Positions 1 through 64,000 of a stretch of 64,000 bases of DNA are shown here, piece after piece; the first letter of the stretch is position 1; each line of letters begins with the position of its first letter. The notes under the pieces are model-generated. The model was not told the DNA's origin. It worked only from the letters and a program-made list of their open reading frames with translations, and made no database searches. Source of the stretch: Lyngbya aestuarii BL J (GTDB lineage Bacteria; Cyanobacteriota; Cyanobacteriia; Cyanobacteriales; Microcoleaceae); NCBI RefSeq assembly GCF_000478195.2, contig NZ_AUZM01000005.1:62001-126000 (forward strand), given 5' to 3'. A program made the position numbers and the translations under genes.

Positions 1-477
1 CTCAGAAACCCAGCATATCGGGCTTATTCAGCATGGCAAATGTTTCAGAACTATTCTACAAATCCCGATCCGTATTTAAGAGGAATCGCTGATTATAGAA
101 CCTTTTCTGAGGCGATCGCACAGGAGTTAGACTTTCATTCTACTCAGCCTAAATATCATTACCAATACATTGAAAAAGGAAAATATGCTAATTATCTAGA
201 AAACTACTATAAATATTTTAACTTTCAAAATATTCTAGTTCTCAACTTTGAACAATTTCGCGATAATTTGAGTGCTGTTTTAGATCAAGTTTGTAATTTT
301 TTAGAGATTGAACCCTTTTCCGGTGATCAAATTAAACAGTTACAAAATCAAAAATATGCAACTGCTAACTATGTAAAACATCCTGGGGATCAAGATGCTG
401 TAGAACAACTGAAAGCTTATTTTTTTCCTGAAAATAAAAAGCTGTCTGATCTTTTAAATTGTTGTTTTGATTGGTGA
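1..477 (+). CDS. Sulfotransferase, C-terminal part (runs in from left edge)
   Basis: The frame is open to the first base, so this is the 3' end of a longer gene. The first in-frame methionine (40) lies inside the domain and is not a real start. The leading residues LRNPAYRAYSAWQM match the sulfotransferase motif RNPxxRAYS, which binds the 3'-phosphate of the donor PAPS. Downstream, 'ILVLNFEQF' and 'VCNFLEIEPF' resemble the conserved C-terminal helices of the fold. The enzyme would transfer sulfate to a carbohydrate or other acceptor. The glycosyltransferase 54 bases downstream on the same strand suggests a glycan substrate (inference). The N-terminal PAPS 5'-phosphosulfate loop is outside the window. 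Confidence 0.8.
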   Translation, partial: LRNPAYRAYSAWQMFQNYSTNPDPYLRGIADYRTFSEAIAQELDFHSTQPKYHYQYIEKGKYANYLENYYKYFNFQNILVLNFEQFRDNLSAVLDQVCNFLEIEPFSGDQIKQLQNQKYATANYVKHPGDQDAVEQLKAYFFPENKKLSDLLNCCFDW

Positions 478-530
478 ATTCACCGTTCACAAGGATACAT
501 TAAGTCTAAATTTTAGCTCAGAGGAAATTT

Positions 531-1670
531 ATGATGCGTCAAATCAATATTGGTTACTATTCTGCTAAAAACTATTTAGATAAGAATACCTTTTCAGGAA
601 CATTATATCATATGCACAGAGCCTTGAGTAATCAGAATATCAATCTGATTAACTTGGGGAATCCGAGCAAACCTTCTATCTGGCAAAAACCTTTAAAACT
701 TGTTAATAAAGCGAGTTCTTTGTTAAACAGAAAAGAGGTGAATCCGAATTCATTTTATGAGAAATTTTCTCAATCTGTTCAAAAAACTCTCAGCAAGAAG
801 CCTTGTGATTTAATTTTTGCTCCAGTTTCTTCAAAAGAATTAGGTTTTTTAGAAACTGATTTACCAATCATCTATTTATCAGATGCTACCCCTAAACTGA
901 TTAAAGAAACCTACAAAATTTATTCTAGTGAAGAAGAATTTTTACAAGCATCTCAACAGGAATTTGTCGCTGTCAAAAAAGCCACCAAACTTGTTTATTC
1001 TTCCGAATGGGCTGCTAATTCAGCAATTAACGATTATGAAGTCGATCCGAACAAAATTGAAATTGTACCTTTCGGAGCCAATGTAGACAAAGTTCCAGAG
1101 GCGAGTGAAACTCTGAAAAAATGTGAAATCTCTAAATGTCATTTATTATTTATAGGTAAAGATTGGGAAAGAAAGGGAGGAAATATTGCTTATCAAACTC
1201 TCCTTTCTTTATTAGAGATGGGAGTAGATGCCGAACTTCTGATGATTGGGTGTGTTCCGCCATCAGAATATCAACACGAAAAGCTTAAAGTTATTCCTTT
1301 TTTGAATAAAAATATTCCTGAAGAACAAGAACAGTTTAGTCAATTATTACTAAACTCTCACTTTCTCGTTTTCCCCACTCGTGCTGATTGTTCACCCATT
1401 GTAATTTGTGAAGCGAATGCCTACGGTATTCCTGTAATAACAACAGATGCAGGTGGGATTCCAACAATTCTGAAAGAAGGTAAAAACGGTTATATACTAC
1501 CTTTATCAGCAGGGGGTGACGAATATGCGAAAAAAATTGCCACTAACTTCTCCAATAAAGAGACATATGAACAGCTTGTGCGTTCTTCTCGAAAAGAATA
1601 CGATGAGCATTTGAACTGGAATAAATGGGCTGAATCTATGTACAAAATTATGACCAATGTGATTCAGTAG
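531..1670 (+). CDS. Glycosyltransferase, GT4 family
   Basis: A 379-aa protein with the GT-B layout of family 4. The middle has a strand-turn 'CHLLFIGKDWERKGG', where the donor-binding domain begins. Near residue 300 is the E-x7-E-like signature 'CEANAYGIPVITTDAGG', which contacts the nucleotide sugar. It probably adds a sugar to a surface glycan in the cytoplasm. The start has two consecutive ATGs after the purine-rich AGAGGAAA. It follows the sulfotransferase gene by 54 bases and probably shares its transcript. A rho-independent terminator at about 1698-1725 closes the unit. Donor and acceptor cannot be read from sequence. Confidence 0.88.
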   Translation: MMRQINIGYYSAKNYLDKNTFSGTLYHMHRALSNQNINLINLGNPSKPSIWQKPLKLVNKASSLLNRKEVNPNSFYEKFSQSVQKTLSKKPCDLIFAPVSSKELGFLETDLPIIYLSDATPKLIKETYKIYSSEEEFLQASQQEFVAVKKATKLVYSSEWAANSAINDYEVDPNKIEIVPFGANVDKVPEASETLKKCEISKCHLLFIGKDWERKGGNIAYQTLLSLLEMGVDAELLMIGCVPPSEYQHEKLKVIPFLNKNIPEEQEQFSQLLLNSHFLVFPTRADCSPIVICEANAYGIPVITTDAGGIPTILKEGKNGYILPLSAGGDEYAKKIATNFSNKETYEQLVRSSRKEYDEHLNWNKWAESMYKIMTNVIQ

Positions 1671-1697
1671 ACTCTACCCCGTAAGGGAAAACAGCAG

Positions 1698-1726
1698 AAA
1701 CCTAAATTGTGAGGTTTAGGTTTTTC
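1698..1726 (+). terminator. Rho-independent terminator after the glycosyltransferase
   Basis: AAACCTAAA (1698-1706) pairs with TTTAGGTTT (1715-1723) across an 8-base loop, and the T run continues to 1725. It sits 28 bases past the stop of the glycosyltransferase gene, as expected for an intrinsic terminator of that operon. Confidence 0.75.
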
Positions 1727-1925
1727 TCGCTATAATCTTCAATTTATCGGTGAGAGGATGTCAATGTCTCACTTCCGATTTACAATTATTTTTTGGTGAT
1801 CTCCCCAGAGGATAGCGTCAAATGAGGTTAATCTTGATTGCCATAAACCCTGAAGTTTAAAAACAGTTTTAGTTCTGTTTTGATTCCAGCTTACAGTAAT
1901 CAAAGCTTGGAATTAAAATTTAAAA

Positions 1926-2408
1926 TCAGTATTTGTAGATTGCTCCGGTGGGATGAAGATGAACGGTACTTTCCCCGGAGAAATCGGAACTGGGTAGAAC
2001 TGTAACATTGACAAGATTATTATCAGTTGTAACCTGGAATTTCAGAGATGAAGAAGTCGATTGAGGATTAATAACAATATAAGAATCTTTCGCCAAATTT
2101 GCTAACTGAGTCTCGCCACCATTCGCTACGGTTCGAGTTTCCATTGGGCCTGTTGTGAGGCTGTATTCGATCGCAATTCCACTCTGATTAACAATATTAA
2201 CATTTACAGACTCTTGAGGGTTAACCCGAGCCACAGGTTGCCAAAAACCGGGTTGATAGGTAGAAGCAGGGCTTTGTTGTTGGGCGATCAGTTCGTTAGC
2301 GGGAGTAAGAATCGCTTGGGCATTTTCCCCCATCCCGAAGATAGTGATCCAAATAATAACTCCGCTAGCGACAGCGACTTTTAGCAAATGCACGAGAAGA
2401 ACCTCCAC
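1926..2408 (-). CDS. Small exported protein of unknown function
   Basis: A 160-aa product. Residues 8-26 are hydrophobic and are followed by 'GENAQAILTP', which looks like a signal-peptide cleavage region, so periplasmic export is likely. The mature part is rich in Ser, Thr, Asn and Val, with short alternating segments such as 'ESVNVNIVNQSGIAIEYSL' that suggest a small beta-sandwich. There are no catalytic motifs and no cysteines in the mature part. It is transcribed alone, convergent with the glycosyltransferase. I do not recognise the family with certainty. Confidence 0.65.
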   Translation of the reverse strand: MEVLLVHLLKVAVASGVIIWITIFGMGENAQAILTPANELIAQQQSPASTYQPGFWQPVARVNPQESVNVNIVNQSGIAIEYSLTTGPMETRTVANGGETQLANLAKDSYIVINPQSTSSSLKFQVTTDNNLVNVTVLPSSDFSGESTVHLHPTGAIYKY

Positions 2409-2832
2409 TCAAACTAGATTATTGTTATTCTAGACTCCTAGTGGGTGAAGATGTTCCATTAACTCTGAGTGAATTGCATCGATAAAAATTCAAAGTACAT
2501 TGATCAAACTTCATCTAGAGGTGAAATTACAGAGAAAACTGATCACTCATTCAGTAATACAACCGCTACAATTTTAGCTGATTGAGCATTCTGTTTCTAA
2601 GTTGACAACTCAGCCTTGCTATTGCTACCGTTTTTGCTGGCGTGAGGATAGAAGTACTTATTAATGGTCATAGTGAAAAATTTGTTAATACGCGATCGCA
2701 ATATTTTGAGTGATAAAACTAAAGAAATTAAGCTTAAAATCTATATCTTATGTCTGTATTGTTTAATCTTCACAGAGAGATAGCTAGATCGCTAAGTACA
2801 GTATCTTATTTTTAAGAGGTAGTTAGCCTATG
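2409..2832. other. Intergenic region between exported protein and defence-like operon
   Basis: About 420 AT-rich bases. It should hold the promoter of the 160-aa exported protein near 2409-2480 and the 3' trailer of the helicase operon. It contains one HIP1 palindrome (GCGATCGC near 2693). I see no open frame or clear terminator hairpin. Confidence 0.5.
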
Positions 2833-5211
2833 TTAATTTTCAATCAATACTTTTGCTATTTTTTGTAGTAAAGATGATTGACTATTATCGCTAATCTTAA
2901 GAACATTTTGAGTTAGTGTGCTAAAGTGCAAAGCAGCTATAGGATGCTCAATTAATTCTGATGTAGAGATAAATTCTCCCGAATACTTTTTCCCAATTAA
3001 ATGATAAACTCTAAATCCTTTCTTTATTGTTTCATTAATATTGTTTTTAGGGGGAACAAAGTACTGAATAAATGATTCGTTATGTAGATCAAAACATATC
3101 CTATTCTTTATTTTGTTTATAGGTTTTGTTTTCAAGTTATAATAGCTAATTAATGGTAATAAGTCAGCACTATCTTTTTTATTAATTTTTTTATTAATTT
3201 TCAAAGTTTCATTTTCAATCTCTTTTATAACGTTATGTCGTCCTATTAATGTAGGTGTAAAGTTATCGCTAGTGTAACAATTAATATATAGTTTTTCAGA
3301 TTCGTCTACAAAATATTGTTGGTCATTTATCAATTTTTCGGAATTATTTCTTTGTTTTCTTAAAAAGTTGAATTTTCTTTTAATTTCATTAATATCCCGC
3401 ATTGTATCTTTGAGATAGATGCGATCATTCTTGTAAAGAAACTGTACTGCTACTGCTTGAGCTTCTTTATTTCTTGGACTTCTTACATAGATCGCCCAAA
3501 ATTCTTGTTCTGAAAATGATTGAGGAATTATGGTTAAGCCAAGATCGGGGTTTATTAAACTTTGTTTTATCCAGTTTTTGATTCCTATTTCAATTATAAT
3601 TTTCTTAAATTCAGGAGCAATTTTGAGTTTATGTACATTACAAAAATTTTCCCATGCTTCACTATCTTCCTGCTGGCTTAGATAGCAAGCTAAATAATCT
3701 TCTACCTCTAAATATTGCCCATTAGAGAAAGTTAGGCAATCTTGTTGAAGCGTATCTATGTCTATGCTTGAAGGATAGTTGACAGCAGCAAAATTTGTTT
3801 CTTGTTCATTTTGAGAATTTTGCCTTGCTTGTTGTGCTATTTTAAACGCAGGTATGTTTATACCTTGAATACTATAAAACTCACCCATATCTAAATAGTT
3901 GTATTTACTTTTTAACTGAGAATATAAATCGATTTTTGATCGCCCATCTAGTTTAGTTGAAGGACACCATAAGTCATCATCTCTTTGATAAGCCATCGAG
4001 CCGACTTCTTCTTCTAAAAGTTTATTGAAAATCAAGTAGTTTTTTTGCTTATTTAGTTCAATACTAGACCAAGGAATAACTTCGGTAATTCTCCAGCAAA
4101 TATCGTCTTCATCCTCATTTTCTATTTTTTCATAGGTACTAACAGTCTTGCCTGAATTATAAAAGGTAAGAATAGGAATTCCTTTATTTCTTAGAAATTT
4201 TTGTAAAAATTGTTGCTCGCTTTCGGTTAAGTCAATTCCTGTATTATTAATAATTTCTAAGGATTCTACGGCTTCTATGTTTTTGATAAAGGGATTTTCT
4301 AAATAATGGTCAGCCTGAAAGTCAAGGATTTCAAACTTAATATCGCATTCTTTTAAAAAATCCTCAAGTTTGTTCATTAGGTTTTGATAATGATAAAGCT
4401 GAGTCTTTTTAAATCTGCCGTATTTTTCGTCCTCTTTATCTTTACGGAAATCCATAAAGTATATATAATTTGACCGACGAGCATCAAGATTACGGTCGAA
4501 ATAATATTTTTTATTTTTATAGACTAACAACTCTCCTAAATCTTCACCATCTAAAGTTTTATAATCTTTTTTGTCTTTAGATAAAAATAATCGCCTTTTT
4601 CTAGTCAGCTTTAGAGTTAATACATCGTGGTAATTGTATTTAACTAACAAACTTTGTCCCCAAACATCAAGACCGCTTTTCGATTTAGTGAAATGTTTAG
4701 GATGAAGAAAAAAAAGTTCTTCAAAGCCTTTGATTGTCTCGCTAGGCAATACCGAAGAAAGAAGATACAATTTAAAGACTAGATTGAAAATTCTTTCTCT
4801 GTTGTTTTCAAACAATCGTTTCCAACTAGAATTTTGTTTGTTCGGGGACAAGAAAAATATATAGTTCTTACCGTTGCTATGAGAAAGAAAGTATTGTATG
4901 TCTGAATATTCTACTTCTTCTCCATGTTGAGAAAGTCTTTTCTTTACTTCATTTTTGATATATTTGTGTCTTTCCCGATAAAAGTCAGCTCGTGAGTTAT
5001 CATTAGAAGATTCTGCTTCGGAAGTGCTATTGTCAGAATTACGATCTTCTTCATCTGTTGTAGGTGGATACTGAAGCTCAAAATACTGTATTCCTTTGCC
5101 AGTTTTAAAAAGATACTGGTATAGTTGTTCGGCAATATCTTGATTCGGTAATATTTTAAGCTGGTTAGTGCGCGATATGTCAGATTTTGCTTCAATTAAC
5201 AGATCTTTCAT
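2833..5211 (-). CDS. 792-aa partner of the helicase-nuclease, unknown fold (possible pPIWI-RE-like)
   Basis: A large soluble protein with no transmembrane segment and no catalytic motif I can name. Residues ~50-75 are a Ser/Asp/Glu/Asn-rich linker after 'PPTTDEEDR'. Then come a basic strand 'LTLKLTRKRRLFL', a patch 'FMDFRKDK', 'KTQLYHYQNLMNKLEDFL', and a C-terminal block ending near 'HPIAALHFSTLTQNV'. It begins one base after the helicase stop, so the two are translationally linked and co-transcribed. Size and pairing with a DinG-like helicase plus a restriction-type nuclease recall pPIWI-RE modules, whose ~800-1000-aa protein is a divergent Argonaute relative. That is a hypothesis; I could not place the family's Arg and Glu. 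The gene is clearly AT-richer than its housekeeping neighbours. Confidence 0.75.
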   Translation of the reverse strand: MKDLLIEAKSDISRTNQLKILPNQDIAEQLYQYLFKTGKGIQYFELQYPPTTDEEDRNSDNSTSEAESSNDNSRADFYRERHKYIKNEVKKRLSQHGEEVEYSDIQYFLSHSNGKNYIFFLSPNKQNSSWKRLFENNRERIFNLVFKLYLLSSVLPSETIKGFEELFFLHPKHFTKSKSGLDVWGQSLLVKYNYHDVLTLKLTRKRRLFLSKDKKDYKTLDGEDLGELLVYKNKKYYFDRNLDARRSNYIYFMDFRKDKEDEKYGRFKKTQLYHYQNLMNKLEDFLKECDIKFEILDFQADHYLENPFIKNIEAVESLEIINNTGIDLTESEQQFLQKFLRNKGIPILTFYNSGKTVSTYEKIENEDEDDICWRITEVIPWSSIELNKQKNYLIFNKLLEEEVGSMAYQRDDDLWCPSTKLDGRSKIDLYSQLKSKYNYLDMGEFYSIQGINIPAFKIAQQARQNSQNEQETNFAAVNYPSSIDIDTLQQDCLTFSNGQYLEVEDYLACYLSQQEDSEAWENFCNVHKLKIAPEFKKIIIEIGIKNWIKQSLINPDLGLTIIPQSFSEQEFWAIYVRSPRNKEAQAVAVQFLYKNDRIYLKDTMRDINEIKRKFNFLRKQRNNSEKLINDQQYFVDESEKLYINCYTSDNFTPTLIGRHNVIKEIENETLKINKKINKKDSADLLPLISYYNLKTKPINKIKNRICFDLHNESFIQYFVPPKNNINETIKKGFRVYHLIGKKYSGEFISTSELIEHPIAALHFSTLTQNVLKISDNSQSSLLQKIAKVLIEN

Positions 5212-5212
5212 T

Positions 5213-8200
5213 TCACTTCTGGAATAAAAAATTTCTCAAAATAGCAGATTCAACGGGACAATTCTGGAAGTTGAAGTAAATCAAGTTACCTGAACACAGT
5301 GTAGCATCATGCTGGTGAATTTTTTCTTGGCTAGCGTGTAGATTCAATAATAGTCCTTTGACTGCTTTGAATTCTGGATCTGGATAATATCCAGCTATAG
5401 TTTTTAGCTTCTCCTTGGATTTGTTAACAGCAAGTTTCGATAAGCGATTTCCTGATGCTCTACTCCAAGCTTTTACATCAATACAAAATAAAACTTTGTT
5501 GCAAATATAGTAAAGATCGAAGCGTTCGTAAAGTTGAGGATATTTTTTAAAATCTAATAATTGCTCGAAACCGTAGTATGCTTTTATTGTTTTCCAGTCT
5601 TTTCCCTGAAAAATTATGTCTTTGATCCAACGTTCTACAAAGCTTTCGGTTAGCGATGGATACAAAATATCGTAAAAGAAGCAATAACGAGGTATGTAAC
5701 TATCAAAAATATCTGGTTGCGGAATCAATTTATTGTATAGCTGGTAGATTGAGTTAGTAGAGACATTGATGCTAATTTTATTCCCTTCTAAATCGTAACC
5801 TTGAGAGTTCGCTTTTAGATGTTCGGGATACAGTCGCTGTTGATATGGATATATTCTTTCGCCATGAATGCTATCGCTAATAATTTGAAACTGTTTCCCT
5901 TCTTCCTCTACTGAAGCTAAATATGGAGTAAATTCAGAATCCTCAGATTTAATATAAAACAAGGAGTCAATAAACTCATTGGGTAACAGCTCTAGTTTCT
6001 GCAAATTTTCTAAATATTCAGATGGATTTTTGAATACAATAGGATCACGTAATCTATCCCATACTTTGTTGATATCAAAATTACTCTTACACTCATGAAA
6101 TAGTTCTATCTCCTCTAACATTGTTTTTCTAAATTTTTGAAAAGCTAAATCGGCATCAATTTCATCATATATGTGGTCTTCATAGTTTTTTATAGCTCGC
6201 TTTTGCGCTTCTACTAAAACTCTCGAGTAAACCTCATAGTTATTAACAGACAGTTTGTCAATTTCGTTTGGCTCTTGTTTCTGTAGATAATTGTAAAAAA
6301 TAACTAAATTTTTTCTAGTTTCTTCGTTGATAAATATTTTAATAACTTGTGGGTCAAAATATCGCCTTTCCGACCTTCCAATCGCTTGCACAATTGCCTT
6401 ACCCAATAAAATCTGATGTTGTTGAGCGCGAAATTGAGCAGCCTCTGGTTTACTTAGGTATTCGTTAAAGTCTTTAATCTCTATATTCGATTCGCTAAGA
6501 TTAACAATATTTTTCATTAAGGCAAAATGATAAAGAGTAGTATTTTTATCGGCTTCATCATCTTTCGACTTTCTAGAAGGTGATTTTACTGCTGTATAGT
6601 AACTATCCATCAATAAAACTAGAGAATCGAAGTCCTTTTCTCTTCCCTTCTGGGTTTTTACTATGGGATTCAATCCTTTTGATGCTGACTGATAAGCGGA
6701 AATAAAAAATATCTTTTCTTCTTCTTTTTCGACAAGTTCATCTAAGTAAGTTCTGTTACTATCTTTATCATAGTAATCCTTGTTGAAAGAAGCTCTGTAT
6801 AAAATCAGCTTGACGCGAATTTCACTTGAGTATTTCTTGTGTTGTACTTTTACATAATATATGCTGGGATGTTCTGAAGATTTTTCAAATATAAAATTAC
6901 TGCTATTGACCGCCAGACAATATTCTATTAATTTTTTGATCCAGCGTAGACTTTGAGTAAAAGCAATTGTTTCTTGAACATCATCATCTTCAAAGAGATA
7001 AAATAAAAAGCGAGTAAATTTGCATAGCTCCTGTTTTTTATAATCCCCCAAATAACTAACGTTTTGTTCTTCCTGTGAACTGCGGATAAAATCTTTCAAG
7101 ATCTGGCTCTCAAATCTTTCTGCTACCTCCTTTGTTTGATCGTTAGGAAATGACTCCCAATCTTTACCGAAAAATCCCACGGTAGTATGTCTATGCTGTT
7201 GTCGATAATTTCTGATTTCTTCGCAAAGATCAACTTCTAATTCGCTCATAGCTTGAAAAGAGCTTTGACCAGACTCGCGACGCAACTTATCTTCCATATA
7301 AGACATATCGTAACTGGTAGTCAGATCACCATAAATTCCCCCAGTGGCAGAAATTGAAAAAATTACGTTGGCATTGTTCACCAGCATTGATTTCATTTTA
7401 TATTCGGGAGAAGTAAGAATAGCAGTGCTGCCGATAGAAACTTCTAGTAGTGCCGAATCTATGAGATTATTTTTAGAGTTCTGATAGCGAGATATTTCTT
7501 TAATATTTATAATCGGTTTGTTGCTTTCATAGACATACTGACGATCTAAATATTGATGTTTTTGCCTATCGCTCTGTGTCGCATTTTCTTCATCGGCTTT
7601 TTGAACCTTACTTATTTGCTTTGACCAAATATCTAAAGCATGAGATTGAGAATCATCAGCATCTAAAACGTTAGCCAAAATCTTTTTAGTCTTTCCAATT
7701 TGCGATCGCATAGCTAAAATGACATAAATCAATTCAGCTACAGAGGTTTTGTCCGATACTGTTTTTTCCATAATACGAACATGACCTCCAGAAGCTTTGC
7801 TAAGATACAATTTTTGTAGAGCTTTGATGTTGTAAATGTACAAGTTGTTATAGCAAAAGATATTCATTAGATCGTTTCCGATCTGATTGTATAGTCGTTG
7901 AGGGATTAACAGACTTCTGGTATTTTCAAATTTCGCTAACACCCTAGATATCATTTCAAAATTGAAATCAATAGGAGTCTCTTGATCATAATTATTAAAA
8001 ATTGCTACAATATCGGCTAAAGATTCTTCTATTCCTTTGCTAATAGATATTAAACTTTGCAAAAACTTTATCGAACTTCCTTCTTCAAAAGTAATTTTTT
8101 GATATGTACTAAGGTATTGTTGTAATTCTGGATCGAGTATTTTTCCTTTTTCTAAATGCTCCTGAAATTCATCAAAAGCTCCAGGATTGCGATCAAGAAA

Positions 8201-9175
8201 ATTTAATAATTCTCTGTTTGAATTATTTCTATTAAAAAAAATTAATCCAAACTCCCGATAAATTGATGACAGTGCATTGTTAATTGCCATATCTTCGGGA
8301 GAAATAATATCTATCTTTTTCTTGAGCATAATTTGATAACCATCTTCTTGCTCGTCAAAAGCTAAGATAAATTTCCTGGAGCTATTTGTATTTTGAACTA
8401 CATACTTATCTAAATGTTCGTTCCTCTTAACCCATTTTTTGCCGTTGTGGATAAAATAGGGTATTTTAGTTTCAAATTTATCGTAAGTAAGCAATAAGAT
8501 ACCAGATTTATCTCGAAGAAGATATAAAGGAAAAAATATTTTAATTAGCTCCGAACATTCATTCGATAAGTTATCTTTTTCTAATTCGCATTTTATGTAA
8601 AATTCTAAAAAGCTCTCCAACGCATTGTTTAATTCTCTTTTAGCTCTAGTAATTTCCGATTTGTTATATTCCTCATCCCCCAAACCTATCGTCTTAATGT
8701 AATCAAGACGGTTAATGACACCTTTCGCTGTTTTTAGTTTTTGCTTATGTTCTTCAACTTTATCTTTAAAAGAGGCTAAAGAGGCTTGTTTCCACAGTTT
8801 TGTGTTTTTCAGGATTAAAGGTATCCATTTTTTATAGAGTAGAATGTATTTGTCCGTCGTCTTCATTTCTAAGGAATTTATAGTATAGACGGGGATATTT
8901 TGATATTTATCTTTAACTTGACTGGGAACAGATAAATGTTCTCTTAACGGAGCAACATAAATACCAATAGTTTGAATATATGGATACTTTTCAATCGTTT
9001 GGCACATCGCTTCAAACAACTGGTGAGTCTTACCCGAACCCGTACCATAATTAATGAGCTTGAATTGTGAATGATTTTCTTGAAAACTCTTTTCTATGAT
9101 GTTTAAATAAGAATTGAGAATCTGATCGCGAATTAATTTTAACTGTCCAACAGCAATATTTCTTTCTTCTTGCAT
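5213..9175 (-). CDS. DinG-like superfamily 2 helicase fused to a PD-(D/E)XK nuclease
   Basis: A 1320-aa protein. Walker A is GTGSGKT (residues 44-50), motif Ia is near 'IYVAPLREHL', the DExx box is 'LAFDEQED' (~273), motif III is 'SISATGG' (~610), motif V 'SASKGLNP' (~832) and motif VI 'QAIGRSERR' (~930). The ~220-aa insertion before the DExx box and ~330-aa insertion after it match the XPD/DinG layout (Fe-S and Arch positions), but the four cluster cysteines are not evident. The last ~110 residues carry FD (D1220) and DVK (D1233, K1235), the spacing of a PD-(D/E)XK nuclease. The expected activity is ATP-driven unwinding coupled to DNA cleavage. It is first in a tight two-gene operon; the next gene starts one base after its stop. 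Confidence 0.85.
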   Translation of the reverse strand: MQEERNIAVGQLKLIRDQILNSYLNIIEKSFQENHSQFKLINYGTGSGKTHQLFEAMCQTIEKYPYIQTIGIYVAPLREHLSVPSQVKDKYQNIPVYTINSLEMKTTDKYILLYKKWIPLILKNTKLWKQASLASFKDKVEEHKQKLKTAKGVINRLDYIKTIGLGDEEYNKSEITRAKRELNNALESFLEFYIKCELEKDNLSNECSELIKIFFPLYLLRDKSGILLLTYDKFETKIPYFIHNGKKWVKRNEHLDKYVVQNTNSSRKFILAFDEQEDGYQIMLKKKIDIISPEDMAINNALSSIYREFGLIFFNRNNSNRELLNFLDRNPGAFDEFQEHLEKGKILDPELQQYLSTYQKITFEEGSSIKFLQSLISISKGIEESLADIVAIFNNYDQETPIDFNFEMISRVLAKFENTRSLLIPQRLYNQIGNDLMNIFCYNNLYIYNIKALQKLYLSKASGGHVRIMEKTVSDKTSVAELIYVILAMRSQIGKTKKILANVLDADDSQSHALDIWSKQISKVQKADEENATQSDRQKHQYLDRQYVYESNKPIINIKEISRYQNSKNNLIDSALLEVSIGSTAILTSPEYKMKSMLVNNANVIFSISATGGIYGDLTTSYDMSYMEDKLRRESGQSSFQAMSELEVDLCEEIRNYRQQHRHTTVGFFGKDWESFPNDQTKEVAERFESQILKDFIRSSQEEQNVSYLGDYKKQELCKFTRFLFYLFEDDDVQETIAFTQSLRWIKKLIEYCLAVNSSNFIFEKSSEHPSIYYVKVQHKKYSSEIRVKLILYRASFNKDYYDKDSNRTYLDELVEKEEEKIFFISAYQSASKGLNPIVKTQKGREKDFDSLVLLMDSYYTAVKSPSRKSKDDEADKNTTLYHFALMKNIVNLSESNIEIKDFNEYLSKPEAAQFRAQQHQILLGKAIVQAIGRSERRYFDPQVIKIFINEETRKNLVIFYNYLQKQEPNEIDKLSVNNYEVYSRVLVEAQKRAIKNYEDHIYDEIDADLAFQKFRKTMLEEIELFHECKSNFDINKVWDRLRDPIVFKNPSEYLENLQKLELLPNEFIDSLFYIKSEDSEFTPYLASVEEEGKQFQIISDSIHGERIYPYQQRLYPEHLKANSQGYDLEGNKISINVSTNSIYQLYNKLIPQPDIFDSYIPRYCFFYDILYPSLTESFVERWIKDIIFQGKDWKTIKAYYGFEQLLDFKKYPQLYERFDLYYICNKVLFCIDVKAWSRASGNRLSKLAVNKSKEKLKTIAGYYPDPEFKAVKGLLLNLHASQEKIHQHDATLCSGNLIYFNFQNCPVESAILRNFLFQK

Positions 9176-9592
9176 TATCAGTAACTAATTCTCTAAGTTC
9201 GTGGGTATCTTTATAAGGATAGTACAAAGGTTTTGTATTGCTTACTTTATTTTATTTTTTCTATATAATCTTTTATTAAAGGTGATAAGATGTGGCCTCT
9301 TTAAGTCCTGATCTCACCCGTCATATCAAGCGATTTAGGGATTATCTGATTGATATGGAGGCTATTCCATCTGCCTTACAGCCTTGGATGCTGGTTTTTT
9401 AGCCACATCTATTACAAATCTTTACACCATGTTCAATTTTCCACGTATCTCCTCTTTGCACCAAAAAGGAAGTAATGGAATGAGAGCTATTGGTAAAATA
9501 TAGAAGAATGCGGTTAGCATTGATGCACTCAGATTTTTTCTCCAAGAAATAAATGAGTATAAGCGCCACTTTTGGGGGCAAATTTTGCTTGC
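9176..9592. other. Intergenic region upstream of the helicase operon
   Basis: About 420 AT-rich bases between the XRE regulator and the helicase. It contains the transposase-like scrap at 9292-9402 and presumably the promoter of the helicase operon in 9180-9290. A 60-codon open frame on the minus strand (9399-9581) has no recognisable similarity and no good ribosome site, so I do not call it a gene. Confidence 0.5.
9292..9402 (+). pseudogene. Transposase-like fragment (possibly Tn3-type C terminus)
   Basis: Thirty-six codons opening directly after a stop and reading LSPDLTRHIKRFRDYLID and onward to MLVF. The pattern 'LSP..T.HI.RF..Y..D' resembles a segment near the C terminus of Tn3-type transposases. 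It has no upstream domain and no ribosome site, so it can only be a remnant. The family assignment is from memory of the motif and is weak. Confidence 0.3.
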
Positions 9593-9832
9593 CTACTGTT
9601 GCTTAAAATATTTGTAAAGCAGATCAGACCCTTGTACACCCATTTCTGCGAGTTTTTGTTCTATTGCATTTAAAGCAAGCTGGGAGGGTTTGGCGCGTCC
9701 TCTTTCCCATCGGTTCACCGTTTGAAATGAAACACCCAGACTTGCGGCTAGTTTTTCTTGGGATAAACCTAAGCGTTCACGAAGGGTGCGAACAAGATTG
9801 GGGAGATCTGAAACAGGAGTAGTCACTGGCAT
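9593..9832 (-). CDS. XRE-family helix-turn-helix regulator
   Basis: A 79-aa protein that is almost entirely one Cro/C1-type HTH. Helices 2 and 3 read 'LSQEKLAASLGVSFQTVNRWERGRAKPS', a canonical form. The C-terminal tail ends in a basic 'LLYKYFKQQ'. It would bind an operator as a dimer. It lies upstream of and parallel to the helicase operon, separated by ~420 bases with transposon debris, so a regulatory role for that operon is possible but unproven. The region just upstream of its start (9833-9900) holds short A/T-rich inverted motifs that could be its own operator. Confidence 0.85.
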   Translation of the reverse strand: MPVTTPVSDLPNLVRTLRERLGLSQEKLAASLGVSFQTVNRWERGRAKPSQLALNAIEQKLAEMGVQGSDLLYKYFKQQ

Positions 9833-10034
9833 TGTTATTTCCTAAACTCTATCTCAACGTTAAGATATAACACCCCTTATATTCAACAGTGACGATACTG
9901 AACTTTTAGCTTAATCGTTTGTATCTTTTTTTAAAAGAGTATCAGGGAAATTACGGATTTAACTCTTACAACCCTTGAGGAATAACAAGATCAGCTTACA
10001 CCCTCACTCACCAATCTCCAATTTATTTTTTGAT

Positions 10035-10583
10035 TCAAGAATCAGAAAAATCAACTCCTCGTAGACGCTTCATAATTAAATCAAACCGAGACAGATTGGG
10101 TTCAACCGGATTCTCTAACAGCGAGTTCGCCTGAGAAGAAGGAGTAAGGGTAGATGTCTTAGATTCGTCACTGAAGCGGTTAACTGTGTTTCGCAGTCGA
10201 GACGAGAGAAACTTGGTGACTGCTCGATAGAACCGCAGGGCAAAGAGGACATCCCGGTCTAGTTTTTCGGTCAATAATTGTCGGGGAATTGCCAATACCA
10301 GCGAATCTTCCACTGCTTTTACCGTCGCAGAGGGTAGACGTCCATCAATAAATGACATTTCCCCAAGAACTTCCCCACAGCCAATTTTACCAATTTCTTG
10401 ATTTCCGACAGCGGCGACTGAAACGCTCAGAGTTCCCTCCAAAACAATATAAAGTGCTGAGATGGGTTGACCCTCGTGGATGAGAATCGTGTGAGCCGTC
10501 ACCTTTTCTCGATTTCCATGGTTCACCATCCAGTCAATATCGCGATCATTTAATTCGCTTAAAATTACTAAAGCTTTGTTCAT
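10035..10583 (-). CDS. Cyclic-nucleotide-binding-fold protein
   Basis: A 182-aa protein with one cNMP-binding beta-roll (about residues 20-125) and no DNA-binding domain. The phosphate-binding cassette reads 'GEMSFIDGRLPSATV'; the Arg that normally precedes 'AT' and grips the cyclic phosphate is Ser here. It may therefore bind another ligand or none. The last ~50 residues are polar and Ser/Thr/Asn-rich, with a basic end 'RFDLIMKRLRGVDF'. It lies 45 bases downstream of the thioredoxin-TPR gene on the same strand and is probably its operon partner. Confidence 0.8.
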   Translation of the reverse strand: MNKALVILSELNDRDIDWMVNHGNREKVTAHTILIHEGQPISALYIVLEGTLSVSVAAVGNQEIGKIGCGEVLGEMSFIDGRLPSATVKAVEDSLVLAIPRQLLTEKLDRDVLFALRFYRAVTKFLSSRLRNTVNRFSDESKTSTLTPSSQANSLLENPVEPNLSRFDLIMKRLRGVDFSDS

Positions 10584-10628
10584 TAGAACCTGTAAAACAA
10601 GTGGTTTGAAGGGAAAATCACTAAATTT

Positions 10629-11447
10629 TTAGTACAACTGTAACATAAGCTGTTTTCGGTATTTCTGTGTTAACGAATGATCCTCACCCAGTAATTCAAA
10701 CAAGGTCAACATCGCTTTACGAGCCGCATCATTTTTATAGCTCCGACTGGTACTCACAAGCTCTAAAAAGACGGCCAGAGCGGGTTCATAGTCTTTTTCT
10801 AGAGTGAGACGACAGGCTTGAGCATAACGCCTATCAAGTTCACTTGTCCCAGGCTGCTGAACCACGGTTTGAAACTCAATTAACTGTTTTAACGCTTGGG
10901 CTTTGGGATAATATTCTCGTTGATCTTCGGAAATCGTTGCTAACAGCTTGCTGGCTTTATCGTTTTGATGCACGTCCTGAAAAAATTGCGCGGCTTGTAA
11001 GCTCAAATCAGCCCGATCAGGATAGATTTCGAGTAACTGTTGAAATAGATGTTGGGCGGAGTCTAAATCTTGATTGGCAATTGCCATTTCAATATTAGCT
11101 AATCCCTTCTCTAGTTCAGATTTTAAGTTGAGCTGCGCTAATACTTGTCGCAGTTGTACTTCATTCAATGCACCCACAAATCCGCTCTTAACCTCTCCCT
11201 GATGCACAATTCGCACATCGGGAACACCCTCAATGTTGTAAGTATTGGCGAGATCGGGATTTTTGTCAATATCAACTTTGGCTAAAATAAAGTCGTATTC
11301 TTTGACCAGTTTTTCGAGTAAGGGCTTCATCAACTGACAAGGCCCACACCAGGTCGCAAAAAAGTCTACGAGAATGATCTGTTCGTTTGACTTTTGCAAA
11401 ACTTCAACTTCAAAGTTGTCACTGTTGACCTCTATGCTATATCCCAT
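10629..11447 (-). CDS. Thioredoxin-TPR co-chaperone (YbbN/CnoX-like)
   Basis: A 272-aa protein. Residues 1-108 form a thioredoxin domain with an intact WCGPC active site (C34, C37). The rest is helical and TPR-like ('AQHLFQQLLEIYPDRADLSLQAAQFF', split by degenerate repeats). This is the architecture of YbbN/CnoX, which holds unfolding proteins and can form mixed disulfides. The E. coli protein lacks a full CXXC, whereas this copy could be redox active. It is followed by the cNMP-fold gene 45 bases downstream and is itself just downstream of msrA, a plausible oxidative-stress cluster. Confidence 0.85.
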   Translation of the reverse strand: MGYSIEVNSDNFEVEVLQKSNEQIILVDFFATWCGPCQLMKPLLEKLVKEYDFILAKVDIDKNPDLANTYNIEGVPDVRIVHQGEVKSGFVGALNEVQLRQVLAQLNLKSELEKGLANIEMAIANQDLDSAQHLFQQLLEIYPDRADLSLQAAQFFQDVHQNDKASKLLATISEDQREYYPKAQALKQLIEFQTVVQQPGTSELDRRYAQACRLTLEKDYEPALAVFLELVSTSRSYKNDAARKAMLTLFELLGEDHSLTQKYRKQLMLQLY

Positions 11448-11507
11448 TAAGTTACCTCACTCACCCAATATTAGTTAATCTGAAAATAGTCTTCTGCGTT
11501 TTTTTCG

Positions 11508-11975
11508 TTAGCGACTATTGCTAATTCCCTGCTTTTCATAATATTGTTGATGGTACGCTTCGGCAAGATAATATTCAGAACTAGCTTGAATTTGAGTCGC
11601 AATTTCTTTTTCGTACTGTCCAGACATCTGAAGTTTGTGTTTAGATCGTCTGGCAATCTGTTCTTGTTCGGGTGTATGATAAAAAATCACTGAACGATAT
11701 TGTTCTCCTCGATCTGCCCCTTGACGATTATAGGAGGTTGGATCATGAATATTCCAAAAGATTTCTAATAACTTCTCATAGGAAATAATATCGGGGTCAT
11801 ATTGGAGTTGAACGACTTCGGCGTGACCTGTGATCCGGGCGCAGACGTCAAGATAGGATGGGTTGGGAAAATGTCCGCCCATATATCCGACAGAGGTAGC
11901 GGTGATGCCTTTGACTCGACGAAATGCAGCTTCTACTCCCCAAAAGCAGCCTGCACCAAATGTTGCTGTTTCCAT
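11508..11975 (-). CDS. msrA: Peptide methionine sulfoxide reductase A
   Basis: A 155-aa protein with the MsrA signature 'GAGCFWGVEAAF' near the N terminus (catalytic C10). Also present are 'SVGYMGG', 'HAEVVQ' and 'HDPTSYNRQGADRGEQYRS'. It reduces the S-epimer of methionine sulfoxide in proteins. No obvious C-terminal resolving cysteine is present, so recycling may rely directly on thioredoxin. The ATG at 11975 places the active cysteine at residue 10, as in many short MsrAs. It precedes the thioredoxin-TPR gene on the same strand by 60 bases. Confidence 0.95.
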   Translation of the reverse strand: METATFGAGCFWGVEAAFRRVKGITATSVGYMGGHFPNPSYLDVCARITGHAEVVQLQYDPDIISYEKLLEIFWNIHDPTSYNRQGADRGEQYRSVIFYHTPEQEQIARRSKHKLQMSGQYEKEIATQIQASSEYYLAEAYHQQYYEKQGISNSR

Positions 11976-12422
11976 TGTTTTGAACCTTTTAAGATCAATA
12001 AATTAATCAGAGAGCCAGTGCGATCACTTAAATTGGCTCAAGAGCAATCGTTTTTAGGGATATTCTCCCCTACTCAATGCTATATCAAATTTGATTTAAC
12101 AATTTTTTAAGTCTGATTTGAGATTGGTGACTAAAATAGATCTGAAGATGTTGATGAGAGGATCTTTACAAAAACTTTACATCCTCTAACGGTAAAATTT
12201 ACACGAATCACGATTTAATGAACAAAAAATATTGTAGGATTATTAATCAATGAGGTACTGCTTAACAACTAAGCAAACACTTTAGACTAGACTAGGCGTT
12301 CTATCAGGGGCATCAACAACTCAATCCAAGCTTTGTGTTGAATATTCAGGGAATTCAGATCATTCTAATTCCCTGATTTTATCCTTTCAAAAATCAAACT
12401 TGCTCTGGAAAATTAGATAATT
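11976..12422. other. Intergenic region between msrA and the TxlA-like gene
   Basis: About 450 bases. It holds the msrA promoter side and, near its other end, the inverted repeat at 12346-12376. I see no further gene; a plus-strand frame overlapping the start of msrA is a shadow. Confidence 0.5.
12346..12380. terminator. Inverted repeat TCAGGGAATT / AATTCCCTGA
   Basis: Perfect 10-base arms (12346-12355 and 12367-12376) around an 11-base loop. The run TTTTAT follows on the plus strand. It lies about 45 bases past the stop of the TxlA-like gene on the minus strand, where the downstream side is less T-rich. It may act as a transcript-end hairpin; intrinsic termination is uncertain. Confidence 0.45.
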
Positions 12423-13016
12423 TTAATTAACAATCATACTTCCATGAGCGCGAGGATCAGTATTGCTTTCTGGGGTGGTAACAGAAGGTTTAAAAGCAGA
12501 AACTTGTCCGGTTGCTTCAGCGTAGGGTAGAGAATTACCTGCAATTAAAGCATCGAGATTCGCTTCCATCACCGTCGCGGGGATTTCTCCAATACTTTGA
12601 GCGATCGCAGTTGCTTGTTCATTCAAAAAAACAAAATGGGGAATCCCATCAACTCGATAATTTAAAATCTCCGGCAACCATTTACTATTATCAACATTGA
12701 GCATCACAAAATTGAGTTGATTTTCATAGTTATGCTTAATCTCTTTTAGCTGCGGTGCCATCGCTTGACAAGTCGTACACCAATTGGCATAAAACTCAAT
12801 TAAAGTTGGCTTTCCATTACTCAAAGCAACCTCAAACGGAGTTGATTCTTCTGCGAGTTCGGGAAGAGAAGTTGAAGTCGCTTCAGTTCTCAAACCCACC
12901 AGAATAGCTACACTTAAAATAACAGCCACTAGCGTAATTAACAGATTTCTCAGACGAGTCGCAAAGGTGGATTGCTGAGTCGGCGAAGATACAGGTTTTG
13001 AGGACGGATCATTCAT
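12423..13016 (-). CDS. txlA: Membrane-anchored thioredoxin-like protein (TxlA/HCF164 type)
   Basis: A 197-aa protein. Residues 1-20 are polar, 22-42 form one transmembrane anchor, and the rest is a thioredoxin fold with active site WCTTC (C80, C83). TxlA and its plastid relative HCF164 are thylakoid-anchored thiol oxidoreductases needed for cytochrome b6f and photosystem biogenesis. Length, anchor and active site fit that family, and the C-terminal tail 'HGSMIVN' is extra. It is alone on its transcript; the next upstream gene is divergent. Confidence 0.82.
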   Translation of the reverse strand: MNDPSSKPVSSPTQQSTFATRLRNLLITLVAVILSVAILVGLRTEATSTSLPELAEESTPFEVALSNGKPTLIEFYANWCTTCQAMAPQLKEIKHNYENQLNFVMLNVDNSKWLPEILNYRVDGIPHFVFLNEQATAIAQSIGEIPATVMEANLDALIAGNSLPYAEATGQVSAFKPSVTTPESNTDPRAHGSMIVN

Positions 13017-13432
13017 CGATATAAAGTTCTAGAATAATGACATCTTCATTTTAGTTGACTGGGATTAAACTGGTTGTCAGGAAGTTTCAGACTCAAGCCA
13101 TTACCCGTCTAAAAATTTGGGATTGTCCAGTTCAATCTAAACTTGAGTGGTATGGAGTAACGCAGGTGGTTCTGAGTTCATTTGCTTATTTCTGTGCGGG
13201 TGACTCACAACCAGTTTATCGAGATTTAAGTTTCAATTTGTTCTCTGCAATAGACAGTTTTTCAAGTGGATGAATTCTCTGCCTAACAAACACAGGTAAA
13301 ACTTGCCTGCGATCGCCCTGACAACAATTTTAGTAGTGTACACTTGTCTAAACTGTCCATCACTTCACTGAGTGACTCCCAATTCCAATTTATGATAGCG
13401 GCAAAGCGAATCCACTTCAGGAGTCTTAAATC
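13017..13432. other. Divergent intergenic region, txlA-like / yiaA-like
   Basis: About 415 bases holding the promoters of the TxlA-like gene (left) and the YiaA-like gene (right). A 72-codon open frame at 13055-13273 has an undistinguished composition and no ribosome site, so I do not call it. The sequence CAGGAGTC at about 13418-13425 is a plausible ribosome site for the gene at 13433. Confidence 0.5.
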
Positions 13433-13714
13433 ATGAGCCAAAAAGCCCCACCTCTAAAGGATACATCAGCGTGGATCTTTCAAGTTTGGCTTTCTTTCAT
13501 CCTTGCTGTTTCTGCGACTGCCCTGGGAATTATCTATCTACCTGTTGATAACTGGGTAAAAGGCTTTATGGGTATGGGAATGACGTTCTCAATTGGTTCT
13601 TCTTTCACCCTGGCTAAAACCATTCGAGATAATCACGAGACTTATAAATTAGTATCGAGAGTTGATGAAGCCCGAATCGAGAAATTACTGGCTGATCATG
13701 ATCTTCTCAAGTAA
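13433..13714 (+). CDS. YiaA/YiaB-type two-helix membrane protein
   Basis: A 93-aa protein with two transmembrane helices ('WLSFILAVSATALGIIYL' and 'MGMGMTFSIGSSFTL') and a polar tail 'TIRDNHETYKLVSRVDEARIEKLL'. The layout and the 'KTIRDNHE' junction match the YiaAB two-helix domain. The function of the family is unknown. AGGAG lies 8-10 bases before the ATG. The gene stands alone between the TxlA-like gene and rpaA. Confidence 0.8.
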   Translation: MSQKAPPLKDTSAWIFQVWLSFILAVSATALGIIYLPVDNWVKGFMGMGMTFSIGSSFTLAKTIRDNHETYKLVSRVDEARIEKLLADHDLLK

Positions 13715-13848
13715 GAGGAGTCGGTGAAGAAAAATGTAGAAGTCAGAAGTGAGTGAGTTGAGTGTGAGGGATTGAGAGTCAAAATTGTCTACTGTGAAAA
13801 CTGATCATTGAGTCGATCATTGATCCTGATAGTGACCAGTAACTCTAT

Positions 13849-14640
13849 CTAGTCTACTTTTGTAACCTTAGAACCCCCATTGCTACTAACTGACTCCTCT
13901 GTGGGTTCCTCCTCATTTTCGTTTTGAATAGAACCGTTACTCGGTAACTCCAAACAATAACCTGCCCCGTATACAGTTTTAATATAGCGGGGATGCCGAG
14001 GATCGGGTTCCATTTTAGTTCTCAGATGTCGAATATGGACTCGAATGGTTTCGATATCATCATCGGGATCATAACCCCAGACTTCTTTGAGAATTTCACT
14101 GGGTGCGACAGTTTGACCATGACGCTGAAGTAGACAGTGTAGCAGTTCAAATTCTAGGTGAGTCAATTTAACGGTTTTGTCAAACCAAATCGCTTCAAAC
14201 CGTTCTGGAACTAAGGTTAAAACCCCATAGTTGAGAATTTCGCTGTGTTTAGCCGCTTGCGGAATCCGATCAGTTCGACGGAGTAAAGCACGAACTCGCG
14301 CCAGCATTTCTTCGAGTTCAAAGGGTTTAGTCAGATAATCATCTGCACCGGAGTTGAAGCCTTCGACTTTATTTTGAGTTTGTCCCAATGCCGTCAACAT
14401 GACAATGGGGATATCTGCTGTGCGTTCATCTCGTCGTAAACGCTGACAGACTGTAAACCCATCGACTTTAGGTAGCATCAAATCTAAAATGATCAGGTCA
14501 GGTAATAACTGTAGGGCTAAGGCTTGTCCTTTAATGCCATCCTCAGCTTGACTGACTTCATAACCTGCCATTTCTAAGTTGATGGCTACAAGTTCTGCGA
14601 TCGCAGGATCATCATCGATAACTAATATCCGAGGCATCAT
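13849..14640 (-). CDS. rpaA: Response regulator RpaA (circadian output)
   Basis: A 263-aa OmpR-family regulator. The receiver domain (1-120) has acidic pocket residues D9-D11, phospho-acceptor D53, T83 and the switch 'YLTKPF'. The winged-helix domain carries '[20 protein letters not shown]' and '[17 protein letters not shown]'. These linker and winged-helix segments are close to my recollection of cyanobacterial RpaA, the master output factor of the Kai clock phosphorylated by SasA. RpaB is the nearest alternative, but the region around '[15 protein letters not shown]' fits RpaA. The C-terminal ~30 residues are an acidic tail. The gene is monocistronic. Confidence 0.9.
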
Positions 14641-14965
14641 TTATATATATACAGGGGCTACGATGGGCAGTTAGATCAGCTTGTACATTGGTGTAAGCGG
14701 GTAACTTCTCCCAGGAAAAGCCCCAGAGAAGTCTATAACCTTAGTCAAGCGTCTATAACTTATTCTAAAGTTTTGGTTAGAAGTATGCTGTCATGGTAAA
14801 TTCAAGTGTACCGACTCTACAGCAGATTAGCAAGTATTAATACTGACTCAGTTATAAAAGTTGTCAAAATAGTCTCCTATAGGATCAACTCCCCCACTTG
14901 GTGAGATCCGTTTGAGATCAGTGGGGGAGACGAGCTTTATTGATATTTATTTTTGTGAGTCGGCT
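14641..14965. other. Intergenic region upstream of rpaA with a strong hairpin
   Basis: About 325 bases between arsR and rpaA, both on the minus strand. It contains the rpaA leader/promoter and the hairpin at 14889-14929, described separately. No gene is visible. Confidence 0.5.
14889..14929. other. GC-rich inverted repeat between arsR and rpaA
   Basis: CTCCCCCACT (14889-14898) pairs perfectly with AGTGGGGGAG (14920-14929). The 21-base loop contains GAGATC twice. Neither strand has a T tract after the stem, so it is not a standard intrinsic terminator. It could still end the arsR transcript, act in the rpaA leader or be a dispersed repeat. Confidence 0.55.
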
Positions 14966-15298
14966 TCACTGACATGACGAATAACGACCCGACAATAGCC
15001 CCGCTGTACGGCGACTGTACTCGGAGAGATATTGTTCGAGCAGATTAAACTGACGGCGGTTAACGCTGTAGTAGACCCATCGACCCTCTTGACGGGCCCG
15101 CACAAGAGAAGCCTCTCTTAACGCTTTCAGGTGAAACGAGAGCTTAGACTGGCTGACATGAAGCTGTTCACACAGTTCACAGACACAGTATTCCTGCTGT
15201 TGCAGCAATTCTAAGACTCGAACTCGCAAGGGGTCAGATAAGGCATGGAAGCCTGATGCAACCTCAAAGGGTGAAGTTAGAGAAGTTGTGACCATCAA
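14966..15298 (-). CDS. ArsR/SmtB-family repressor
   Basis: A 110-aa winged-helix repressor. The segment 'EYCVCELCEQLHVSQSKLSFHL' combines a Cys-x-Cys-x-x-Cys cluster with the recognition helix, like the ELCVCDL thiolate site that senses As(III)/Sb(III) in ArsR. 'GRWVYYSVN' is the wing. Metalloid binding would release it from DNA. No arsenite pump or reductase lies next to it, so its targets are elsewhere or it regulates itself. The start has two adjacent ATGs (15298 and 15295) and no clear ribosome site. Confidence 0.88.
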   Translation of the reverse strand: MMVTTSLTSPFEVASGFHALSDPLRVRVLELLQQQEYCVCELCEQLHVSQSKLSFHLKALREASLVRARQEGRWVYYSVNRRQFNLLEQYLSEYSRRTAGLLSGRYSSCQ

Positions 15299-16103
15299 TT
15301 TTTTTTTCTGTTAACGTCAAGAGCTATTCCAGAGCTAAAGTTTGAGACTATAGCCGAGGAAAAAGACAGCAGACCGAGTTTGCTTAAGATACAATCTCCT
15401 GACTGTCTATAGAGTTATACCTGCTAAATTAGTTGTTTTCCAACCGCAGAGACTTAATCACTATTTTTAGTATAGATATATTATGCCATTTTTGAACAAG
15501 ATATACTCTCTTTTTTTGGTTGATTTATGAAGTTAATACAAGTTTTTCACATACTAAGTTACAAAAAACACACTCACAACTCAAAAACAAGTTAAATGTC
15601 TAGACAAGTTTTGTACAAATTTTACAATCCTTTTTTAGGCAGATTTAAAAATGCCAACCCAATGGCTCTGAAGGCTTAAATATCCCCCCCATAGGGATTA
15701 TTGTCACAAAAATTTCACATTTTAGCCCAATTTAGAGGTCATAGATCAAAGTTAAACTACTACAATTTCTGAAATCAACTCAATTATAATCAATATTCTC
15801 TCTGGAAGATATGACTAATCCTCTACAACGAGAATTCCGATTAAGTCAATATTCAGAGACGGCAGAGTAAAATGCCTTGGACTGAAGAATAATTTCAAGT
15901 GTGCAATGAAGTCAAGAATAAACTTTAAGGAGTCATTCTATATATCTGAATCACTTCTGGGTTGATGGCGAGTCAATTGAGTAGCCCTGGAGACTATTTT
16001 AAAATTCCCATAAAAATAAGCACAGACTTGGTATTTTTATACCCGTGCCTAAAATCAACGATCAACCACTGAAAATCAACAAACAATTGCCACTGGTGAG
16101 TCC
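15299..16103. other. Long intergenic region
   Basis: About 800 bases without a credible gene. It contains the arsR promoter side, an AT-rich middle, a C-run followed by ATAGGGAT near 15690, and a short frame of 19 codons beginning at 15811 behind GGAAG that has no known match. Near 16014-16050 the sequence GGTATTTTTATACC inside GCAC...GTGC forms a small hairpin, possibly the 3' end hairpin of the SLH-like gene. Confidence 0.45.
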
Positions 16104-16457
16104 CTAAAAATCAATCAACCTCCGTCCGTTAACCCCTCTATTCCCGGCAGACTGAACCCATGTGTCAGAATAACTTGGGATTACATTGACGTTGATCGTA
16201 GGGGGGCCAAAAGAAAAATTAGGTTCTCCAGCCATACGAATGTGTCTAAACACATATTCACCCGATCCTGGAACCGTTTCTTGCTTGAGAATGGGATTAT
16301 CCAAACTCGCTTGACCTTGATAAGCCAGAGTCAGATACATCATTACCGCAGCTTCACCTCGACTCAGGGACATATCGGGATAAAACTCCAGGGGCCAGTC
16401 CAGTGCGACTAAATTGGCCAAGAGTGCGCCGTGAAGCGCTCTCGTCGAACCACGCAT
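16104..16457 (-). CDS. Small SLH-motif-like protein, possibly truncated
   Basis: A 117-aa product. Residues ~15-45 read 'LVALDWPLEFYPDMSLSRGEAAVMMYLTL', resembling a single S-layer-homology motif (F-x-D-x-x-SR-EAAVMLY), as at the N terminus of cyanobacterial outer-membrane porins. The remainder is Pro/Asn-rich with no other domain. There is no signal peptide and no Shine-Dalgarno before the ATG, so this may be a fragment of a longer surface protein. Alternatively it is a small stand-alone SLH protein. Confidence 0.5.
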   Translation of the reverse strand: MRGSTRALHGALLANLVALDWPLEFYPDMSLSRGEAAVMMYLTLAYQGQASLDNPILKQETVPGSGEYVFRHIRMAGEPNFSFGPPTINVNVIPSYSDTWVQSAGNRGVNGRRLIDF

Positions 16458-16575
16458 TTTGTAGATAGATAACTCGACATTGTTAATTTTTAAGAGAAAG
16501 GCTCACTCAAATTTCAGAGCTATCTTTTAATTCATACTGACTCAGAAGAATTCAGCAGACATTTTTTCTATTCGA

Positions 16576-17718
16576 TCAATGTTCATTCTTATGAAGCAAT
16601 TCCTCGACTTGTTGAAGAATTGTTTTGAGCAACTGCGTTAATAACGGTAAATTATCAGACGGTAGAGCCGTTGAGTCTGCACGTTCTTCAATTTCTGCTA
16701 ATTTTTTCTCGAGTTGTTGGGCTAACCGTAAAGCATCTCGACTCAAAACAGTCATTTTATGTTGTTGGTGAAATTTTAACGCCGCACCTCGTAACACTTG
16801 TAAGTTTGCTTCTTCCCCGTATTCTCCGGGTGTCACTCGCAGACGCAACAAAATATGACTTCCCCGATAAATACGCTCAACTTCAGCTTGTTTGGGTTTA
16901 TCAACTGGAATCAACGGAAGTTCTATCAACCGCTTTAATTCCTTAATTACGCCTTGAAATTGACTGGCTTCTAAATCTTCTAAGACTGATTTTAAGACTC
17001 CATCTTGACTCCACAAAATTCGGCCTGTAGAGGCTTGATGTTCAAAATACAGGCGACCAATTCCACCTGCGAGAATTCGACCTAAGAGTTCATGTAATAA
17101 GTGGTCTGGCGTTAATGTTGCTAAAATTTCTAGAGGATCATTTAAGTGATTTGTATAGATTTCTAAATTCAGCAAGTTTTGCTCCATAGACTTATCTATT
17201 TTAGAAGTCTCTGAAGTAGATTGAGCAACTGGAGTTGAAGAATTTAAAGATGAATTAACCCTAGTCTGTGTAGATTTAGACTCTGTACAAGAACAATTAT
17301 TAGAAACTTCCTTGTGATTTGAAGTTGATTTTTGCTCAATCTTAAAATTATTTTTTGAGTTATTTTGAGGTGTATCAACTTCAGGATTAGGATGCTGAGT
17401 ATGATACAAATACGCGGATAAAATCACCTCTTGTTCTGGAAAAGAAATCTTCTGCGTGACGATAGAGCAGTTGCGATAGGCTAAAATTTTATTGATATAA
17501 TCTAGAGCCGAATGATCATCAGGATCAACCACCCCTAAATGCAAACAATCATCAGTTAACGATAATGGTAAAACTTGATAGTGTAAACACACTTCAAACG
17601 GAAGAATGCTGTCAATTAAAGGAAAAATCTGTTCAGCATCCATAGAAGTCGCCTCATTGGTGGGAGTTTGAGCTAACATTTGCCGATAAAAAAAAATAGT
17701 GGATTCCTCAACACCCAC
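16576..17718 (-). CDS. MshEN-domain protein related to PilB/GspE but lacking the ATPase core
   Basis: A 380-aa protein. Residues ~25-110 match the MshEN/GspE N-terminal domain ('LPFEVCLHYQVLPLSL', 'LHLGVVDPDDHSALDYI'), which in some relatives binds cyclic di-GMP. A Ser/Asn/Thr-rich linker (~120-185) follows. A second domain (~200-330) looks like the PilB/GspE N2 domain ('RLYFEHQASTGRILWSQDGVL'). No Walker A, Walker B or Cys4 motif follows; the C terminus is a helical tail. It could be a c-di-GMP-responsive adaptor for the type IV pilus motor (inference). Confidence 0.65.
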   Translation of the reverse strand: MGVEESTIFFYRQMLAQTPTNEATSMDAEQIFPLIDSILPFEVCLHYQVLPLSLTDDCLHLGVVDPDDHSALDYINKILAYRNCSIVTQKISFPEQEVILSAYLYHTQHPNPEVDTPQNNSKNNFKIEQKSTSNHKEVSNNCSCTESKSTQTRVNSSLNSSTPVAQSTSETSKIDKSMEQNLLNLEIYTNHLNDPLEILATLTPDHLLHELLGRILAGGIGRLYFEHQASTGRILWSQDGVLKSVLEDLEASQFQGVIKELKRLIELPLIPVDKPKQAEVERIYRGSHILLRLRVTPGEYGEEANLQVLRGAALKFHQQHKMTVLSRDALRLAQQLEKKLAEIEERADSTALPSDNLPLLTQLLKTILQQVEELLHKNEH

Positions 17719-18074
17719 TCCAATCCTAGAAGCTCATCGTCGGAAATCACTTTCCTACATCGACACCATTGAACAATCAGAAACGGTGAAATTTCCGTGA
17801 AAATTGGGAGTGGTGCAAGTCTAGTAGATGTCTAAAGTTTACCCTGGCTTTTATAACTTTTGCATACTCTATACTTCCTAGTTTAACAAGTTTATGTCCT
17901 TTCTGATCGCTATTTTGTCGAAAGATAAAGAACTTCAAGACCGGGTAGAGAGACACCCCTCAACTAGATCTGACTCTTGTGCTAGTAGGATTCGGTTGTG
18001 CTATGTTAAATTCCGGATATAGAACGTCAAATTGTGTAAAATTTGTTTGCGGGTTCGTGCAGTACAAACAGTAT
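17719..18074. other. Divergent intergenic region, MshEN protein / L,D-transpeptidase
   Basis: About 355 bases containing both promoters. The frame of the transpeptidase is open back to a GTG at 17979, but the residues there do not look like a signal peptide, so I leave it as untranslated leader. No other gene is seen. Confidence 0.45.
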
Positions 18075-18659
18075 ATGGTGAGAGGAAAATTCTTTATAAT
18101 ATACCGTCTCAGCTCCCTGAGTTCCCTCGTTGTTTTTCTATTACTCGCTACCCCTAATCCCGTCATTTCCTCCCCCGTCAATGATGGAGTTGTGGCAGCA
18201 AAACTATCCGTTACCAAATTCTCAACTCCTCAATCTTCCCTTCTTCACCAAATCTCTAAACCTTCCCAACCGAAATTACAATTAATTATACGACTTAGCG
18301 ATCGCCGTGTATACGTTTATCGCCAAGATCAACTGCTGACTAGCTATCCCATTGCAGTGGGTCGAGACGGTTGGGAAACCCCCACAGGTCAATATCAAGT
18401 CATCCAGAAAATTCAAGAACCTGCTTGGGAACATCCCTTTACCGGAGAAGTTATCCCTCCTGGCCCTGAGAACCCCTTGGGGATGCGTTGGATCGGGTTT
18501 TGGACGGATGGCACCAACTATATCGGCTTTCACGGTACCCCCAACGAAGACACCGTAGGACAAGCCGCTTCTCATGGGTGTATCCGAATGTTGAACCAAG
18601 ATGTACTGTTATTATTCGATAAAGTTACCATCGGCACACCCGTAATAGTAGAACCGTAA
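18075..18659 (+). CDS. L,D-transpeptidase (YkuD), exported
   Basis: With the ATG at 18075 the protein starts MVRGKFFIIY and has a signal peptide ('LSSLSSLVVFLLLATPNPVISS'). The YkuD domain follows from about 'LQLIIRLSDRRVYVYR' to the end. Catalytic residues lie in 'HGTPNEDTVGQAASHGCIRM': the conserved His and the SHGC-I-R Cys and Arg. It would make 3-3 crosslinks in peptidoglycan or attach proteins to it, in the periplasm. A GTG 32 codons upstream in the same frame is an alternative start, but it would bury the signal peptide. Confidence 0.9.
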   Translation: MVRGKFFIIYRLSSLSSLVVFLLLATPNPVISSPVNDGVVAAKLSVTKFSTPQSSLLHQISKPSQPKLQLIIRLSDRRVYVYRQDQLLTSYPIAVGRDGWETPTGQYQVIQKIQEPAWEHPFTGEVIPPGPENPLGMRWIGFWTDGTNYIGFHGTPNEDTVGQAASHGCIRMLNQDVLLLFDKVTIGTPVIVEP

Positions 18660-18768
18660 TTAAACTTAAATTAATTTCCCTCTCGACCTACTTACTTAGA
18701 TAGATGTAGAACTAATAATAATAATGCGATGATCCCAACAACCAATTAATTTAAGGAGCGGAAATCTG

Positions 18769-19290
18769 ATGACTCAGTATCCCAATGTTCCCCCCTTTAT
18801 TGAAAACGACGAACAAGAGTATTTAGACAGTGGAGTTCCGAGTAAAGTCGCAGTTGCCGGACATCCCCTGCATCCCTTAATTGTCACCTTTCCCATCGCT
18901 TTTTTAGTCGGAGTATTAGGAACAGATTTAGGATATTGGTTAACCCGTGATATCTTCTGGTCGAGGGCTTCTGTCTTGTTATTAGTTGCCGGACTATTAA
19001 CGGGGCTGGTAGCTGCAATTACCGGAATGATCGACTTTTTAGAAATTGATCGGGTTCGACAACACAACGCGGGTTGGATTCATATGATTGGCAATATTAT
19101 CGCCTTGTTATTGTCCGGAATTAGTCTGTTTTTTCGTTGGGAACAGCCTGGAGATTTTATCTTACCCATCGGATTAATTCTATCACTAATTGTTGCTTCT
19201 GCTTTAGGACTTACGGGTTGGTTTGGCGCCGAACTCGTTTATCGCCATAAAATAGCCGTCATTGGTAATGGCATTCAACAAAGACCGTAA
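18769..19290 (+). CDS. DUF2231 membrane protein
   Basis: A 173-aa integral membrane protein. After ~30 polar residues the motif 'VAGHPLHPLIVTFPIAFL' opens the DUF2231 domain. Four hydrophobic helices follow, and the His-rich N-terminal motif is family-typical. The function of the family is unknown; some members sit beside haem or redox proteins. GGAG lies 11-14 bases before the ATG. A terminator at 19341-19372 follows. Confidence 0.85.
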   Translation: MTQYPNVPPFIENDEQEYLDSGVPSKVAVAGHPLHPLIVTFPIAFLVGVLGTDLGYWLTRDIFWSRASVLLLVAGLLTGLVAAITGMIDFLEIDRVRQHNAGWIHMIGNIIALLLSGISLFFRWEQPGDFILPIGLILSLIVASALGLTGWFGAELVYRHKIAVIGNGIQQRP

Positions 19291-19612
19291 ATCCTTAATT
19301 TTTGATAGCATTCTGTGTCGATTTAATGGTCTATCCTATCAACCCGGTAACTCATAAGAAACCGGGTTTTTCCATCTATAGCAGTGTGAAATGATTCGTA
19401 AAAATTCGATCCTCTCAAAGCCCCCAGAATTGACGAGCGACCCCGCGCCACTTGTGGGCGCTAGGGAACGCGCGAGGAGGGGTTTGGGGGCGATATCTTT
19501 TTCGTCAGTATTTCCGATTGCTATAGCCCTGAAAAGCTTTATTTTTAGCAAAATCTGAGAGAATTCAGTCGTTTACAAAACAAGTTTTCTTAGTCTATAA
19601 AATTGACCAATC
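19291..19612. other. Intergenic region with terminator and a GC-rich repeat-like stretch
   Basis: It holds the terminator at 19341-19372 and then a stretch (about 19420-19500) much richer in G and C than its surroundings, including the small hairpin GCGCCACTTGTGGGCGC. The stretch reads like a dispersed intergenic repeat; I cannot confirm copies. The promoter of the adhesin should be at 19540-19610. Confidence 0.45.
19341..19372 (+). terminator. Rho-independent terminator after DUF2231 gene
   Basis: AACCCGGT (19341-19348) pairs with ACCGGGTT (19361-19368), with the T run continuing to 19371. It lies 50 bases past the stop of the DUF2231 gene. Confidence 0.8.
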
Positions 19613-20430
19613 GTGTTTTTTAGTGGTATACTTATAAATAATAATTATCCCTTAATTCTCCAAAAGCCAGTGGTACAGCATCCCCTCTTAGACCTGTCCT
19701 TATTCGCGGGTTTGATCACCTTGACTTCTATTATTCCAGTTTTACCAACACAAGCACAAATTGTTCCCGATAACAGCTTGGGTAATGAAAACTCCGTTGT
19801 TACTCCTAATGTTAACATTCGCGGAATTAATAGTGATCGCATAGATGGGGGTGCGGTGCGAGGGGGAAATTTATTTCATAGTTTTCAAGAATTTAACATA
19901 GATGAAGGGCGGGGAGCCTACTTTTCCAATCCCGATAATATTGTTAATATTTTAACTCGGGTTACGGGTGGGAATATTTCCCAAATTCTGGGAACGTTAG
20001 GTGTTTTAGGGAATGCTAACCTATTTTTAATTAACCCAAATGGAATTGTATTTGGGCCGAATGCACGGTTAGATGTCGGCGGTTCATTTTTTGCCACAAC
20101 AGCCGATGGTATTTTATTTGATGGGTTTGAATTTGCCGCCAGTAACCCGGAAGCACCGCCATTATTAACGATTAATATGCCCTTGGGGTTGAATCTTCGA
20201 GAAAATCCAGGCAGTATTGAGAATCAAGCGACTATTACAACCTTAGAAGATGGCAGTCCTTTACGAAATGAGGCAGGTTTTCTCGTTCCCCAAGGTTTAA
20301 ACGTTCCTCAAAATCAAACCTTGGCGTTGGTTGGGGGAGATGTATTATTTGATAATGGAGTTGCCATTTCTCCAGGGAGTCGAATTCAATTGGGGGGATT
20401 ATCATAACCGGGAATTATTGAATTAACAAA

Positions 20431-20457
20431 TGTAGGGGCGAATGGCAATACGCCCAT
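20431..20457. repeat. Short hairpin repeat inside the adhesin frame
   Basis: TGTAGGGGCG...CGCCCA has the same outline as the intergenic hairpin repeats at 24485 and 25772 (TGTAGGG[GA]CGxxxxCGCCC/GTCC). It begins 24 bases after the in-frame stop of the adhesin and stays in frame as 'VGANGNTP'. It could be coincidence of coding sequence. Confidence 0.3.
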
Positions 20458-23159
20458 TCTTCAGTTTCCTGAGAATATTCTACGGGGAAATGTTAGGTTA
20501 ACCAATGAATCTCAAATTAACGTTCGTGCGGATGGAGGTGGAGACGTTAATATTAACGCGAGAAATGCTGAGATATCTGGTGATAGTGTTATTCGGGTCG
20601 GAATTGATGAAGGTTTAGGGTTTCTAGAAGCAAAAACTGGAGATATTAATATTAACGCTCAGGAAAATATTCTCCTAACAGGTGCAGATAGTTCGATTAC
20701 CAATAGAATAGATTTGGGTGGAACGGGTCTATCTGGAAACATCAACATCACAGCTAATTCACTCTCAATAAACGGCGGTGCTTTTTTCAGCACTTCTATT
20801 TTAGGAAACGGAAACGCAGGGAATATAAATGTCACAGCCGCATCCATTGATGTAACGGGTACTTCTCCTGATGGTGAATTTTTTAGCGGTTTTTTTGCTA
20901 ATGTCAATGGTACAGGTATTGGTAATGGAGGAAATATTTACATAGAAACAGAACAATTACGATTAACAGATGGAGCAAGAATACAAAGTAGTACCTTCGG
21001 ACAAGGAAATGCAGGTGTAGTATCAATTTTAGCTACAGATTCAGTTGAATTATCCAACAGTAATATTTTTGGTAATGTTGGAGAGGGTGCAGGAGGAAAT
21101 GGTGGAACAGTTGAGATTAATACGGGGAATTTATTGCTGTCTGAAGGAGCGCGAATTAATACTAGCACTTCTGGACAAGGAAATGCAGGTAACATAAACG
21201 TACAAGCTGCATCCATTGATGTAACGGGTACTTCTCCTAACGGTGAGTTGTCGAGTGGTTTTTTTGCTAACGTCAACGAGACAGGGATGGGTCATGGAGG
21301 AAACATTTACATAGAAACTGGACAGTTACGAATGACTGATATAGCGATAATTTCAAGCAGTACATTCGGACAAGGAAATTCGGGTTCTATATCGATTTTT
21401 GCAACCGATTCGCTGGAGTTAGCAGATAATGGTATTTTCAGCAATGTTGGAGAAAATGCTGTTGGAGATGGGGGAAATATTGAAATTTCAACCTCATCGC
21501 TTAATGCAGTAAATGGAGAGATTGGTTTAATTACATTCGGTAACGGAAACGCAGGAAATGTTCGGATTGAAGCCCAGCAAATTAATCTTTCAGATTCTAT
21601 TGTAACGGGCGAAACTTCTGGAACGGGTAATGTTGGAAATATTATTATTAATACCGGAAATTTAGTCCTTCGTGATGGTGCTGACATTCGGCTTGATGTT
21701 AACCCAGAAGCAATAGGTTCAACGGGGAATATAACCGTTAACGCTTCCGAATCTGTAAATATAATAGGCGTTTCACCGACTGGTCTTAGCAGTCGAATCA
21801 ATACCCGCACATTTGGCAATGGTAATGCAGGAAGCGTTATTATTAATACTCCCAGATTAGCCGTTCGGAATGGAGGGAAAATCTTTGCTAGTAGCTTCAA
21901 TACCGGACAAGCAGGGGATGTCATTATTAATGCTTCAGAATCTATTGAAGTTAGCGGAAGAAGCCCCGTTCAAATCGATCAAGAATCCATTGAATTTAGT
22001 ACAGAACCTCCCATTTCTCCAGAAGATATCAATGCAGGTTTTAGTGAGATAGTAACCCGGAGTAGTAGTGCAGAAGGAAGCACAGGAAGTGTTTTCATCA
22101 CAACAAATAAACTCACAATTCAAGAGGGAGGAAGAATTGGAACTTCTGCTTCGGGAAGGGGGAGTTCGGGTTTGGTAGAAGTCAAAGCAAATGAAATAGA
22201 GATAGCGGGACAGTTAAATATTGGTGGACGTTTCTCAAGAAGTAGCTTAGATGTCTTTACAAATGGTGAAGGAACCGCAGGAACTCTCAATTTAGAAACT
22301 GGACGATTAACCGTTCGAGATGGAGGTAATATATCAGTATTAAGTTTAAACGATAGTAGCGCAGGTTCCCTTAATATTCAAGCTTCGGTTGTTGAATTAA
22401 TTGGAGAAGGAAGATTTCCCAGTGAAAATGGAGAGAGTATACTTTCCAGTGGGATTTTTGTGACAACAGGTACACTACCAGGCGATAGTAGCGTGGGAAG
22501 TATCACACTCGAAGCTGACCAATTAAGAATTCTCAACGGAGCGCAGATATCAACTTTTACAGGGAATATAGGCAGTTCCGGTTTAATCGATATTCGTGCC
22601 AATACTATCGAAATTAGAGGAAGGGGAACTCGAACGATTACTTCATTTACAGGAGAACCATCCACAATAGGTAGCCAAATTTCCGCTCAAGCGGGTAACG
22701 GAGGTAACACCGGAGATATTTTAATTACCGCACAGACATTAATCGGACAAGATGGAGCAACAATTCGCACTGATAGTTTGGGAACGGGTTCTTCGGGTTC
22801 AATTCAAATACAAGCTGAACAGGTTTTATTTGATGATCAGGTGTTTATTTCTAGTGGAACGGCAGGTGCAGGTAATGGAGGAAATATTACCATTGAAACG
22901 GAACAATTTACAATGCAGAATAATTCTAGGATTTTTTCGGGAATTTCGTTACCACCAGATGAATCCGAAATTACTTCTGTTGAAATTCCCCCGAATCGCC
23001 GAGGAGGAACGGTCTTCATTCAAGCTTCAGAATCGATTAATGTAGAGGGGGAAGGAACATCAATTAGCACTGGAGTCAGTGAAGAAGGAGCCAGAGTAAA
23101 TGGCGGAAATGTTATTATTGAAACCGAAGATTTAACTATAAATAATCAAGCTTTTTTAT

Positions 23160-23460
23160 TTACAGGAACTCAAGGAAATGGGGATGCAGGTTCGGTGAAC
23201 ATACAAGCTGAAAATATTGAATTAACGGGTAGCTCTGGCATCAGTACAGCAGTTTTTGAAACCGGAGTCGGAAATGGAGGGAATGTCACGATTGAAACTG
23301 GAGATTTAACTATAGATAATCGAGCTTCACTATCTACAGGAACTCAAGGAAACGGGGATGCAGGTTCGGTTAATATACAGGCTGAAAATATTGAATTAAT
23401 AGATAGTTCTTTTATCTTTGCGAACGTTTCAGAAACCGGGGTTGGAAATGGGGGAACGAT
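23160..23460 (+). repeat. Near-identical tandem coding repeat in the adhesin
   Basis: Two ~170-base units encode 'TGTQGNGDAGSVNIQAENIEL' followed by a variable SS..I segment and 'ETGVGNGGNVTIETGDL' or 'ETGVGNGGTITVDADEL'. DNA identity is high enough to suggest recent duplication rather than ordinary beta-helix periodicity. Confidence 0.7.
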
Positions 23461-24310
23461 AACTGTTGATGCAGACGAATTAACAGTTAGAAATCAGTCT
23501 ATTATTGGTGTAAGTAGTGAAGGTGAAGGTAATCCCGGAAATATAGACGTGAATGCTTCCCAAGTTCGTTTGGAACAAGCAGGTCTAGTTGCAGAATCAG
23601 TAACAGGTGAAGGCGGAAATATTACTATTAATTCGCCGGATATTAGCGTGCGGCGTGAAAGTCGAATTTCGGCAGCCGGAAGCGAAAGCGGTCAAACGTT
23701 TGATGGAAATATTGATATTAATTCCAATTTGTTAGTATTGTTGGAAAATAGCGAAATTGTTACCAGTGCCTTTGACCCAACGGGAGGAAGTAATATTAAT
23801 ATTCGTCCTTTAGGTAATTCAGAACTCGGACTTTTACAATCTCAAAATAGTATTATTAATGCTGCTGGAGAACTTTCTATCGATACAACGCTTAATTTTG
23901 ACCCTCCAGAATCCCTTCAAGTTGAAGTGGTTGACCCGGCGGCGTTAATCGCTCAAGACCCCTGTATTCAAGGTCGAAATAGTTCGTTTATTATCACCGG
24001 ACGGGGTGGAATTGCACCAGACCCCACTCAAGCTTTATCAGCAATTCAAGGGTTAGTTGAATGGGAATCTCTACTCATTGAACCTGTGACTCCTCAACCT
24101 AATAATAATTCCTCACAACGTCCTCAACAACAATCCCGAAATCGTGATAATAATCTTGACGATCATCCTGTAGATTCAAGAACAATTGTTCCGGCGAGAG
24201 GTTGGATAAGAACCGAAGATGGTGAAGTTATTTTAGTGGGTTATGACCCCACAAAAACCGGAATCATTCGTCAACGTCCCAATTCTCAAATCTGTCAACC
24301 CTAGCACCTT

Positions 24311-24484
24311 TTATTCCCTTAAATTTTCCTGTAACCAATGGGTCAAATCTTGCAAAGATGAAAAATCCAACAACACCTCTGCTAACATCTCCAACTGTTC
24401 TAATGAAAGCAATTCAATTTGAGAGCGAACTTGAGGATCAATTTGATTAAACTTTCGGGTTAGTTGACGTAGGATAAGGAAATT
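24311..24484 (-). pseudogene. DUF4351 C-terminal remnant (Rpn/PD-(D/E)XK transposase-like family)
   Basis: On the minus strand the sequence reads 'LILRQLTRKFNQIDPQV', then 'LSLEQLEMLAEVLLDFSSLQDLTHWL', then a TAA at 24313-24311. This is the C-terminal DUF4351 module that ends many cyanobacterial Rpn-type PD-(D/E)XK proteins ('L.RQL.RRFG.L...IQ.LS..QLE.L.EALLDF....DL..WL'). The nuclease domain upstream is absent, so only the tail survives. A hairpin repeat abuts its broken end. Confidence 0.75.
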
Positions 24485-24511
24485 GGGCGCAAGCCTTACG
24501 CCCCTACATTG
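24485..24511. repeat. Palindromic repeat GGGCGCAAGCCTTACGCCCCTACA
   Basis: GGGCG and CGCCC arms enclose CAAGCCTTA. The form 'GTAGGGGCGTAAGGCTTGCGCCC' is a familiar dispersed hairpin in cyanobacterial genomes. A second, variant copy lies at 25772-25796. Confidence 0.6.
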
Positions 24512-24624
24512 ATTGGGATTTGTAGATATTTTTAGTCTGATTAAATTTTTAAAATTCTCCCGGTTGACAGAATTAACAAAGAAAGTACCCCGTTAACGGT
24601 ACAATTAATCATCAGGTTGTCAAA

Positions 24625-25722
24625 ATGCCGATTAGATTTAATAATCCTGAAATGACTGTCACTGCTTCCCCAACTCACGATACTAACTTCTGGCCGAATT
24701 TACTGCAACAACTCCTCGACCGTGACTCCCTCTCTGTCTCCCAAGCCTCAACGTTAATGCAGGGATGGCTAAACGAGGAAATTCCCCCAGTGCTTTCGGG
24801 TGCAATTTTGATGGCGTTACAAACCAAAGGCGTCTCCGCAGAAGAATTGGCGGGAATGGCTTCTGTTTTGCAGTCTCAGTCGGCGTCGGCTTCAACATCT
24901 GTTGAAATACCGAGTTCTCCCTATCGTATTATTGATACTTGTGGGACCGGGGGAGATGGCGCTTCTACGTTTAATATTTCGACTGCTGTGGCGTTTGTGG
25001 CTGCGGCTGCGGGGGTTCCCGTCGCCAAACATGGGAACCGTTCCGCTTCGAGTAAGGTGGGTTCTGCTGATGTTTTAGAAGCTCTAGGAATTCAGTTAAA
25101 TTCGCCCTTTGAAAAGATTACTTCGGCGTTAACAGAAGTGGGAATTACCTTTTTATTTGCACCGGGTTGGCATCCGGCGATGAAGGCGGTTGTTCCGCTT
25201 AGAAAAACGTTAAAAGTCAGAACGGTTTTTAACTTGTTGGGGCCGTTAGTTAATCCTTTAAAACCATCGGGTCAAGTGATGGGTGTTTATGATTCTAATT
25301 TACTCGAAACGATTGCCGAAGCTTTGGGAAAATTAGGGTTAAAACAGGCGATTGTATTACACGGACGAGAAAAACTCGATGAAGCGGGGTTGGGAGATTT
25401 AACGGATTTGGCAGTATTATCGGAAGGAAAGGTCGAAAAAGGAACAGTTAACCCGCAAGAATTGGGCTTAACTTCGGCAGAAATAACCGCTTTAAAAGGC
25501 GGGGAAGTTGCGGAAAATGCGGAAATTTTACAAAATGTTTTACAAGGAAAAGGAACACCTGCTCAACGAGATGTCGTGGCTTTAAATGCGTCTTTAGCGT
25601 TACAAATTAGCGGTTTTGTGCCGATAGGAGATCATGTTTCTGGACTGTCTGTTGCTCAAGATATTATCAGCAGTGGTGCGGCTTGGTCGAAACTCGAACA
25701 GTTAGTTAAATTCCTGAAGTAG
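24625..25722 (+). CDS. trpD: Anthranilate phosphoribosyltransferase
   Basis: A 365-aa enzyme that joins anthranilate and PRPP in tryptophan synthesis. The PRPP loop is '[17 protein letters not shown]', and the anthranilate-site segment '[21 protein letters not shown]' and '[15 protein letters not shown]' are intact. The N terminus to about residue 25 is family-variable; the ATG at 24652 (MTVTAS) is an alternative start that shortens it by 9 residues. It stands alone, as trp genes often do in cyanobacteria. Confidence 0.95.
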
Positions 25723-25771
25723 CGTGTATTTTGATTCGGAGAACTCACCACTAAATAGAGAATTTGTATTA

Positions 25772-25796
25772 GGACGCAAGTAAGAGCGTCCCTACA
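25772..25796. repeat. Palindromic repeat GGACGC...GCGTCCCTACA
   Basis: GGACGC (25772-25777) pairs with GCGTCC (25786-25791), followed by CTACA. It is a variant of the repeat at 24485 and lies between trpD and the convergent gene at 25829, where it may also help end transcripts. Confidence 0.5.
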
Positions 25797-25828
25797 GGTG
25801 TTTTAGAAGTCTGAAGGATATTGAAAAT

Positions 25829-26170
25829 TTATCCTTCTTCGCTGGCTAATTCTTGAGGATGAACTTCGCTACAAACTTCATAAAAAGAGGTTTTGGGTGC
25901 TTTGGCAAATAGATGCGCCATTTCATTCATAATGGCTTCATAGACATCGCTATGATTTTCATCCATATCGTCTATATTTTCCCAAAAAATAATCGCAATT
26001 CCTTTATCGGTTCCCGGTTCTTGTAACAGATAAGACCCTTTAAACCCTTTTGTATAAGTCGAAACCGCTTTTTCAAACAGTTGTTCAGCTTCATCAAACT
26101 TACCGGGTTTAAATTCACCAATCGCCACGTAAGCATATTTATGTTTGAGAAAATCTAGGAATTCTGACAT
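25829..26170 (-). CDS. Dimeric alpha-beta-barrel (ABM-like) protein
   Basis: A 113-aa protein with the pattern of the antibiotic-biosynthesis-monooxygenase fold. Strand 'YAVAIGEFKPGKFDEAEQLFE'-like (near residue 15) leads into a helix, then 'KGSYLLQEPGTDKGIAIIFWENID', and a final helix-strand 'HLFAKAPKTSFYEV'. These proteins act as small oxygenases, haem-binding proteins or stress proteins; no haem or catalytic residue is clear here. It is convergent with trpD. Confidence 0.65.
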   Translation of the reverse strand: MSEFLDFLKHKYAYVAIGEFKPGKFDEAEQLFEKAVSTYTKGFKGSYLLQEPGTDKGIAIIFWENIDDMDENHSDVYEAIMNEMAHLFAKAPKTSFYEVCSEVHPQELASEEG

Positions 26171-26243
26171 TTTTAATCCAAAAGAATGACGGTTACTGGT
26201 ATTTTAGATGACTAGATTTGATTAGATTAAATCTAGCCAATCC

Positions 26244-27023
26244 TTAACGTTTTTGCAATTGCGCCTCAGCGTTAAAAAACTGACGACAAATGCCTGTACT
26301 CAAAACTAGAATAGCAATCAAGTTCGCAACTGTGATCATCAATAAAATCAAAATTTGATAGGACACTGCATCCAACGGATTCACCCCAACGAGCAACTGA
26401 CCTGTTAGAATACCCGGAAGCGTTGCAATTCCGACAATTGTCATAGAATTCAGTGTAGGAAGCAACCCCGCCCGCATCGCCTCTCGACGGTAGGGTTTGA
26501 GTGCTTGAGTCGGAGTCGCCCCTAAACTCAGATGAGTTTCAATCTCCACCTGTGAACGGTTCAACATCGTGACTAAACGTTCCCCCGCGATCGAAGCCGC
26601 ATTCATGGCATTGCCCAAAATAACCGCCAATAACGGAATCAGATATTGAGGACTATACAACGGTGTCGGCTGAATTACCAATAATTGAGCATAACCGACA
26701 ATCAATACCGCACTCAACCCCAAGGAAGCCCAAACCCACGGGAAAAGTCGAGGAACTTTTTTGCTGATGCGGTTGCGGGTGACAACGGTAACAAGCGTTA
26801 ACATTAACAGCCCAAAGGCTAAAACCAGCCCAGGGTTAGGTTGATCGGGATCGAGAACCACGGCTAAAACATAACCCGCAACCGCTAACTGGACAATTGT
26901 TCGCGCCGTCGCGAGAAGAAATTGCCCCTCTAAGCCTAATTGCTGCCAAAATGATAAAGCGATCGCAATGACAATCAGTCCCAATGCTAACGCCAAGTCT
27001 GTAAAATCTAAGGGAATTAACAA
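26244..27023 (-). CDS. FetB-like ABC transporter permease (UPF0014)
   Basis: A 259-aa membrane protein with seven predicted hydrophobic helices. The conserved segment 'LIPLLAVILGNAMNAASIAGERL' and the later 'EIETHLSLGATPTQALKPYRREA' plus 'LPTLNSMTIVGIATLPGILTGQLL' are hallmarks of the YbbM/FetB family. FetB with ATPase FetA exports iron or resists oxidative stress in E. coli. No ATPase partner is adjacent, so it must be encoded elsewhere. Divergent from the aminotransferase, with ~50 bases between starts. Confidence 0.85.
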   Translation of the reverse strand: MLIPLDFTDLALALGLIVIAIALSFWQQLGLEGQFLLATARTIVQLAVAGYVLAVVLDPDQPNPGLVLAFGLLMLTLVTVVTRNRISKKVPRLFPWVWASLGLSAVLIVGYAQLLVIQPTPLYSPQYLIPLLAVILGNAMNAASIAGERLVTMLNRSQVEIETHLSLGATPTQALKPYRREAMRAGLLPTLNSMTIVGIATLPGILTGQLLVGVNPLDAVSYQILILLMITVANLIAILVLSTGICRQFFNAEAQLQKR

Positions 27024-27076
27024 AGCTATTCACTGATAACAGATAACTAATCTTAGATTTTAAGGTGGTGTGAAGC

Positions 27077-28210
27077 GTGAACAAAATCCCTCCTCTCGAT
27101 CTTAGTCAACAGTACAAATTAATTGCACAGGAAGTCAGTCTCGCCGTTGGAAAGGTTTTAGCCTCGGGTTACTATATTGGGGGATCTGAGGTTGAACAGT
27201 TTGAACAACAGTTTGGTGAATACATTGGGGTTTCTGAGTGTATTGGCTGTAACTCCGGTACCGATGCGTTATTTCTCGCCCTCCGTGCCCTCGATATAGG
27301 CCCGGGTGATGAAGTGATTGTTCCAGCATTTACCTTTATTGCTACCGCAGAAGTGGTGAGTGCTGTCGGGGCGACTCCGGTATTTGTTGATATTGAGGCG
27401 AATACGTTTAATCTCGATGTTGACCAGGTAAAATCGGCGATTACTTCTCAAACCAAAGCTATTATTCCGGTACACTTGTTTGGTCAGTCGGTGAATATGA
27501 CTCGGTTAATGGCAATTGCACAAACTCACCATTTAGCTGTGATTGAAGATTGCGCCCAGGCGACCGGGGCAACTTGGGACGGTCAAAAAGTCGGTTGTAT
27601 TGGCGATATTGGCTGTTTTAGTTTCTTCCCAACAAAAAATCTGGGGGCTTGTGGAGATGGAGGTGCCGTTACAACTAATGATCAAGCGATCGCCGCTAAA
27701 ATGCGGATGATTAAAGATCATGGACAGTCGAGTAAGTATAATTCGGCTGTTGTGGGGATTAATAGTCGATTGGATACCCTACAAGCAGCGATTTTGAACG
27801 TTAAACTGCGTTATCTTGATCAATGGAATGCTCAACGATCTCACATTGCTAGACGTTATCATCAGCTTCTTGGGGCGGTTCCCGGCTTGACTGTTCCTCA
27901 AGAACTCCCGGACGGACAAAGTGTTTGGAATCAGTATACCGTTCGAGTTGAACACCGATCAACAGATTTAATCTTTGATCGAAATGTTGTTCGCGCACAG
28001 TTAGCTGAACGGGGAATTAGTACGATGGTTTATTATCCCGTACCGTTGCACTTGCAGTCTCTTTATCAAAATTTAGACTATCAACCGGGTCAGTTTCCTG
28101 TTGCTGAACAACTGTCTCAGGAGGTGTTATCGTTGCCAATATTTCCCGAACTGACAACCGTTCAACAAGACTGTGTGATCTACGCGATCAAGGATTGTTT
28201 GAGCCAATAG
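27077..28210 (+). CDS. DegT/DnrJ/EryC1/StrS-family PLP aminotransferase
   Basis: A 377-aa type I-fold PLP enzyme. 'GCNSGTDALFLALRAL' binds the cofactor phosphate, 'VIEDCAQATGATWDG' provides the ring-contact Asp and Gln, and 'SFFPTKNLGACGDGGAV' contains the Schiff-base Lys. Such enzymes aminate keto-sugars for surface glycans or natural products. The start is GTG at 27077. The nearest neighbours are unrelated, so the sugar substrate is unknown. Confidence 0.9.
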   Translation: MNKIPPLDLSQQYKLIAQEVSLAVGKVLASGYYIGGSEVEQFEQQFGEYIGVSECIGCNSGTDALFLALRALDIGPGDEVIVPAFTFIATAEVVSAVGATPVFVDIEANTFNLDVDQVKSAITSQTKAIIPVHLFGQSVNMTRLMAIAQTHHLAVIEDCAQATGATWDGQKVGCIGDIGCFSFFPTKNLGACGDGGAVTTNDQAIAAKMRMIKDHGQSSKYNSAVVGINSRLDTLQAAILNVKLRYLDQWNAQRSHIARRYHQLLGAVPGLTVPQELPDGQSVWNQYTVRVEHRSTDLIFDRNVVRAQLAERGISTMVYYPVPLHLQSLYQNLDYQPGQFPVAEQLSQEVLSLPIFPELTTVQQDCVIYAIKDCLSQ

Positions 28211-28376
28211 GTAAATTTACTTTCAATCTGGGTGTGTAGTTTTGTATACTGTTAATTAACAAAACGATAACAACAAGATAAACACAAAATTACAGAATAG
28301 ATCCGCTCAACCTGAGTCGATCTGTCCACTGTAACCCCCCTGTTAAAATTCAGCGTTCAAGAGGAAAAATAAAAGC

Positions 28377-30053
28377 GTGAGTCCACACCCATTCACATCT
28401 GAACGGTGTTATGACCCAAAAGTAATCGCCCAGTATTATCGCCGTCGTCCCTGGCAGGCTATTTGGCGCGCTATTACTGTAGTCTGGTTTTTTGCAGGCT
28501 TTGTTTGGGGTCTGTTTTGGGATCGATGGCGCCGACCCGAAGTTGAACATACACCGGAACGAGCGACTCAACTCCGAGAAATCCTAACTTATCTCGGCCC
28601 AACATTCATCAAAGTGGGTCAAGCCCTTTCGACCCGTCCTGACTTAATTCGCAAAGACTTTTTAGAAGAATTAACGCGACTTCAGGATCAGTTACCGCCT
28701 TTCAATACTGAAGTGGCGATGGCAATTTTAGAAATGGACTTAGACCGAGACATCCAAAGTGTTTTTAGTCAAGTTTCCCCCGAACCTGTCGCCGCAGCTA
28801 GTTTAGGTCAAGTGTATCGCGCCCGTTTGCGAACAGGTGAAGAAGTCGCGATTAAAATTCAGCGACCCCATTTAGTTCCCATGATCACCTTAGATTTGTA
28901 TCTGATGCGATGGGCAGCAGGTTGGATAGCCCCTTGGCTACCGCTCAATTTGGGTCACGATTTGACTTTAATTGTTGATGAGTTTGGAACTAAACTGTTT
29001 GAGGAGATAGATTATCTCAATGAAGGTCGCAATGCCGAACGATTTGCGGCTTATTTTAGTGATGATCCGACGGTCAAAGTTCCCGAAATATACTGGAAAT
29101 ATACCAGCACTCGGGTTCTGGTTCTCGAATGGATTAATGGGTTTAAACTGACTGATATTGACAGTATTCAAGCCGCAGGTTTAGATCTCAATCATCTCAT
29201 TTTCATTGGAGTGACAAGCGGTTTAAGACAACTGCTAGAATTTGGTTTCTTCCACGCTGATCCTCATCCTGGAAATCTATTTGCAATGCCTGATGGTCGC
29301 ATGGCTTTTATTGATTTTGGCATGATGGATCAGCTAGAACAAGATGTTAAAGAAACCTTAGTGGGTTCTGTTGTTCATCTGATTAATCGAGATTACAACG
29401 ATTTAGCCAAAGACTTTGTTACATTAGGATTTCTGACACCGGAAACTAATATTACACCGATTGTTCCCTCCTTAGAAAAGGTACTAGGAAATGCAATGGG
29501 TGAAAGTGTTCAGGATTTTAACTTCAAAACGATTACGGATAGTTTCTCGGAATTGATGTATGATTATCCCTTCCGAGTTCCCGCAAAATTTGCCCTGATT
29601 ATTCGCTCTTTGGTAACGCAAGAAGGAATTGCTTTAACGCTTAATCCGGGTTTTAAAATTGTTGATGTTGCTTATCCCTATGTCGCTCGTCGCTTGCTAA
29701 AAGGCGAAACTCCAGCTTTACGTCGTCGCTTGATTGAGGTATTAATAAAAGATGGGAAGTTTAACTGGCTACGGTTGGAGAATATGTTAGCGATCGCTCA
29801 GTCTGATCAAACTTTTGATATTCTACCCACCGCTCAACTCGGTTTGCAATATTTACTGTCGCCAGAAGGAGATTTTCTGCGCCGTCAACTCATTTTAGCT
29901 CTGACTGAAGATGAGCGCTTGCATACTGAAGAAGTCAGTCGGATTTGGAGTTTAGTCGGAAATCATATTAAACCCGCTCGTTTGTTTGATGTTGCTATCG
30001 GTGCGATCGCCGATTTTTCGACAGCCCAAGTCGCCGCTTTACGACAACAATAA
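28377..30053 (+). CDS. ABC1/UbiB-family atypical kinase
   Basis: A 558-aa protein. A KxGQ motif appears as 'FIKVGQALSTRPDL', the Ala-rich loop as 'PVAAASLGQVYRARL', the Lys as 'VAIKIQRP', and the catalytic/Asp motifs as 'FFHADPHPGNLF' and 'FIDFGMMD'. These are the diagnostic motifs of the UbiB/ADCK family. Family members support quinone (here probably plastoquinone or tocopherol) metabolism at membranes. Two hydrophobic stretches occur near residues 30-50 and ~180. The start is GTG 28377 (next to a purine-rich AGAGG). Confidence 0.92.
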   Translation: MSPHPFTSERCYDPKVIAQYYRRRPWQAIWRAITVVWFFAGFVWGLFWDRWRRPEVEHTPERATQLREILTYLGPTFIKVGQALSTRPDLIRKDFLEELTRLQDQLPPFNTEVAMAILEMDLDRDIQSVFSQVSPEPVAAASLGQVYRARLRTGEEVAIKIQRPHLVPMITLDLYLMRWAAGWIAPWLPLNLGHDLTLIVDEFGTKLFEEIDYLNEGRNAERFAAYFSDDPTVKVPEIYWKYTSTRVLVLEWINGFKLTDIDSIQAAGLDLNHLIFIGVTSGLRQLLEFGFFHADPHPGNLFAMPDGRMAFIDFGMMDQLEQDVKETLVGSVVHLINRDYNDLAKDFVTLGFLTPETNITPIVPSLEKVLGNAMGESVQDFNFKTITDSFSELMYDYPFRVPAKFALIIRSLVTQEGIALTLNPGFKIVDVAYPYVARRLLKGETPALRRRLIEVLIKDGKFNWLRLENMLAIAQSDQTFDILPTAQLGLQYLLSPEGDFLRRQLILALTEDERLHTEEVSRIWSLVGNHIKPARLFDVAIGAIADFSTAQVAALRQQ

Positions 30054-30117
30054 AAAACTCAATCATAAAATACAAGTTTAAATCGCAAGTTTTGAATTTG
30101 GATTTAAAAAACAACTA

Positions 30118-30140
30118 TCCCCTGTTACTGACGCAGGGGA
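30118..30140. other. Small hairpin downstream of the UbiB-type gene
   Basis: TCCCCTG (30118-30124) pairs with CAGGGGA (30134-30140) across a 9-base loop. The plus-strand trailer is A-rich rather than T-rich, so it is not a clear intrinsic terminator for the gene before it. Confidence 0.4.
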
Positions 30141-30328
30141 AAATAATGTAATATCATGTTAAAGCCCGTTGTCGTGCAACCGCACTATCTAAAAAGTTCG
30201 TCGTTTTGATGTACGCGCATCCAATGACTCGCTGTTTGAAAAGCTGGTAGTTGTACTCAAGCTATCTGTAGTTTGGTGTTAAAGCGCAACAACCATCCTG
30301 TAAATTAATATTGAGGAACTCAACACTT

Positions 30329-30727
30329 ATGTATGAAATATCTGATCCGCCTTACGTTATTTTAGTTGTGGGTTTATTTGCAGGAATTACTTCTTGTACT
30401 GCTTTTATTACAACTCTCAAACAATTATTAAAAGAATGGTCTAGTAGTCGTTCAACTCGGGTTTTAGCCAATTTGCGAGGTTTTCAATTGTTGCTTCCCT
30501 ATAGTGGAATTACGGTTGGAATTTGCCTGTTTTTAGCTTCCTGTTTACAAGTTTTTACCTTTTCAGCGATGTTTTCTTACTCTTTTTCGATTCCGTTAAC
30601 AGTATTGATGGCGGGGTTAGTTTGGTATCAGTTGACTCGGTTACTCATTCAACTCGAACAAAAAGGCACGAAAGGAATAGACTTAGATGATCTGAGTTTA
30701 GGAAAGATGATTCCTCAGAAAGACTAA
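30329..30727 (+). CDS. Small membrane protein of unknown function
   Basis: With the ATG at 30329 (behind TTGAGGAAC) the product has 132 residues and three hydrophobic helices: 'YVILVVGLFAGITSCTAFI', 'LLLPYSGITVGICLFLASC' and 'FSAMFSYSFSIPLTVLMAGLVW'. A polar end 'QLEQKGTKGIDLDDL' follows. I do not recognise the family. The TTG at 30311 is a weaker start because it would use up the ribosome site. Confidence 0.7.
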   Translation: MYEISDPPYVILVVGLFAGITSCTAFITTLKQLLKEWSSSRSTRVLANLRGFQLLLPYSGITVGICLFLASCLQVFTFSAMFSYSFSIPLTVLMAGLVWYQLTRLLIQLEQKGTKGIDLDDLSLGKMIPQKD

Positions 30728-30823
30728 TTATAATCAATATTTACTGAGTAACGGATAGGGGGCAATTCATCCATTGCCCTATTAAATTGATCATGTCAAT
30801 ACATTTAATTGGAGTCAAAAACG

Positions 30824-31498
30824 ATGAATTCTCAATCTTCTATTTTTCTCGCAGGCGCTAGCCGAGGTGTGGGTCGAGAAATTGCAAAATGTTTACGCGA
30901 ACAAGGTAAAATAGTCAAGGCTTTATTGCGTTCGCCTGATACAAAACCCGAGTTAGAAGCAATGGGAATAGAAGTCGTGATGGGAGACGCCCTCGATGCT
31001 GAAGCAGTTAAACAAGCGATGTCAGGTTCTCCTATTTCTGCTGTTATTAGTACCATTGGTGGTTTACCGAAAGATGGCGAAAGGGCTGATTATTTGGGGA
31101 ATAAAAACTTAATTGATGCAGCAGTTAAAGTTGATACCCAAAAGTTTATTTTAGTTTCTTCTATCGGTTCGGGTAACAGTCGCGTTGCTTTACCCCCTCA
31201 AGCCTTGGAAACCCTGGGGGCGGTGTTAGTCGAAAAAGAAAAAGCTGAACAACATTTAATCGATAGCGGTCTTAATTATACCATAATTCGTCCGGGTGGA
31301 TTAAAGTCAGAACCCGCCACGGGAAATGGTATCTTAACCGAGAATTATAGCGTTTCTGGAAGCATTCATCGGGCAGATGTCGCCCAGTTAGCCTGTCGGT
31401 GTTTGCAGTCTTCTGCGGCGAATAACAAGGTATTATCTGCACTAGATAAGCAAATGGTTTGGAGTCAAGTTGAGTTTGATGTTCTCAGTTTAGACTAA
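30824..31498 (+). CDS. NAD(P)-binding Rossmann protein (atypical SDR, NmrA-like)
   Basis: A 224-aa protein from the ATG at 30824, preceded by GGAG. The nucleotide-binding loop is 'LAGASRGVGREIAKCL', followed by 'VVMGDALD' and 'FILVSSIGSG', as in the atypical short-chain dehydrogenases ('YbjT/NmrA' type). The canonical Tyr-x3-Lys pair is absent, which is usual in this group. It probably acts as a redox-sensing or isomerase-like protein; cyanobacterial and plastid members bind chlorophyll or quinone-related partners. Confidence 0.82.
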   Translation: MNSQSSIFLAGASRGVGREIAKCLREQGKIVKALLRSPDTKPELEAMGIEVVMGDALDAEAVKQAMSGSPISAVISTIGGLPKDGERADYLGNKNLIDAAVKVDTQKFILVSSIGSGNSRVALPPQALETLGAVLVEKEKAEQHLIDSGLNYTIIRPGGLKSEPATGNGILTENYSVSGSIHRADVAQLACRCLQSSAANNKVLSALDKQMVWSQVEFDVLSLD

Positions 31499-31512
31499 AG
31501 AGAAAATCGGGA

Positions 31513-32955
31513 TTATTCTTTAGCCTGACTTCCCGCTAAACGCGCATATTCGAGATTTTTCTGATATTGTACAACCCGTTCCTGTGCTGCTTTGTAGTTA
31601 GAATCATCGGGTTGTACTTGCTTCATGTAATCTATAGCATTTTGCCATTGGGTAGCGACAAATTCCCATTCCGGTTTAGAGTTGGCAGTTTGTACTAATT
31701 CCGAAGCATTTGTCGCATTTTCTATGCCTTTTTTAAAGTTTTCATCGGCAACTTTAGGCGTAATAACTTCGGGTTTTTCGGTTTCAATTTTTGGTGAATT
31801 TACAACATCTACATCGGGGAGTTCTGTTGCATTAATATTTTCAGATAATTCTGATGACACCAAAGTATTTTCAAAATTAGCAAATGCACTGTAAATATAG
31901 TCCCAATTTGTGACAGTTGTGTAAATTAAAACCGTTGACATGAAAGAGAAAAAGACTAAAGCTATAAATTTCAGGACTTTTTGAAATGGAACTCTTGTGC
32001 GAATTAAAGACTCGATTTGGTAAAGATATAAACCTGATGTTATCCAAACAATAGTTGCAATAACTTCTAAACTATCCAAATAATTTTGAATACGATTTTG
32101 ACAACTTGTATCTTCAAATAGAAGTTCTGTTTGACAAGTTTCCCAGGGAATAAAGGGTAAAATAACTAAGACAACAATTGAAATAGACAACAGTAAAACA
32201 ATTGGCGTATATATTCCTTCCCATAAACTTAAAGGTGTGGGGAACCATTGAAAGGAGCTAGGTGATGATTTACCAAACAAAACCCGTTCTATATATGATA
32301 AAATATGATAAAAATACGTTAGAATGAATATTGAACCAATAACGCCAATACCTAAAGCTTGAAAAAACGGCATTAAATCTTCAGAGACGACAGACACAGT
32401 TCCCCCAATAATAACTCCCCCAAACGCAACAATTCTAATAACAATAAATAACCATAATATTAATACTATCATCCGTATCCACGAACTTGGATAGGGAAAC
32501 CAAACAGGCCATTTTAATTGTTTTGATACTGGAGGTTCAGGTTCAGGTTTTTCTAATTCTTTGGTTAAATCAATACGTTCTTTACAAGGTTTTTTAGGGT
32601 TTGTCTGGATGCTAGGTTCGATTATGACATATTCAATATATTCTATTGCTAAAATTTTCAAGGCATCATAGATGTATTTTTTAGACGGGTAATTTAGGGG
32701 GAATTGAGAATATTCTACTCTAATATTTAGACAATTATTTTTAAGATTAGCATTGTCTTCTATAATAGTAATAATGTCTTCTGATGGCTTAAAACGATTT
32801 AAAAGCATTGCAATTGCTTTCGGATTTCCTTGTTTAGCAAATTCCAATAGACGTTGCTGTGCTGTTTGAGATTCTGAATGAGGTAAATTCATAATATTAA
32901 CGTCCTTAATACTTAAAGATAGATCAGTAAGTTGAACTGAATGATTGTTGATCAA
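31513..32955 (-). CDS. Membrane protein with an N-terminal cyanobacterial 'KQGNPKAIA' module
   Basis: A 480-aa protein. After ~25 residues 'LLEFAKQGNPKAIAMLLNR' begins a small alpha/beta module (to about residue 110) that precedes many cyanobacterial membrane or signalling proteins. Five or so hydrophobic helices follow (residues ~160-330, for example 'WIRMIVLILWLFIVIRIVAFGGVIIGG'). The end is a coiled, polar segment 'NASELVQTANSKPEWEFVATQWQNAI' that resembles a TPR-like unit. Function unknown. The ATG at 32892 (MNLPHSESQ) is an alternative start that removes 21 residues. Confidence 0.7.
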   Translation of the reverse strand: MINNHSVQLTDLSLSIKDVNIMNLPHSESQTAQQRLLEFAKQGNPKAIAMLLNRFKPSEDIITIIEDNANLKNNCLNIRVEYSQFPLNYPSKKYIYDALKILAIEYIEYVIIEPSIQTNPKKPCKERIDLTKELEKPEPEPPVSKQLKWPVWFPYPSSWIRMIVLILWLFIVIRIVAFGGVIIGGTVSVVSEDLMPFFQALGIGVIGSIFILTYFYHILSYIERVLFGKSSPSSFQWFPTPLSLWEGIYTPIVLLLSISIVVLVILPFIPWETCQTELLFEDTSCQNRIQNYLDSLEVIATIVWITSGLYLYQIESLIRTRVPFQKVLKFIALVFFSFMSTVLIYTTVTNWDYIYSAFANFENTLVSSELSENINATELPDVDVVNSPKIETEKPEVITPKVADENFKKGIENATNASELVQTANSKPEWEFVATQWQNAIDYMKQVQPDDSNYKAAQERVVQYQKNLEYARLAGSQAKE

Positions 32956-33117
32956 GTTTATAATGCAACAACTTTCTTTGATTGAAACTCACTCATTTCA
33001 ATAATACCAAGGATCAAAACAGATCACCTCAGTAATTGTACGGAACTATCAAAAACATCCGCTACAGATGACATTGTATTATTCACTGAGATATTAATTA
33101 ACAGCCTATTAACATGA

Positions 33118-34077
33118 TTAAAAAAGTTGACTAATCTGTTTTAAATCGACATTTCCACCACTAATTACAACCCCAATTCGAGAACCCGGTGCTTTGACAA
33201 TCCCTTGAAGTAATGCAGCAGCAGCCAACGCCCCCGTCGGTTCTACAACTAACTTCATTCGTTCCCAAACAAAGAACATCGTTTTAATAATATCTTCTTC
33301 TGAAACCGTAACCATCTCATCGACATTTTGCAAAATTAATGGAAAAGTTAACTTCCCTAAATAAGACGTTCTTGCCCCATCTGCTATCGTTTGAGGATTT
33401 TCTATTTTCTGTAACGTTTTGGTTTGAAAAGAACGAGTTGCATCATCTGCATTTGCAGGTTCAACCCCAATAATTTTACAGTTTGGTGCAAGCTGGCGAG
33501 TCGCAATCGCACAACCCGAAAGTAAACCCCCACCTCCACAACAAACCAGTAAAATATCTAATGTTTTTACTTTTTCTAAAAGTTCAAATGCTGTTGTTCC
33601 TTGTCCGGCAATAATATCCCGATGATCATAAGGAGGAATAATAGTACAATCTCGTTCAGTTGCGATTTGTTGACATAAAACTTCTCGGGCAATTTCCGAA
33701 CGTTCATAGAGAATAATTTCCGCCCCATAACCCTGTGTTGCTGATTGTTTGACAACTGGAGCATCTGAAGGCATAATAATAGTGGTAGGAATGTCTAAAA
33801 TCTGACCCGAACGTGCGATCGCTTGGGCATGATTCCCCGAAGAAAATGTTAAAACACCGCGAGACTTTTGTTGATCAGAAAGTTGAGACAAAGCGTTAAA
33901 AGCACCCCGAAATTTAAACGAACCCGTCCGTTGAAAATTCTCACATTTAAAAAAGACTTCCGCCCCCGTTAATTGGTTAACCGTTCGAGAAATAACAACC
34001 GGAGTTTGATAAGCATATCCTTGGAGGCGTTGCTTTGCTTTTTGAATATCTGCAAAAACAGGTAAATTCATGATCAA
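33118..34077 (-). CDS. PLP-dependent threonine/serine dehydratase or racemase
   Basis: A 319-aa fold-type II PLP enzyme. 'CENFQRTGSFKFRGAFNAL' contains the Schiff-base Lys, 'SSGNHAQAIA' is the substrate loop and 'CCGGGGLLSGCA' the phosphate cradle. Length without a C-terminal ACT domain fits catabolic threonine dehydratase, serine racemase or threo-3-hydroxyaspartate dehydratase rather than biosynthetic IlvA. Which substrate is used cannot be read from sequence. Start 34077 or 34071. Confidence 0.9.
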   Translation of the reverse strand: MIMNLPVFADIQKAKQRLQGYAYQTPVVISRTVNQLTGAEVFFKCENFQRTGSFKFRGAFNALSQLSDQQKSRGVLTFSSGNHAQAIARSGQILDIPTTIIMPSDAPVVKQSATQGYGAEIILYERSEIAREVLCQQIATERDCTIIPPYDHRDIIAGQGTTAFELLEKVKTLDILLVCCGGGGLLSGCAIATRQLAPNCKIIGVEPANADDATRSFQTKTLQKIENPQTIADGARTSYLGKLTFPLILQNVDEMVTVSEEDIIKTMFFVWERMKLVVEPTGALAAAALLQGIVKAPGSRIGVVISGGNVDLKQISQLF

Positions 34078-34211
34078 ATCCTAATTATAAACTCTAAATT
34101 ATCAAACCAACATTCGAGAAGGTTACTTTTCCAGTTGGGATTTTACAAGCTATTCTAGAGAAAGAACATCTAAGAAACTAAAATTCATCATTTTTGAGGT
34201 TCCAGAAAACT

Positions 34212-34772
34212 ATGTCTACTCAACCTCCGACAAATTGGCTTCAACAACATCTTCGTTCTCTCCTGGCTGGAGTTGCAGGAACGGCTATTATTGCAGGTAT
34301 AACCGTTGCGGTGTGGAGTCAATCTGCAAATCAGGGGGTCAGTCCTTCTCAAGCGACGAATCCTGGCCAAAATATAGCATCCTCTGCGCTTCCCCTCAAT
34401 ATTACCGTGCATCGCAGTCCGACTTGTGGATGCTGCAAAGCCTGGGTACAACACCTCGAAGCCAATGGCTTTCAAACCACCGATATCGTCACAGAAGACG
34501 TGACTGGGGTTAAACAGGAATACGGAGTACCGAGTGAGTTAACCTCTTGTCATACTGCGGTGATTGACGGATACGCAATCGAGGGTCATGTCCCTGCTGC
34601 GGATATTAAGCGTTTGTTGGCTGAAAAACCTCAAATCTCCGGTTTGGCTGTCCCCCAAATGCCCATCGGTTCACCGGGAATGGAATCGGGTAATATTAAA
34701 GAACCTTTTGCAGTGTTGTCTTTTCGTCCCGATGGCCGTGTAAAAACATTTAATGAATATCAATCTTATTAA
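34212..34772 (+). CDS. DUF411 metal-binding protein, membrane anchored
   Basis: A 186-aa protein from the ATG at 34212 (GAGG 13-16 bases upstream). Residues ~15-35 form an N-terminal anchor or signal. 'VHRSPTCGCCKAWVQHLEANGF' gives the CxCC metal site, and 'ELTSCHTAVIDGYAIEGHVPA' a second Cys-His pair; both are hallmarks of DUF411. Family members often sit in copper-resistance loci and probably bind copper. Here no other copper gene adjoins. Confidence 0.88.
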   Translation: MSTQPPTNWLQQHLRSLLAGVAGTAIIAGITVAVWSQSANQGVSPSQATNPGQNIASSALPLNITVHRSPTCGCCKAWVQHLEANGFQTTDIVTEDVTGVKQEYGVPSELTSCHTAVIDGYAIEGHVPAADIKRLLAEKPQISGLAVPQMPIGSPGMESGNIKEPFAVLSFRPDGRVKTFNEYQSY

Positions 34773-34886
34773 TAAAATTTTTAGGTTGATTTTTTTGCCT
34801 AGAGAATTAATGATCAGAAGCAAGAAAACCGAGAAGGCACACCGAGAGGGATGAGAGAAAAACAAATTCGGTGTTGAGTCCAGATT

Positions 34887-35120
34887 TTATCGAAAAGGGG
34901 GTTGAGTTGTGTATTCTTCTCGACCACAATGAAACAAAATAATCTTGGAATTTTCTTCCTGAGAAACATCTTGCTTGGGTAAAGCGTCCTGAATGCAGTG
35001 GGGTTTGGTCTGTTCTCCCCAAAAACCCAATTCTTGTGCCATCACCTTAGATGTCATTAGGCTGAGAAGGGTTACACTGGTGAGAACAAAGCCGAACCTG
35101 AATCGATTGAGTTGCATCAT
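34887..35120 (-). CDS. Small exported protein
   Basis: With the ATG at 35120 behind a perfect AGGAGG (35129-35124) the product has 77 residues. A signal peptide ('GFVLTSVTLLSLMTSKVMAQE') precedes a short polar chain with two cysteines ('PHCIQDAL', 'LFHCGREE') that could form a disulfide. The longer frame from 35150 would lack a ribosome site. I do not recognise the family. Confidence 0.6.
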   Translation of the reverse strand: MMQLNRFRFGFVLTSVTLLSLMTSKVMAQELGFWGEQTKPHCIQDALPKQDVSQEENSKIILFHCGREEYTTQPPFR

Positions 35121-35150
35121 TGACCTCCTGTTTTTTGCCGTGAATATCAA

Positions 35151-35581
35151 TCACGAATCCTGAATAAAAGAACACTTTCACTCGCAACAGCAACTCCTTA
35201 CCAAAGCTGATCAACTGTGGTAGAAAGAGAGTCTAAACAACGGATAAGTTTAAGCTTTTGCGAGTGATTTATCTATCTTCAAGATAACATTCGAGTTCTG
35301 AGTTATCCGGAATATTTACAGAGTTATTACAATAAACAAGCGATTGTATTGAGGGGGTTTTCAACTCGGAGTATAGACTAGATGGGGAGACAGTGATCAG
35401 CATTTACTACTATTTCTATTTCTTACTTTTTGCCTCTTGTCTTCTAAATTGTGCCTTCAAGACTGGACTCACCATCAACTCTAACAATTTTTTCTTGAGA
35501 ATAAAACAGTCTTAAAAAATCAGGTTTATCAGTAAATATGACAAACAACTGTCACCAATATTTTGTGCTACTTATTTAATT
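35151..35581. other. Intergenic region between two small exported-protein genes
   Basis: About 430 bases holding the promoter of the 77-aa exported protein on the minus strand. I see no gene, hairpin or repeat worth naming. Confidence 0.4.
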
Positions 35582-36016
35582 TTACTGAATATTTTTCAGA
35601 AAATTTCGTTCATTAGGATCGAGTGAATCAGGGCTTTCAGCAGATTTTGCTCGTTCAGACTGCTCTTTTAGTCGGTTACTGGCGTGTTCTCTTGCTTGTT
35701 CAATGACTTGTTTTCTTTGTTCAGTTTTTCCGATAAAATCTTTTGTCTGATCTAAACCTTTATAGATTTTATCAGCAGCAATTTCAGCTTGATTAGCTCC
35801 CGTTTCTAAATCTAATTCTTGATCTTGTTGAGACTGATTATTAATGCCGCCATTCACATGATAGTAATCTGCCTCTGGTGTGAGAGAAGCTGCCAAAGCT
35901 GTCGCTGAACTTAAACCATTCAAGTTTGACAATAAAACCCCAAATATTGCCACAAAACCGAATACTTTTATGAACCGCATTCTCATCACTTGAAAACCAT
36001 AAAATAAACGTTTCAT
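35582..36016 (-). CDS. Exported, highly charged helical protein
   Basis: A 144-aa product with an N-terminal hydrophobic segment ('FIKVFGFVAIFGVLLSNLNGL') and an 'ATALAAS' signal cleavage region. The mature part is helical and rich in Lys, Glu, Gln and Asp ('TEQRKQVIEQAREHASNRLKEQSERAK'). AGGAG is placed upstream of the ATG. The function is unknown. Confidence 0.65.
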   Translation of the reverse strand: MKRLFYGFQVMRMRFIKVFGFVAIFGVLLSNLNGLSSATALAASLTPEADYYHVNGGINNQSQQDQELDLETGANQAEIAADKIYKGLDQTKDFIGKTEQRKQVIEQAREHASNRLKEQSERAKSAESPDSLDPNERNFLKNIQ

Positions 36017-36395
36017 TATTTTCTCCTGAATTTATTGATAATTTCACTTATTAACTTAGAGTAAAATAGATTAGCTTGACATCTATCGCAGGTAGAGTTG
36101 TCCCCAATACACTGTGATCAATTGTTCTAATCGTGGAGGAAAAGTCAATAAAAACTCTCCACTCGCACCCCTGAATATTCCCACTGGGGAACTGTTTGGG
36201 AGCGCGATCATAATACTGCATTAAATATCCTGAAAATAAGGATTAAATATCTTAGGGTATACGGGATTCAAAGTCTATGGAAAGAATGATCTCTATCAAT
36301 TTGGGTAAATAAATTATCCCAAGCAGTTAGCTTAACGAAGCAGAAAACTCTCGGAGTGAGCTAGGAATTTTTATTTCTTGAGAGCAGGGAAAATG
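36017..36395. other. Intergenic region before the sensor kinase 3' end
   Basis: About 380 bases with the promoter of the 144-aa exported protein. No open frame above ~40 codons looks coding, and I see no hairpin with a T tract. Confidence 0.4.
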
Positions 36396-38192
36396 TCAAC
36401 CCGCGCGATACTGCACAGCTTTTTCGACTTGAGCTTTCAGACGAACCGTAAACATAGAACCTTGACCCAATTCACTAGAAACCGTGATATCACCTCCCAT
36501 CATTTTACAGAGATGGCGACAAATCGTTAATCCGAGTCCAGTTCCCCCGTATCTCCGACAGAGTGAATCATCGGCTTGAGTAAAAGCTTCAAACAAGCAG
36601 TGTTGGTGTTCAACCGAAATCCCAATTCCAGTATCGCTCAGACAGAATTCTATCCAATCATCCTGGCGATGGATGGTGAGCTTAATTTGTCCGTCTTGTG
36701 TGAATTTCAGAGCATTTTCTAATAAGTGATGCAGGATTTTTTGTAATTTACCGAGATCAGTTTGCATGAGTCCTAGATCACGCCCATAGTGAATTTTGAG
36801 TTGATTACGATTTTTCTCTGCAACGGAAACGAGGCTTTTGACAACTCCCTTAATAACATTGACCGGATCAAAAATGTCTAGATTTAATGACATCTGTCCG
36901 GTTTCGATACGAACTAAGTCCAGAATGCTATCAATGACATGAAGTAAGCGATACCCTTCTTGACGGATGATTTGAACATCTTCGAGACAGTTTAGTTGTC
37001 CCTGTTCGAGAACTTCTTCGCAGAGAAGATCGCTATAGCCAATAATCGCGTGAATAGGAGTGCGTAATTCATGGCTAATATTGGCAAGAAAAGTTCTTTT
37101 TGCTCTGAGTGCTATTTGAGCTGTATTTTGAGCTTCTTTTAAGGCGTATTCTAGTTTTTGGAATTCATCCGTTTGCGATCGCAGTTTTTGACGGGTTTTT
37201 TGAAGTTGGGCGGTTTGTTGATCGAATTTAGCCTGGAGTTTTTCGTTTTGAGTCGAGAGTTGTTTTTCCAAGTGTTGACTTCTGGAACGCTCTAAAGCCA
37301 AACTCACTAAGTTAGCTAGACTTTCAAGAAAAGATTGTTCTTCGTCTGTCCACTCAGCCCTTAAATTTGTCCGTTCAACTCTGAGAAATCCAATTTTATG
37401 TTGATCCAGTTTGATGGGAATATCTAATACATTTAAAGGTTCTGAAAAATCAATATTCGGAAAGCCGGAAAAAAATAGATGATCTTCTACGGACTGAAGA
37501 TTTACTCCCGTCCATTCTAGCGAAGATTTTCCTAAATCATTCTGTTTGTAGGACGTTCTTGCATTAGGTTTAAAAAGAGTACAATAGCAGTGATTTACTT
37601 GTTCATAACTATTTATTTTTAGCTTATTTGTGGAATGTAAATTGAGATTTAAAGAAGATGGAAAATGGGAATAAAGTAGAGTTTGTGGCGTTAACCACAA
37701 GCTGATCCGTTTGACAGATTCTAGAGTCTGGACTGCGGTTTCAGTAATTTGTTGAATAATACTATGGGGATTATTGTAGTGGTGATTGTGTTGACGGAGC
37801 AGATGTTCTAAAGCTAAAATTCGACGGTGGGGTTGTTCATTGACCGTAGGGGGAGTTAATTGAGCAGATAAATCTAGATTACTATCGTTAGAAAAATTGA
37901 GTGTAGTTTGCTCAAGAGAATCGGTTTTTGTTAGGGGTTGAGCCGATAAATTATCGTCTATTTTTTCTAATAATTGATTGCTAAAGAGGTTAATAGTTGC
38001 ATCAACTTGTCCAATTTTCCATTCAAGATCGGGAGGTTCTATTTTCATGGAAATGGGATGCAACTGACTCATTGTTTTGAGCCAATTTTTCAAGGTTGCA
38101 TTTTCACGTCTTAGATGTTCGATTTCTTGATACAAAGAATGATTAACATCCCAGGAAAGTTCTTCATGCGATTGGATTGGATTCAGCATCAT
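36396..38192 (-). CDS. GAF-domain histidine kinase
   Basis: A 598-aa soluble sensor kinase. An N-terminal polar region (1-130) precedes a GAF domain (~130-300), then a coiled coil ('[33 protein letters not shown]'). HisKA has the H-box '[17 protein letters not shown]' (His ~374). The ATPase domain has the N box '[16 protein letters not shown]', G1 'LSDTGIGI' and G2 '[10 protein letters not shown]'. No transmembrane helix and no receiver domain is present. No cognate response regulator is adjacent. The GAF may bind a bilin, but no clear chromophore Cys-His pair is visible. Confidence 0.9.
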
Positions 38193-39022
38193 GGCAAGGC
38201 TTATCTATCTAGTTTTTAGGTTCGATTGTTTGAGGATAGTCGAACTCAGTGATTTGTTTATAAATAGATACACCCTGCTGATCCTCTAACTGTCTAATCA
38301 GAATTATCAACATTGTGAGTGAGTTCAAATGAAGAAAGATTCTTGATATTTTTAAGTCAAAGCTCTAAAAAAGAAGATTAAAAATTTAGGAGAAAAAATA
38401 GACTTTTCTTTGGGGAAATGTCTAACTGATTGCTCAGATGAGATCTCGTGAGCGTTTTGTCTCCTCTCTAATCGATTTTTTTATTCCATGAGCCTGATTG
38501 ACTCAGGTCAACTTTTTTGTGCTGATAGTTTAGAGCAATTAACCGAGTAGATGCGTGATTTGATCTAAGATTGTAACCGATATTAACTTTTTTCAGAAAA
38601 AATACAGTTGAGTTGTGACTAAACTCTGTGATTTTTTTATTGGGCTGATCTGTAATTCCATCAGTTGAGCGGCTCTACTCACATCACACCCCAATGTTGT
38701 TATTCTTACCCGGTATAGAACGGATTACCGTGTCGTTAGATGACCTGAAACAATGACGGACTTGAGTTTGAGCCTCATCAGTTACTTATGGCTATTGTAG
38801 CAATTTAACAATCGTTAAACCGTACTTATACCTACGTGTCGAAAATAATTATTGAATTGATTCATAAGATAAATTAAACTATCTGGGCAGAATGTACAGT
38901 ATTGTGTGTAATGAATTTCACGGCAAAATTTGTCGGTGATCGTAGCCTGATCTGTACGATACAGTAATCGCTATGAGATATTGATGGATACGATCTCTAG
39001 CTTAAGCGTCCCCTAATTTGCC
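38193..39022. other. Long intergenic region before the glycosyltransferase
   Basis: About 830 bases with no credible gene on either strand. Left part: promoter side of the kinase. Right part: promoter for the polysaccharide genes. A leader RNA or small RNA is possible; I could not fold one convincingly by eye. Confidence 0.4.
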
Positions 39023-40165
39023 GTGCCATTAAAATACGCTCTCGTTCACGAATGGTTAACCCCGAAAGCAACAGGCGGATCTGAGCTGGTTGTGCGAGAA
39101 ATTCTCAAACACATCGATGCAGATCTGTACGCTTTGATTGATTTTGAGTCAAGCAACCCTCAAAGTTACTTATTCAATCGTCTGATTGGCACAACATTTT
39201 TGCAACACTTCCCCCTGGCTCAAAATGGTGTTCAGAAATATCTGCCCTTGCTACCGTTAGCAATCGAACAATTGGATTTGCGAGCCTATGATGTGATTTT
39301 ATCCTCATCCCACGCAGTTGCTAAAGGCGTGTTAACCAGTCCTGACCAACTGCATATCTGCTATTGTCATACGCCAATGCGCTATGCTTGGGACTTAACC
39401 TTTGATTATTTACAAAGCAGTTTGGCAGGTTGGGGGCCACAGGGGATGCTCACGCGGTACTTATTGCATCGGCTACGCCAATGGGACGTGCTATCTGCCA
39501 ATCGTGTAGACTATTTTATCGCCAACTCCCAACATACGCGGGCGCGGATTTGGCGTTGCTATCGACGACACGCTAGAGTAATTTATCCCCCGGTGGATCT
39601 AGAGCGCTTTCAACTTCAGACGGAAAAGCAAGACTTTTATCTAACCGTTTGCCGTCTAGTGAACTATAAAAAAATCTCCTTAATTGTGAACGCCTTCAAT
39701 CAACTCGGGCGTCCACTGGTGGTGATTGGTAAAGGCCCCCAATTAAATCAAATTAAACAGATGGCTAAATCAAATGTACAAGTGTTGGGCTGGCAACCCG
39801 ATGAAATCGTTGAACAGTATATGTCACAGGCTAAAGCATTTGTCTATATGGCTTGTGAAGATCTAGGAATGGCTTTAATTGAGGCTCAAGCTTGTGGAAC
39901 TCCCGTCATAGCTTATGGTGCAGGAGGAGCGCTCGAAACCGTTCGTGATCTTCGTCAATATCCGAACTCAGGAACGGGGTTGTTGTTTTCCCCTCAAACC
40001 GAGACTGCTTTAATCGAGGCAGTACAGACGTTTGAGCAACTCAACACCCAGTTTGACCCCCAGAAGATGCAATCCCATGTCACTCAGTTTGAGCGAAAAC
40101 GCTTTGGACAGGAGTACCTGGAATTTGTAGAACGTTGTCAGAAAAAACAGTTTCCGAAGATTTGA
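39023..40165 (+). CDS. Glycosyltransferase, GT4 family
   Basis: A 380-aa GT-B glycosyltransferase. It starts at a GTG and opens with 'YALVHEWLTPKATGGSELVVREIL', the Gly-rich acceptor loop. Also present are 'YCHTPMRYAWDL', 'YPPVDLERF', 'YLTVCRLVNYKKISLIVNAF' and the signature 'EAQACGTPVIAYGAGG'. These resemble mannosyl- or related transferases in exopolysaccharide clusters. The downstream genes are a priming transferase, gmd and fcl, so it probably builds a fucose-containing polymer. Confidence 0.9.
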   Translation: MPLKYALVHEWLTPKATGGSELVVREILKHIDADLYALIDFESSNPQSYLFNRLIGTTFLQHFPLAQNGVQKYLPLLPLAIEQLDLRAYDVILSSSHAVAKGVLTSPDQLHICYCHTPMRYAWDLTFDYLQSSLAGWGPQGMLTRYLLHRLRQWDVLSANRVDYFIANSQHTRARIWRCYRRHARVIYPPVDLERFQLQTEKQDFYLTVCRLVNYKKISLIVNAFNQLGRPLVVIGKGPQLNQIKQMAKSNVQVLGWQPDEIVEQYMSQAKAFVYMACEDLGMALIEAQACGTPVIAYGAGGALETVRDLRQYPNSGTGLLFSPQTETALIEAVQTFEQLNTQFDPQKMQSHVTQFERKRFGQEYLEFVERCQKKQFPKI

Positions 40166-40421
40166 CAACAGTATCTTGATAGAGGTCAATACTCCGAAGA
40201 AGTCGCGTTCGGAAAAATTTGGCTAAAATGCTTGCATAATTGCGGATTCTGCTCAAAACGAAAAGAATCAAGCAATCATGGGTTATCCCGTTAAACTATT
40301 TTCGGGTACGCTCCCCCGAATGACAATTGGACTGAAGACTTTCTTGCACCTTGATTTCGCGCGCAAGGTGTCTGGAAGCTTTATGATCAGGACTGTGTGT
40401 GGTGTGAATTGAAGGAGTAAG

Positions 40422-41159
40422 ATGACTGCCAACAGCCAACTCATCTTCGGTAGGGGACTACGACGTGCGTTCACAAGGCGTAGTTTTGTCCCCCTAGTCC
40501 GGCAACATCCGGTTCGAGGTTTATCTGTTCTACAGAACCTCAACGGAGAGTTTTTCAAGCGATCGTTCGATATTTTGTTTTCGTTGTCGGTTCTGATCCT
40601 GTTTTCCCCAGTTTACTTGCTTCTGGCTCTGTTGATCTCGCTTAGTTCACCAGGGTCAGTGTTTTATGTACAGCAACGAGTTGGCAAGAACCGCAAGTCT
40701 TTCGACTGTATTAAGTTCAGAACAATGGTGACAAATGCTGATGAGATGTTGACCCAAATGATGGAGACATCCCCCCATCTGCGTCAAGAATTTCAGGACA
40801 ATTTCAAACTGAAACACGACCCCCGAATTACCTGGATTGGTCATTTCTTACGAGTGACGAGTCTTGATGAGTTTCCTCAATTTTGGAATGTACTCAAAGG
40901 GGACATGAGCGTTGTCGGGCCAAGGCCTCTTGTTGCTGAAGAATTACACAAGTACGGGCGTCACATGGATAAAATTTTAACGATTAAACCCGGAATTACT
41001 GGCCTCTGGCAAGTTTCTGGGCGCAATGATATTCCCTATCCTCGACGAGTTCAGATTGATTTGTATTATGTGAATTTCAAAAATTTCTGGACTGACCTGT
41101 CGATTATAATTAAGACCATCGGTGTTGTCATTTTTCCCAAAAATAATGGAGCTTACTAG
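40422..41159 (+). CDS. Polyprenyl-phosphate sugar-1-phosphate transferase (priming)
   Basis: A 245-aa member of the bacterial sugar-transferase family. One membrane segment 'LFSLSVLILFSPVYLLLALLI' precedes the catalytic domain with 'FYVQQRVGKNRKSFDCIKFRTM', 'TSLDEFPQFWNVLKGDMSVVGPRP' and 'KPGITGLWQVSGRND'. It starts polysaccharide repeat-unit assembly by attaching the first sugar phosphate to undecaprenyl phosphate at the inner membrane. It lacks the four-helix N domain of full-length WbaP. It lies in the exopolysaccharide block. Confidence 0.93.
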   Translation: MTANSQLIFGRGLRRAFTRRSFVPLVRQHPVRGLSVLQNLNGEFFKRSFDILFSLSVLILFSPVYLLLALLISLSSPGSVFYVQQRVGKNRKSFDCIKFRTMVTNADEMLTQMMETSPHLRQEFQDNFKLKHDPRITWIGHFLRVTSLDEFPQFWNVLKGDMSVVGPRPLVAEELHKYGRHMDKILTIKPGITGLWQVSGRNDIPYPRRVQIDLYYVNFKNFWTDLSIIIKTIGVVIFPKNNGAY

Positions 41160-41538
41160 CTTGGTGACAAAGATTCGTTGTCAGTCAATGTAAGCACTTT
41201 GATCCGGGTTCGACCGTTTCCCTATTGTGCAGTCGGTTTTGGGTTAAGGTAGACATGACTTCAGCAGTGTTCTCGCTTAACAATAGCCTTGATCCCCTGA
41301 TCCTCAAATCCCAAACTGAATTTTTGAAAATTTTCAGTCTGTTGACAAGATGTCATCATCGGGGATTCTTGGCTGTAGTGATCGATTACCCGCTTAATTC
41401 TATCTGTACAATTCCGATTGCACTGGCGAGAAACTGGTCGTGACGAGATCCAAACATCAAGTTTGATCTCGATCTCACATCGCTGATCTGACCAGTAGCG
41501 GCAACATTGACTTACATTAACCCAAAGAGAACATTGAG
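41160..41538. other. Intergenic region between sugar transferase and gmd
   Basis: About 380 bases. A 72-codon frame at 41225-41443 has no ribosome site and unremarkable residues, so I do not call it. The ribosome site AGAGAA and the ATG of gmd lie at its right edge. Confidence 0.4.
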
Positions 41539-42567
41539 ATGAACGAACGCAAGCGCGCCCTCATTACTGGAATTACGGGTCAAGATGGCTCTTACCTGAG
41601 TGAACTTTTACTCGACAAAGACTATGAAGTTCACGGCATTATTCGCCGAAGTTCATGTTTTAATACTGACCGGATTGATCATATCTATAAAGACCCTCAT
41701 AACGAAGAAGCTCGCCTGTTTCTTCATTATGGAGACCTTACAGATGGGACAACTCTACGTCGTATCTTAGAAGAAGTTAAACCGATAGAGATTTATAATC
41801 TCGGCGCTCAGTCTCACGTCAGAGTTAGTTTTGACTCCCCCGAATATACGGTTGATGCCGTGGGAATGGGAACGTTACGGATTTTAGAAGCGATTCGCGA
41901 CTACCAACATCGTACTGGGATTGAAGTTCGTTTTTATCAAGCGGGTTCTTCGGAGATGTTTGGGAAGGTACAGGAAGTTCCTCAAAAGGAAACAACACCG
42001 TTTTATCCCCGTAGTCCCTACGCCTGTGCTAAAGTTTATGCCCATTGGCAAACGGTTAACTATCGAGAATCCTACGATTTATTTGCCTGTAACGGTATTT
42101 TATTTAACCATGAGAGTCCCCGACGGGGTGAGACATTTGTAACCCGTAAAATTACCCGTGCATTGGCTCGAATTGTCAAGGGAATGCAGAAAGAGGTTTA
42201 TCTCGGAAATCTCGATTCTAAACGCGATTGGGGCTACGCTAAGGACTATGTGCGAGCTATGTGGTTGATGCTTCAGCAGGATGCCCCGGATGATTATGTC
42301 GTGGCTACCAATGAAACCCACTCGATTCGTGAGTTTCTCGATGTTGCCTTTAATTATGTCAACCTCGATTGGCATGATTATGTCAAGTTCGATGAACGTT
42401 ATCTTCGTCCGGCAGAGGTGGAACTCTTAATTGGTGATCCGAGCAAAGCTAAACAAAAAATGGGCTGGGAACCTTCAGTGACGTTTGACCAGTTGGTGAA
42501 ATTAATGGTGGATGCCGATATTCAAGCGTTGGAAAAATCTAAAAAGATCGCCCAAGGTTTTGACTAA
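41539..42567 (+). CDS. gmd: GDP-mannose 4,6-dehydratase
   Basis: A 342-aa extended SDR. The NADP loop is '[18 protein letters not shown]'. '[13 protein letters not shown]', the catalytic Thr/Glu region '[17 protein letters not shown]' and '[16 protein letters not shown]' with the Tyr-x3-Lys pair are near-diagnostic. '[17 protein letters not shown]' binds GDP-mannose. It converts GDP-mannose to GDP-4-keto-6-deoxymannose, the substrate of the next gene, 27 bases downstream. Confidence 0.97.
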
Positions 42568-42594
42568 TCGTTTGTACATAATGAGGTTTAATCC

Positions 42595-43551
42595 ATGAAT
42601 ACACTGGATTTACGAGATAAACGAATTGTTGTGACCGGAGGCGCGGGGTTTCTGGGTCGGCAAGTGGTTGATCAGTTACTCAAAGCGGGCGCAAATTTAG
42701 ATAAAATTTTGATTCCGCGATCACAAGAGTATGATCTGTGTACCTTTGAAGCCTGTCAAAAGGTGGTTCAGGGTCAAGATATTATTATTCATTTGGCCGC
42801 TCATGTGGGTGGAATTGGTCTGAACCGAGAAAAACCGGCCGAACTGTTTTATGATAACTTAATGATGGGTACACAGCTTATTCATTGCGCCTATCAAGCA
42901 GGTGTCGAAAAGTTTGTCTGTGTGGGAACGATTTGCGCCTATCCCAAATTCACGCCCGTACCGTTTAAAGAGGATGATCTTTGGGAGGGTTATCCGGAAG
43001 AAACAAATGCTCCCTATGGAATTGCGAAGAAGGCTTTGCTGGTTCAATTGCAAGCCTATCGCCAACAATATAATTTTAATGGCATCTACTTGTTACCTGT
43101 CAATCTCTACGGCCCGGAAGATAATTTTGATCCCCGCAGTTCTCATGTGATTCCGGCTTTAATTCGTAAAGTTTATGAAGCTCAACAACGAGGGGACAAA
43201 AAACTTCCGGTTTGGGGTGATGGAAGTCCCAGTCGTGAGTTCCTTTATTCTACAGATGCGGCTCTGGGAATTGTGATGGCAACTCAAGATTACAATGAAC
43301 CTGATCCGGTGAATTTAGGGACAAACCAAGAAGTCAAAATTCGAGATTTAGTAGAAACTATCTGTGAATTAATGGGGTTTGAAGGGGAAATTGTTTGGGA
43401 AACCGATCAACCCAATGGTCAACCGCGTCGGTGTTTGGATACCCAACGGGCTAAAGAAAAGTTTGGGTTTGTTGCGGAAGTCGATTTTAAACAGGGATTG
43501 AAAAATACCATTGATTGGTATCGTCAACACGCTGAACCTGTAGCGGTTTAA
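42595..43551 (+). CDS. fcl: GDP-L-fucose synthase
   Basis: A 318-aa epimerase-reductase (fcl/wcaG). '[18 protein letters not shown]' binds NADPH, '[24 protein letters not shown]' is distinctive, '[21 protein letters not shown]' and '[19 protein letters not shown]' give the Ser-Tyr-Lys triad, and '[19 protein letters not shown]' follows. It makes GDP-L-fucose from the Gmd product and is co-transcribed with gmd. A terminator at 43561-43589 ends the pair. Confidence 0.96.
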
Positions 43552-44002
43552 ATCACCATCAACCCGGTTTCTCAAAAGAGCCGGGTTTTGAAGTGATCGC
43601 TTGCATCTACATGAACTTTTCTGATTCTTAATTTCTGGCTTCAACTTTTGTCAGTTTTTTTCTCAGTCATAATTTTCAAGACTTAATCTTTTCAGGGCGC
43701 ATTTACACCCGATCTAGATGATCGATAGAGTCTATTAAGCCTTTTTGAACTGATATTTCAGAGTGTTTTAGTTCAACAAAACTTTGACTAAATTGTTCTT
43801 TTTAAATTAAATCAAGCAAATTCTTCTATTTTTGAAACAAAAAAAGTTCATTTTTAGTCTAAATAAAAAGTTTTAAAAAAATCAGTTTTTCTACTGTTAA
43901 CAAAGTATATTCTGATTGGAAAATCATAAAAATTGTTGGATATATTTCTCTGTTTAACATTAGAAATTTATGATCGAACTAAAGCTTAATTATTAGAATA
44001 TT
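43552..44002. other. AT-rich intergenic region after fcl
   Basis: About 450 bases, starting with the fcl terminator. The remaining ~400 bases are very AT-rich and contain the promoter of the folate gene. I see no gene. Confidence 0.4.
43561..43590 (+). terminator. Rho-independent terminator of gmd-fcl
   Basis: AACCCGG...CTC and GAG.CCGGGTT arms enclose AAAA, followed by TTTG. It begins 10 bases past the fcl stop codon. Confidence 0.8.
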
Positions 44003-44629
44003 ATGACTCCCAAGATAGATCAAACCTCTACAAACGTCGTGAAACAAAAACAAACTCCCCAAAGTAAACATCAGCTTCGTCGAGAGTTACTGCATATTCG
44101 TCAGTCGATGTCAGCAGAAGATTGGCGAGAAAAGAGCGATCGCATTAGTTTTCATTTACAAGCTTCGTCTATATTTCAACACGCAAAAACAGTTTTAGCT
44201 TATGTTAGCTTTCGTCAAGAACCTGATTTGAGTCGTCTCTTTGCAGAAACCAGCCAAGAAGGAACAAAAATTTGGGGATTTCCAAGATGTGTTGAAAATG
44301 TTCTAATTTGGCATGAATGGAAACCCGGCGAACTCTTGCAAACAGGGGCTTATGGAATATGGGAACCTCACGCCGACTTACCCCTAATTTCACCGTCTCA
44401 AGTTGATTTAATTTTAGTTCCGGCTGTTGCTTGTGATCAGCGAGGATATCGTTTAGGATACGGTGGAGGATATTATGATCGGATGCTTAGTTCTCCTGAG
44501 TGGCAATCTATTCCAACGATAGGAATTGTATTTGATTTTGCTTATTTGACCGAGTTACCGATTGAGAATTGGGATCAACCTTTAAATGAATGTTGTACAG
44601 AAGAAGGGTTGAAGTTAAATAATCAATGA
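44003..44629 (+). CDS. 5-formyltetrahydrofolate cyclo-ligase
   Basis: A 208-aa protein with 'KHQLRRELLHIRQSM' at the N terminus, where Lys and Arg bind ATP phosphate. It also has 'VLAYVSFRQEPDLSRL', 'DLILVPAVACDQRGYRLGYGGGYYDRML' (diagnostic glycine-rich loop) and a C-terminal 'IGIVFDFAYLTELP'. It converts 5-formyl-THF to methenyl-THF using ATP. Its stop overlaps the start of the ABC permease by 4 bases (ATGA), so they are co-translated. Confidence 0.93.
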   Translation: MTPKIDQTSTNVVKQKQTPQSKHQLRRELLHIRQSMSAEDWREKSDRISFHLQASSIFQHAKTVLAYVSFRQEPDLSRLFAETSQEGTKIWGFPRCVENVLIWHEWKPGELLQTGAYGIWEPHADLPLISPSQVDLILVPAVACDQRGYRLGYGGGYYDRMLSSPEWQSIPTIGIVFDFAYLTELPIENWDQPLNECCTEEGLKLNNQ

Positions 44630-45459
44630 ACTTAAAATCACCAATAATCAAGAGATTTTGGAATTATTTACTGCTGAGTGTCATTGCTCTTTTGATGCTC
44701 TTTCCGTTATTGTGGCTGATCGGTACAGCCTTTAAGTCAGGGAACGAAAATATCTTTCAATTTCCCCCTCAGCTATTCCCTCGTGAACCGACTTTTGAGA
44801 ATATAATCAAAGTCTGGCAAACAAACCCGATGGGGCGTTATCTTGTCAATAGTATGATTGTGGCGAGTCTGACTGTTGAATTAAATTTGTTATTCTGTGC
44901 GTTAGCGGCTTACCCCTTGGCGCGATTAGACTTTCGGGGAAGGGATAGCATTTTCACCGCTATTATTGCCACAATTATGATCCCGTTTCAAATTGTGATG
45001 ATTCCCCTCTACGTCTTAACCGTGCAGTTAGGATTGAGAAATACTTATCTCGGTTTAATTTTTCCCAGTGTAGCTTCAGCATTTGGCATTTTTTTGTTGC
45101 GACAAGCCTTTTTGAGTGTACCCAAAGAACTCGTTGAAGCCGCCCGCATTGATGGATGTTCTCAACTGGGGATTTGGTGGCACATTATGCTTCCGGCTGT
45201 GCGACCTGCTTTAATAACATTAGCAATTTTTGTGTTTATCGGGTCTTGGAGTGACTTTCTTTGGCCGTTGCTGATTTTAGATCAACCCGAATACTACACC
45301 CTGCCTTTAGGAGTTGCCAAATTAGCCGGAACCTTCTCTTTCGATTGGCGTTTGGTGGCTGCGGGATCAGTGATTTCGATAGCACCCGTATTGTTATTAT
45401 TTCTGTTGCTTCAACGCTACATAGTGCCAACAGACGCCGCAACAGGGGTCAAAGGATAA
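44626..45459 (+). CDS. Sugar ABC transporter permease (MalG/UgpE-like)
   Basis: A 277-aa protein with six transmembrane helices. The EAA loop reads 'LVEAARIDGCSQLGIWWHIMLPAVRPAL', the docking site for the ATPase. 'NSMIVASLTVELNLLFCALAAYPLARLDF' is typical of CUT1-family permeases of the MalG side. The MalF-type partner, binding protein and ATPase are not adjacent, as is common in cyanobacteria. The substrate is probably an oligosaccharide or glycerol-linked solute (inference). Confidence 0.92.
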   Translation: MNLKSPIIKRFWNYLLLSVIALLMLFPLLWLIGTAFKSGNENIFQFPPQLFPREPTFENIIKVWQTNPMGRYLVNSMIVASLTVELNLLFCALAAYPLARLDFRGRDSIFTAIIATIMIPFQIVMIPLYVLTVQLGLRNTYLGLIFPSVASAFGIFLLRQAFLSVPKELVEAARIDGCSQLGIWWHIMLPAVRPALITLAIFVFIGSWSDFLWPLLILDQPEYYTLPLGVAKLAGTFSFDWRLVAAGSVISIAPVLLLFLLLQRYIVPTDAATGVKG

Positions 45460-45474
45460 TTCCATAACCTCACC

Positions 45475-48000
45475 CTATCGAGCCGAAAATACCCCTTTCG
45501 GATAAGCAATACGTTTGTGGTTGACTTGTTCCCAAACTCGGACAAAAACTTCAGCAATTTTTGCCATATCTTCTCGGCTGAGTCCAGAGTCTACCAATTG
45601 ATTATCTTGCCATCTCGCCCGGAGAATTTTATTCACCATTTGTAGGGCTTCTTCGTGGGTGGCATCTTTAAGACTTCGCAACGCCGCCTCACAAGAATCA
45701 GCTAACATCACAATTCCTGTTTCCTTCGATTGTGGACTTGGCCCATCATAGCGAAAATCTTCCTCTTTAACTGCAATAGCAGAATCTTCTTTTGCCCGTT
45801 GTTGGGCTTGATAGTAGAAGTAGGCAATCAGCATTTTACCTTGGTGTTCGGGAATAAAAGCTTGAATCGCTTTTGGTAAGCGACAACGACGTGCCATTGC
45901 TAGCCCTTCACTGACGTGTTTTTTGATAATTCTGGCACTTTCCCAAGGATCATTAATTTCGTCGTGTTTGTTCGGCCCTCCCATCTGATTTTCAATAAAC
46001 CCGAGCGGATCGTGCATTTTCCCAATATCGTGATACAGAGTTCCCGTTCTCACCAGTTCAACATTACATCCCAAAGCTTGAGCCGCTGCTTCTGCGAGAG
46101 TTGCCACAAACATCGTATGTTGGAACGTACCAGGAGCCTCCGTTGCCAAGCGCTTCAGTAATGGTCGATTGGGGTTCGCCAGTTCCGCTAACCGAATCGG
46201 TGTAATTAAGTCAAAGACGTGTTCTAAATAAGGACTTAATCCCAAAGCCACAACACTCCAAGCCAACCCTTCGAGAACTTGTAAGACGACTTGGCGTAAG
46301 AGAATAAACCAGATCGAACTCGCCGTTGTACCGACAACCGTTAGCGTCAGCAGGAGATAAACAGTACCTTGAGCTAAACCAACCGCTCCTCCTAATAAAG
46401 CCAGTTCTTCTCGCGATCGCAATTGTCCCGCCAGTAAGCTTCCTAGAAGTCCCCCCGCCGCACTCGCCAGCAGAGGAATCATCTCAATTTCCAGACCAAT
46501 CGGAATCATCGCCGAGAGCAAACCCACAACGGTTACACCCACCGCCGAACCGTAGAAGCTACCTGCTAATAAACCCACTGCGGGTAAACCCGTGGAAGGA
46601 ACTTTTAACAGCACCAGCAAAGGTGTACTTAAAGTTAGCAACAACAGCAATAAATAGTCTCTGTGGCGAAGACTCGGCCGAAATCGTCTTCCCACAAATA
46701 ACACAACCACAACCGCCCCACTGACTAAAGCTGCAAAAGCCAGTAAACCTTTCCAATTAATGCCTCGTTCGCTCTTGTCAAAATGATCGAGCATCACGAA
46801 CTCACGTTGAGTAATTTTTTCGCCCTGACGAACAATCACATCGCCTTGACTAATAGTGACAACCACCGGATCAACACTTTGAGCGGCGAGTTCAGCCCGA
46901 GTCCGAGTGGAATCTCGATCTTCAATCAGATTCGTTCGCAAAGCGGTTGTGAGCAACTTTGCCGCAAAGTCTTGAGATTCGGTTGGTAGAGCTGTTTTGA
47001 CCTGAATATTAACCGCTTGTTGTAAAATCTCAGTCGGTAATCCAGGGGCAATACCCTGACTCAGCATTTCCATTGCCACTTGTAATATCCCAACTTGAGT
47101 TTGCTCCCAAGTTTGATCGGACCAGTCGAGCAAAGACTGATTATAAAAGCTAGTTTGATCTGAGGGAAGCTGTTTAGAAAAGGCTGTATAAGCTTTAGCA
47201 TAACGCTTGCGAGCATCATCAATATCCGTCACTAGAGCAGCAAACTCTTGAGGAGAGGCTCGTTTTCCATACCCTCGGAGTTGAGCAAATGCTTTCCAGC
47301 GCAGTTGATCGGTTCCTTCTTGTTGAGTGGATGAAAATTTGCCGCTATCGGTTGATAAGCTCCCAGAGGTACTTAAATTGAGTTGGGGTTGCACAGTTGT
47401 TTGTTCGACTTGCGCGAGTAATTCGTTCCATTGCCACTCTGGTATTCTTCGCAAGTAGGATTGAACATCTGTTGATAGTGTCCCTGAGTCAAGGAAGGGA
47501 AAGGGTCGAGCAAGATCTCTGACCACATCACCTTGAGCGAGTACGGTTTCGATTCTCTGATTAATTTCTTCGTTGACCAGGGGATTAGGCACCAAGACAG
47601 GAACGACGCCATAGAGAGCCTCTTTACGTCTTTCTTCTGTGGTTTTCATGTCAGTTAGTTCTGCATCGGTCGGCGCTAAAATCGTCTCAGGAGCCTCCCG
47701 GCCAACGGCGAGTTTGGGTTGGTTGTAGAAGCGAACACCCATCACTCCTGTTAACGAAATAATCGCCAAAAACAGTAGTGCTGGAGAGCCGGCTTGAGGA
47801 GACTTAGGTGATTTGCGCTTGAAGTGGTTAGAAGATGTCTGTTGGCCTTGAGACTCGTCAGACGACGATCCAGGTTGGCGTTGCTGCGAGCGATCCGAAT
47901 TGCGATTTTCAGCCCGAGTCCCATTGACTCGCAACGACGAGCTGTGAGTACGGCTACGAAGCCGTTCAATCTGCCGTGTGATTAACTCGAACGTGTTCAT
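45475..48000 (-). CDS. 7TM-HD phosphohydrolase (PgpH-like c-di-AMP phosphodiesterase)
   Basis: An 841-aa protein. After a ~75-residue polar head and one hydrophobic segment comes a 7TMR-HDED extracytoplasmic domain (~110-380). Seven transmembrane helices follow (~405-605), then a C-terminal HD domain with 'TLYHDIGKMHDPLGFIENQ' (~657) and 'ADSCEAALRSL'. PgpH in Listeria degrades c-di-AMP; the cyanobacterial equivalent would set c-di-AMP levels for osmotic and night-time control. It is convergent with the ABC permease (16 bases apart). Confidence 0.92.
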   Translation of the reverse strand: MNTFELITRQIERLRSRTHSSSLRVNGTRAENRNSDRSQQRQPGSSSDESQGQQTSSNHFKRKSPKSPQAGSPALLFLAIISLTGVMGVRFYNQPKLAVGREAPETILAPTDAELTDMKTTEERRKEALYGVVPVLVPNPLVNEEINQRIETVLAQGDVVRDLARPFPFLDSGTLSTDVQSYLRRIPEWQWNELLAQVEQTTVQPQLNLSTSGSLSTDSGKFSSTQQEGTDQLRWKAFAQLRGYGKRASPQEFAALVTDIDDARKRYAKAYTAFSKQLPSDQTSFYNQSLLDWSDQTWEQTQVGILQVAMEMLSQGIAPGLPTEILQQAVNIQVKTALPTESQDFAAKLLTTALRTNLIEDRDSTRTRAELAAQSVDPVVVTISQGDVIVRQGEKITQREFVMLDHFDKSERGINWKGLLAFAALVSGAVVVVLFVGRRFRPSLRHRDYLLLLLLTLSTPLLVLLKVPSTGLPAVGLLAGSFYGSAVGVTVVGLLSAMIPIGLEIEMIPLLASAAGGLLGSLLAGQLRSREELALLGGAVGLAQGTVYLLLTLTVVGTTASSIWFILLRQVVLQVLEGLAWSVVALGLSPYLEHVFDLITPIRLAELANPNRPLLKRLATEAPGTFQHTMFVATLAEAAAQALGCNVELVRTGTLYHDIGKMHDPLGFIENQMGGPNKHDEINDPWESARIIKKHVSEGLAMARRCRLPKAIQAFIPEHQGKMLIAYFYYQAQQRAKEDSAIAVKEEDFRYDGPSPQSKETGIVMLADSCEAALRSLKDATHEEALQMVNKILRARWQDNQLVDSGLSREDMAKIAEVFVRVWEQVNHKRIAYPKGVFSAR

Positions 48001-48176
48001 CTATATCGAAGCTAGATTCTAGAGTGCAGCCGTGTCATATCAATTCTAGAGTACAGATTTCTGATTTTGGGATACGATCTTTATGGACAATAACTTAATA
48101 TACTTTACCAATCGGAGTGTTCTCGAGCGGGTAAACCCTTTCAACTTCAGGGATTTACGAATCTGGGCTAGGTTTT

Positions 48177-49349
48177 TTAGATCTGAGGTGGACGAATTAT
48201 ATTGGGCGCAGCCACAGCCAGGGTTGAATCCGTTTCTAAGAATGGATTTGCTGTATTATAAACCCCAGACCAAACTGCGAATAGCTCTGTTGCCTTTTGG
48301 AGAATTTCTCCGACTGACTGTTTCCGGCTCTTTGCTGGGGTTTCTGACGAAATTATAGGTGAAGATGAAGTTGTCGTTGTTTGAAGTTGCAGTCGCCAGG
48401 AGAGGGGAAAGCTAGAAATACTGTTGTAAGCACCAGACAATGCTCCAGTGAGTGTACTTACAATTGGAGTTAATGAATCCATCTCAACGCTTCGCAACAA
48501 GGCGATCGCGGGATTGTGGGGTGTACTGACAAAGCTGTAAAATGCAAGGGCTATCGGTATTGTATCTGGTGAACCGACCCAGATCTCTTCGGTTTGAGAG
48601 CGAATCGCAAGTTCCCGAGAATTTTTGAGCAGCAACTCTCGAGCTGTTTCTAAACTGACCCTTTGTTCCACTAAGCTCTGAACCTGTTGCAACTGCTGAT
48701 GCAGATCGATTTGCGGATCAAGATGATTCAGGAGAGTGGGAATTAGGGTTGGGGGATCAAGTTCTTCCTTTAATGCCAGTGCGATCGCCTTGTTAAAGAC
48801 AATGACAGCCTGTTCTAAACCCTGACAGGAGGGAGATTCTTGCCAAACTTGTATGCCTTGCAGAAGTTGCTGCTGGAGTTGAGCGGGTTGCTCGTGAAAC
48901 AATAAGGCGATCGGTACGGTTGCTACAGCAACTTCTGCCAAAGATAGGCAATCATTACCCAAGGATTTTGGACGGGTGCAAGCTAAATCGCTCACGGATT
49001 CAATCGCGGAGGATGATGATTGTTGATTTTGTTGATTTTGTTGCCATTCCTGCCAACTCTGATTCCAATCGGCTCGTTCCCATCCCTGGCATCGAATAAG
49101 GCTACGAGTCATTTGAATCACAAGACTCTCGTTGTCGCTTGAAGTGAATTGTTCATCCTTTTTCTTGGATTCACATCCTTTCAACCGATGCTGCTTTAAG
49201 TTTAGCAAAGTTTGGGAATCGTGATTCACTTTTTGGGGAGAAGTCTTGGAGAGAAAGACAGATTTTTCGGGGGGCAATCTTCTTAATCGACTGCCAAAAG
49301 ACAAACCTGCCATTGCTCCTTGAAACCGACTGAGCAATGAGTATTGCAT
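48177..49349 (-). CDS. ADP-ribosylglycohydrolase-like protein, probably degenerate
   Basis: A 390-aa helical protein. The N terminus 'LSRFQGAMAGLSFGSRL' and the later 'SPDTIPIALAFYSFV' and 'TPIVSTLTGALSGAYNSI' resemble the helical bundle of DraG/ADP-ribosylglycohydrolases ('GxlxGxA.GdalG', 'D.v..alw.al', 'aGalaGA..G'). The metal-binding Asp pairs are missing in the expected places, so hydrolase activity is doubtful. It lies 12 bases downstream of aroQ and is part of that operon. Confidence 0.65.
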   Translation of the reverse strand: MQYSLLSRFQGAMAGLSFGSRLRRLPPEKSVFLSKTSPQKVNHDSQTLLNLKQHRLKGCESKKKDEQFTSSDNESLVIQMTRSLIRCQGWERADWNQSWQEWQQNQQNQQSSSSAIESVSDLACTRPKSLGNDCLSLAEVAVATVPIALLFHEQPAQLQQQLLQGIQVWQESPSCQGLEQAVIVFNKAIALALKEELDPPTLIPTLLNHLDPQIDLHQQLQQVQSLVEQRVSLETARELLLKNSRELAIRSQTEEIWVGSPDTIPIALAFYSFVSTPHNPAIALLRSVEMDSLTPIVSTLTGALSGAYNSISSFPLSWRLQLQTTTTSSSPIISSETPAKSRKQSVGEILQKATELFAVWSGVYNTANPFLETDSTLAVAAPNIIRPPQI

Positions 49350-49361
49350 CGATTACTCTCC

Positions 49362-49844
49362 TTACTCAGCCTTGGCTTGAGAAGACAAATCTCTCTCAAG
49401 CTGCTTTGTCTGGCGGAGATGTCGGATTAAAGCTTGCAGTCCCAGAATATAGCTGTCCGCACCAAAACCACTGATTTGTCCTAAAACAACAGGTGCAATA
49501 TAGGAGTGATGCCGGAACGTTTCACGACGATAGATGTTACTTAAATGTACTTCTACCGTCGGAAGCCCTACTGCTGCGATAGCATCTCGGATCGCAATAC
49601 TGGTGTGCGTGTAAGCTCCTGCATTAAGGATGATGCCCTGACTTTGGTCTTGGGCTGAATGAATAGCATCAACCAGGACTCCTTCTGTGTTAGACTGCAA
49701 AAACGACACTGCCAACTGATGAGCCTGCGCCTCTTGCTGTAAGCACTGGTTAATTTCTGCTAGTGTTACAGTTCCATAAATTCCAGGTTCTCGCTGACCC
49801 AAAAGGTTTAAATTTGGGCCGTGCAGCACCAAAATACTGGGCAA
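49362..49844 (-). CDS. aroQ: Type II 3-dehydroquinate dehydratase
   Basis: The domain begins '[22 protein letters not shown]' with the catalytic Tyr. '[14 protein letters not shown]', '[19 protein letters not shown]' and '[18 protein letters not shown]' are family-typical. It forms 3-dehydroshikimate in the shikimate pathway. The open frame extends to 49949, but the extra ~35 residues overlap another gene in a different frame and do not resemble AroQ. The TTG at 49844 (AGGAAG 8 bases upstream) or the TTG at 49850 gives the usual start just before 'PSILVLHGP'. Confidence 0.93.
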
Positions 49845-49872
49845 CTTCAATACTTCCTGCAAAAGCTTAATC

Positions 49873-50016
49873 CTAAGACTTGCGGCGACGTCGAAGATCA
49901 TCGACTGGAACCGGAATGGGTTCAACTTCCGGATGAGTTTGAGGGCCAAGTAATCCTTCTACCAATTCACGCGCCCACTCTTTCAGTTTTTCCAGCACTT
50001 TTTCAATGTATTCCAT
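49873..50016 (-). CDS. Conserved 47-aa amphipathic small protein
   Basis: An ATG at 50016 opens 47 codons ending in [23 protein letters not shown], then a Pro/Glu/Val segment '[13 protein letters not shown]' and a basic end 'LRRRRKS'. I recall near-identical small proteins upstream of aroQ in other cyanobacteria. A helix followed by an acidic-Pro linker and Arg cluster suggests a membrane- or protein-binding peptide. It ends 23-29 bases before the likely aroQ start and probably drives translation of it. The long aroQ frame overlaps it. Confidence 0.75.
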
Positions 50017-50298
50017 TGCAAAAATGGCTCCTTGCTGTACACCGATTACAACTTAACAAATGGAGTTTATTTTTAGTTTAGACAGACACTACTACGGGTA
50101 AGTCAGTGGGTCTAACCTCAATAAACTCTACAAACTTGAAACTTATTCGGATATAAATATATCCTAAATCATTCAATTATTTGTATTTCTCTTATCATAA
50201 CGAATCTTCACATATTTGTGCAAGATTACTTACAAAGATCGAAAATGCTAATCAATCTCTGCCCCTCACCCAACCCAAATTAATCAATGGGGGAAATC

Positions 50299-51552
50299 TC
50301 ATGCGGATAAAAGCATACGTCGTAACACATCAAGGGCAGAACTTGCACTGACTCGCTGAATCCATTCTCGCCCCCTTGCACGACCAAATAGAAATTTAAA
50401 ACTTGTTGCTTGTCCATCTGGCCCGGCTAAACCCATGTACACCAATCCCACTGGCTTGGTTTCCGTCCCTCCATCTGGTCCGGCAATTCCGGTAATACTC
50501 AAACCCCAAGTTGTGTTTAACTGGGATCGCACACCCAGCGCCATTTGTTGAGCGACACTCTCACTAACTGCGCCCCATTGTTCAAGATCCGAAGGATTAA
50601 CCCCCAATAAAGCCATTTTCACCCCATTCTCATAAGCAATAATTCCGCCGCGAAAATAGCTTGAACTCCCCGGAACACGGGTAATCATCTGACCCAAACC
50701 GCCACCAGTACAGGATTCAGCCACCGCTAAAGTTGAATGGGTTTGTTGTAAAAGTTGACCGACGACTGAGGCGAGGGTATCGTGATCGCGACCATAATAA
50801 TCTAAACCCGCAATGTCTTTAATTTGCTGTTCAATCGGAGCAATAAGCTGTTCGGCCGCTTCTGGTGACTCAGCCCGAGCCGAAATTCTCAGTTTAACTT
50901 CTCCATAATTGGCATAAGGTGCAACGGTGGGATTGGTTAAATTGAGATAAGAAGACACTTTTTCCGCTAAAGCTGACTCAGCCACCCCCCAAAACCTCAG
51001 CGTGTGACTGCAAATCATCTCTTGACACCATCCCTGACTTTGCAAGTAGGGAACAGCGATTTCATGCCACATTTGCTTCATTTCCGCCGGAACACCGGGA
51101 AACGTCAGAATGGTCAGTTTGTCAGAACGAGGCTGCCAAATGATGCCGGGAGCGCTACCGATAGGATTGGTGAGAATCTCTGCCCCTTGCGGAATTAAAG
51201 CTTGCTTATGATTACTCGGTGACATGGTTCGTCCCCGTTGAGCAAACTTCTGACGAATATCTGCAATAATTTCGGGTCGTTCAATTAGCGGAACCCCAAA
51301 AAAATCGGCTATTGTTTCCACCGTCAGATCATCAGGCGTTGGCCCCAAACCCCCTGTAAAAATTAGGAGTTGAGCGCGTTGTGAGGCGATCGCAATCACG
51401 TGTTTGAGGCGTTCTCGGTTATCACCGACGACCGTTTGATAATAGTGAGCAATCCCCAACTCAGCAAGCTGTTTACCCAAAAACTGAGCATTGCTATTGA
51501 GGATATCACCGAGTAGGAGTTCGGTTCCAACACAGATAATTTCAGCAGTCAT
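50299..51552 (-). CDS. cinA: CinA-family protein
   Basis: A 417-aa protein. The N-terminal MoaB/Mog-like domain (1-170) has 'TELLLGDILNSNAQFLGKQLAELGI' and 'LLIFTGGLGPTPDDLTVETI'. The C-terminal domain (~255-415) has 'LAVAESCTGGGLGQMITRVPGSSSYFRGGIIAYEN' and 'SITGIAGPDGGTETKPVGLVY'. This is the full CinA layout with pyrophosphatase and nicotinamide-mononucleotide deamidase activities in bacteria. It acts in pyridine-nucleotide recycling. Confidence 0.95.
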   Translation of the reverse strand: MTAEIICVGTELLLGDILNSNAQFLGKQLAELGIAHYYQTVVGDNRERLKHVIAIASQRAQLLIFTGGLGPTPDDLTVETIADFFGVPLIERPEIIADIRQKFAQRGRTMSPSNHKQALIPQGAEILTNPIGSAPGIIWQPRSDKLTILTFPGVPAEMKQMWHEIAVPYLQSQGWCQEMICSHTLRFWGVAESALAEKVSSYLNLTNPTVAPYANYGEVKLRISARAESPEAAEQLIAPIEQQIKDIAGLDYYGRDHDTLASVVGQLLQQTHSTLAVAESCTGGGLGQMITRVPGSSSYFRGGIIAYENGVKMALLGVNPSDLEQWGAVSESVAQQMALGVRSQLNTTWGLSITGIAGPDGGTETKPVGLVYMGLAGPDGQATSFKFLFGRARGREWIQRVSASSALDVLRRMLLSA

Positions 51553-51710
51553 TCCCCGATTCTTCCGTTATGGGTTCGCTGTTTTCATTGTCTCATTCAT
51601 AATGACTCAATCGTCCGACATCCGATCAAAAGTCAGTGATCAGGCAAGAGACACTCATACAAAAGGAAATCGGGAACAGAGAAGATAGATCATTGAGAAT
51701 TCATAATTGG

Positions 51711-52766
51711 TTACTTGGCGTGTTTTAAGGCTTTCCAACTGGTATAACCCAGTAAACCTGTCGCCCCGAGTGCATAAATCAAACCACTGGGAAGCCCCGA
51801 AAAAGCCAAAGCTAAACTTCCCACCCACAACGTTAAAGAGTAGATAAATAAAACAGTCAAACGTTGGGATAGTCCCGCTTGTAGCAGTCGATGATGCAAA
51901 TGACGTTGATCAGCGATAAAGGGAGATTTACCATGACGCAGCCGATCCAAAATCACCGCCGACATATCTAAAATCGGCACCGCTAAAATAATGTAGGGCA
52001 TTAAAACCGAAGTGACAACAGTTGTTTTAACCAGACCGATCACCCCGACTGCCGCCAACGTAAAGCCGAGAAAATAGGAACCACCATCCCCCATAAAGAT
52101 CTGAGCGGGGTTAAAGTTATAGCGTAAAAACCCTAACGCACCTCCAGCTAAAGCTGCCGCAATTAAAGCAGCCGCCGGTTGATCCATTTGCAGACTAACT
52201 ACAAGCATCACCAGGGCTGCAATACCTGAGACTCCGGCTGCTAAACCGTCTAAGCCATCGATCCAGTTAATGGCATTAGCCATCCCCACTAACCAAACAA
52301 CAGTAATGGGTAGACTCAACCAACCCACATAAACTAATCCGACAAATGGAATCGTGAGAAACTCAATGTTGACTCCCACCATCCACGCTAAACTAGCAAC
52401 GGTCATTTGTAGCATCAGGCGAGTCACAGGGGAAAGGCTAAACAGATCATCTGCTAAACCAATCAAAAAGAAGGCTAAACCCCCAACCGTAACTCCCCAA
52501 ATTTCATATTCCTGTTCTACGCCTAAAGGCTGGCCGTGGGCATCAATAAAGCCTCCTGACCACCAAACGACCAGTAAACCGATCAGGGTACCGAGATAAA
52601 TCGAAATACCGCCTAGACGAACCATTGGACGTTGGTGAACTTTGCGATCATTGGGCAGATCGACACGTCCACTTTTGATGCCTATTGTCTTGACGACGGG
52701 TGTCGTTCCCAGGACAACAAGTGCAGATACGAGAAACACGAGCAGATGGTACAGATGGAGAGGCAT
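51711..52766 (-). CDS. Polyprenyl-phosphate GlcNAc-1-phosphate transferase (WecA/TagO/MraY family)
   Basis: A 351-aa membrane protein with about ten helices. Family motifs 'KSGRVDLPNDRKVHQRPMVRLGGISIYLG' (substrate loop), 'GLADDLFSL' (Asp pair), 'NAINWIDGLDGLAAG' and 'FMGDGGSYFLG', plus the His motif 'DQRHLHHRL', are intact. The HxxH-rich loop suits WecA/TagO rather than MraY. It starts glycan assembly on undecaprenyl phosphate, such as O-antigen or another cell-surface polymer. Confidence 0.93.
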   Translation of the reverse strand: MPLHLYHLLVFLVSALVVLGTTPVVKTIGIKSGRVDLPNDRKVHQRPMVRLGGISIYLGTLIGLLVVWWSGGFIDAHGQPLGVEQEYEIWGVTVGGLAFFLIGLADDLFSLSPVTRLMLQMTVASLAWMVGVNIEFLTIPFVGLVYVGWLSLPITVVWLVGMANAINWIDGLDGLAAGVSGIAALVMLVVSLQMDQPAAALIAAALAGGALGFLRYNFNPAQIFMGDGGSYFLGFTLAAVGVIGLVKTTVVTSVLMPYIILAVPILDMSAVILDRLRHGKSPFIADQRHLHHRLLQAGLSQRLTVLFIYSLTLWVGSLALAFSGLPSGLIYALGATGLLGYTSWKALKHAK

Positions 52767-53042
52767 CTGAAGTTATGGGGTGCAAGACATTGTGCAGACA
52801 AACAGCTCTTCGCTCTACAGAGAGGATCAACGGATGATATTGCACTCTGAGACGATTGAGTGTTGCTTTGAGTGAGCGGCTTTAAAAAAAATAAAGCGTC
52901 AGGCAGAGTCTACTACATTTCTGCTCGTTTCTACCAGAGATGTCTAAATTGAACTTCTCATTCAACCCGGAGCGAAGGAAAAGGGGCTTGTCAACCCACT
53001 TAACTTTTGCTCCTTGCTGACTCACTGAATATTGCTGAATAT

Positions 53043-54326
53043 TTAAGCTAAAGCGGGGACTTTGGCGGTGAGATGAGGATAGAGAGGAAATGCTTCACAG
53101 AGGGACTGTATTCGTTGACGACAGCTTTGAGCAACGGCTTCGTCTTCGGGTTTGATCAGTCGATCTGCGATGATTTCGCCAATTTCGGTAAATTCTGTTG
53201 TTCCCATACCTCGGGTTGTCATCGCGGGAGATCCGAGTCGGAGGCCACTGGTGACAAAGGGAGACTCTGGATCAAAGGGAACAGTATTTTTATTGGCGGT
53301 GATATTGACTTCACTGACGAGTTTATCGGCTTGTTTTCCAGTCATGCCCACAGAACGCAAGTCAACTAACATGACGTGATTATCGGTGCCGCCCGAGACG
53401 ATTTTCAAGCCCCGTTTTTGTAACTGAGTGGCTAGGGCTTGAGCATTTTCAATCACTTGTCGAGAATACGCTTTAAACTCGGGTTTGAGCGCTTCTCCAA
53501 AAGCAACGGCTTTGCCAGCTATTACGTGTTCGAGGGGGCCACCTTGACTACCGGGGAAAACGGCTTTATCGAATTTTTTGCCAAGATCGGGATCGCGAGT
53601 GAGAATTAAACCACCCCGAGGGCCTCGTAGGGTTTTGTGGGTTGTGGTTGTGACGACATCACAGTATGAGATCGGACTGGGATGATGTCCGCTTGCGACT
53701 AACCCGGCAATATGAGCAATATCGGCGAGTAAATAGGCGCCAACTTCGTCGGCGATCGCTCTAAATTTATCAAACTCGATGATCCGAGAATAGGCAGAAT
53801 AGCCACAGACGATCAATTTGGGTTGATGCTGTTTGGCGAGTTCAAGAATTTGGTCATAGTCGAGGCGTTCGCTGTCTTGACTGACTCCATAATGGCAAGC
53901 TTTGAACCATTTCCCGGAGACGTTGACGGGGGAACCGTGGGTGAGGTGTCCGCCATGAGATAAGTCCATTCCCATGATCGTGTCACCGGGTTCTAGCAAG
54001 GCTAAGAAGACGGCAAAGTTGGCTTGAGCGCCGGAATGAGGCTGAACGTTGGCATGAGCAGCACCAAAGAGTTCTTTGGCTCGATCAATTGCCAATTGTT
54101 CGAGCGTGTCTATAAACTCGCAACCGCCATAGTAGCGTTTTCTGGGTAATCCTTCTGCGTATTTATTGGTCAGAACTGATCCCTGAGCAGCCATGACTGC
54201 GGCTGATGTAAAGTTTTCACTGGCAATTAATTCTAGGTGATCTCGCTGACGTTGTAGTTCGTGTTGAATCCCTTCGGCGACGATCGGATCGCTTTGGGCT
54301 AGGATGTCTAAGTTAGTATCGCTCAC
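53043..54326 (-). CDS. glyA: Serine hydroxymethyltransferase
   Basis: The GTG at 54326, behind TGAGGAAAG, gives 427 residues beginning [14 protein letters not shown]; the extra 24 codons upstream have no similarity to the family. '[15 protein letters not shown]', '[13 protein letters not shown]' and '[19 protein letters not shown]' (Schiff-base Lys in the THKTLRGPR motif) are diagnostic. It interconverts serine and glycine with THF. It is monocistronic. Confidence 0.96.
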
Positions 54327-54611
54327 AGTCGCTTTCCTCAGATTGCAGATCAGAAATTTCAGGGAGAGTCGGCGATCAAGACTTGAGGGGTTTCCCAAGG
54401 GGTAAATCTTTTGAATTGCTTTTACGGATTTGGGAGTTCTCTTTGTTTGATTCGTGACTCTGTGAACTTAAAGATCATAACCTTGTTTGTCTAATTGTTC
54501 TAGGCGTAAAGTTCTTGACAGAAATGTTAAGTTGTGATCAAATTTCTGAGTCTCTCTCGAGTCTTGGCATACAATTGGAAGGGCAAAGACGGAATCTGTT
54601 GGAGGGATAAG

Positions 54612-54809
54612 ATGTTAGTGATTTTGATGGAGAACCAACTTCTCGAACCGCAGCGAGTTTGTCAAGGTTGTCCACTTTCAGATCGTAGTGGTCAGCCTCG
54701 CTGGAGAGGAGGACAACTCAGTTGTGGTCATCCGGTTGGTAAAACGACAGAAAACCTTCCCAGTCAATATGAGTGTCAGATGGGTTTTAGAATTGCGAAT
54801 ATTGAATAG
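54612..54809 (+). CDS. Small four-cysteine protein, possible zinc site
   Basis: A 65-aa product from the ATG at 54612, preceded by GGAGGGATAAG. 'RVCQGCPLSDRSGQPRWRGGQLSCGHPVGKTTENLPSQYECQMGF' has CxxC, a later Cys-Gly-His and a final Cys, a possible zinc or Fe-S site. Similar short proteins exist in cyanobacteria, as far as I recall. The function is unknown. The ATG at 54627 is a less likely start. Confidence 0.65.
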   Translation: MLVILMENQLLEPQRVCQGCPLSDRSGQPRWRGGQLSCGHPVGKTTENLPSQYECQMGFRIANIE

Positions 54810-54886
54810 AAGTTTAAGCAATACTTTAAATACTGAGGATAAATATTCTTGAAACTCTGCGCTATCCTGAGTTTAGAGGCAATTTA

Positions 54887-55393
54887 ATGATTGATGAACA
54901 ATACTCAGGAGAACAAAGTATGACGTGGCGTGGCGAAACAACCATTCGGGATCGGATTTTTTCGGCTTTACCTTATTTACTTCCTTTAATGTATGGGTTA
55001 GAGTTTAGTCGTTTTTTATTTGCCCAATTTCCCATACTCACTATTATTCTGATTCCTTTAGCACCTTTAATATCAATCTACCAAACAGTTCCCTTTATCG
55101 GTTTGGTGATTTTCTTTGCTTTGTTTTTGCTGGTGGTGCGAAATCAAAATATTCCTCACTTTATTCGCTTTAACACAATGCAGGCGATTTTGCTTGACAT
55201 TATTATTGTTTTGTGTAGCATCATCCTGGGTATTTTGGGCGGTGGACTGCAAGGCTTTATCCTAGAGACGATCTACAATATGCTGTTTTTGGGCATTTTA
55301 GCGGCGGTGATTTATTCAGTCGTGCAGTCGCTTCGTGGACATTATGCAGAGATCCCCACGATCTCGGATGCGGTTTATATGCAGGTGCCTTAA
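54887..55393 (+). CDS. Tic20-family membrane protein
   Basis: A 168-aa protein with four hydrophobic helices: 'RIFSALPYLLPLMYGLEF', 'FPILTIILIPLAPLISIY', 'FIGLVIFFALFLLVVRN' and 'FIRFNTMQAILLDIIIVLC'. The 'F.AL.Y..P.....FG...' opening and 'FIRFNTMQAILLDI' are typical of the Tic20 family, the ancestor of the plastid import channel. The ATG at 54920 (AGGAG 8 bases before it) is an equally good start and removes 11 residues. Its role in the cyanobacterium is not known. Confidence 0.88.
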   Translation: MIDEQYSGEQSMTWRGETTIRDRIFSALPYLLPLMYGLEFSRFLFAQFPILTIILIPLAPLISIYQTVPFIGLVIFFALFLLVVRNQNIPHFIRFNTMQAILLDIIIVLCSIILGILGGGLQGFILETIYNMLFLGILAAVIYSVVQSLRGHYAEIPTISDAVYMQVP

Positions 55394-55510
55394 CGGAGAA
55401 ATATTAGCACGGAGATCCGCTCAGGTGATTCGTCTTTCGGTATTGTAGAATTGAAAAGTTCCTTGCTTCTAATTCTGAGAAGCCTAATAGCCCATGAGGA
55501 GATTTTCTCA

Positions 55511-55870
55511 ATGAAAGAATTTGTTTACGAAACGATGTATATTCTGCGTCCAGACTTGATCGATGAACAGGTTGATGTTTCGATCGCTAAATATCAAGAC
55601 TTGTTACAAGAACAGGGTGGACAGAATATTCAGATTCAAAATTTAGGGAAGCGTCGTCTGGCTTATGAGATTGACAATCACCGAGAAGGGGTTTACGTTC
55701 TCATGAACTATGATGGCCCCGGTCATCAAATTGCAGTCATGGAGAGGGCAATGCGGATCAGTGACGATGTTATTCGTTATTTGACGACAAAGCAGCCTGC
55801 TTTACCAGTCGAGGCAACAACAGAAGCTGCTGAACCTGAACCCGAGGAAGTCTCTCAACCCTCGCAATAG
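55511..55870 (+). CDS. rpsF: 30S ribosomal protein S6
   Basis: From the ATG at 55511 (GAGGAG 9 bases upstream), 119 residues read '[17 protein letters not shown]', '[28 protein letters not shown]' and '[11 protein letters not shown]', the S6 core. The 20 codons of open frame upstream are leader. A C-terminal extension rich in Glu, Thr, Pro and Ala ('[18 protein letters not shown]') is common in cyanobacterial S6. It binds the central domain of 16S rRNA with S18. Confidence 0.96.
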
Positions 55871-55941
55871 CAATAGAAGAGGGAGCTTGCGATGTGGGAG
55901 TACAAGCAGGCTCTCTGCAAACGGGATCAGCGTTTCTCTCG

Positions 55942-55968
55942 ATGCGATCGCTGAACGATCGCATTTTG
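55942..55968 (+). terminator. Hairpin after rpsF built on a HIP1 palindrome
   Basis: ATGCGATCG (55942-55950) and CGATCGCAT (55956-55964) pair perfectly around CTGAA, followed by TTTG. It lies 70 bases past the rpsF stop. The T tract is short, so termination is likely but not certain. Confidence 0.6.
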
Positions 55969-56138
55969 TAGACTCGGTGACTCGGCAAAGATCACTCAGA
56001 GTTTGGGATAAACTTGCACCTCAGCAAAAATCTGGTATTTTAGTCTGTTATAAGGAAGTGATTTCTTTTGGATGAAATATTCTATAGAAGTCATTGCAAA
56101 CCCATGATTACACAAGCCCAAACTGAGGTCAGGGTCAA

Positions 56139-56195
56139 GTCACAGGTTATTTTGTCCTGAAATAACGCGGCGTGCTGTGACCTTTGATCAAAGGT
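56139..56195. promoter_or_regulatory. Nested inverted repeats and a 16-base palindrome upstream of the coiled-coil gene
   Basis: GTCACAG (56139-56145) pairs with CTGTGAC (56175-56181). Inside it GTTATTT (56146-56152) pairs with AAATAAC (56160-56166). Overlapping the outer arm is ACCTTTGATCAAAGGT (56180-56195), a perfect palindrome. This could be an RNA leader or a dimer-binding operator. The gene starts 107 bases downstream. Confidence 0.55.
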
Positions 56196-56302
56196 AGACT
56201 TTTGACTTACCCTGTCAAGTTTGAGTCTGTTTTTGTCCTGGGGCTTGTGAAGATATTTAAGATAGGTATGGCATAAAGTTTATATTTGAGGAGCAGTCCG
56301 CC

Positions 56303-56866
56303 ATGGTAAGTCAGTCGAACAAACCTACTCAACAAGATTTACAAGCTGAAATTACTCGTCTCAACGAGGAGCTGAAAATGCGTGATCAGCTCGTCCAACA
56401 ACTGTCTCAAGAACTGTTTCGGTTGGTTAAGGGAAATACTGGCTTGATGCCGACTCCCGAACTCTCTGAACACCAACAGGTTCAAATGCGATCATTGCGA
56501 GAACAACTGCAAGATGTTGAACAGCAGGTGAAGTTTTATCAAGACCAAATTTCTGAGCGAGATGGGGAAGTTTATCAACTCCGTCAGTCGGTTCAAGAAT
56601 TAACTGATCGCTCTCGGATGCTCGAACAAGTGGTTCAAGAACTCCCTGGTGTCTATCGTCAGAAGTTTTCAGAGCGTCTCCAAGAGGTGATGGAGAAAGT
56701 CGAAGCACTCCAACGAGAAAACCGCCAACTTCATGCAGAACTCCAAAGTGTGAGCTACCGTCTGGCTCAAAAGAGTCGTCGTCCGAGTGGTTTGGATCTT
56801 CCCAGTTTTCAGGGTGGACAATCTGGTGGCTCTGGTGTTGATTTTCCGAGCTTTAAGAATGCTTGA
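56303..56866 (+). CDS. Coiled-coil protein of unknown function
   Basis: A 187-aa protein that is mainly one long coiled coil (residues ~10-155, heptads in 'LQAEITRLNEELKMRDQLVQQLSQELFRL' and 'LREQLQDVEQQVKFYQDQISER'). A basic-Pro linker 'KSRRPSGLDLPSFQGG' follows and the end is 'GVDFPSFKNA'; the motif (L/F)PSF recurs. It recalls scaffold proteins of cyanobacterial motility or cell shape, but I cannot assign a family. The preceding ~430-base region contains candidate regulatory structure. Confidence 0.75.
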   Translation: MVSQSNKPTQQDLQAEITRLNEELKMRDQLVQQLSQELFRLVKGNTGLMPTPELSEHQQVQMRSLREQLQDVEQQVKFYQDQISERDGEVYQLRQSVQELTDRSRMLEQVVQELPGVYRQKFSERLQEVMEKVEALQRENRQLHAELQSVSYRLAQKSRRPSGLDLPSFQGGQSGGSGVDFPSFKNA

Positions 56867-56953
56867 AATCGGTTCATTCTGTTAATTCTATCCCAAATTC
56901 AACCCTTTAAGTTTTTGGGGATAGAGGATTTACAAATTCATCTACAAAAATCT

Positions 56954-56991
56954 AACTCCTGCTGTCAATGTTGATAGTGCAGGAGTTTTTT
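56954..56991 (+). terminator. Rho-independent terminator after the coiled-coil gene
   Basis: AACTCCTGC (56954-56962) pairs with GCAGGAGTT (56979-56987) with a run of T to 56991. It lies about 90 bases past the stop of the coiled-coil gene. Confidence 0.8.
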
Positions 56992-57094
56992 AACTTCTTT
57001 TCTTTTTGATTGGGCAATGATAGGCAAATTTTATCTGAGGAGAACTCTCACCCATTCACACCGTTGACAAAGTATCTAGAGGTGAGAGTAAACC

Positions 57095-57439
57095 CTATGC
57101 TGAAAGCAATTGAGAGTCAGTTAAGAATACTGCTTCTAACTCATCAAAGACTTCAAAGACTCGATCGAGTTGGGTGATCTCCAAAATCAGTTTAACCGTT
57201 GCAGAAGGATGACAAAGCACTAAACGAGATCCTTGTCTGCGAGCCGACTTAAGGGCTGTTACCAATGCACCTAACCCCGAACTATCGATAAACTCCACTG
57301 CCGCCAAATCAATTACCCACAGTCGAAAATGTTCTGCTGAGAGCGCCAAGACTTGATCTTTGAGAGCATTACCCCCTTGCAAGTCCAAGCGAGGCTGAGA
57401 CTGAAGTACAATATGCTGCGGACATTCTGCTAATTTCAT
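57095..57439 (-). CDS. STAS-domain anti-sigma-factor antagonist
   Basis: A 114-aa protein consisting of one STAS domain. 'LDLQGGNALKDQVLALSAEHFRLWVIDLAAVEFIDSSGLGALVTALKSARRQG' includes the phosphorylatable Ser in the D-S-S-G motif. Such proteins are controlled by a partner-switching kinase and phosphatase. No partner is adjacent. It ends convergent with the coiled-coil gene. Confidence 0.9.
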   Translation of the reverse strand: MKLAECPQHIVLQSQPRLDLQGGNALKDQVLALSAEHFRLWVIDLAAVEFIDSSGLGALVTALKSARRQGSRLVLCHPSATVKLILEITQLDRVFEVFDELEAVFLTDSQLLSA

Positions 57440-57670
57440 AACTTATCACTCCCCAAGGATTATTATGTAAAACATCTTAGCTGACTTGTTTCCAATTCAC
57501 CTTATCCTGTTTTTGACCAGGCAATTCTGATAAAAGTTTCAACACCTTGAAAACGGACTTTTCCCGACGACTTGGGATGATCCCTCCATTCTACTCGGGA
57601 GGACAGATTTCCGCCATCAAGATAATATAGAAGTATAAAGCTTTGCAAAAAAATATGAAGGCAGCATTGA

Positions 57671-58291
57671 ATGTCTTTTGAGATTGTATCATTGGAAACA
57701 ATTCAGGAAATTGCTCATCAGTATGGCTACTGGGCTGTTTTCCTGGGAATTACTTTAGAAAATGCCGGAATACCCCTTCCTGGAGAGACGATCACTTTGG
57801 TTGGAGGTTTCCTCGCCGGGAGTGGTGAACTCGACTATTGGTTTGTCCTCGGTTGGGCGATCGCCGGGGCGATACTGGGAGACAATTGCGGATATTGGGT
57901 TGGTCGCTGGAGAGGTTGGCCGTTTTTACTCGCTATTGGTAAACTGTTTCGAGTTCAAGAAGCCAAACTTACAGAAGTCAAAAGTCAGTTTAGCCGCAAC
58001 GCTGCTAAAGCCGTATTTTTAGGTCGGTTTGTGGCGTTACTGCGAATTTTTGCCGGGCCATTGGCAGGAATTGCTAGAATGCCCTACTGGAAGTTCTTGC
58101 TGTGTAATGCCGCCGGAGCCGCAACTTGGGCTTCTGTGATGGTAAGTTTATCATTTTTTGTGGGTCAAGTTGTTCCGCTTGAACAATTGGTGTCTGGGGT
58201 GGCAAAATTTGCGATCATTGCTTTAATTTTGGTTGTCGGTTGGGTGGTTATTCCCATTTGGTGGGAATCTCGCCAAGCGGATAATCTCTGA
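57671..58291 (+). CDS. DedA-family membrane protein
   Basis: A 206-aa protein. 'YWAVFLGITLENAGIPLPGETITLVGGFLAG' and 'GAILGDNCGYWVGRWRGWPFLL' and 'FLGRFVALLRIFAGPLAGIARMPYWKFLLCNAAGA' are DedA/SNARE-associated family motifs with their essential Glu and Arg. These proteins flip undecaprenyl phosphate or phospholipids. The last 93 bases including the stop are duplicated at 61565-61657 and again, diverged, at about 62617. Confidence 0.92.
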   Translation: MSFEIVSLETIQEIAHQYGYWAVFLGITLENAGIPLPGETITLVGGFLAGSGELDYWFVLGWAIAGAILGDNCGYWVGRWRGWPFLLAIGKLFRVQEAKLTEVKSQFSRNAAKAVFLGRFVALLRIFAGPLAGIARMPYWKFLLCNAAGAATWASVMVSLSFFVGQVVPLEQLVSGVAKFAIIALILVVGWVVIPIWWESRQADNL

Positions 58292-58924
58292 TTGATTTTA
58301 GCTGAAATTAATTTCTACTGATTCAACAGGAATTCCCCAAGTTGTCGGGTCAGATCATTTCATTTTTTGACTTGGGAATCGAGTCCGAAGCAAGCACCGC
58401 CTTGAAAAGGCGGTGAACTGATTACCATGTTTTCTCGGTCTTCCTTTCCCTTGATATTTTGGCGGTTCAGCATAGATGCAACGATGTAATCGGCCTTTCT
58501 TTAAGATACCGAATCACTTGTTTGAGTTGTAAAATTGCTCTTGTAATAGGGGTTTCATGGGAGCCAATTCTCTCATGTCTTAATGGTAATGCCCAACTTC
58601 CTTTGTCTTCTGGAATCCAAGCCAATGTACTATAACCATGTCCCAAAGTAATTGGTTTGCCTGAAATAACTTTGGCTCCATGTTCATAAGTTCTGTCCTT
58701 TAAAGTTACCGCTTCTGTTCTAGGCCAAGGTGTATGATCTCGCGGCTTCGATAATCCTCTGTGATTCAGTTGATGTAGGGATTTCTCTGATATAACGTCT
58801 GATCAATTTGTGTACTTTTGGCTGACAATCATTGATCGCCCCGTATAAACTTGGCCACTTTCGACGGAATACTGGTGAGAGGGATAATTCGGCAAAGGAA
58901 TAGACATTTCTGGTGAATCATCCC
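58292..58924. other. Region with IS debris between dedA and the left inverted repeat
   Basis: About 630 bases. Near 58395-58415 CACCGCCTT pairs with AAGGCGGTG, a hairpin of the kind found near IS ends. The rest is a degraded IS701-like transposase on the minus strand, described separately. No intact gene. Confidence 0.6.
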
Positions 58925-58928
58925 TCAT
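58418..58928 (-). pseudogene. IS701-like DDE transposase remnant
   Basis: On the minus strand, in shifting frames, one reads 'MRDDSPEMSIPLP' (ATG at 58928), then 'SFAELSLSPVFRRKWPSLYGAINDCQ', 'IREIPTSTESQRIIEAAR', then 'DHTPWPRTEAVTLKDRTYEHGAKVI', 'TLGHGYSTLAWIPEDKGSWALPLRHERIGSHETP', and at the 3' side 'AEPPKYQGKGRPRKHG'. These are successive parts of a widespread cyanobacterial transposase (IS701 type). At least two frameshifts and an internal deletion kill it. Its 5' end lies in the left inverted repeat, so the IS points away from the sbt segment. Confidence 0.85.
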
Positions 58929-58967
58929 GCTAGACTGTACAGTATGAGTTTTTAGTCTAAACTCCAG
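58925..58967. repeat. Left inverted repeat of the sbt segment
   Basis: It begins TCATGCTAGACTGTACAG and ends AGTCTAAACTCCAG, and is the inverse of 61310-61352 apart from a few mismatches, mostly in a 6-base centre. It contains the ATG of the IS701-like remnant on the minus strand. Confidence 0.9.
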
Positions 58968-59013
58968 CAACGCTGTAAAGCATTAATAGCGGTTTGCCGC
59001 GACCCGTCTGGGA

Positions 59014-60150
59014 TCAGCTGCCCATCAGCACCTGGGCGAGGCCGATGAAGAGCGGTATTCCCAAGGCAAGCGCAACCGGGGTGCCGACGGCTGTGGACGA
59101 GCCGATGTAGGCGGAGGGATTGGCCGACGGGATACCGGCTCGTAAAGTGGGCGGCCCTGAGATGTCTGAACTGGAGGCGGCGATGACGGCCAGGAGCACG
59201 ACGCCGCCTGGGCTGAATCCCGTGGCGTGGTGGGCAATCATGCCGAAACCGAAGGCGATAAACCCATGCAGCAGCGGCCCCACCAGGGCATATAGGGCGT
59301 ACCACTGGCCCACCTTGCGCAGCTCGCCGATCCTTGCCGTGGCCTCCATGCCCATTATCAGCATCAGGATCGAAAGCAGGCCGCGGAAAAGGGGATTGAA
59401 GAAGCTCTCATAGACACTTTCCGGACGGGTTAGGATGCCTAGAGCGAGGCCGAGCAGCAGTGCCGATAGGGCAGATCCCTGAAGGCTTTCCTTCACGATC
59501 GGCCATATTTTGACCCGATCGTTCTGCTTGCGGGGATACCCGCCTGCGGTAATGCGCTGCTGGCTGCGATACTCCTGCCTGGTGGTGGGATATCCGCCTG
59601 CGGCAACTGACTGCTTGCTGAGAGACTCCTGCTTGCCGAAAGGCTCCTGCTGGCTGAGAGACTTTTGCTTGCTGGTATAAATGCTGGCCAAGACGATCGC
59701 AGTCACGAGGGCTGGGATGTCCATGAAGGGATAGAGTGCGGCGGCCCAGGGCTCGAAAAAGATGTCTTCCGTTTCCAGTACCGTTATGCCGGCCGCGAGG
59801 GTAGAGCCACTCACAGCACCGAACAAGCCCGCGGTCGCAATGGCATCCACAGTTTTGACTTTCGGCAGGTTACCCAAAGTGTAGCGCCCGATGAACACGA
59901 TAAGGATCCCCGTTGCCACAGCGAACACCGCAGGCAACAGCATCTCCGCCAGATTGGCGTTGCGGATCGCAATGCCGCCGCTCAGGCCGACTTTTAGGAG
60001 CAGCATGAAGACGATGAACTTATAGATCGCATCTGGAATTTGCAATTGGCTATTGAGGGCGGCAACGACCATACCACCAATCAGAAAGCCGAGTGTCGGG
60101 GACTGCAACTTCGCCAGAAAGAGCGTCAAGAAATCGGACAAAAAATCCAT
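59014..60150 (-). CDS. sbtA: Sodium-dependent bicarbonate transporter SbtA
   Basis: A 378-aa protein with ten hydrophobic helices in two halves. 'SPTLGFLIGGMVVAALNSQLQIPDAIYKF', 'LLLKVGLSGGIAIRN', 'GAVSGSTLAAGI' and 'AASSSDISGPPTLRAGIPSANPSAYIG' are SbtA landmarks; the last has the substrate-site Ser residues. It imports HCO3- with Na+ at high affinity. The central cytoplasmic loop (~165-220) is long and repeats GGYP twice. TAAGGAGG lies before the ATG. GC-rich, inside the IS-bounded segment, and divergent from sbtB. Confidence 0.96.
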   Translation of the reverse strand: MDFLSDFLTLFLAKLQSPTLGFLIGGMVVAALNSQLQIPDAIYKFIVFMLLLKVGLSGGIAIRNANLAEMLLPAVFAVATGILIVFIGRYTLGNLPKVKTVDAIATAGLFGAVSGSTLAAGITVLETEDIFFEPWAAALYPFMDIPALVTAIVLASIYTSKQKSLSQQEPFGKQESLSKQSVAAGGYPTTRQEYRSQQRITAGGYPRKQNDRVKIWPIVKESLQGSALSALLLGLALGILTRPESVYESFFNPLFRGLLSILMLIMGMEATARIGELRKVGQWYALYALVGPLLHGFIAFGFGMIAHHATGFSPGGVVLLAVIAASSSDISGPPTLRAGIPSANPSAYIGSSTAVGTPVALALGIPLFIGLAQVLMGS

Positions 60151-60968
<818 letters not shown>

Positions 60969-61086
60969 TTCAAAACCCCAGCAATTCTCATTTGGGCAAG
61001 AAGCTGTTCAAGCACTGGGAATCTCAGTATTGTAATGATATCTCAGAGATCCAAGAGAGCTAGAGCGGTTGTAAGAACGGGGTTTG

Positions 61087-61293
61087 TTTGACACCATCGT
61101 CGGTTCGTTTCGCCAGCGTTTGTCGTCGCTATCTGACAAACGCACGGGCAAAAATACCCGCTATGGGATCGATGGAGGATGCCGCTTTGAGCGCGTAAGC
61201 GCGTGTTCTTCACCCGAACCCCGTCCTTTCTGGCCGATCAACGCATGGTGGGCGGGCAGTAAGGGGAAGAACAATGCCCACGGCTTATTTTGA
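61087..61293 (+). pseudogene. DDE transposase N-terminal remnant, frameshifted
   Basis: One frame reads 'FDTIVGSFRQRLSSLSDKRTGKNTRYGI'. A second frame continues 'MEDAALSA', a third 'VFFTRTPSFLADQRMVGGQ', and the first resumes 'GKNNAHGLF'. Joined, these fit a common IS transposase N terminus ('...LPD.R.G.N..Y...DA.LSAF.VFF.Q.PSFL..QR......G.NN...LF'). Its GC-rich composition matches sbtA and sbtB. Confidence 0.7.
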
Positions 61294-61309
61294 GTGCATC
61301 AGATTCCAA

Positions 61310-61352
61310 CTGGAGTTTAGACTCAATATTCATACTGTACAGTCTAGTATGA
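61310..61352. repeat. Right inverted repeat of the sbt segment
   Basis: It starts CTGGAGTTTAGAC and ends GTACAGTCTAGTATGA; the inverse complement of 58925-58967 with a few mismatches. The transposase frame that would follow its ATG stops after three codons, so the right IS copy survives only as this end. Confidence 0.9.
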
Positions 61353-61420
61353 CGATTTGAACGCATAAAAATACGATTTAGCTTTTCAGAAAAGCTAAAA
61401 ATAATACTAATATATTGATT

Positions 61421-61603
61421 TAAGTTTTTAATCTAACTCTTTAGATATAAATTTTTGAGAGCTTGAGTCGAAAGCAATAACAGGCATAAATTTACATTTA
61501 TTATTGTTATAATTTGGGGTTTAAAATACAGAAAATGGGGTCTGGGGTGGTATAATTTGTGGTGATTGCTTTAATTTTGGTTGTGGGTTGGGTGGTTATT
61601 CCC
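61421..61603. repeat. Direct repeat copy A (~185 bp)
   Basis: Matches 62472-62655 almost base for base from TAAGTTTTTAATCTAACTC to about GGGTTGGGTGG, with one single-base gap. Its right third is the duplicated dedA tail, which continues to 61657 in copy A only. Confidence 0.9.
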
Positions 61604-61657
61604 ATTTGGTGGGAATCTCGCCTAGCAGATAATCTCTGATTGATTTTAGCTGAAATT
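61565..61657 (+). pseudogene. Duplicated 3' end of dedA
   Basis: Ninety-three bases matching 58217-58309 with about three mismatches, including the final codons and stop of dedA (VIALILVVGWVVIPIWW then ESRLADNL). No dedA body precedes it. Confidence 0.9.
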
Positions 61658-61761
61658 TAACAACAAAAAAACAGGGGTGAGGGAAAAGAAATTTTTTGCA
61701 GCCTGTGGCGTCTTATTCCCCCCACTCCATCATTTGTAATATTTCTGAAAAGTCATTTCTA

Positions 61762-62367
61762 TTACACGCGAACTCGTGGCTTTCTTGCTCCAATTGAAGA
61801 TCCTGCGAGTGCAGCAGCTAAACCAAATAAAGAACCCAGTAAGAATGACCAAGCAGCTTTAGCACTATTAGCGGCTATAGCTTGAAGCTCTTGAGCGGTT
61901 ACATTAGGAGCTTGATTAGGAATATTAGCACCACCGGGTTGTTGAACTTGGTTAATCACTTCTCCGGCGTTAGAAGCCAGGATACCAAAGACTCCAGAGA
62001 CACCTCTCGTCAGAAGCCATGTACTCAGAGCTAACGTAGTCGCCCATAAAATTGCACCATTTAAAAGGGCTGTTTTATTATTCATCGGTCCGCACATTCG
62101 AGCCATCACCCATGCACCGATCAATAAAGAAATTAGTAAACTAATAATTGACCATATTCCGACCCCAGTCCCGATACTGCCGGGATTTGCTCCATTTGAA
62201 CCTACTGTTAGACCGATCGCACTCCCTAAAGCGGTTAAAACCAGTTGAGAAGCGATGGCAATCACAAGACCTGAAAAAATCGGACCCCAACGTACTCGAT
62301 CGTGGTAATCGACTACTGTTTCTGTGGTTCTAGGTTGTATCACCGAATCTTCTGTTCTGTAAGCCAT
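61762..62367 (-). CDS. Conserved membrane protein with 4 helices
   Basis: A 201-aa product. A polar head ends in 'YHDRVRWGPIFSGLVIAIASQLVLTALGSAIGL', a conserved opening of a bacterial membrane family found in cyanobacteria and proteobacteria. Hydrophobic segments follow at 'IWSIISLLISLLIGAWVMARM', 'NGAILWATTLALSTWLL' and 'AAWSFLLGSLFGLAAALAGS'. The function is unknown. It lies between direct repeats A and B. Confidence 0.75.
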   Translation of the reverse strand: MAYRTEDSVIQPRTTETVVDYHDRVRWGPIFSGLVIAIASQLVLTALGSAIGLTVGSNGANPGSIGTGVGIWSIISLLISLLIGAWVMARMCGPMNNKTALLNGAILWATTLALSTWLLTRGVSGVFGILASNAGEVINQVQQPGGANIPNQAPNVTAQELQAIAANSAKAAWSFLLGSLFGLAAALAGSSIGARKPRVRV

Positions 62368-62708
62368 TGTTTTTCCTCGACTTTTTTGTAAAAATTATGA
62401 TGGGTCTTGTTCATTGGTAGAAATTCTATAAGATTGAGTAGATATTTATTATCTATCCTAAGGTGATGAAATAAGCTTTTAATCTAACTCTTTAGATATA
62501 AATTTTTGAGAGCTTGAGTCGAAAGCAATAACAGGCATAAAATTTACATTTATTATTGTTATAATTTGGGGTTTAAAATACAGAAAATGGGGTCTGGGCT
62601 GGTATAATTTGTGGTGATTGCTTTAATTTTAGTTGTCGCTTGGGTGCTGATTTCGATGGATTGAGAATCAAGCCCAGGGGATCAGCTCTAGATGTTCTTA
62701 AATAGATT
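62368..62708. other. Intergenic region holding repeat copy B
   Basis: About 340 bases: the promoter side of the 201-aa membrane protein, then repeat copy B (62472-62655) and ~55 bases to the end of the RloB-like gene. No gene. Confidence 0.55.
62472..62655. repeat. Direct repeat copy B with a diverged dedA tail
   Basis: Second copy of the repeat at 61421. The dedA-like end reads VIALILVVAWVLISMD and stops, and past it identity to dedA fades ('GAATC', 'GGAT' and 'CTCT' islands remain in register to about 62692). Confidence 0.85.
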
Positions 62709-63326
62709 TTATTGAGTAATAAATCGATTTAATTGTTCAACCAATAAATGAACGGTTGTTGAGGGGTTATCTCGCACGGGATGAGGCGAAGGATACTGGG
62801 CGAGTAGCTTTTTAGCATTACGAATGGCATCGGCTTGTCGGTTTTTTAATTCTTCGTAAATCGTCTCACTATTTTTCTGATAGCGATGATCGAGTAACTG
62901 ACTCAACATCCGTTTATATTCACGGCGAGGAATAGCCGTATCATAAAAATTGAAGTGCAACAAATACCAAATTTCAAAGCCTTCGTTGGAGTAGGCAATG
63001 TTAATATTATTTTTTCCAGCCAGTTCAATTGCGCGATTAAACTTTTGGGCGGGAAAGGAATCTCGATCAAATACACACCAAACTTGATCGTAGTTTCCTT
63101 CTTTTTTTAATAAAAGGGCTTTACGAACAATTCCTAATGTATTGTCTCCAATTCCGTAAATATCTAACCATTCTTCGGGTATTGGAAAACTTTTAAAATA
63201 ATTGGGTTCTGTTTTTTCTCCTTCACAGACAATCAAAAATCGTTCAAATTTTAAATCTCTAACTGCTATTTTTCGTTCTAAATAACCTCGTTTTCCGCTG
63301 GGGAAACCTCCTTCTTTATTTTGCAT
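62709..63326 (-). CDS. rloB: RloB-like Toprim-type nuclease
   Basis: A 205-aa protein. 'FLIVCEGEKTEPNYFKSF' (E35) and 'VWCVFDRDSF' (D87, D89) form a Toprim-like acidic site; 'YSNEGFEIWYLLHF' and 'AIPRREYKRML' complete the RloB pattern. RloB works with the ATPase RloA (AbiLi family) in phage exclusion and restriction-associated loci. It starts 20 bases after the RloA stop. A basic leader 'SGKRGYLERKIAVRDLK' precedes the domain. Confidence 0.88.
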   Translation of the reverse strand: MQNKEGGFPSGKRGYLERKIAVRDLKFERFLIVCEGEKTEPNYFKSFPIPEEWLDIYGIGDNTLGIVRKALLLKKEGNYDQVWCVFDRDSFPAQKFNRAIELAGKNNINIAYSNEGFEIWYLLHFNFYDTAIPRREYKRMLSQLLDHRYQKNSETIYEELKNRQADAIRNAKKLLAQYPSPHPVRDNPSTTVHLLVEQLNRFITQ

Positions 63327-63346
63327 CAGGCTTGTTTAAGTTCGAT

Positions 63347-64000
63347 TTACAACGGAATTCCGCCATATTTCCCTAAAAGATAATCTTGATCATAAGAACT
63401 ATCATTTTTGATTTTGAATTCAGCTAAAGCATATAACTCGGTTTTCCCTATTTTATCTTTAATATCTTTGGCAGTAAACCAAATCTGATCGCGTCTAAAG
63501 AGTTTGGGAGTGAGTAAACTGGTATCATAGGCGGTGAAAATCAGTTGTGCATTTTGGGGGTTGGTTTCTCGCTGATGAAATAACTCAATAATTGTTTTAG
63601 TAATCAACGGATGTAAATTGAGATCGAGTGAATCTATCCAGATGACTTGACCTGAGTTTAAAGCTTCAACTAAAATTATAGCGAGTTGGATCAGTTTTTG
63701 AGTTCCAAGGGATTCCTCTTGATATAAATCAAAGGTTTGGGAGGAAGTTTCGGGTGTGATTTGATTATCACTAGAACGAATAATTTTCACAACGGGCTGA
63801 TTGGGGTTTGGGTCTGAAAAAGGTTCAATTTGAATAGCATTAATTCCTAGATTAAATGGTTTTAAAAATTGTATGACTTGATCTTGATACTGAGGATTTT
63901 TCCAGGATTTTATAGTTTTAGCGTTAATTGGGTTTGGAAAAGAATTGGGAATAATTTTGAGATTGTGATGAAACCATTTCCAGATTTCTTGCATAATATC
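63347..64000 (-). CDS. rloA: RloA/AbiLi-type ATPase, C-terminal part (runs off right edge)
   Basis: The frame is open to the last base and upstream of the internal ATG at 63994, so the N terminus with Walker A lies outside. 'EESLGTQKLIQLAIILVEAL' is the signature loop, 'VIWIDSLDLNLHPLITKTIIELF' the Walker B region, 'QLIFTAYDTSLLTPKLFRRDQIWFT' the H-loop region, and 'YLLGKYGGIPL' the end. In the family the latter two are IDELD and FTTHDT; here Glu is Ser and His is Tyr. It would be the ATPase of a defence pair with RloB, perhaps catalytically weak. Confidence 0.85.
   Translation of the reverse strand, partial: DIMQEIWKWFHHNLKIIPNSFPNPINAKTIKSWKNPQYQDQVIQFLKPFNLGINAIQIEPFSDPNPNQPVVKIIRSSDNQITPETSSQTFDLYQEESLGTQKLIQLAIILVEALNSGQVIWIDSLDLNLHPLITKTIIELFHQRETNPQNAQLIFTAYDTSLLTPKLFRRDQIWFTAKDIKDKIGKTELYALAEFKIKNDSSYDQDYLLGKYGGIPL

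What the first reader, a model, noticed from the sequence alone, without database searches (positions are those of the whole stretch)
2833..9175. Two-gene operon: DinG-like helicase-nuclease fusion plus a 792-aa unclassified partner
Seen: helicase motifs I, Ia, II (DEQE), III (SAT), V and VI in one 1320-aa protein. Insertions lie where XPD/DinG helicases carry their Fe-S and Arch domains, and a terminal PD-(D/E)XK site (D1220, D1233, K1235) follows. The stop is one base before a 792-aa gene with no motif I know. The operon is AT-rich and has transposon debris and an XRE gene upstream. Known: DinG-type helicase, nuclease and a large PIWI-related protein make up pPIWI-RE modules. Inference: this may be a compact variant with the nuclease fused to the helicase, or a new helicase-nuclease defence system.
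Basis: partly seen in the sequence, partly recalled or inferred. Interest (0 to 1): 0.85.

Follow-up and report, generated by a model that had tools for sequence, protein, structure and literature searches.

The report
Cyanobacterial ApsAB-type anti-plasmid operon
The two genes are a cyanobacterial version of ApsAB, a bacterial defence system already described in E. coli, in which an Argonaute-like protein is thought to find invading plasmids and a helicase-nuclease to destroy them.

Summary
On the minus strand lie a 1320-aa SF2 helicase with a C-terminal PD-(D/E)XK site and, after one base, a 792-aa gene. The pair is patchy and sometimes broken: 15 of 388 genomes sampled from the order have a strong match, 11 of them with both genes whole.

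It is not a pPIWI-RE module. It is an ApsAB system, published in 2024 as an E. coli anti-plasmid system (PMC11096173). My E. coli relatives carry every residue number I checked from that paper. Profiles built only from cyanobacterial proteins pick ApsA and ApsB out of 1130 ORFs and nothing credible from 5 pPIWI-RE loci or 12 Argonaute loci. All 13 full-length partners examined, the window's included, keep the guide-pocket motif Y-x3-K...QG...K and end in Glu-Asn. Foldseek with a weak model ranked Argonautes and DdmE first.

Likely mechanism, as in DdmDE: the Argonaute-like protein binds a guide, finds plasmid DNA and recruits the helicase-nuclease. Shown in E. coli by others: both genes needed, plasmids lost, eight phages not stopped. 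In cyanobacteria this is inference. The paper already names cyanobacteria as carriers: a new member of a known kind.

The parts
5213..9175 (-). apsA-like gene, 1320 aa: SF2 helicase with C-terminal PD-(D/E)XK nuclease
2833..5211 (-). apsB-like gene, 792 aa: Argonaute-like partner
9026..9043 (-). Walker A / motif I TGSGKT, residues 45-50 (K49 = ApsA K221)
8522..8866 (-). helical insert between motifs Ia and II, residues 104-218; among the better-predicted parts of a poor model, weakly matches the collinear region of DdmD
   Evidence: 8u3k_A Z 6.1, 9ixm_A Z 6.0; generic helical bundles score up to 7.6
8345..8356 (-). motif II DEQE, residues 274-277 (= ApsA DELH 532-535)
7343..7351 (-). motif III SAT, residues 609-611 (= ApsA 823-825)
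6365..6388 (-). motif VI QAIGRSER, residues 930-937 (= ApsA QAVGRVER 1140-1147)
5465..5521 (-). nuclease motif FD(x12)DVKAW, residues 1219-1237 (D1220, D1233, K1235 = ApsA D1420, D1433, K1435)
3862..3924 (-). MID-type guide 5'-end pocket Y430-x3-K434-x14-Q449-G450 (= ApsB Y409, K413, Q431)
   Evidence: PMC11096173 section 11
3577..3579 (-). K545, fourth pocket residue (= ApsB K489)
2836..2841 (-). C-terminal Glu791-Asn792 (Asn = ApsB N743), the last two residues of 13 of 13 full-length partners examined

Best explanation
This is an ApsAB anti-plasmid operon of a cyanobacterium. ApsB (792 aa) is an Argonaute-like protein whose MID-type pocket holds the 5' end of a nucleic-acid guide; paired to plasmid DNA it recruits ApsA (1320 aa), which uses its ATP-driven SF2 helicase to run along the displaced strand and its PD-(D/E)XK domain to cut it, so the plasmid is lost. 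Shown in E. coli by others: both genes needed, helicase residues and ApsB K413 essential, nuclease lysine partly needed, plasmids eliminated, eight phages unaffected. Shown here: homology of both proteins, conservation of all those residues, operon structure, patchy and apparently horizontally moved distribution. Inferred: anti-plasmid function in cyanobacteria, and the guide and recruitment steps, which are borrowed from DdmDE.
For: Cyanobacteria-only profiles against 1130 ORFs of 22 loci (Z set to 1e6): the ApsB profile hits E. coli ApsB (3e-11, 9.3e-11), Acidovorax (8.1e-4), Comamonas (2.2e-3) and, weakly, Oceanisphaera (0.044), next best E = 180; the ApsA profile hits only Acidovorax (5e-35) and the two E. 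coli copies (3e-25, 1e-24). The E. coli copies carry the checked residue numbers of ApsA and ApsB. Motifs in 15 of 15 whole helicases and 13 of 13 full-length partners examined. Foldseek of the window partner: 38 of the first 40 rows are titled Argonaute, PIWI or DdmE/DdmDE, the latter at ranks 2, 5, 6 and 11; the other two are 4kpy, recalled as Thermus Argonaute. An equally weak model of the helicase gave an unrelated mixture. Same gene order in each locus where both genes could be read. Patchy: 4 of 98 relatives, own genome included, 15 of 388 in the order, 146 of 5426 E. coli genomes. The helicase tree conflicts with host families.
Against: Identity to E. coli ApsA/ApsB is only 22%/25%. Both structure models are poor (mean pLDDT 48), no Foldseek match reached 1e-3, and hhalign did not link the partner to Argonautes. 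No plasmid test in cyanobacteria is known to me. Pfam, PADLOC and NCBIfam gave no match above cut-off for either protein.
Confidence: 0.92

Rival explanations
1. A compact pPIWI-RE module in which the restriction nuclease is fused to a DinG helicase.
For: Same kinds of parts, and the Argonaute-like gene follows the helicase gene as in pPIWI-RE loci.
Against: No Pfam pPIWI-RE hit; hhalign 0.45% and 3.3%; cyanobacterial profiles ignore five pPIWI-RE loci; no Fe-S cysteine pattern; direct homology to ApsAB instead. The hhalign negative is weak, because pPIWI-RE against Argonautes also failed in this set.
Confidence: 0.02
2. A true DdmDE system (DdmD plus DdmE) rather than ApsAB.
For: Same architecture; DdmE among the top fold matches; DdmD among the weak helicase matches at a collinear position.
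Against: The partner has the QG-containing MID motif that the ApsAB authors report for ApsB and say DdmE lacks; sequence profiles reach ApsA/ApsB, whereas DdmD/DdmE chains in the PDB were not reached by sequence. No DdmDE sequence was available to me for a direct test.
Confidence: 0.04
3. ApsAB by descent, but in cyanobacteria it mainly guards against other invaders (phages, integrative elements) or has a housekeeping DNA-repair role.
For: Nothing tested in cyanobacteria; the E. coli phage test covered eight phages only.
Against: Patchy and sometimes broken, so hardly housekeeping; three ApsAB systems in E. coli, down to 28/25% identity, all acted on plasmids.
Confidence: 0.2

Closest known systems
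ApsAB (Escherichia coli ST38; Zongo et al. 2024, PMC11096173)
   Same: Two-gene operon, helicase-nuclease first, Argonaute-like second; the checked catalytic and pocket residues; C-terminal Asn; patchy, sometimes truncated copies; cyanobacteria named as carriers.
   Different: Only 22%/25% identical. ApsA is 1320 aa instead of 1569 and lacks most of the N-terminal stretch ahead of Walker A (K49 against K221). ApsB is 792 instead of 743 aa, with a longer stretch between the QG and the last Lys (96 against 58 residues). Genes one base apart instead of overlapping by 4.
DdmDE (Vibrio cholerae, Lactobacillus casei)
   Same: Same parts: DdmD SF2 helicase with PD-(D/E)XK nuclease, DdmE inactive Argonaute; anti-plasmid; DdmE in the top fold matches.
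   Different: No sequence similarity detected here to DdmD/DdmE chains in the PDB; ApsB keeps a MID motif that its authors say DdmE lacks.
pPIWI-RE triads
   Same: Helicase followed by a PIWI-type gene, plus a restriction-fold nuclease.
   Different: Three genes, separate nuclease, DinG helicase with a cysteine-rich region, no sequence relation detected.
Long prokaryotic Argonautes
   Same: MID-type Y-K-Q-K pocket and C-terminal residue; weak overall fold match.
   Different: No Piwi (PF02171) match; the ApsAB authors find no typical PAZ or PIWI (RNase H) domain in ApsB.

Membership tests
ApsAB | ApsA: SF2 helicase motifs I, II, III, VI | tested here: met
   15 of 15 whole helicases incl. window; positions match the paper in E. 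coli
ApsAB | ApsA: C-terminal PD-(D/E)XK, D...DxK | tested here: met
   D1220, D1233, K1235; 15 of 15. By motif only; the nuclease fold was not modelled
ApsAB | ApsB motif Y-x3-K-xn-QG-xn-K | tested here: met
   13 of 13 full-length partners incl. window
ApsAB | Sequence homology of both proteins to E. coli ApsA and ApsB | tested here: met
ApsAB | apsB directly downstream of apsA in one operon | tested here: met
   co-transcription itself not tested
ApsAB | Anti-plasmid activity needing both genes | not testable with these tools
   needs the bench
DdmDE | DdmD-type helicase-nuclease plus Argonaute-fold partner | tested here: inconclusive
   architecture fits; weak fold matches only
DdmDE | Sequence homology to DdmD and DdmE | tested here: inconclusive
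   PDB chains not reached by sequence; no DdmDE family alignment at hand
pPIWI-RE module | pPIWI-RE protein with PF13032-type RNase H region | tested here: not met
   no Pfam match up to E 1; own genome no PF13032 hit; hhalign 0.45%
pPIWI-RE module | DinG-type helicase with Fe-S cysteine region | tested here: not met
   no four-Cys pattern between motifs I and II in 15 of 15 proteins; hhalign 3.3%, motif VI only
pPIWI-RE module | Separate restriction-endonuclease gene first in a triad | tested here: not met
   two-gene operon, nuclease fused to the helicase
Long pAgo | Recognisable PIWI domain (PF02171) | tested here: not met
   no match up to E 1; own genome no PF02171 hit

The most novel reading that the evidence does not exclude
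ApsB is a full but eroded Argonaute of the same lineage as DdmE, with a degenerate PIWI domain that earlier work did not recognise, so ApsAB and DdmDE are two branches of one ancient guide-directed plasmid-clearing machine shared between cyanobacteria and proteobacteria.
Probability: 0.4. Interest if true: 0.45.

Novelty: new member of a known kind. Interest (0 to 1): 0.3.

Why it matters
It adds concrete cyanobacterial copies, intact and broken, to a guide-directed anti-plasmid system. It could bear on why some cyanobacteria resist plasmid-based genetics (speculation), and it offers photosynthetic versions of a plasmid-curing system. It also cautions that helicase plus nuclease plus Argonaute-like gene is not by itself pPIWI-RE.

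Tried and rejected
Family libraries: Pfam, PADLOC and NCBIfam gave nothing above cut-off for the two proteins; PHROGs gave only weak unnamed hits (best 0.0035). PDB sequence searches with single proteins and profiles found nothing credible. Five viral-contig scans and one phage search with the Acidovorax helicase found no relative. Profile-profile tests of the partner against Argonautes and pPIWI-RE, whole and cut, were all insignificant; pPIWI-RE against Argonautes failed as well, so this test has little power here. One row (G622) was cut at the wrong place; one search repeats the test with the right cut and nine of the fifteen rows.

Structure models: partner pLDDT 48, pTM 0.35; helicase residues 1-1150 pLDDT 48, pTM 0.32. 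The first gave a coherent Argonaute/DdmE list, but no E below 1e-3, and best VIA Z 5.6 over 267 residues at rmsd 11.4. The second gave unrelated proteins by Foldseek; by VIA, Z up to 7.6 to generic helical bundles, DdmD at 6.1 and 6.0 on residues 104-218. XPD/DinG did not appear in the rows shown, which excludes nothing. The nuclease domain was not modelled.

Of the 35 genomes scored, I set 20 aside: they match only query residues 9-161 around Walker A at E 9e-8 to 6e-4, 17 of them in open frames of 964-1267 aa. Their identity was not checked; I suspect Mfd-like helicases (recall). Of the four genomes I call broken, G627's second gene stops early about 100 bases from a contig end.

XRE as a system component: rejected. 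Its protein matched no other operon locus held, only its own locus and one paralogue (flanks of some loci are short, and that script's database also wrongly held some protein alignment rows, which do not affect the DNA hits). In one search the E. coli row is poorly aligned near motif II, so I replaced that cysteine count, which needs no alignment.
Full report
What is there. The minus strand carries ORF 9175..5213 (1320 aa) and, after one base, ORF 5211..2833 (792 aa). The window lies on contig C5 of a 6.86-Mb genome; the named close copies are cyanobacterial. The operon is 29-35% GC. The neighbours are ordinary genes: a glycosyltransferase on one side and an XRE regulator on the other (Pfam), then a cyclic-nucleotide-type and a thioredoxin-TPR-type protein (named by eye). 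The last two also stand together in 5 of the 11 relatives' loci looked at, in genomes without the operon.

Relatives. One genome scan and whole-genome searches gave close copies (58-88% identical to each other) with the same two-gene order. In the order, 15 of 388 sampled genomes had a strong match and 11 of these have both genes whole; the other four hold broken copies: Prochloron G454, G624, G655 and G627, the last near a contig end. Twenty further genomes scored only around Walker A and were set aside. Among 98 nearest relatives 4 had it, the own genome included; a phylum sample of 386 searched with the partner gave the own genome and one fragment. The helicase tree conflicts with host groups: the window's copy groups with copies from other families (G641, ESFC-1, Pleurocapsa), not with the three copies of its own family, and two lineages of the operon occur inside one genus, g223 (families). 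I read this as horizontal transfer. dN/dS of 0.13-0.31 in four pairs per gene set quoted in the observation check fits purifying selection on intact copies.

Distant relatives and identity. A protein search of plasmids found an Acidovorax plasmid (4e-20) and an E. coli record (4e-8). Both have the same gene pair; in the E. coli record the helicase gene is interrupted, and intact copies exist in others. DNA of the E. coli partner gene occurs in 146 of 5426 complete genomes, all places on chromosomes; in one of two regions opened an integrase and tRNA-Phe lie nearby. In both regions opened the two products are annotated as hypothetical.

A structure model of the window partner was poor, but 38 of Foldseek's first 40 rows were titled Argonaute, PIWI or DdmE/DdmDE, with DdmE-type chains at ranks 2, 5, 6 and 11. 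That led to DdmDE and then to ApsAB. I read sections 9, 11, 12 and 25, the abstract and passages of PMC11096173. The residue numbers checked (ApsA GFGKS 218-222, DELH 532-535, SAT 823-825, QAVGRVER 1140-1147, D1420, D1433-V-K1435; ApsB Y409, K413, Q431, K489, N743) all fall on the right letters in my E. coli proteins. So those are ApsAB, and the window operon is their homologue.

Membership. Profiles from 11 cyanobacterial ApsB and 13 ApsA proteins, with no proteobacterial row, were run against 1130 ORFs from 22 loci that included five pPIWI-RE loci and twelve Argonaute loci. They found only ApsAB proteins, including partial ApsB genes on Comamonas and Oceanisphaera plasmids, the latter weakly (0.044); the next ORF scored E = 180. 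Single-sequence BLAST at a database size of 2e8 gave 4.9e-26 (Acidovorax ApsA), 2.5e-12 (E. coli ApsA), 2.9e-5 and 3e-4 (Acidovorax and E. coli ApsB). The five sequence and gene-order features listed for ApsAB are met; activity cannot be tested here.

How it works. In E. coli ApsAB destabilises IncL, p15A, ColE1 and pMB1 plasmids, not pSC101 or IncFII/IncFIB plasmids; after induction a ColE1 plasmid was more than 95% gone by six hours; no protection was seen against eight phages; both genes are needed. Helicase mutants K221A and E533A and pocket mutant ApsB K413A are dead, nuclease mutant K1435A is partly active. In the better-known DdmDE, a catalytically dead Argonaute with a DNA guide recruits the helicase-nuclease, which loads on the displaced strand and runs 5' to 3' (review PMC12409362, passages only). 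The window proteins keep the matching residues K49, E275, K1235 and K434. The mechanism step by step is therefore inference from two studied relatives.

The operon lacks the separate nuclease gene, the Fe-S cysteine pattern and any measurable similarity to pPIWI-RE (defining features from passages of PMC3702460). The weakness of that negative is stated: pPIWI-RE against Argonautes also failed in my profile tests.

Novelty. The ApsAB authors already report the family in cyanobacteria. A search for the word ApsAB in the held library gave 6 papers, of which I opened only the original. I could not see its supplementary tables, so I cannot say whether this very locus is in them. What is added here: the cyanobacterial anatomy (ApsA without most of the E. 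coli N-terminal stretch, ApsB with a longer link between QG and the last Lys), counts of carriers in samples, evidence of transfer and decay, and weak fold evidence tying ApsB to DdmE, whose predicted structures the authors found different.

Noticed in passing
L008:4609-8198 (Acidovorax plasmid pACDW039_1): Two genes with a weak Glyoxalase_8 match precede apsAB (one just over, one just under Pfam's cut-off); the second overlaps apsA by 4 bases, and a TIR-domain gene follows apsB. They may be accessory parts in that lineage.
   Followed up: partly
L014:10295-10800: E. coli ApsA has an extra N-terminal stretch of roughly 170 residues before the helicase that is absent in the cyanobacterial and Acidovorax proteins; by eye it opens like a Myb/SANT helix (recalled), but Pfam names nothing.
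   Followed up: partly
L066:32-4797 (G655): A broken apsAB: helicase N-terminus and apsB C-terminus remain, with a gene with a sub-threshold HSDR_N match between them.
   Followed up: no
L009 (CP061233.1): A 1.0-Mb E. coli 'plasmid' in PLSDB carries a stretch that in the complete E. coli genomes searched is chromosomal; it may be a mislabelled chromosome piece.
   Followed up: no
window:9593-9832: XRE-type regulator beside the operon has a 64% identical paralogue elsewhere in the genome (L099) and matched none of the other operon loci held.
   Followed up: yes
L068-L072: Five of the six cyanobacterial PF13032 (pPIWI-RE) loci found in 194 genomes; by size and position they follow the published order, but I identified only the pPIWI gene by family.
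   Followed up: partly
window:59001-60000: One kilobase at 61% GC in a window that is otherwise mostly 37-49%.
   Followed up: no
window:2833-5211: Residues 326-444 of the partner, just ahead of and into the MID motif, weakly match the unnamed phage family phrog_25419 (0.0035).
   Followed up: no
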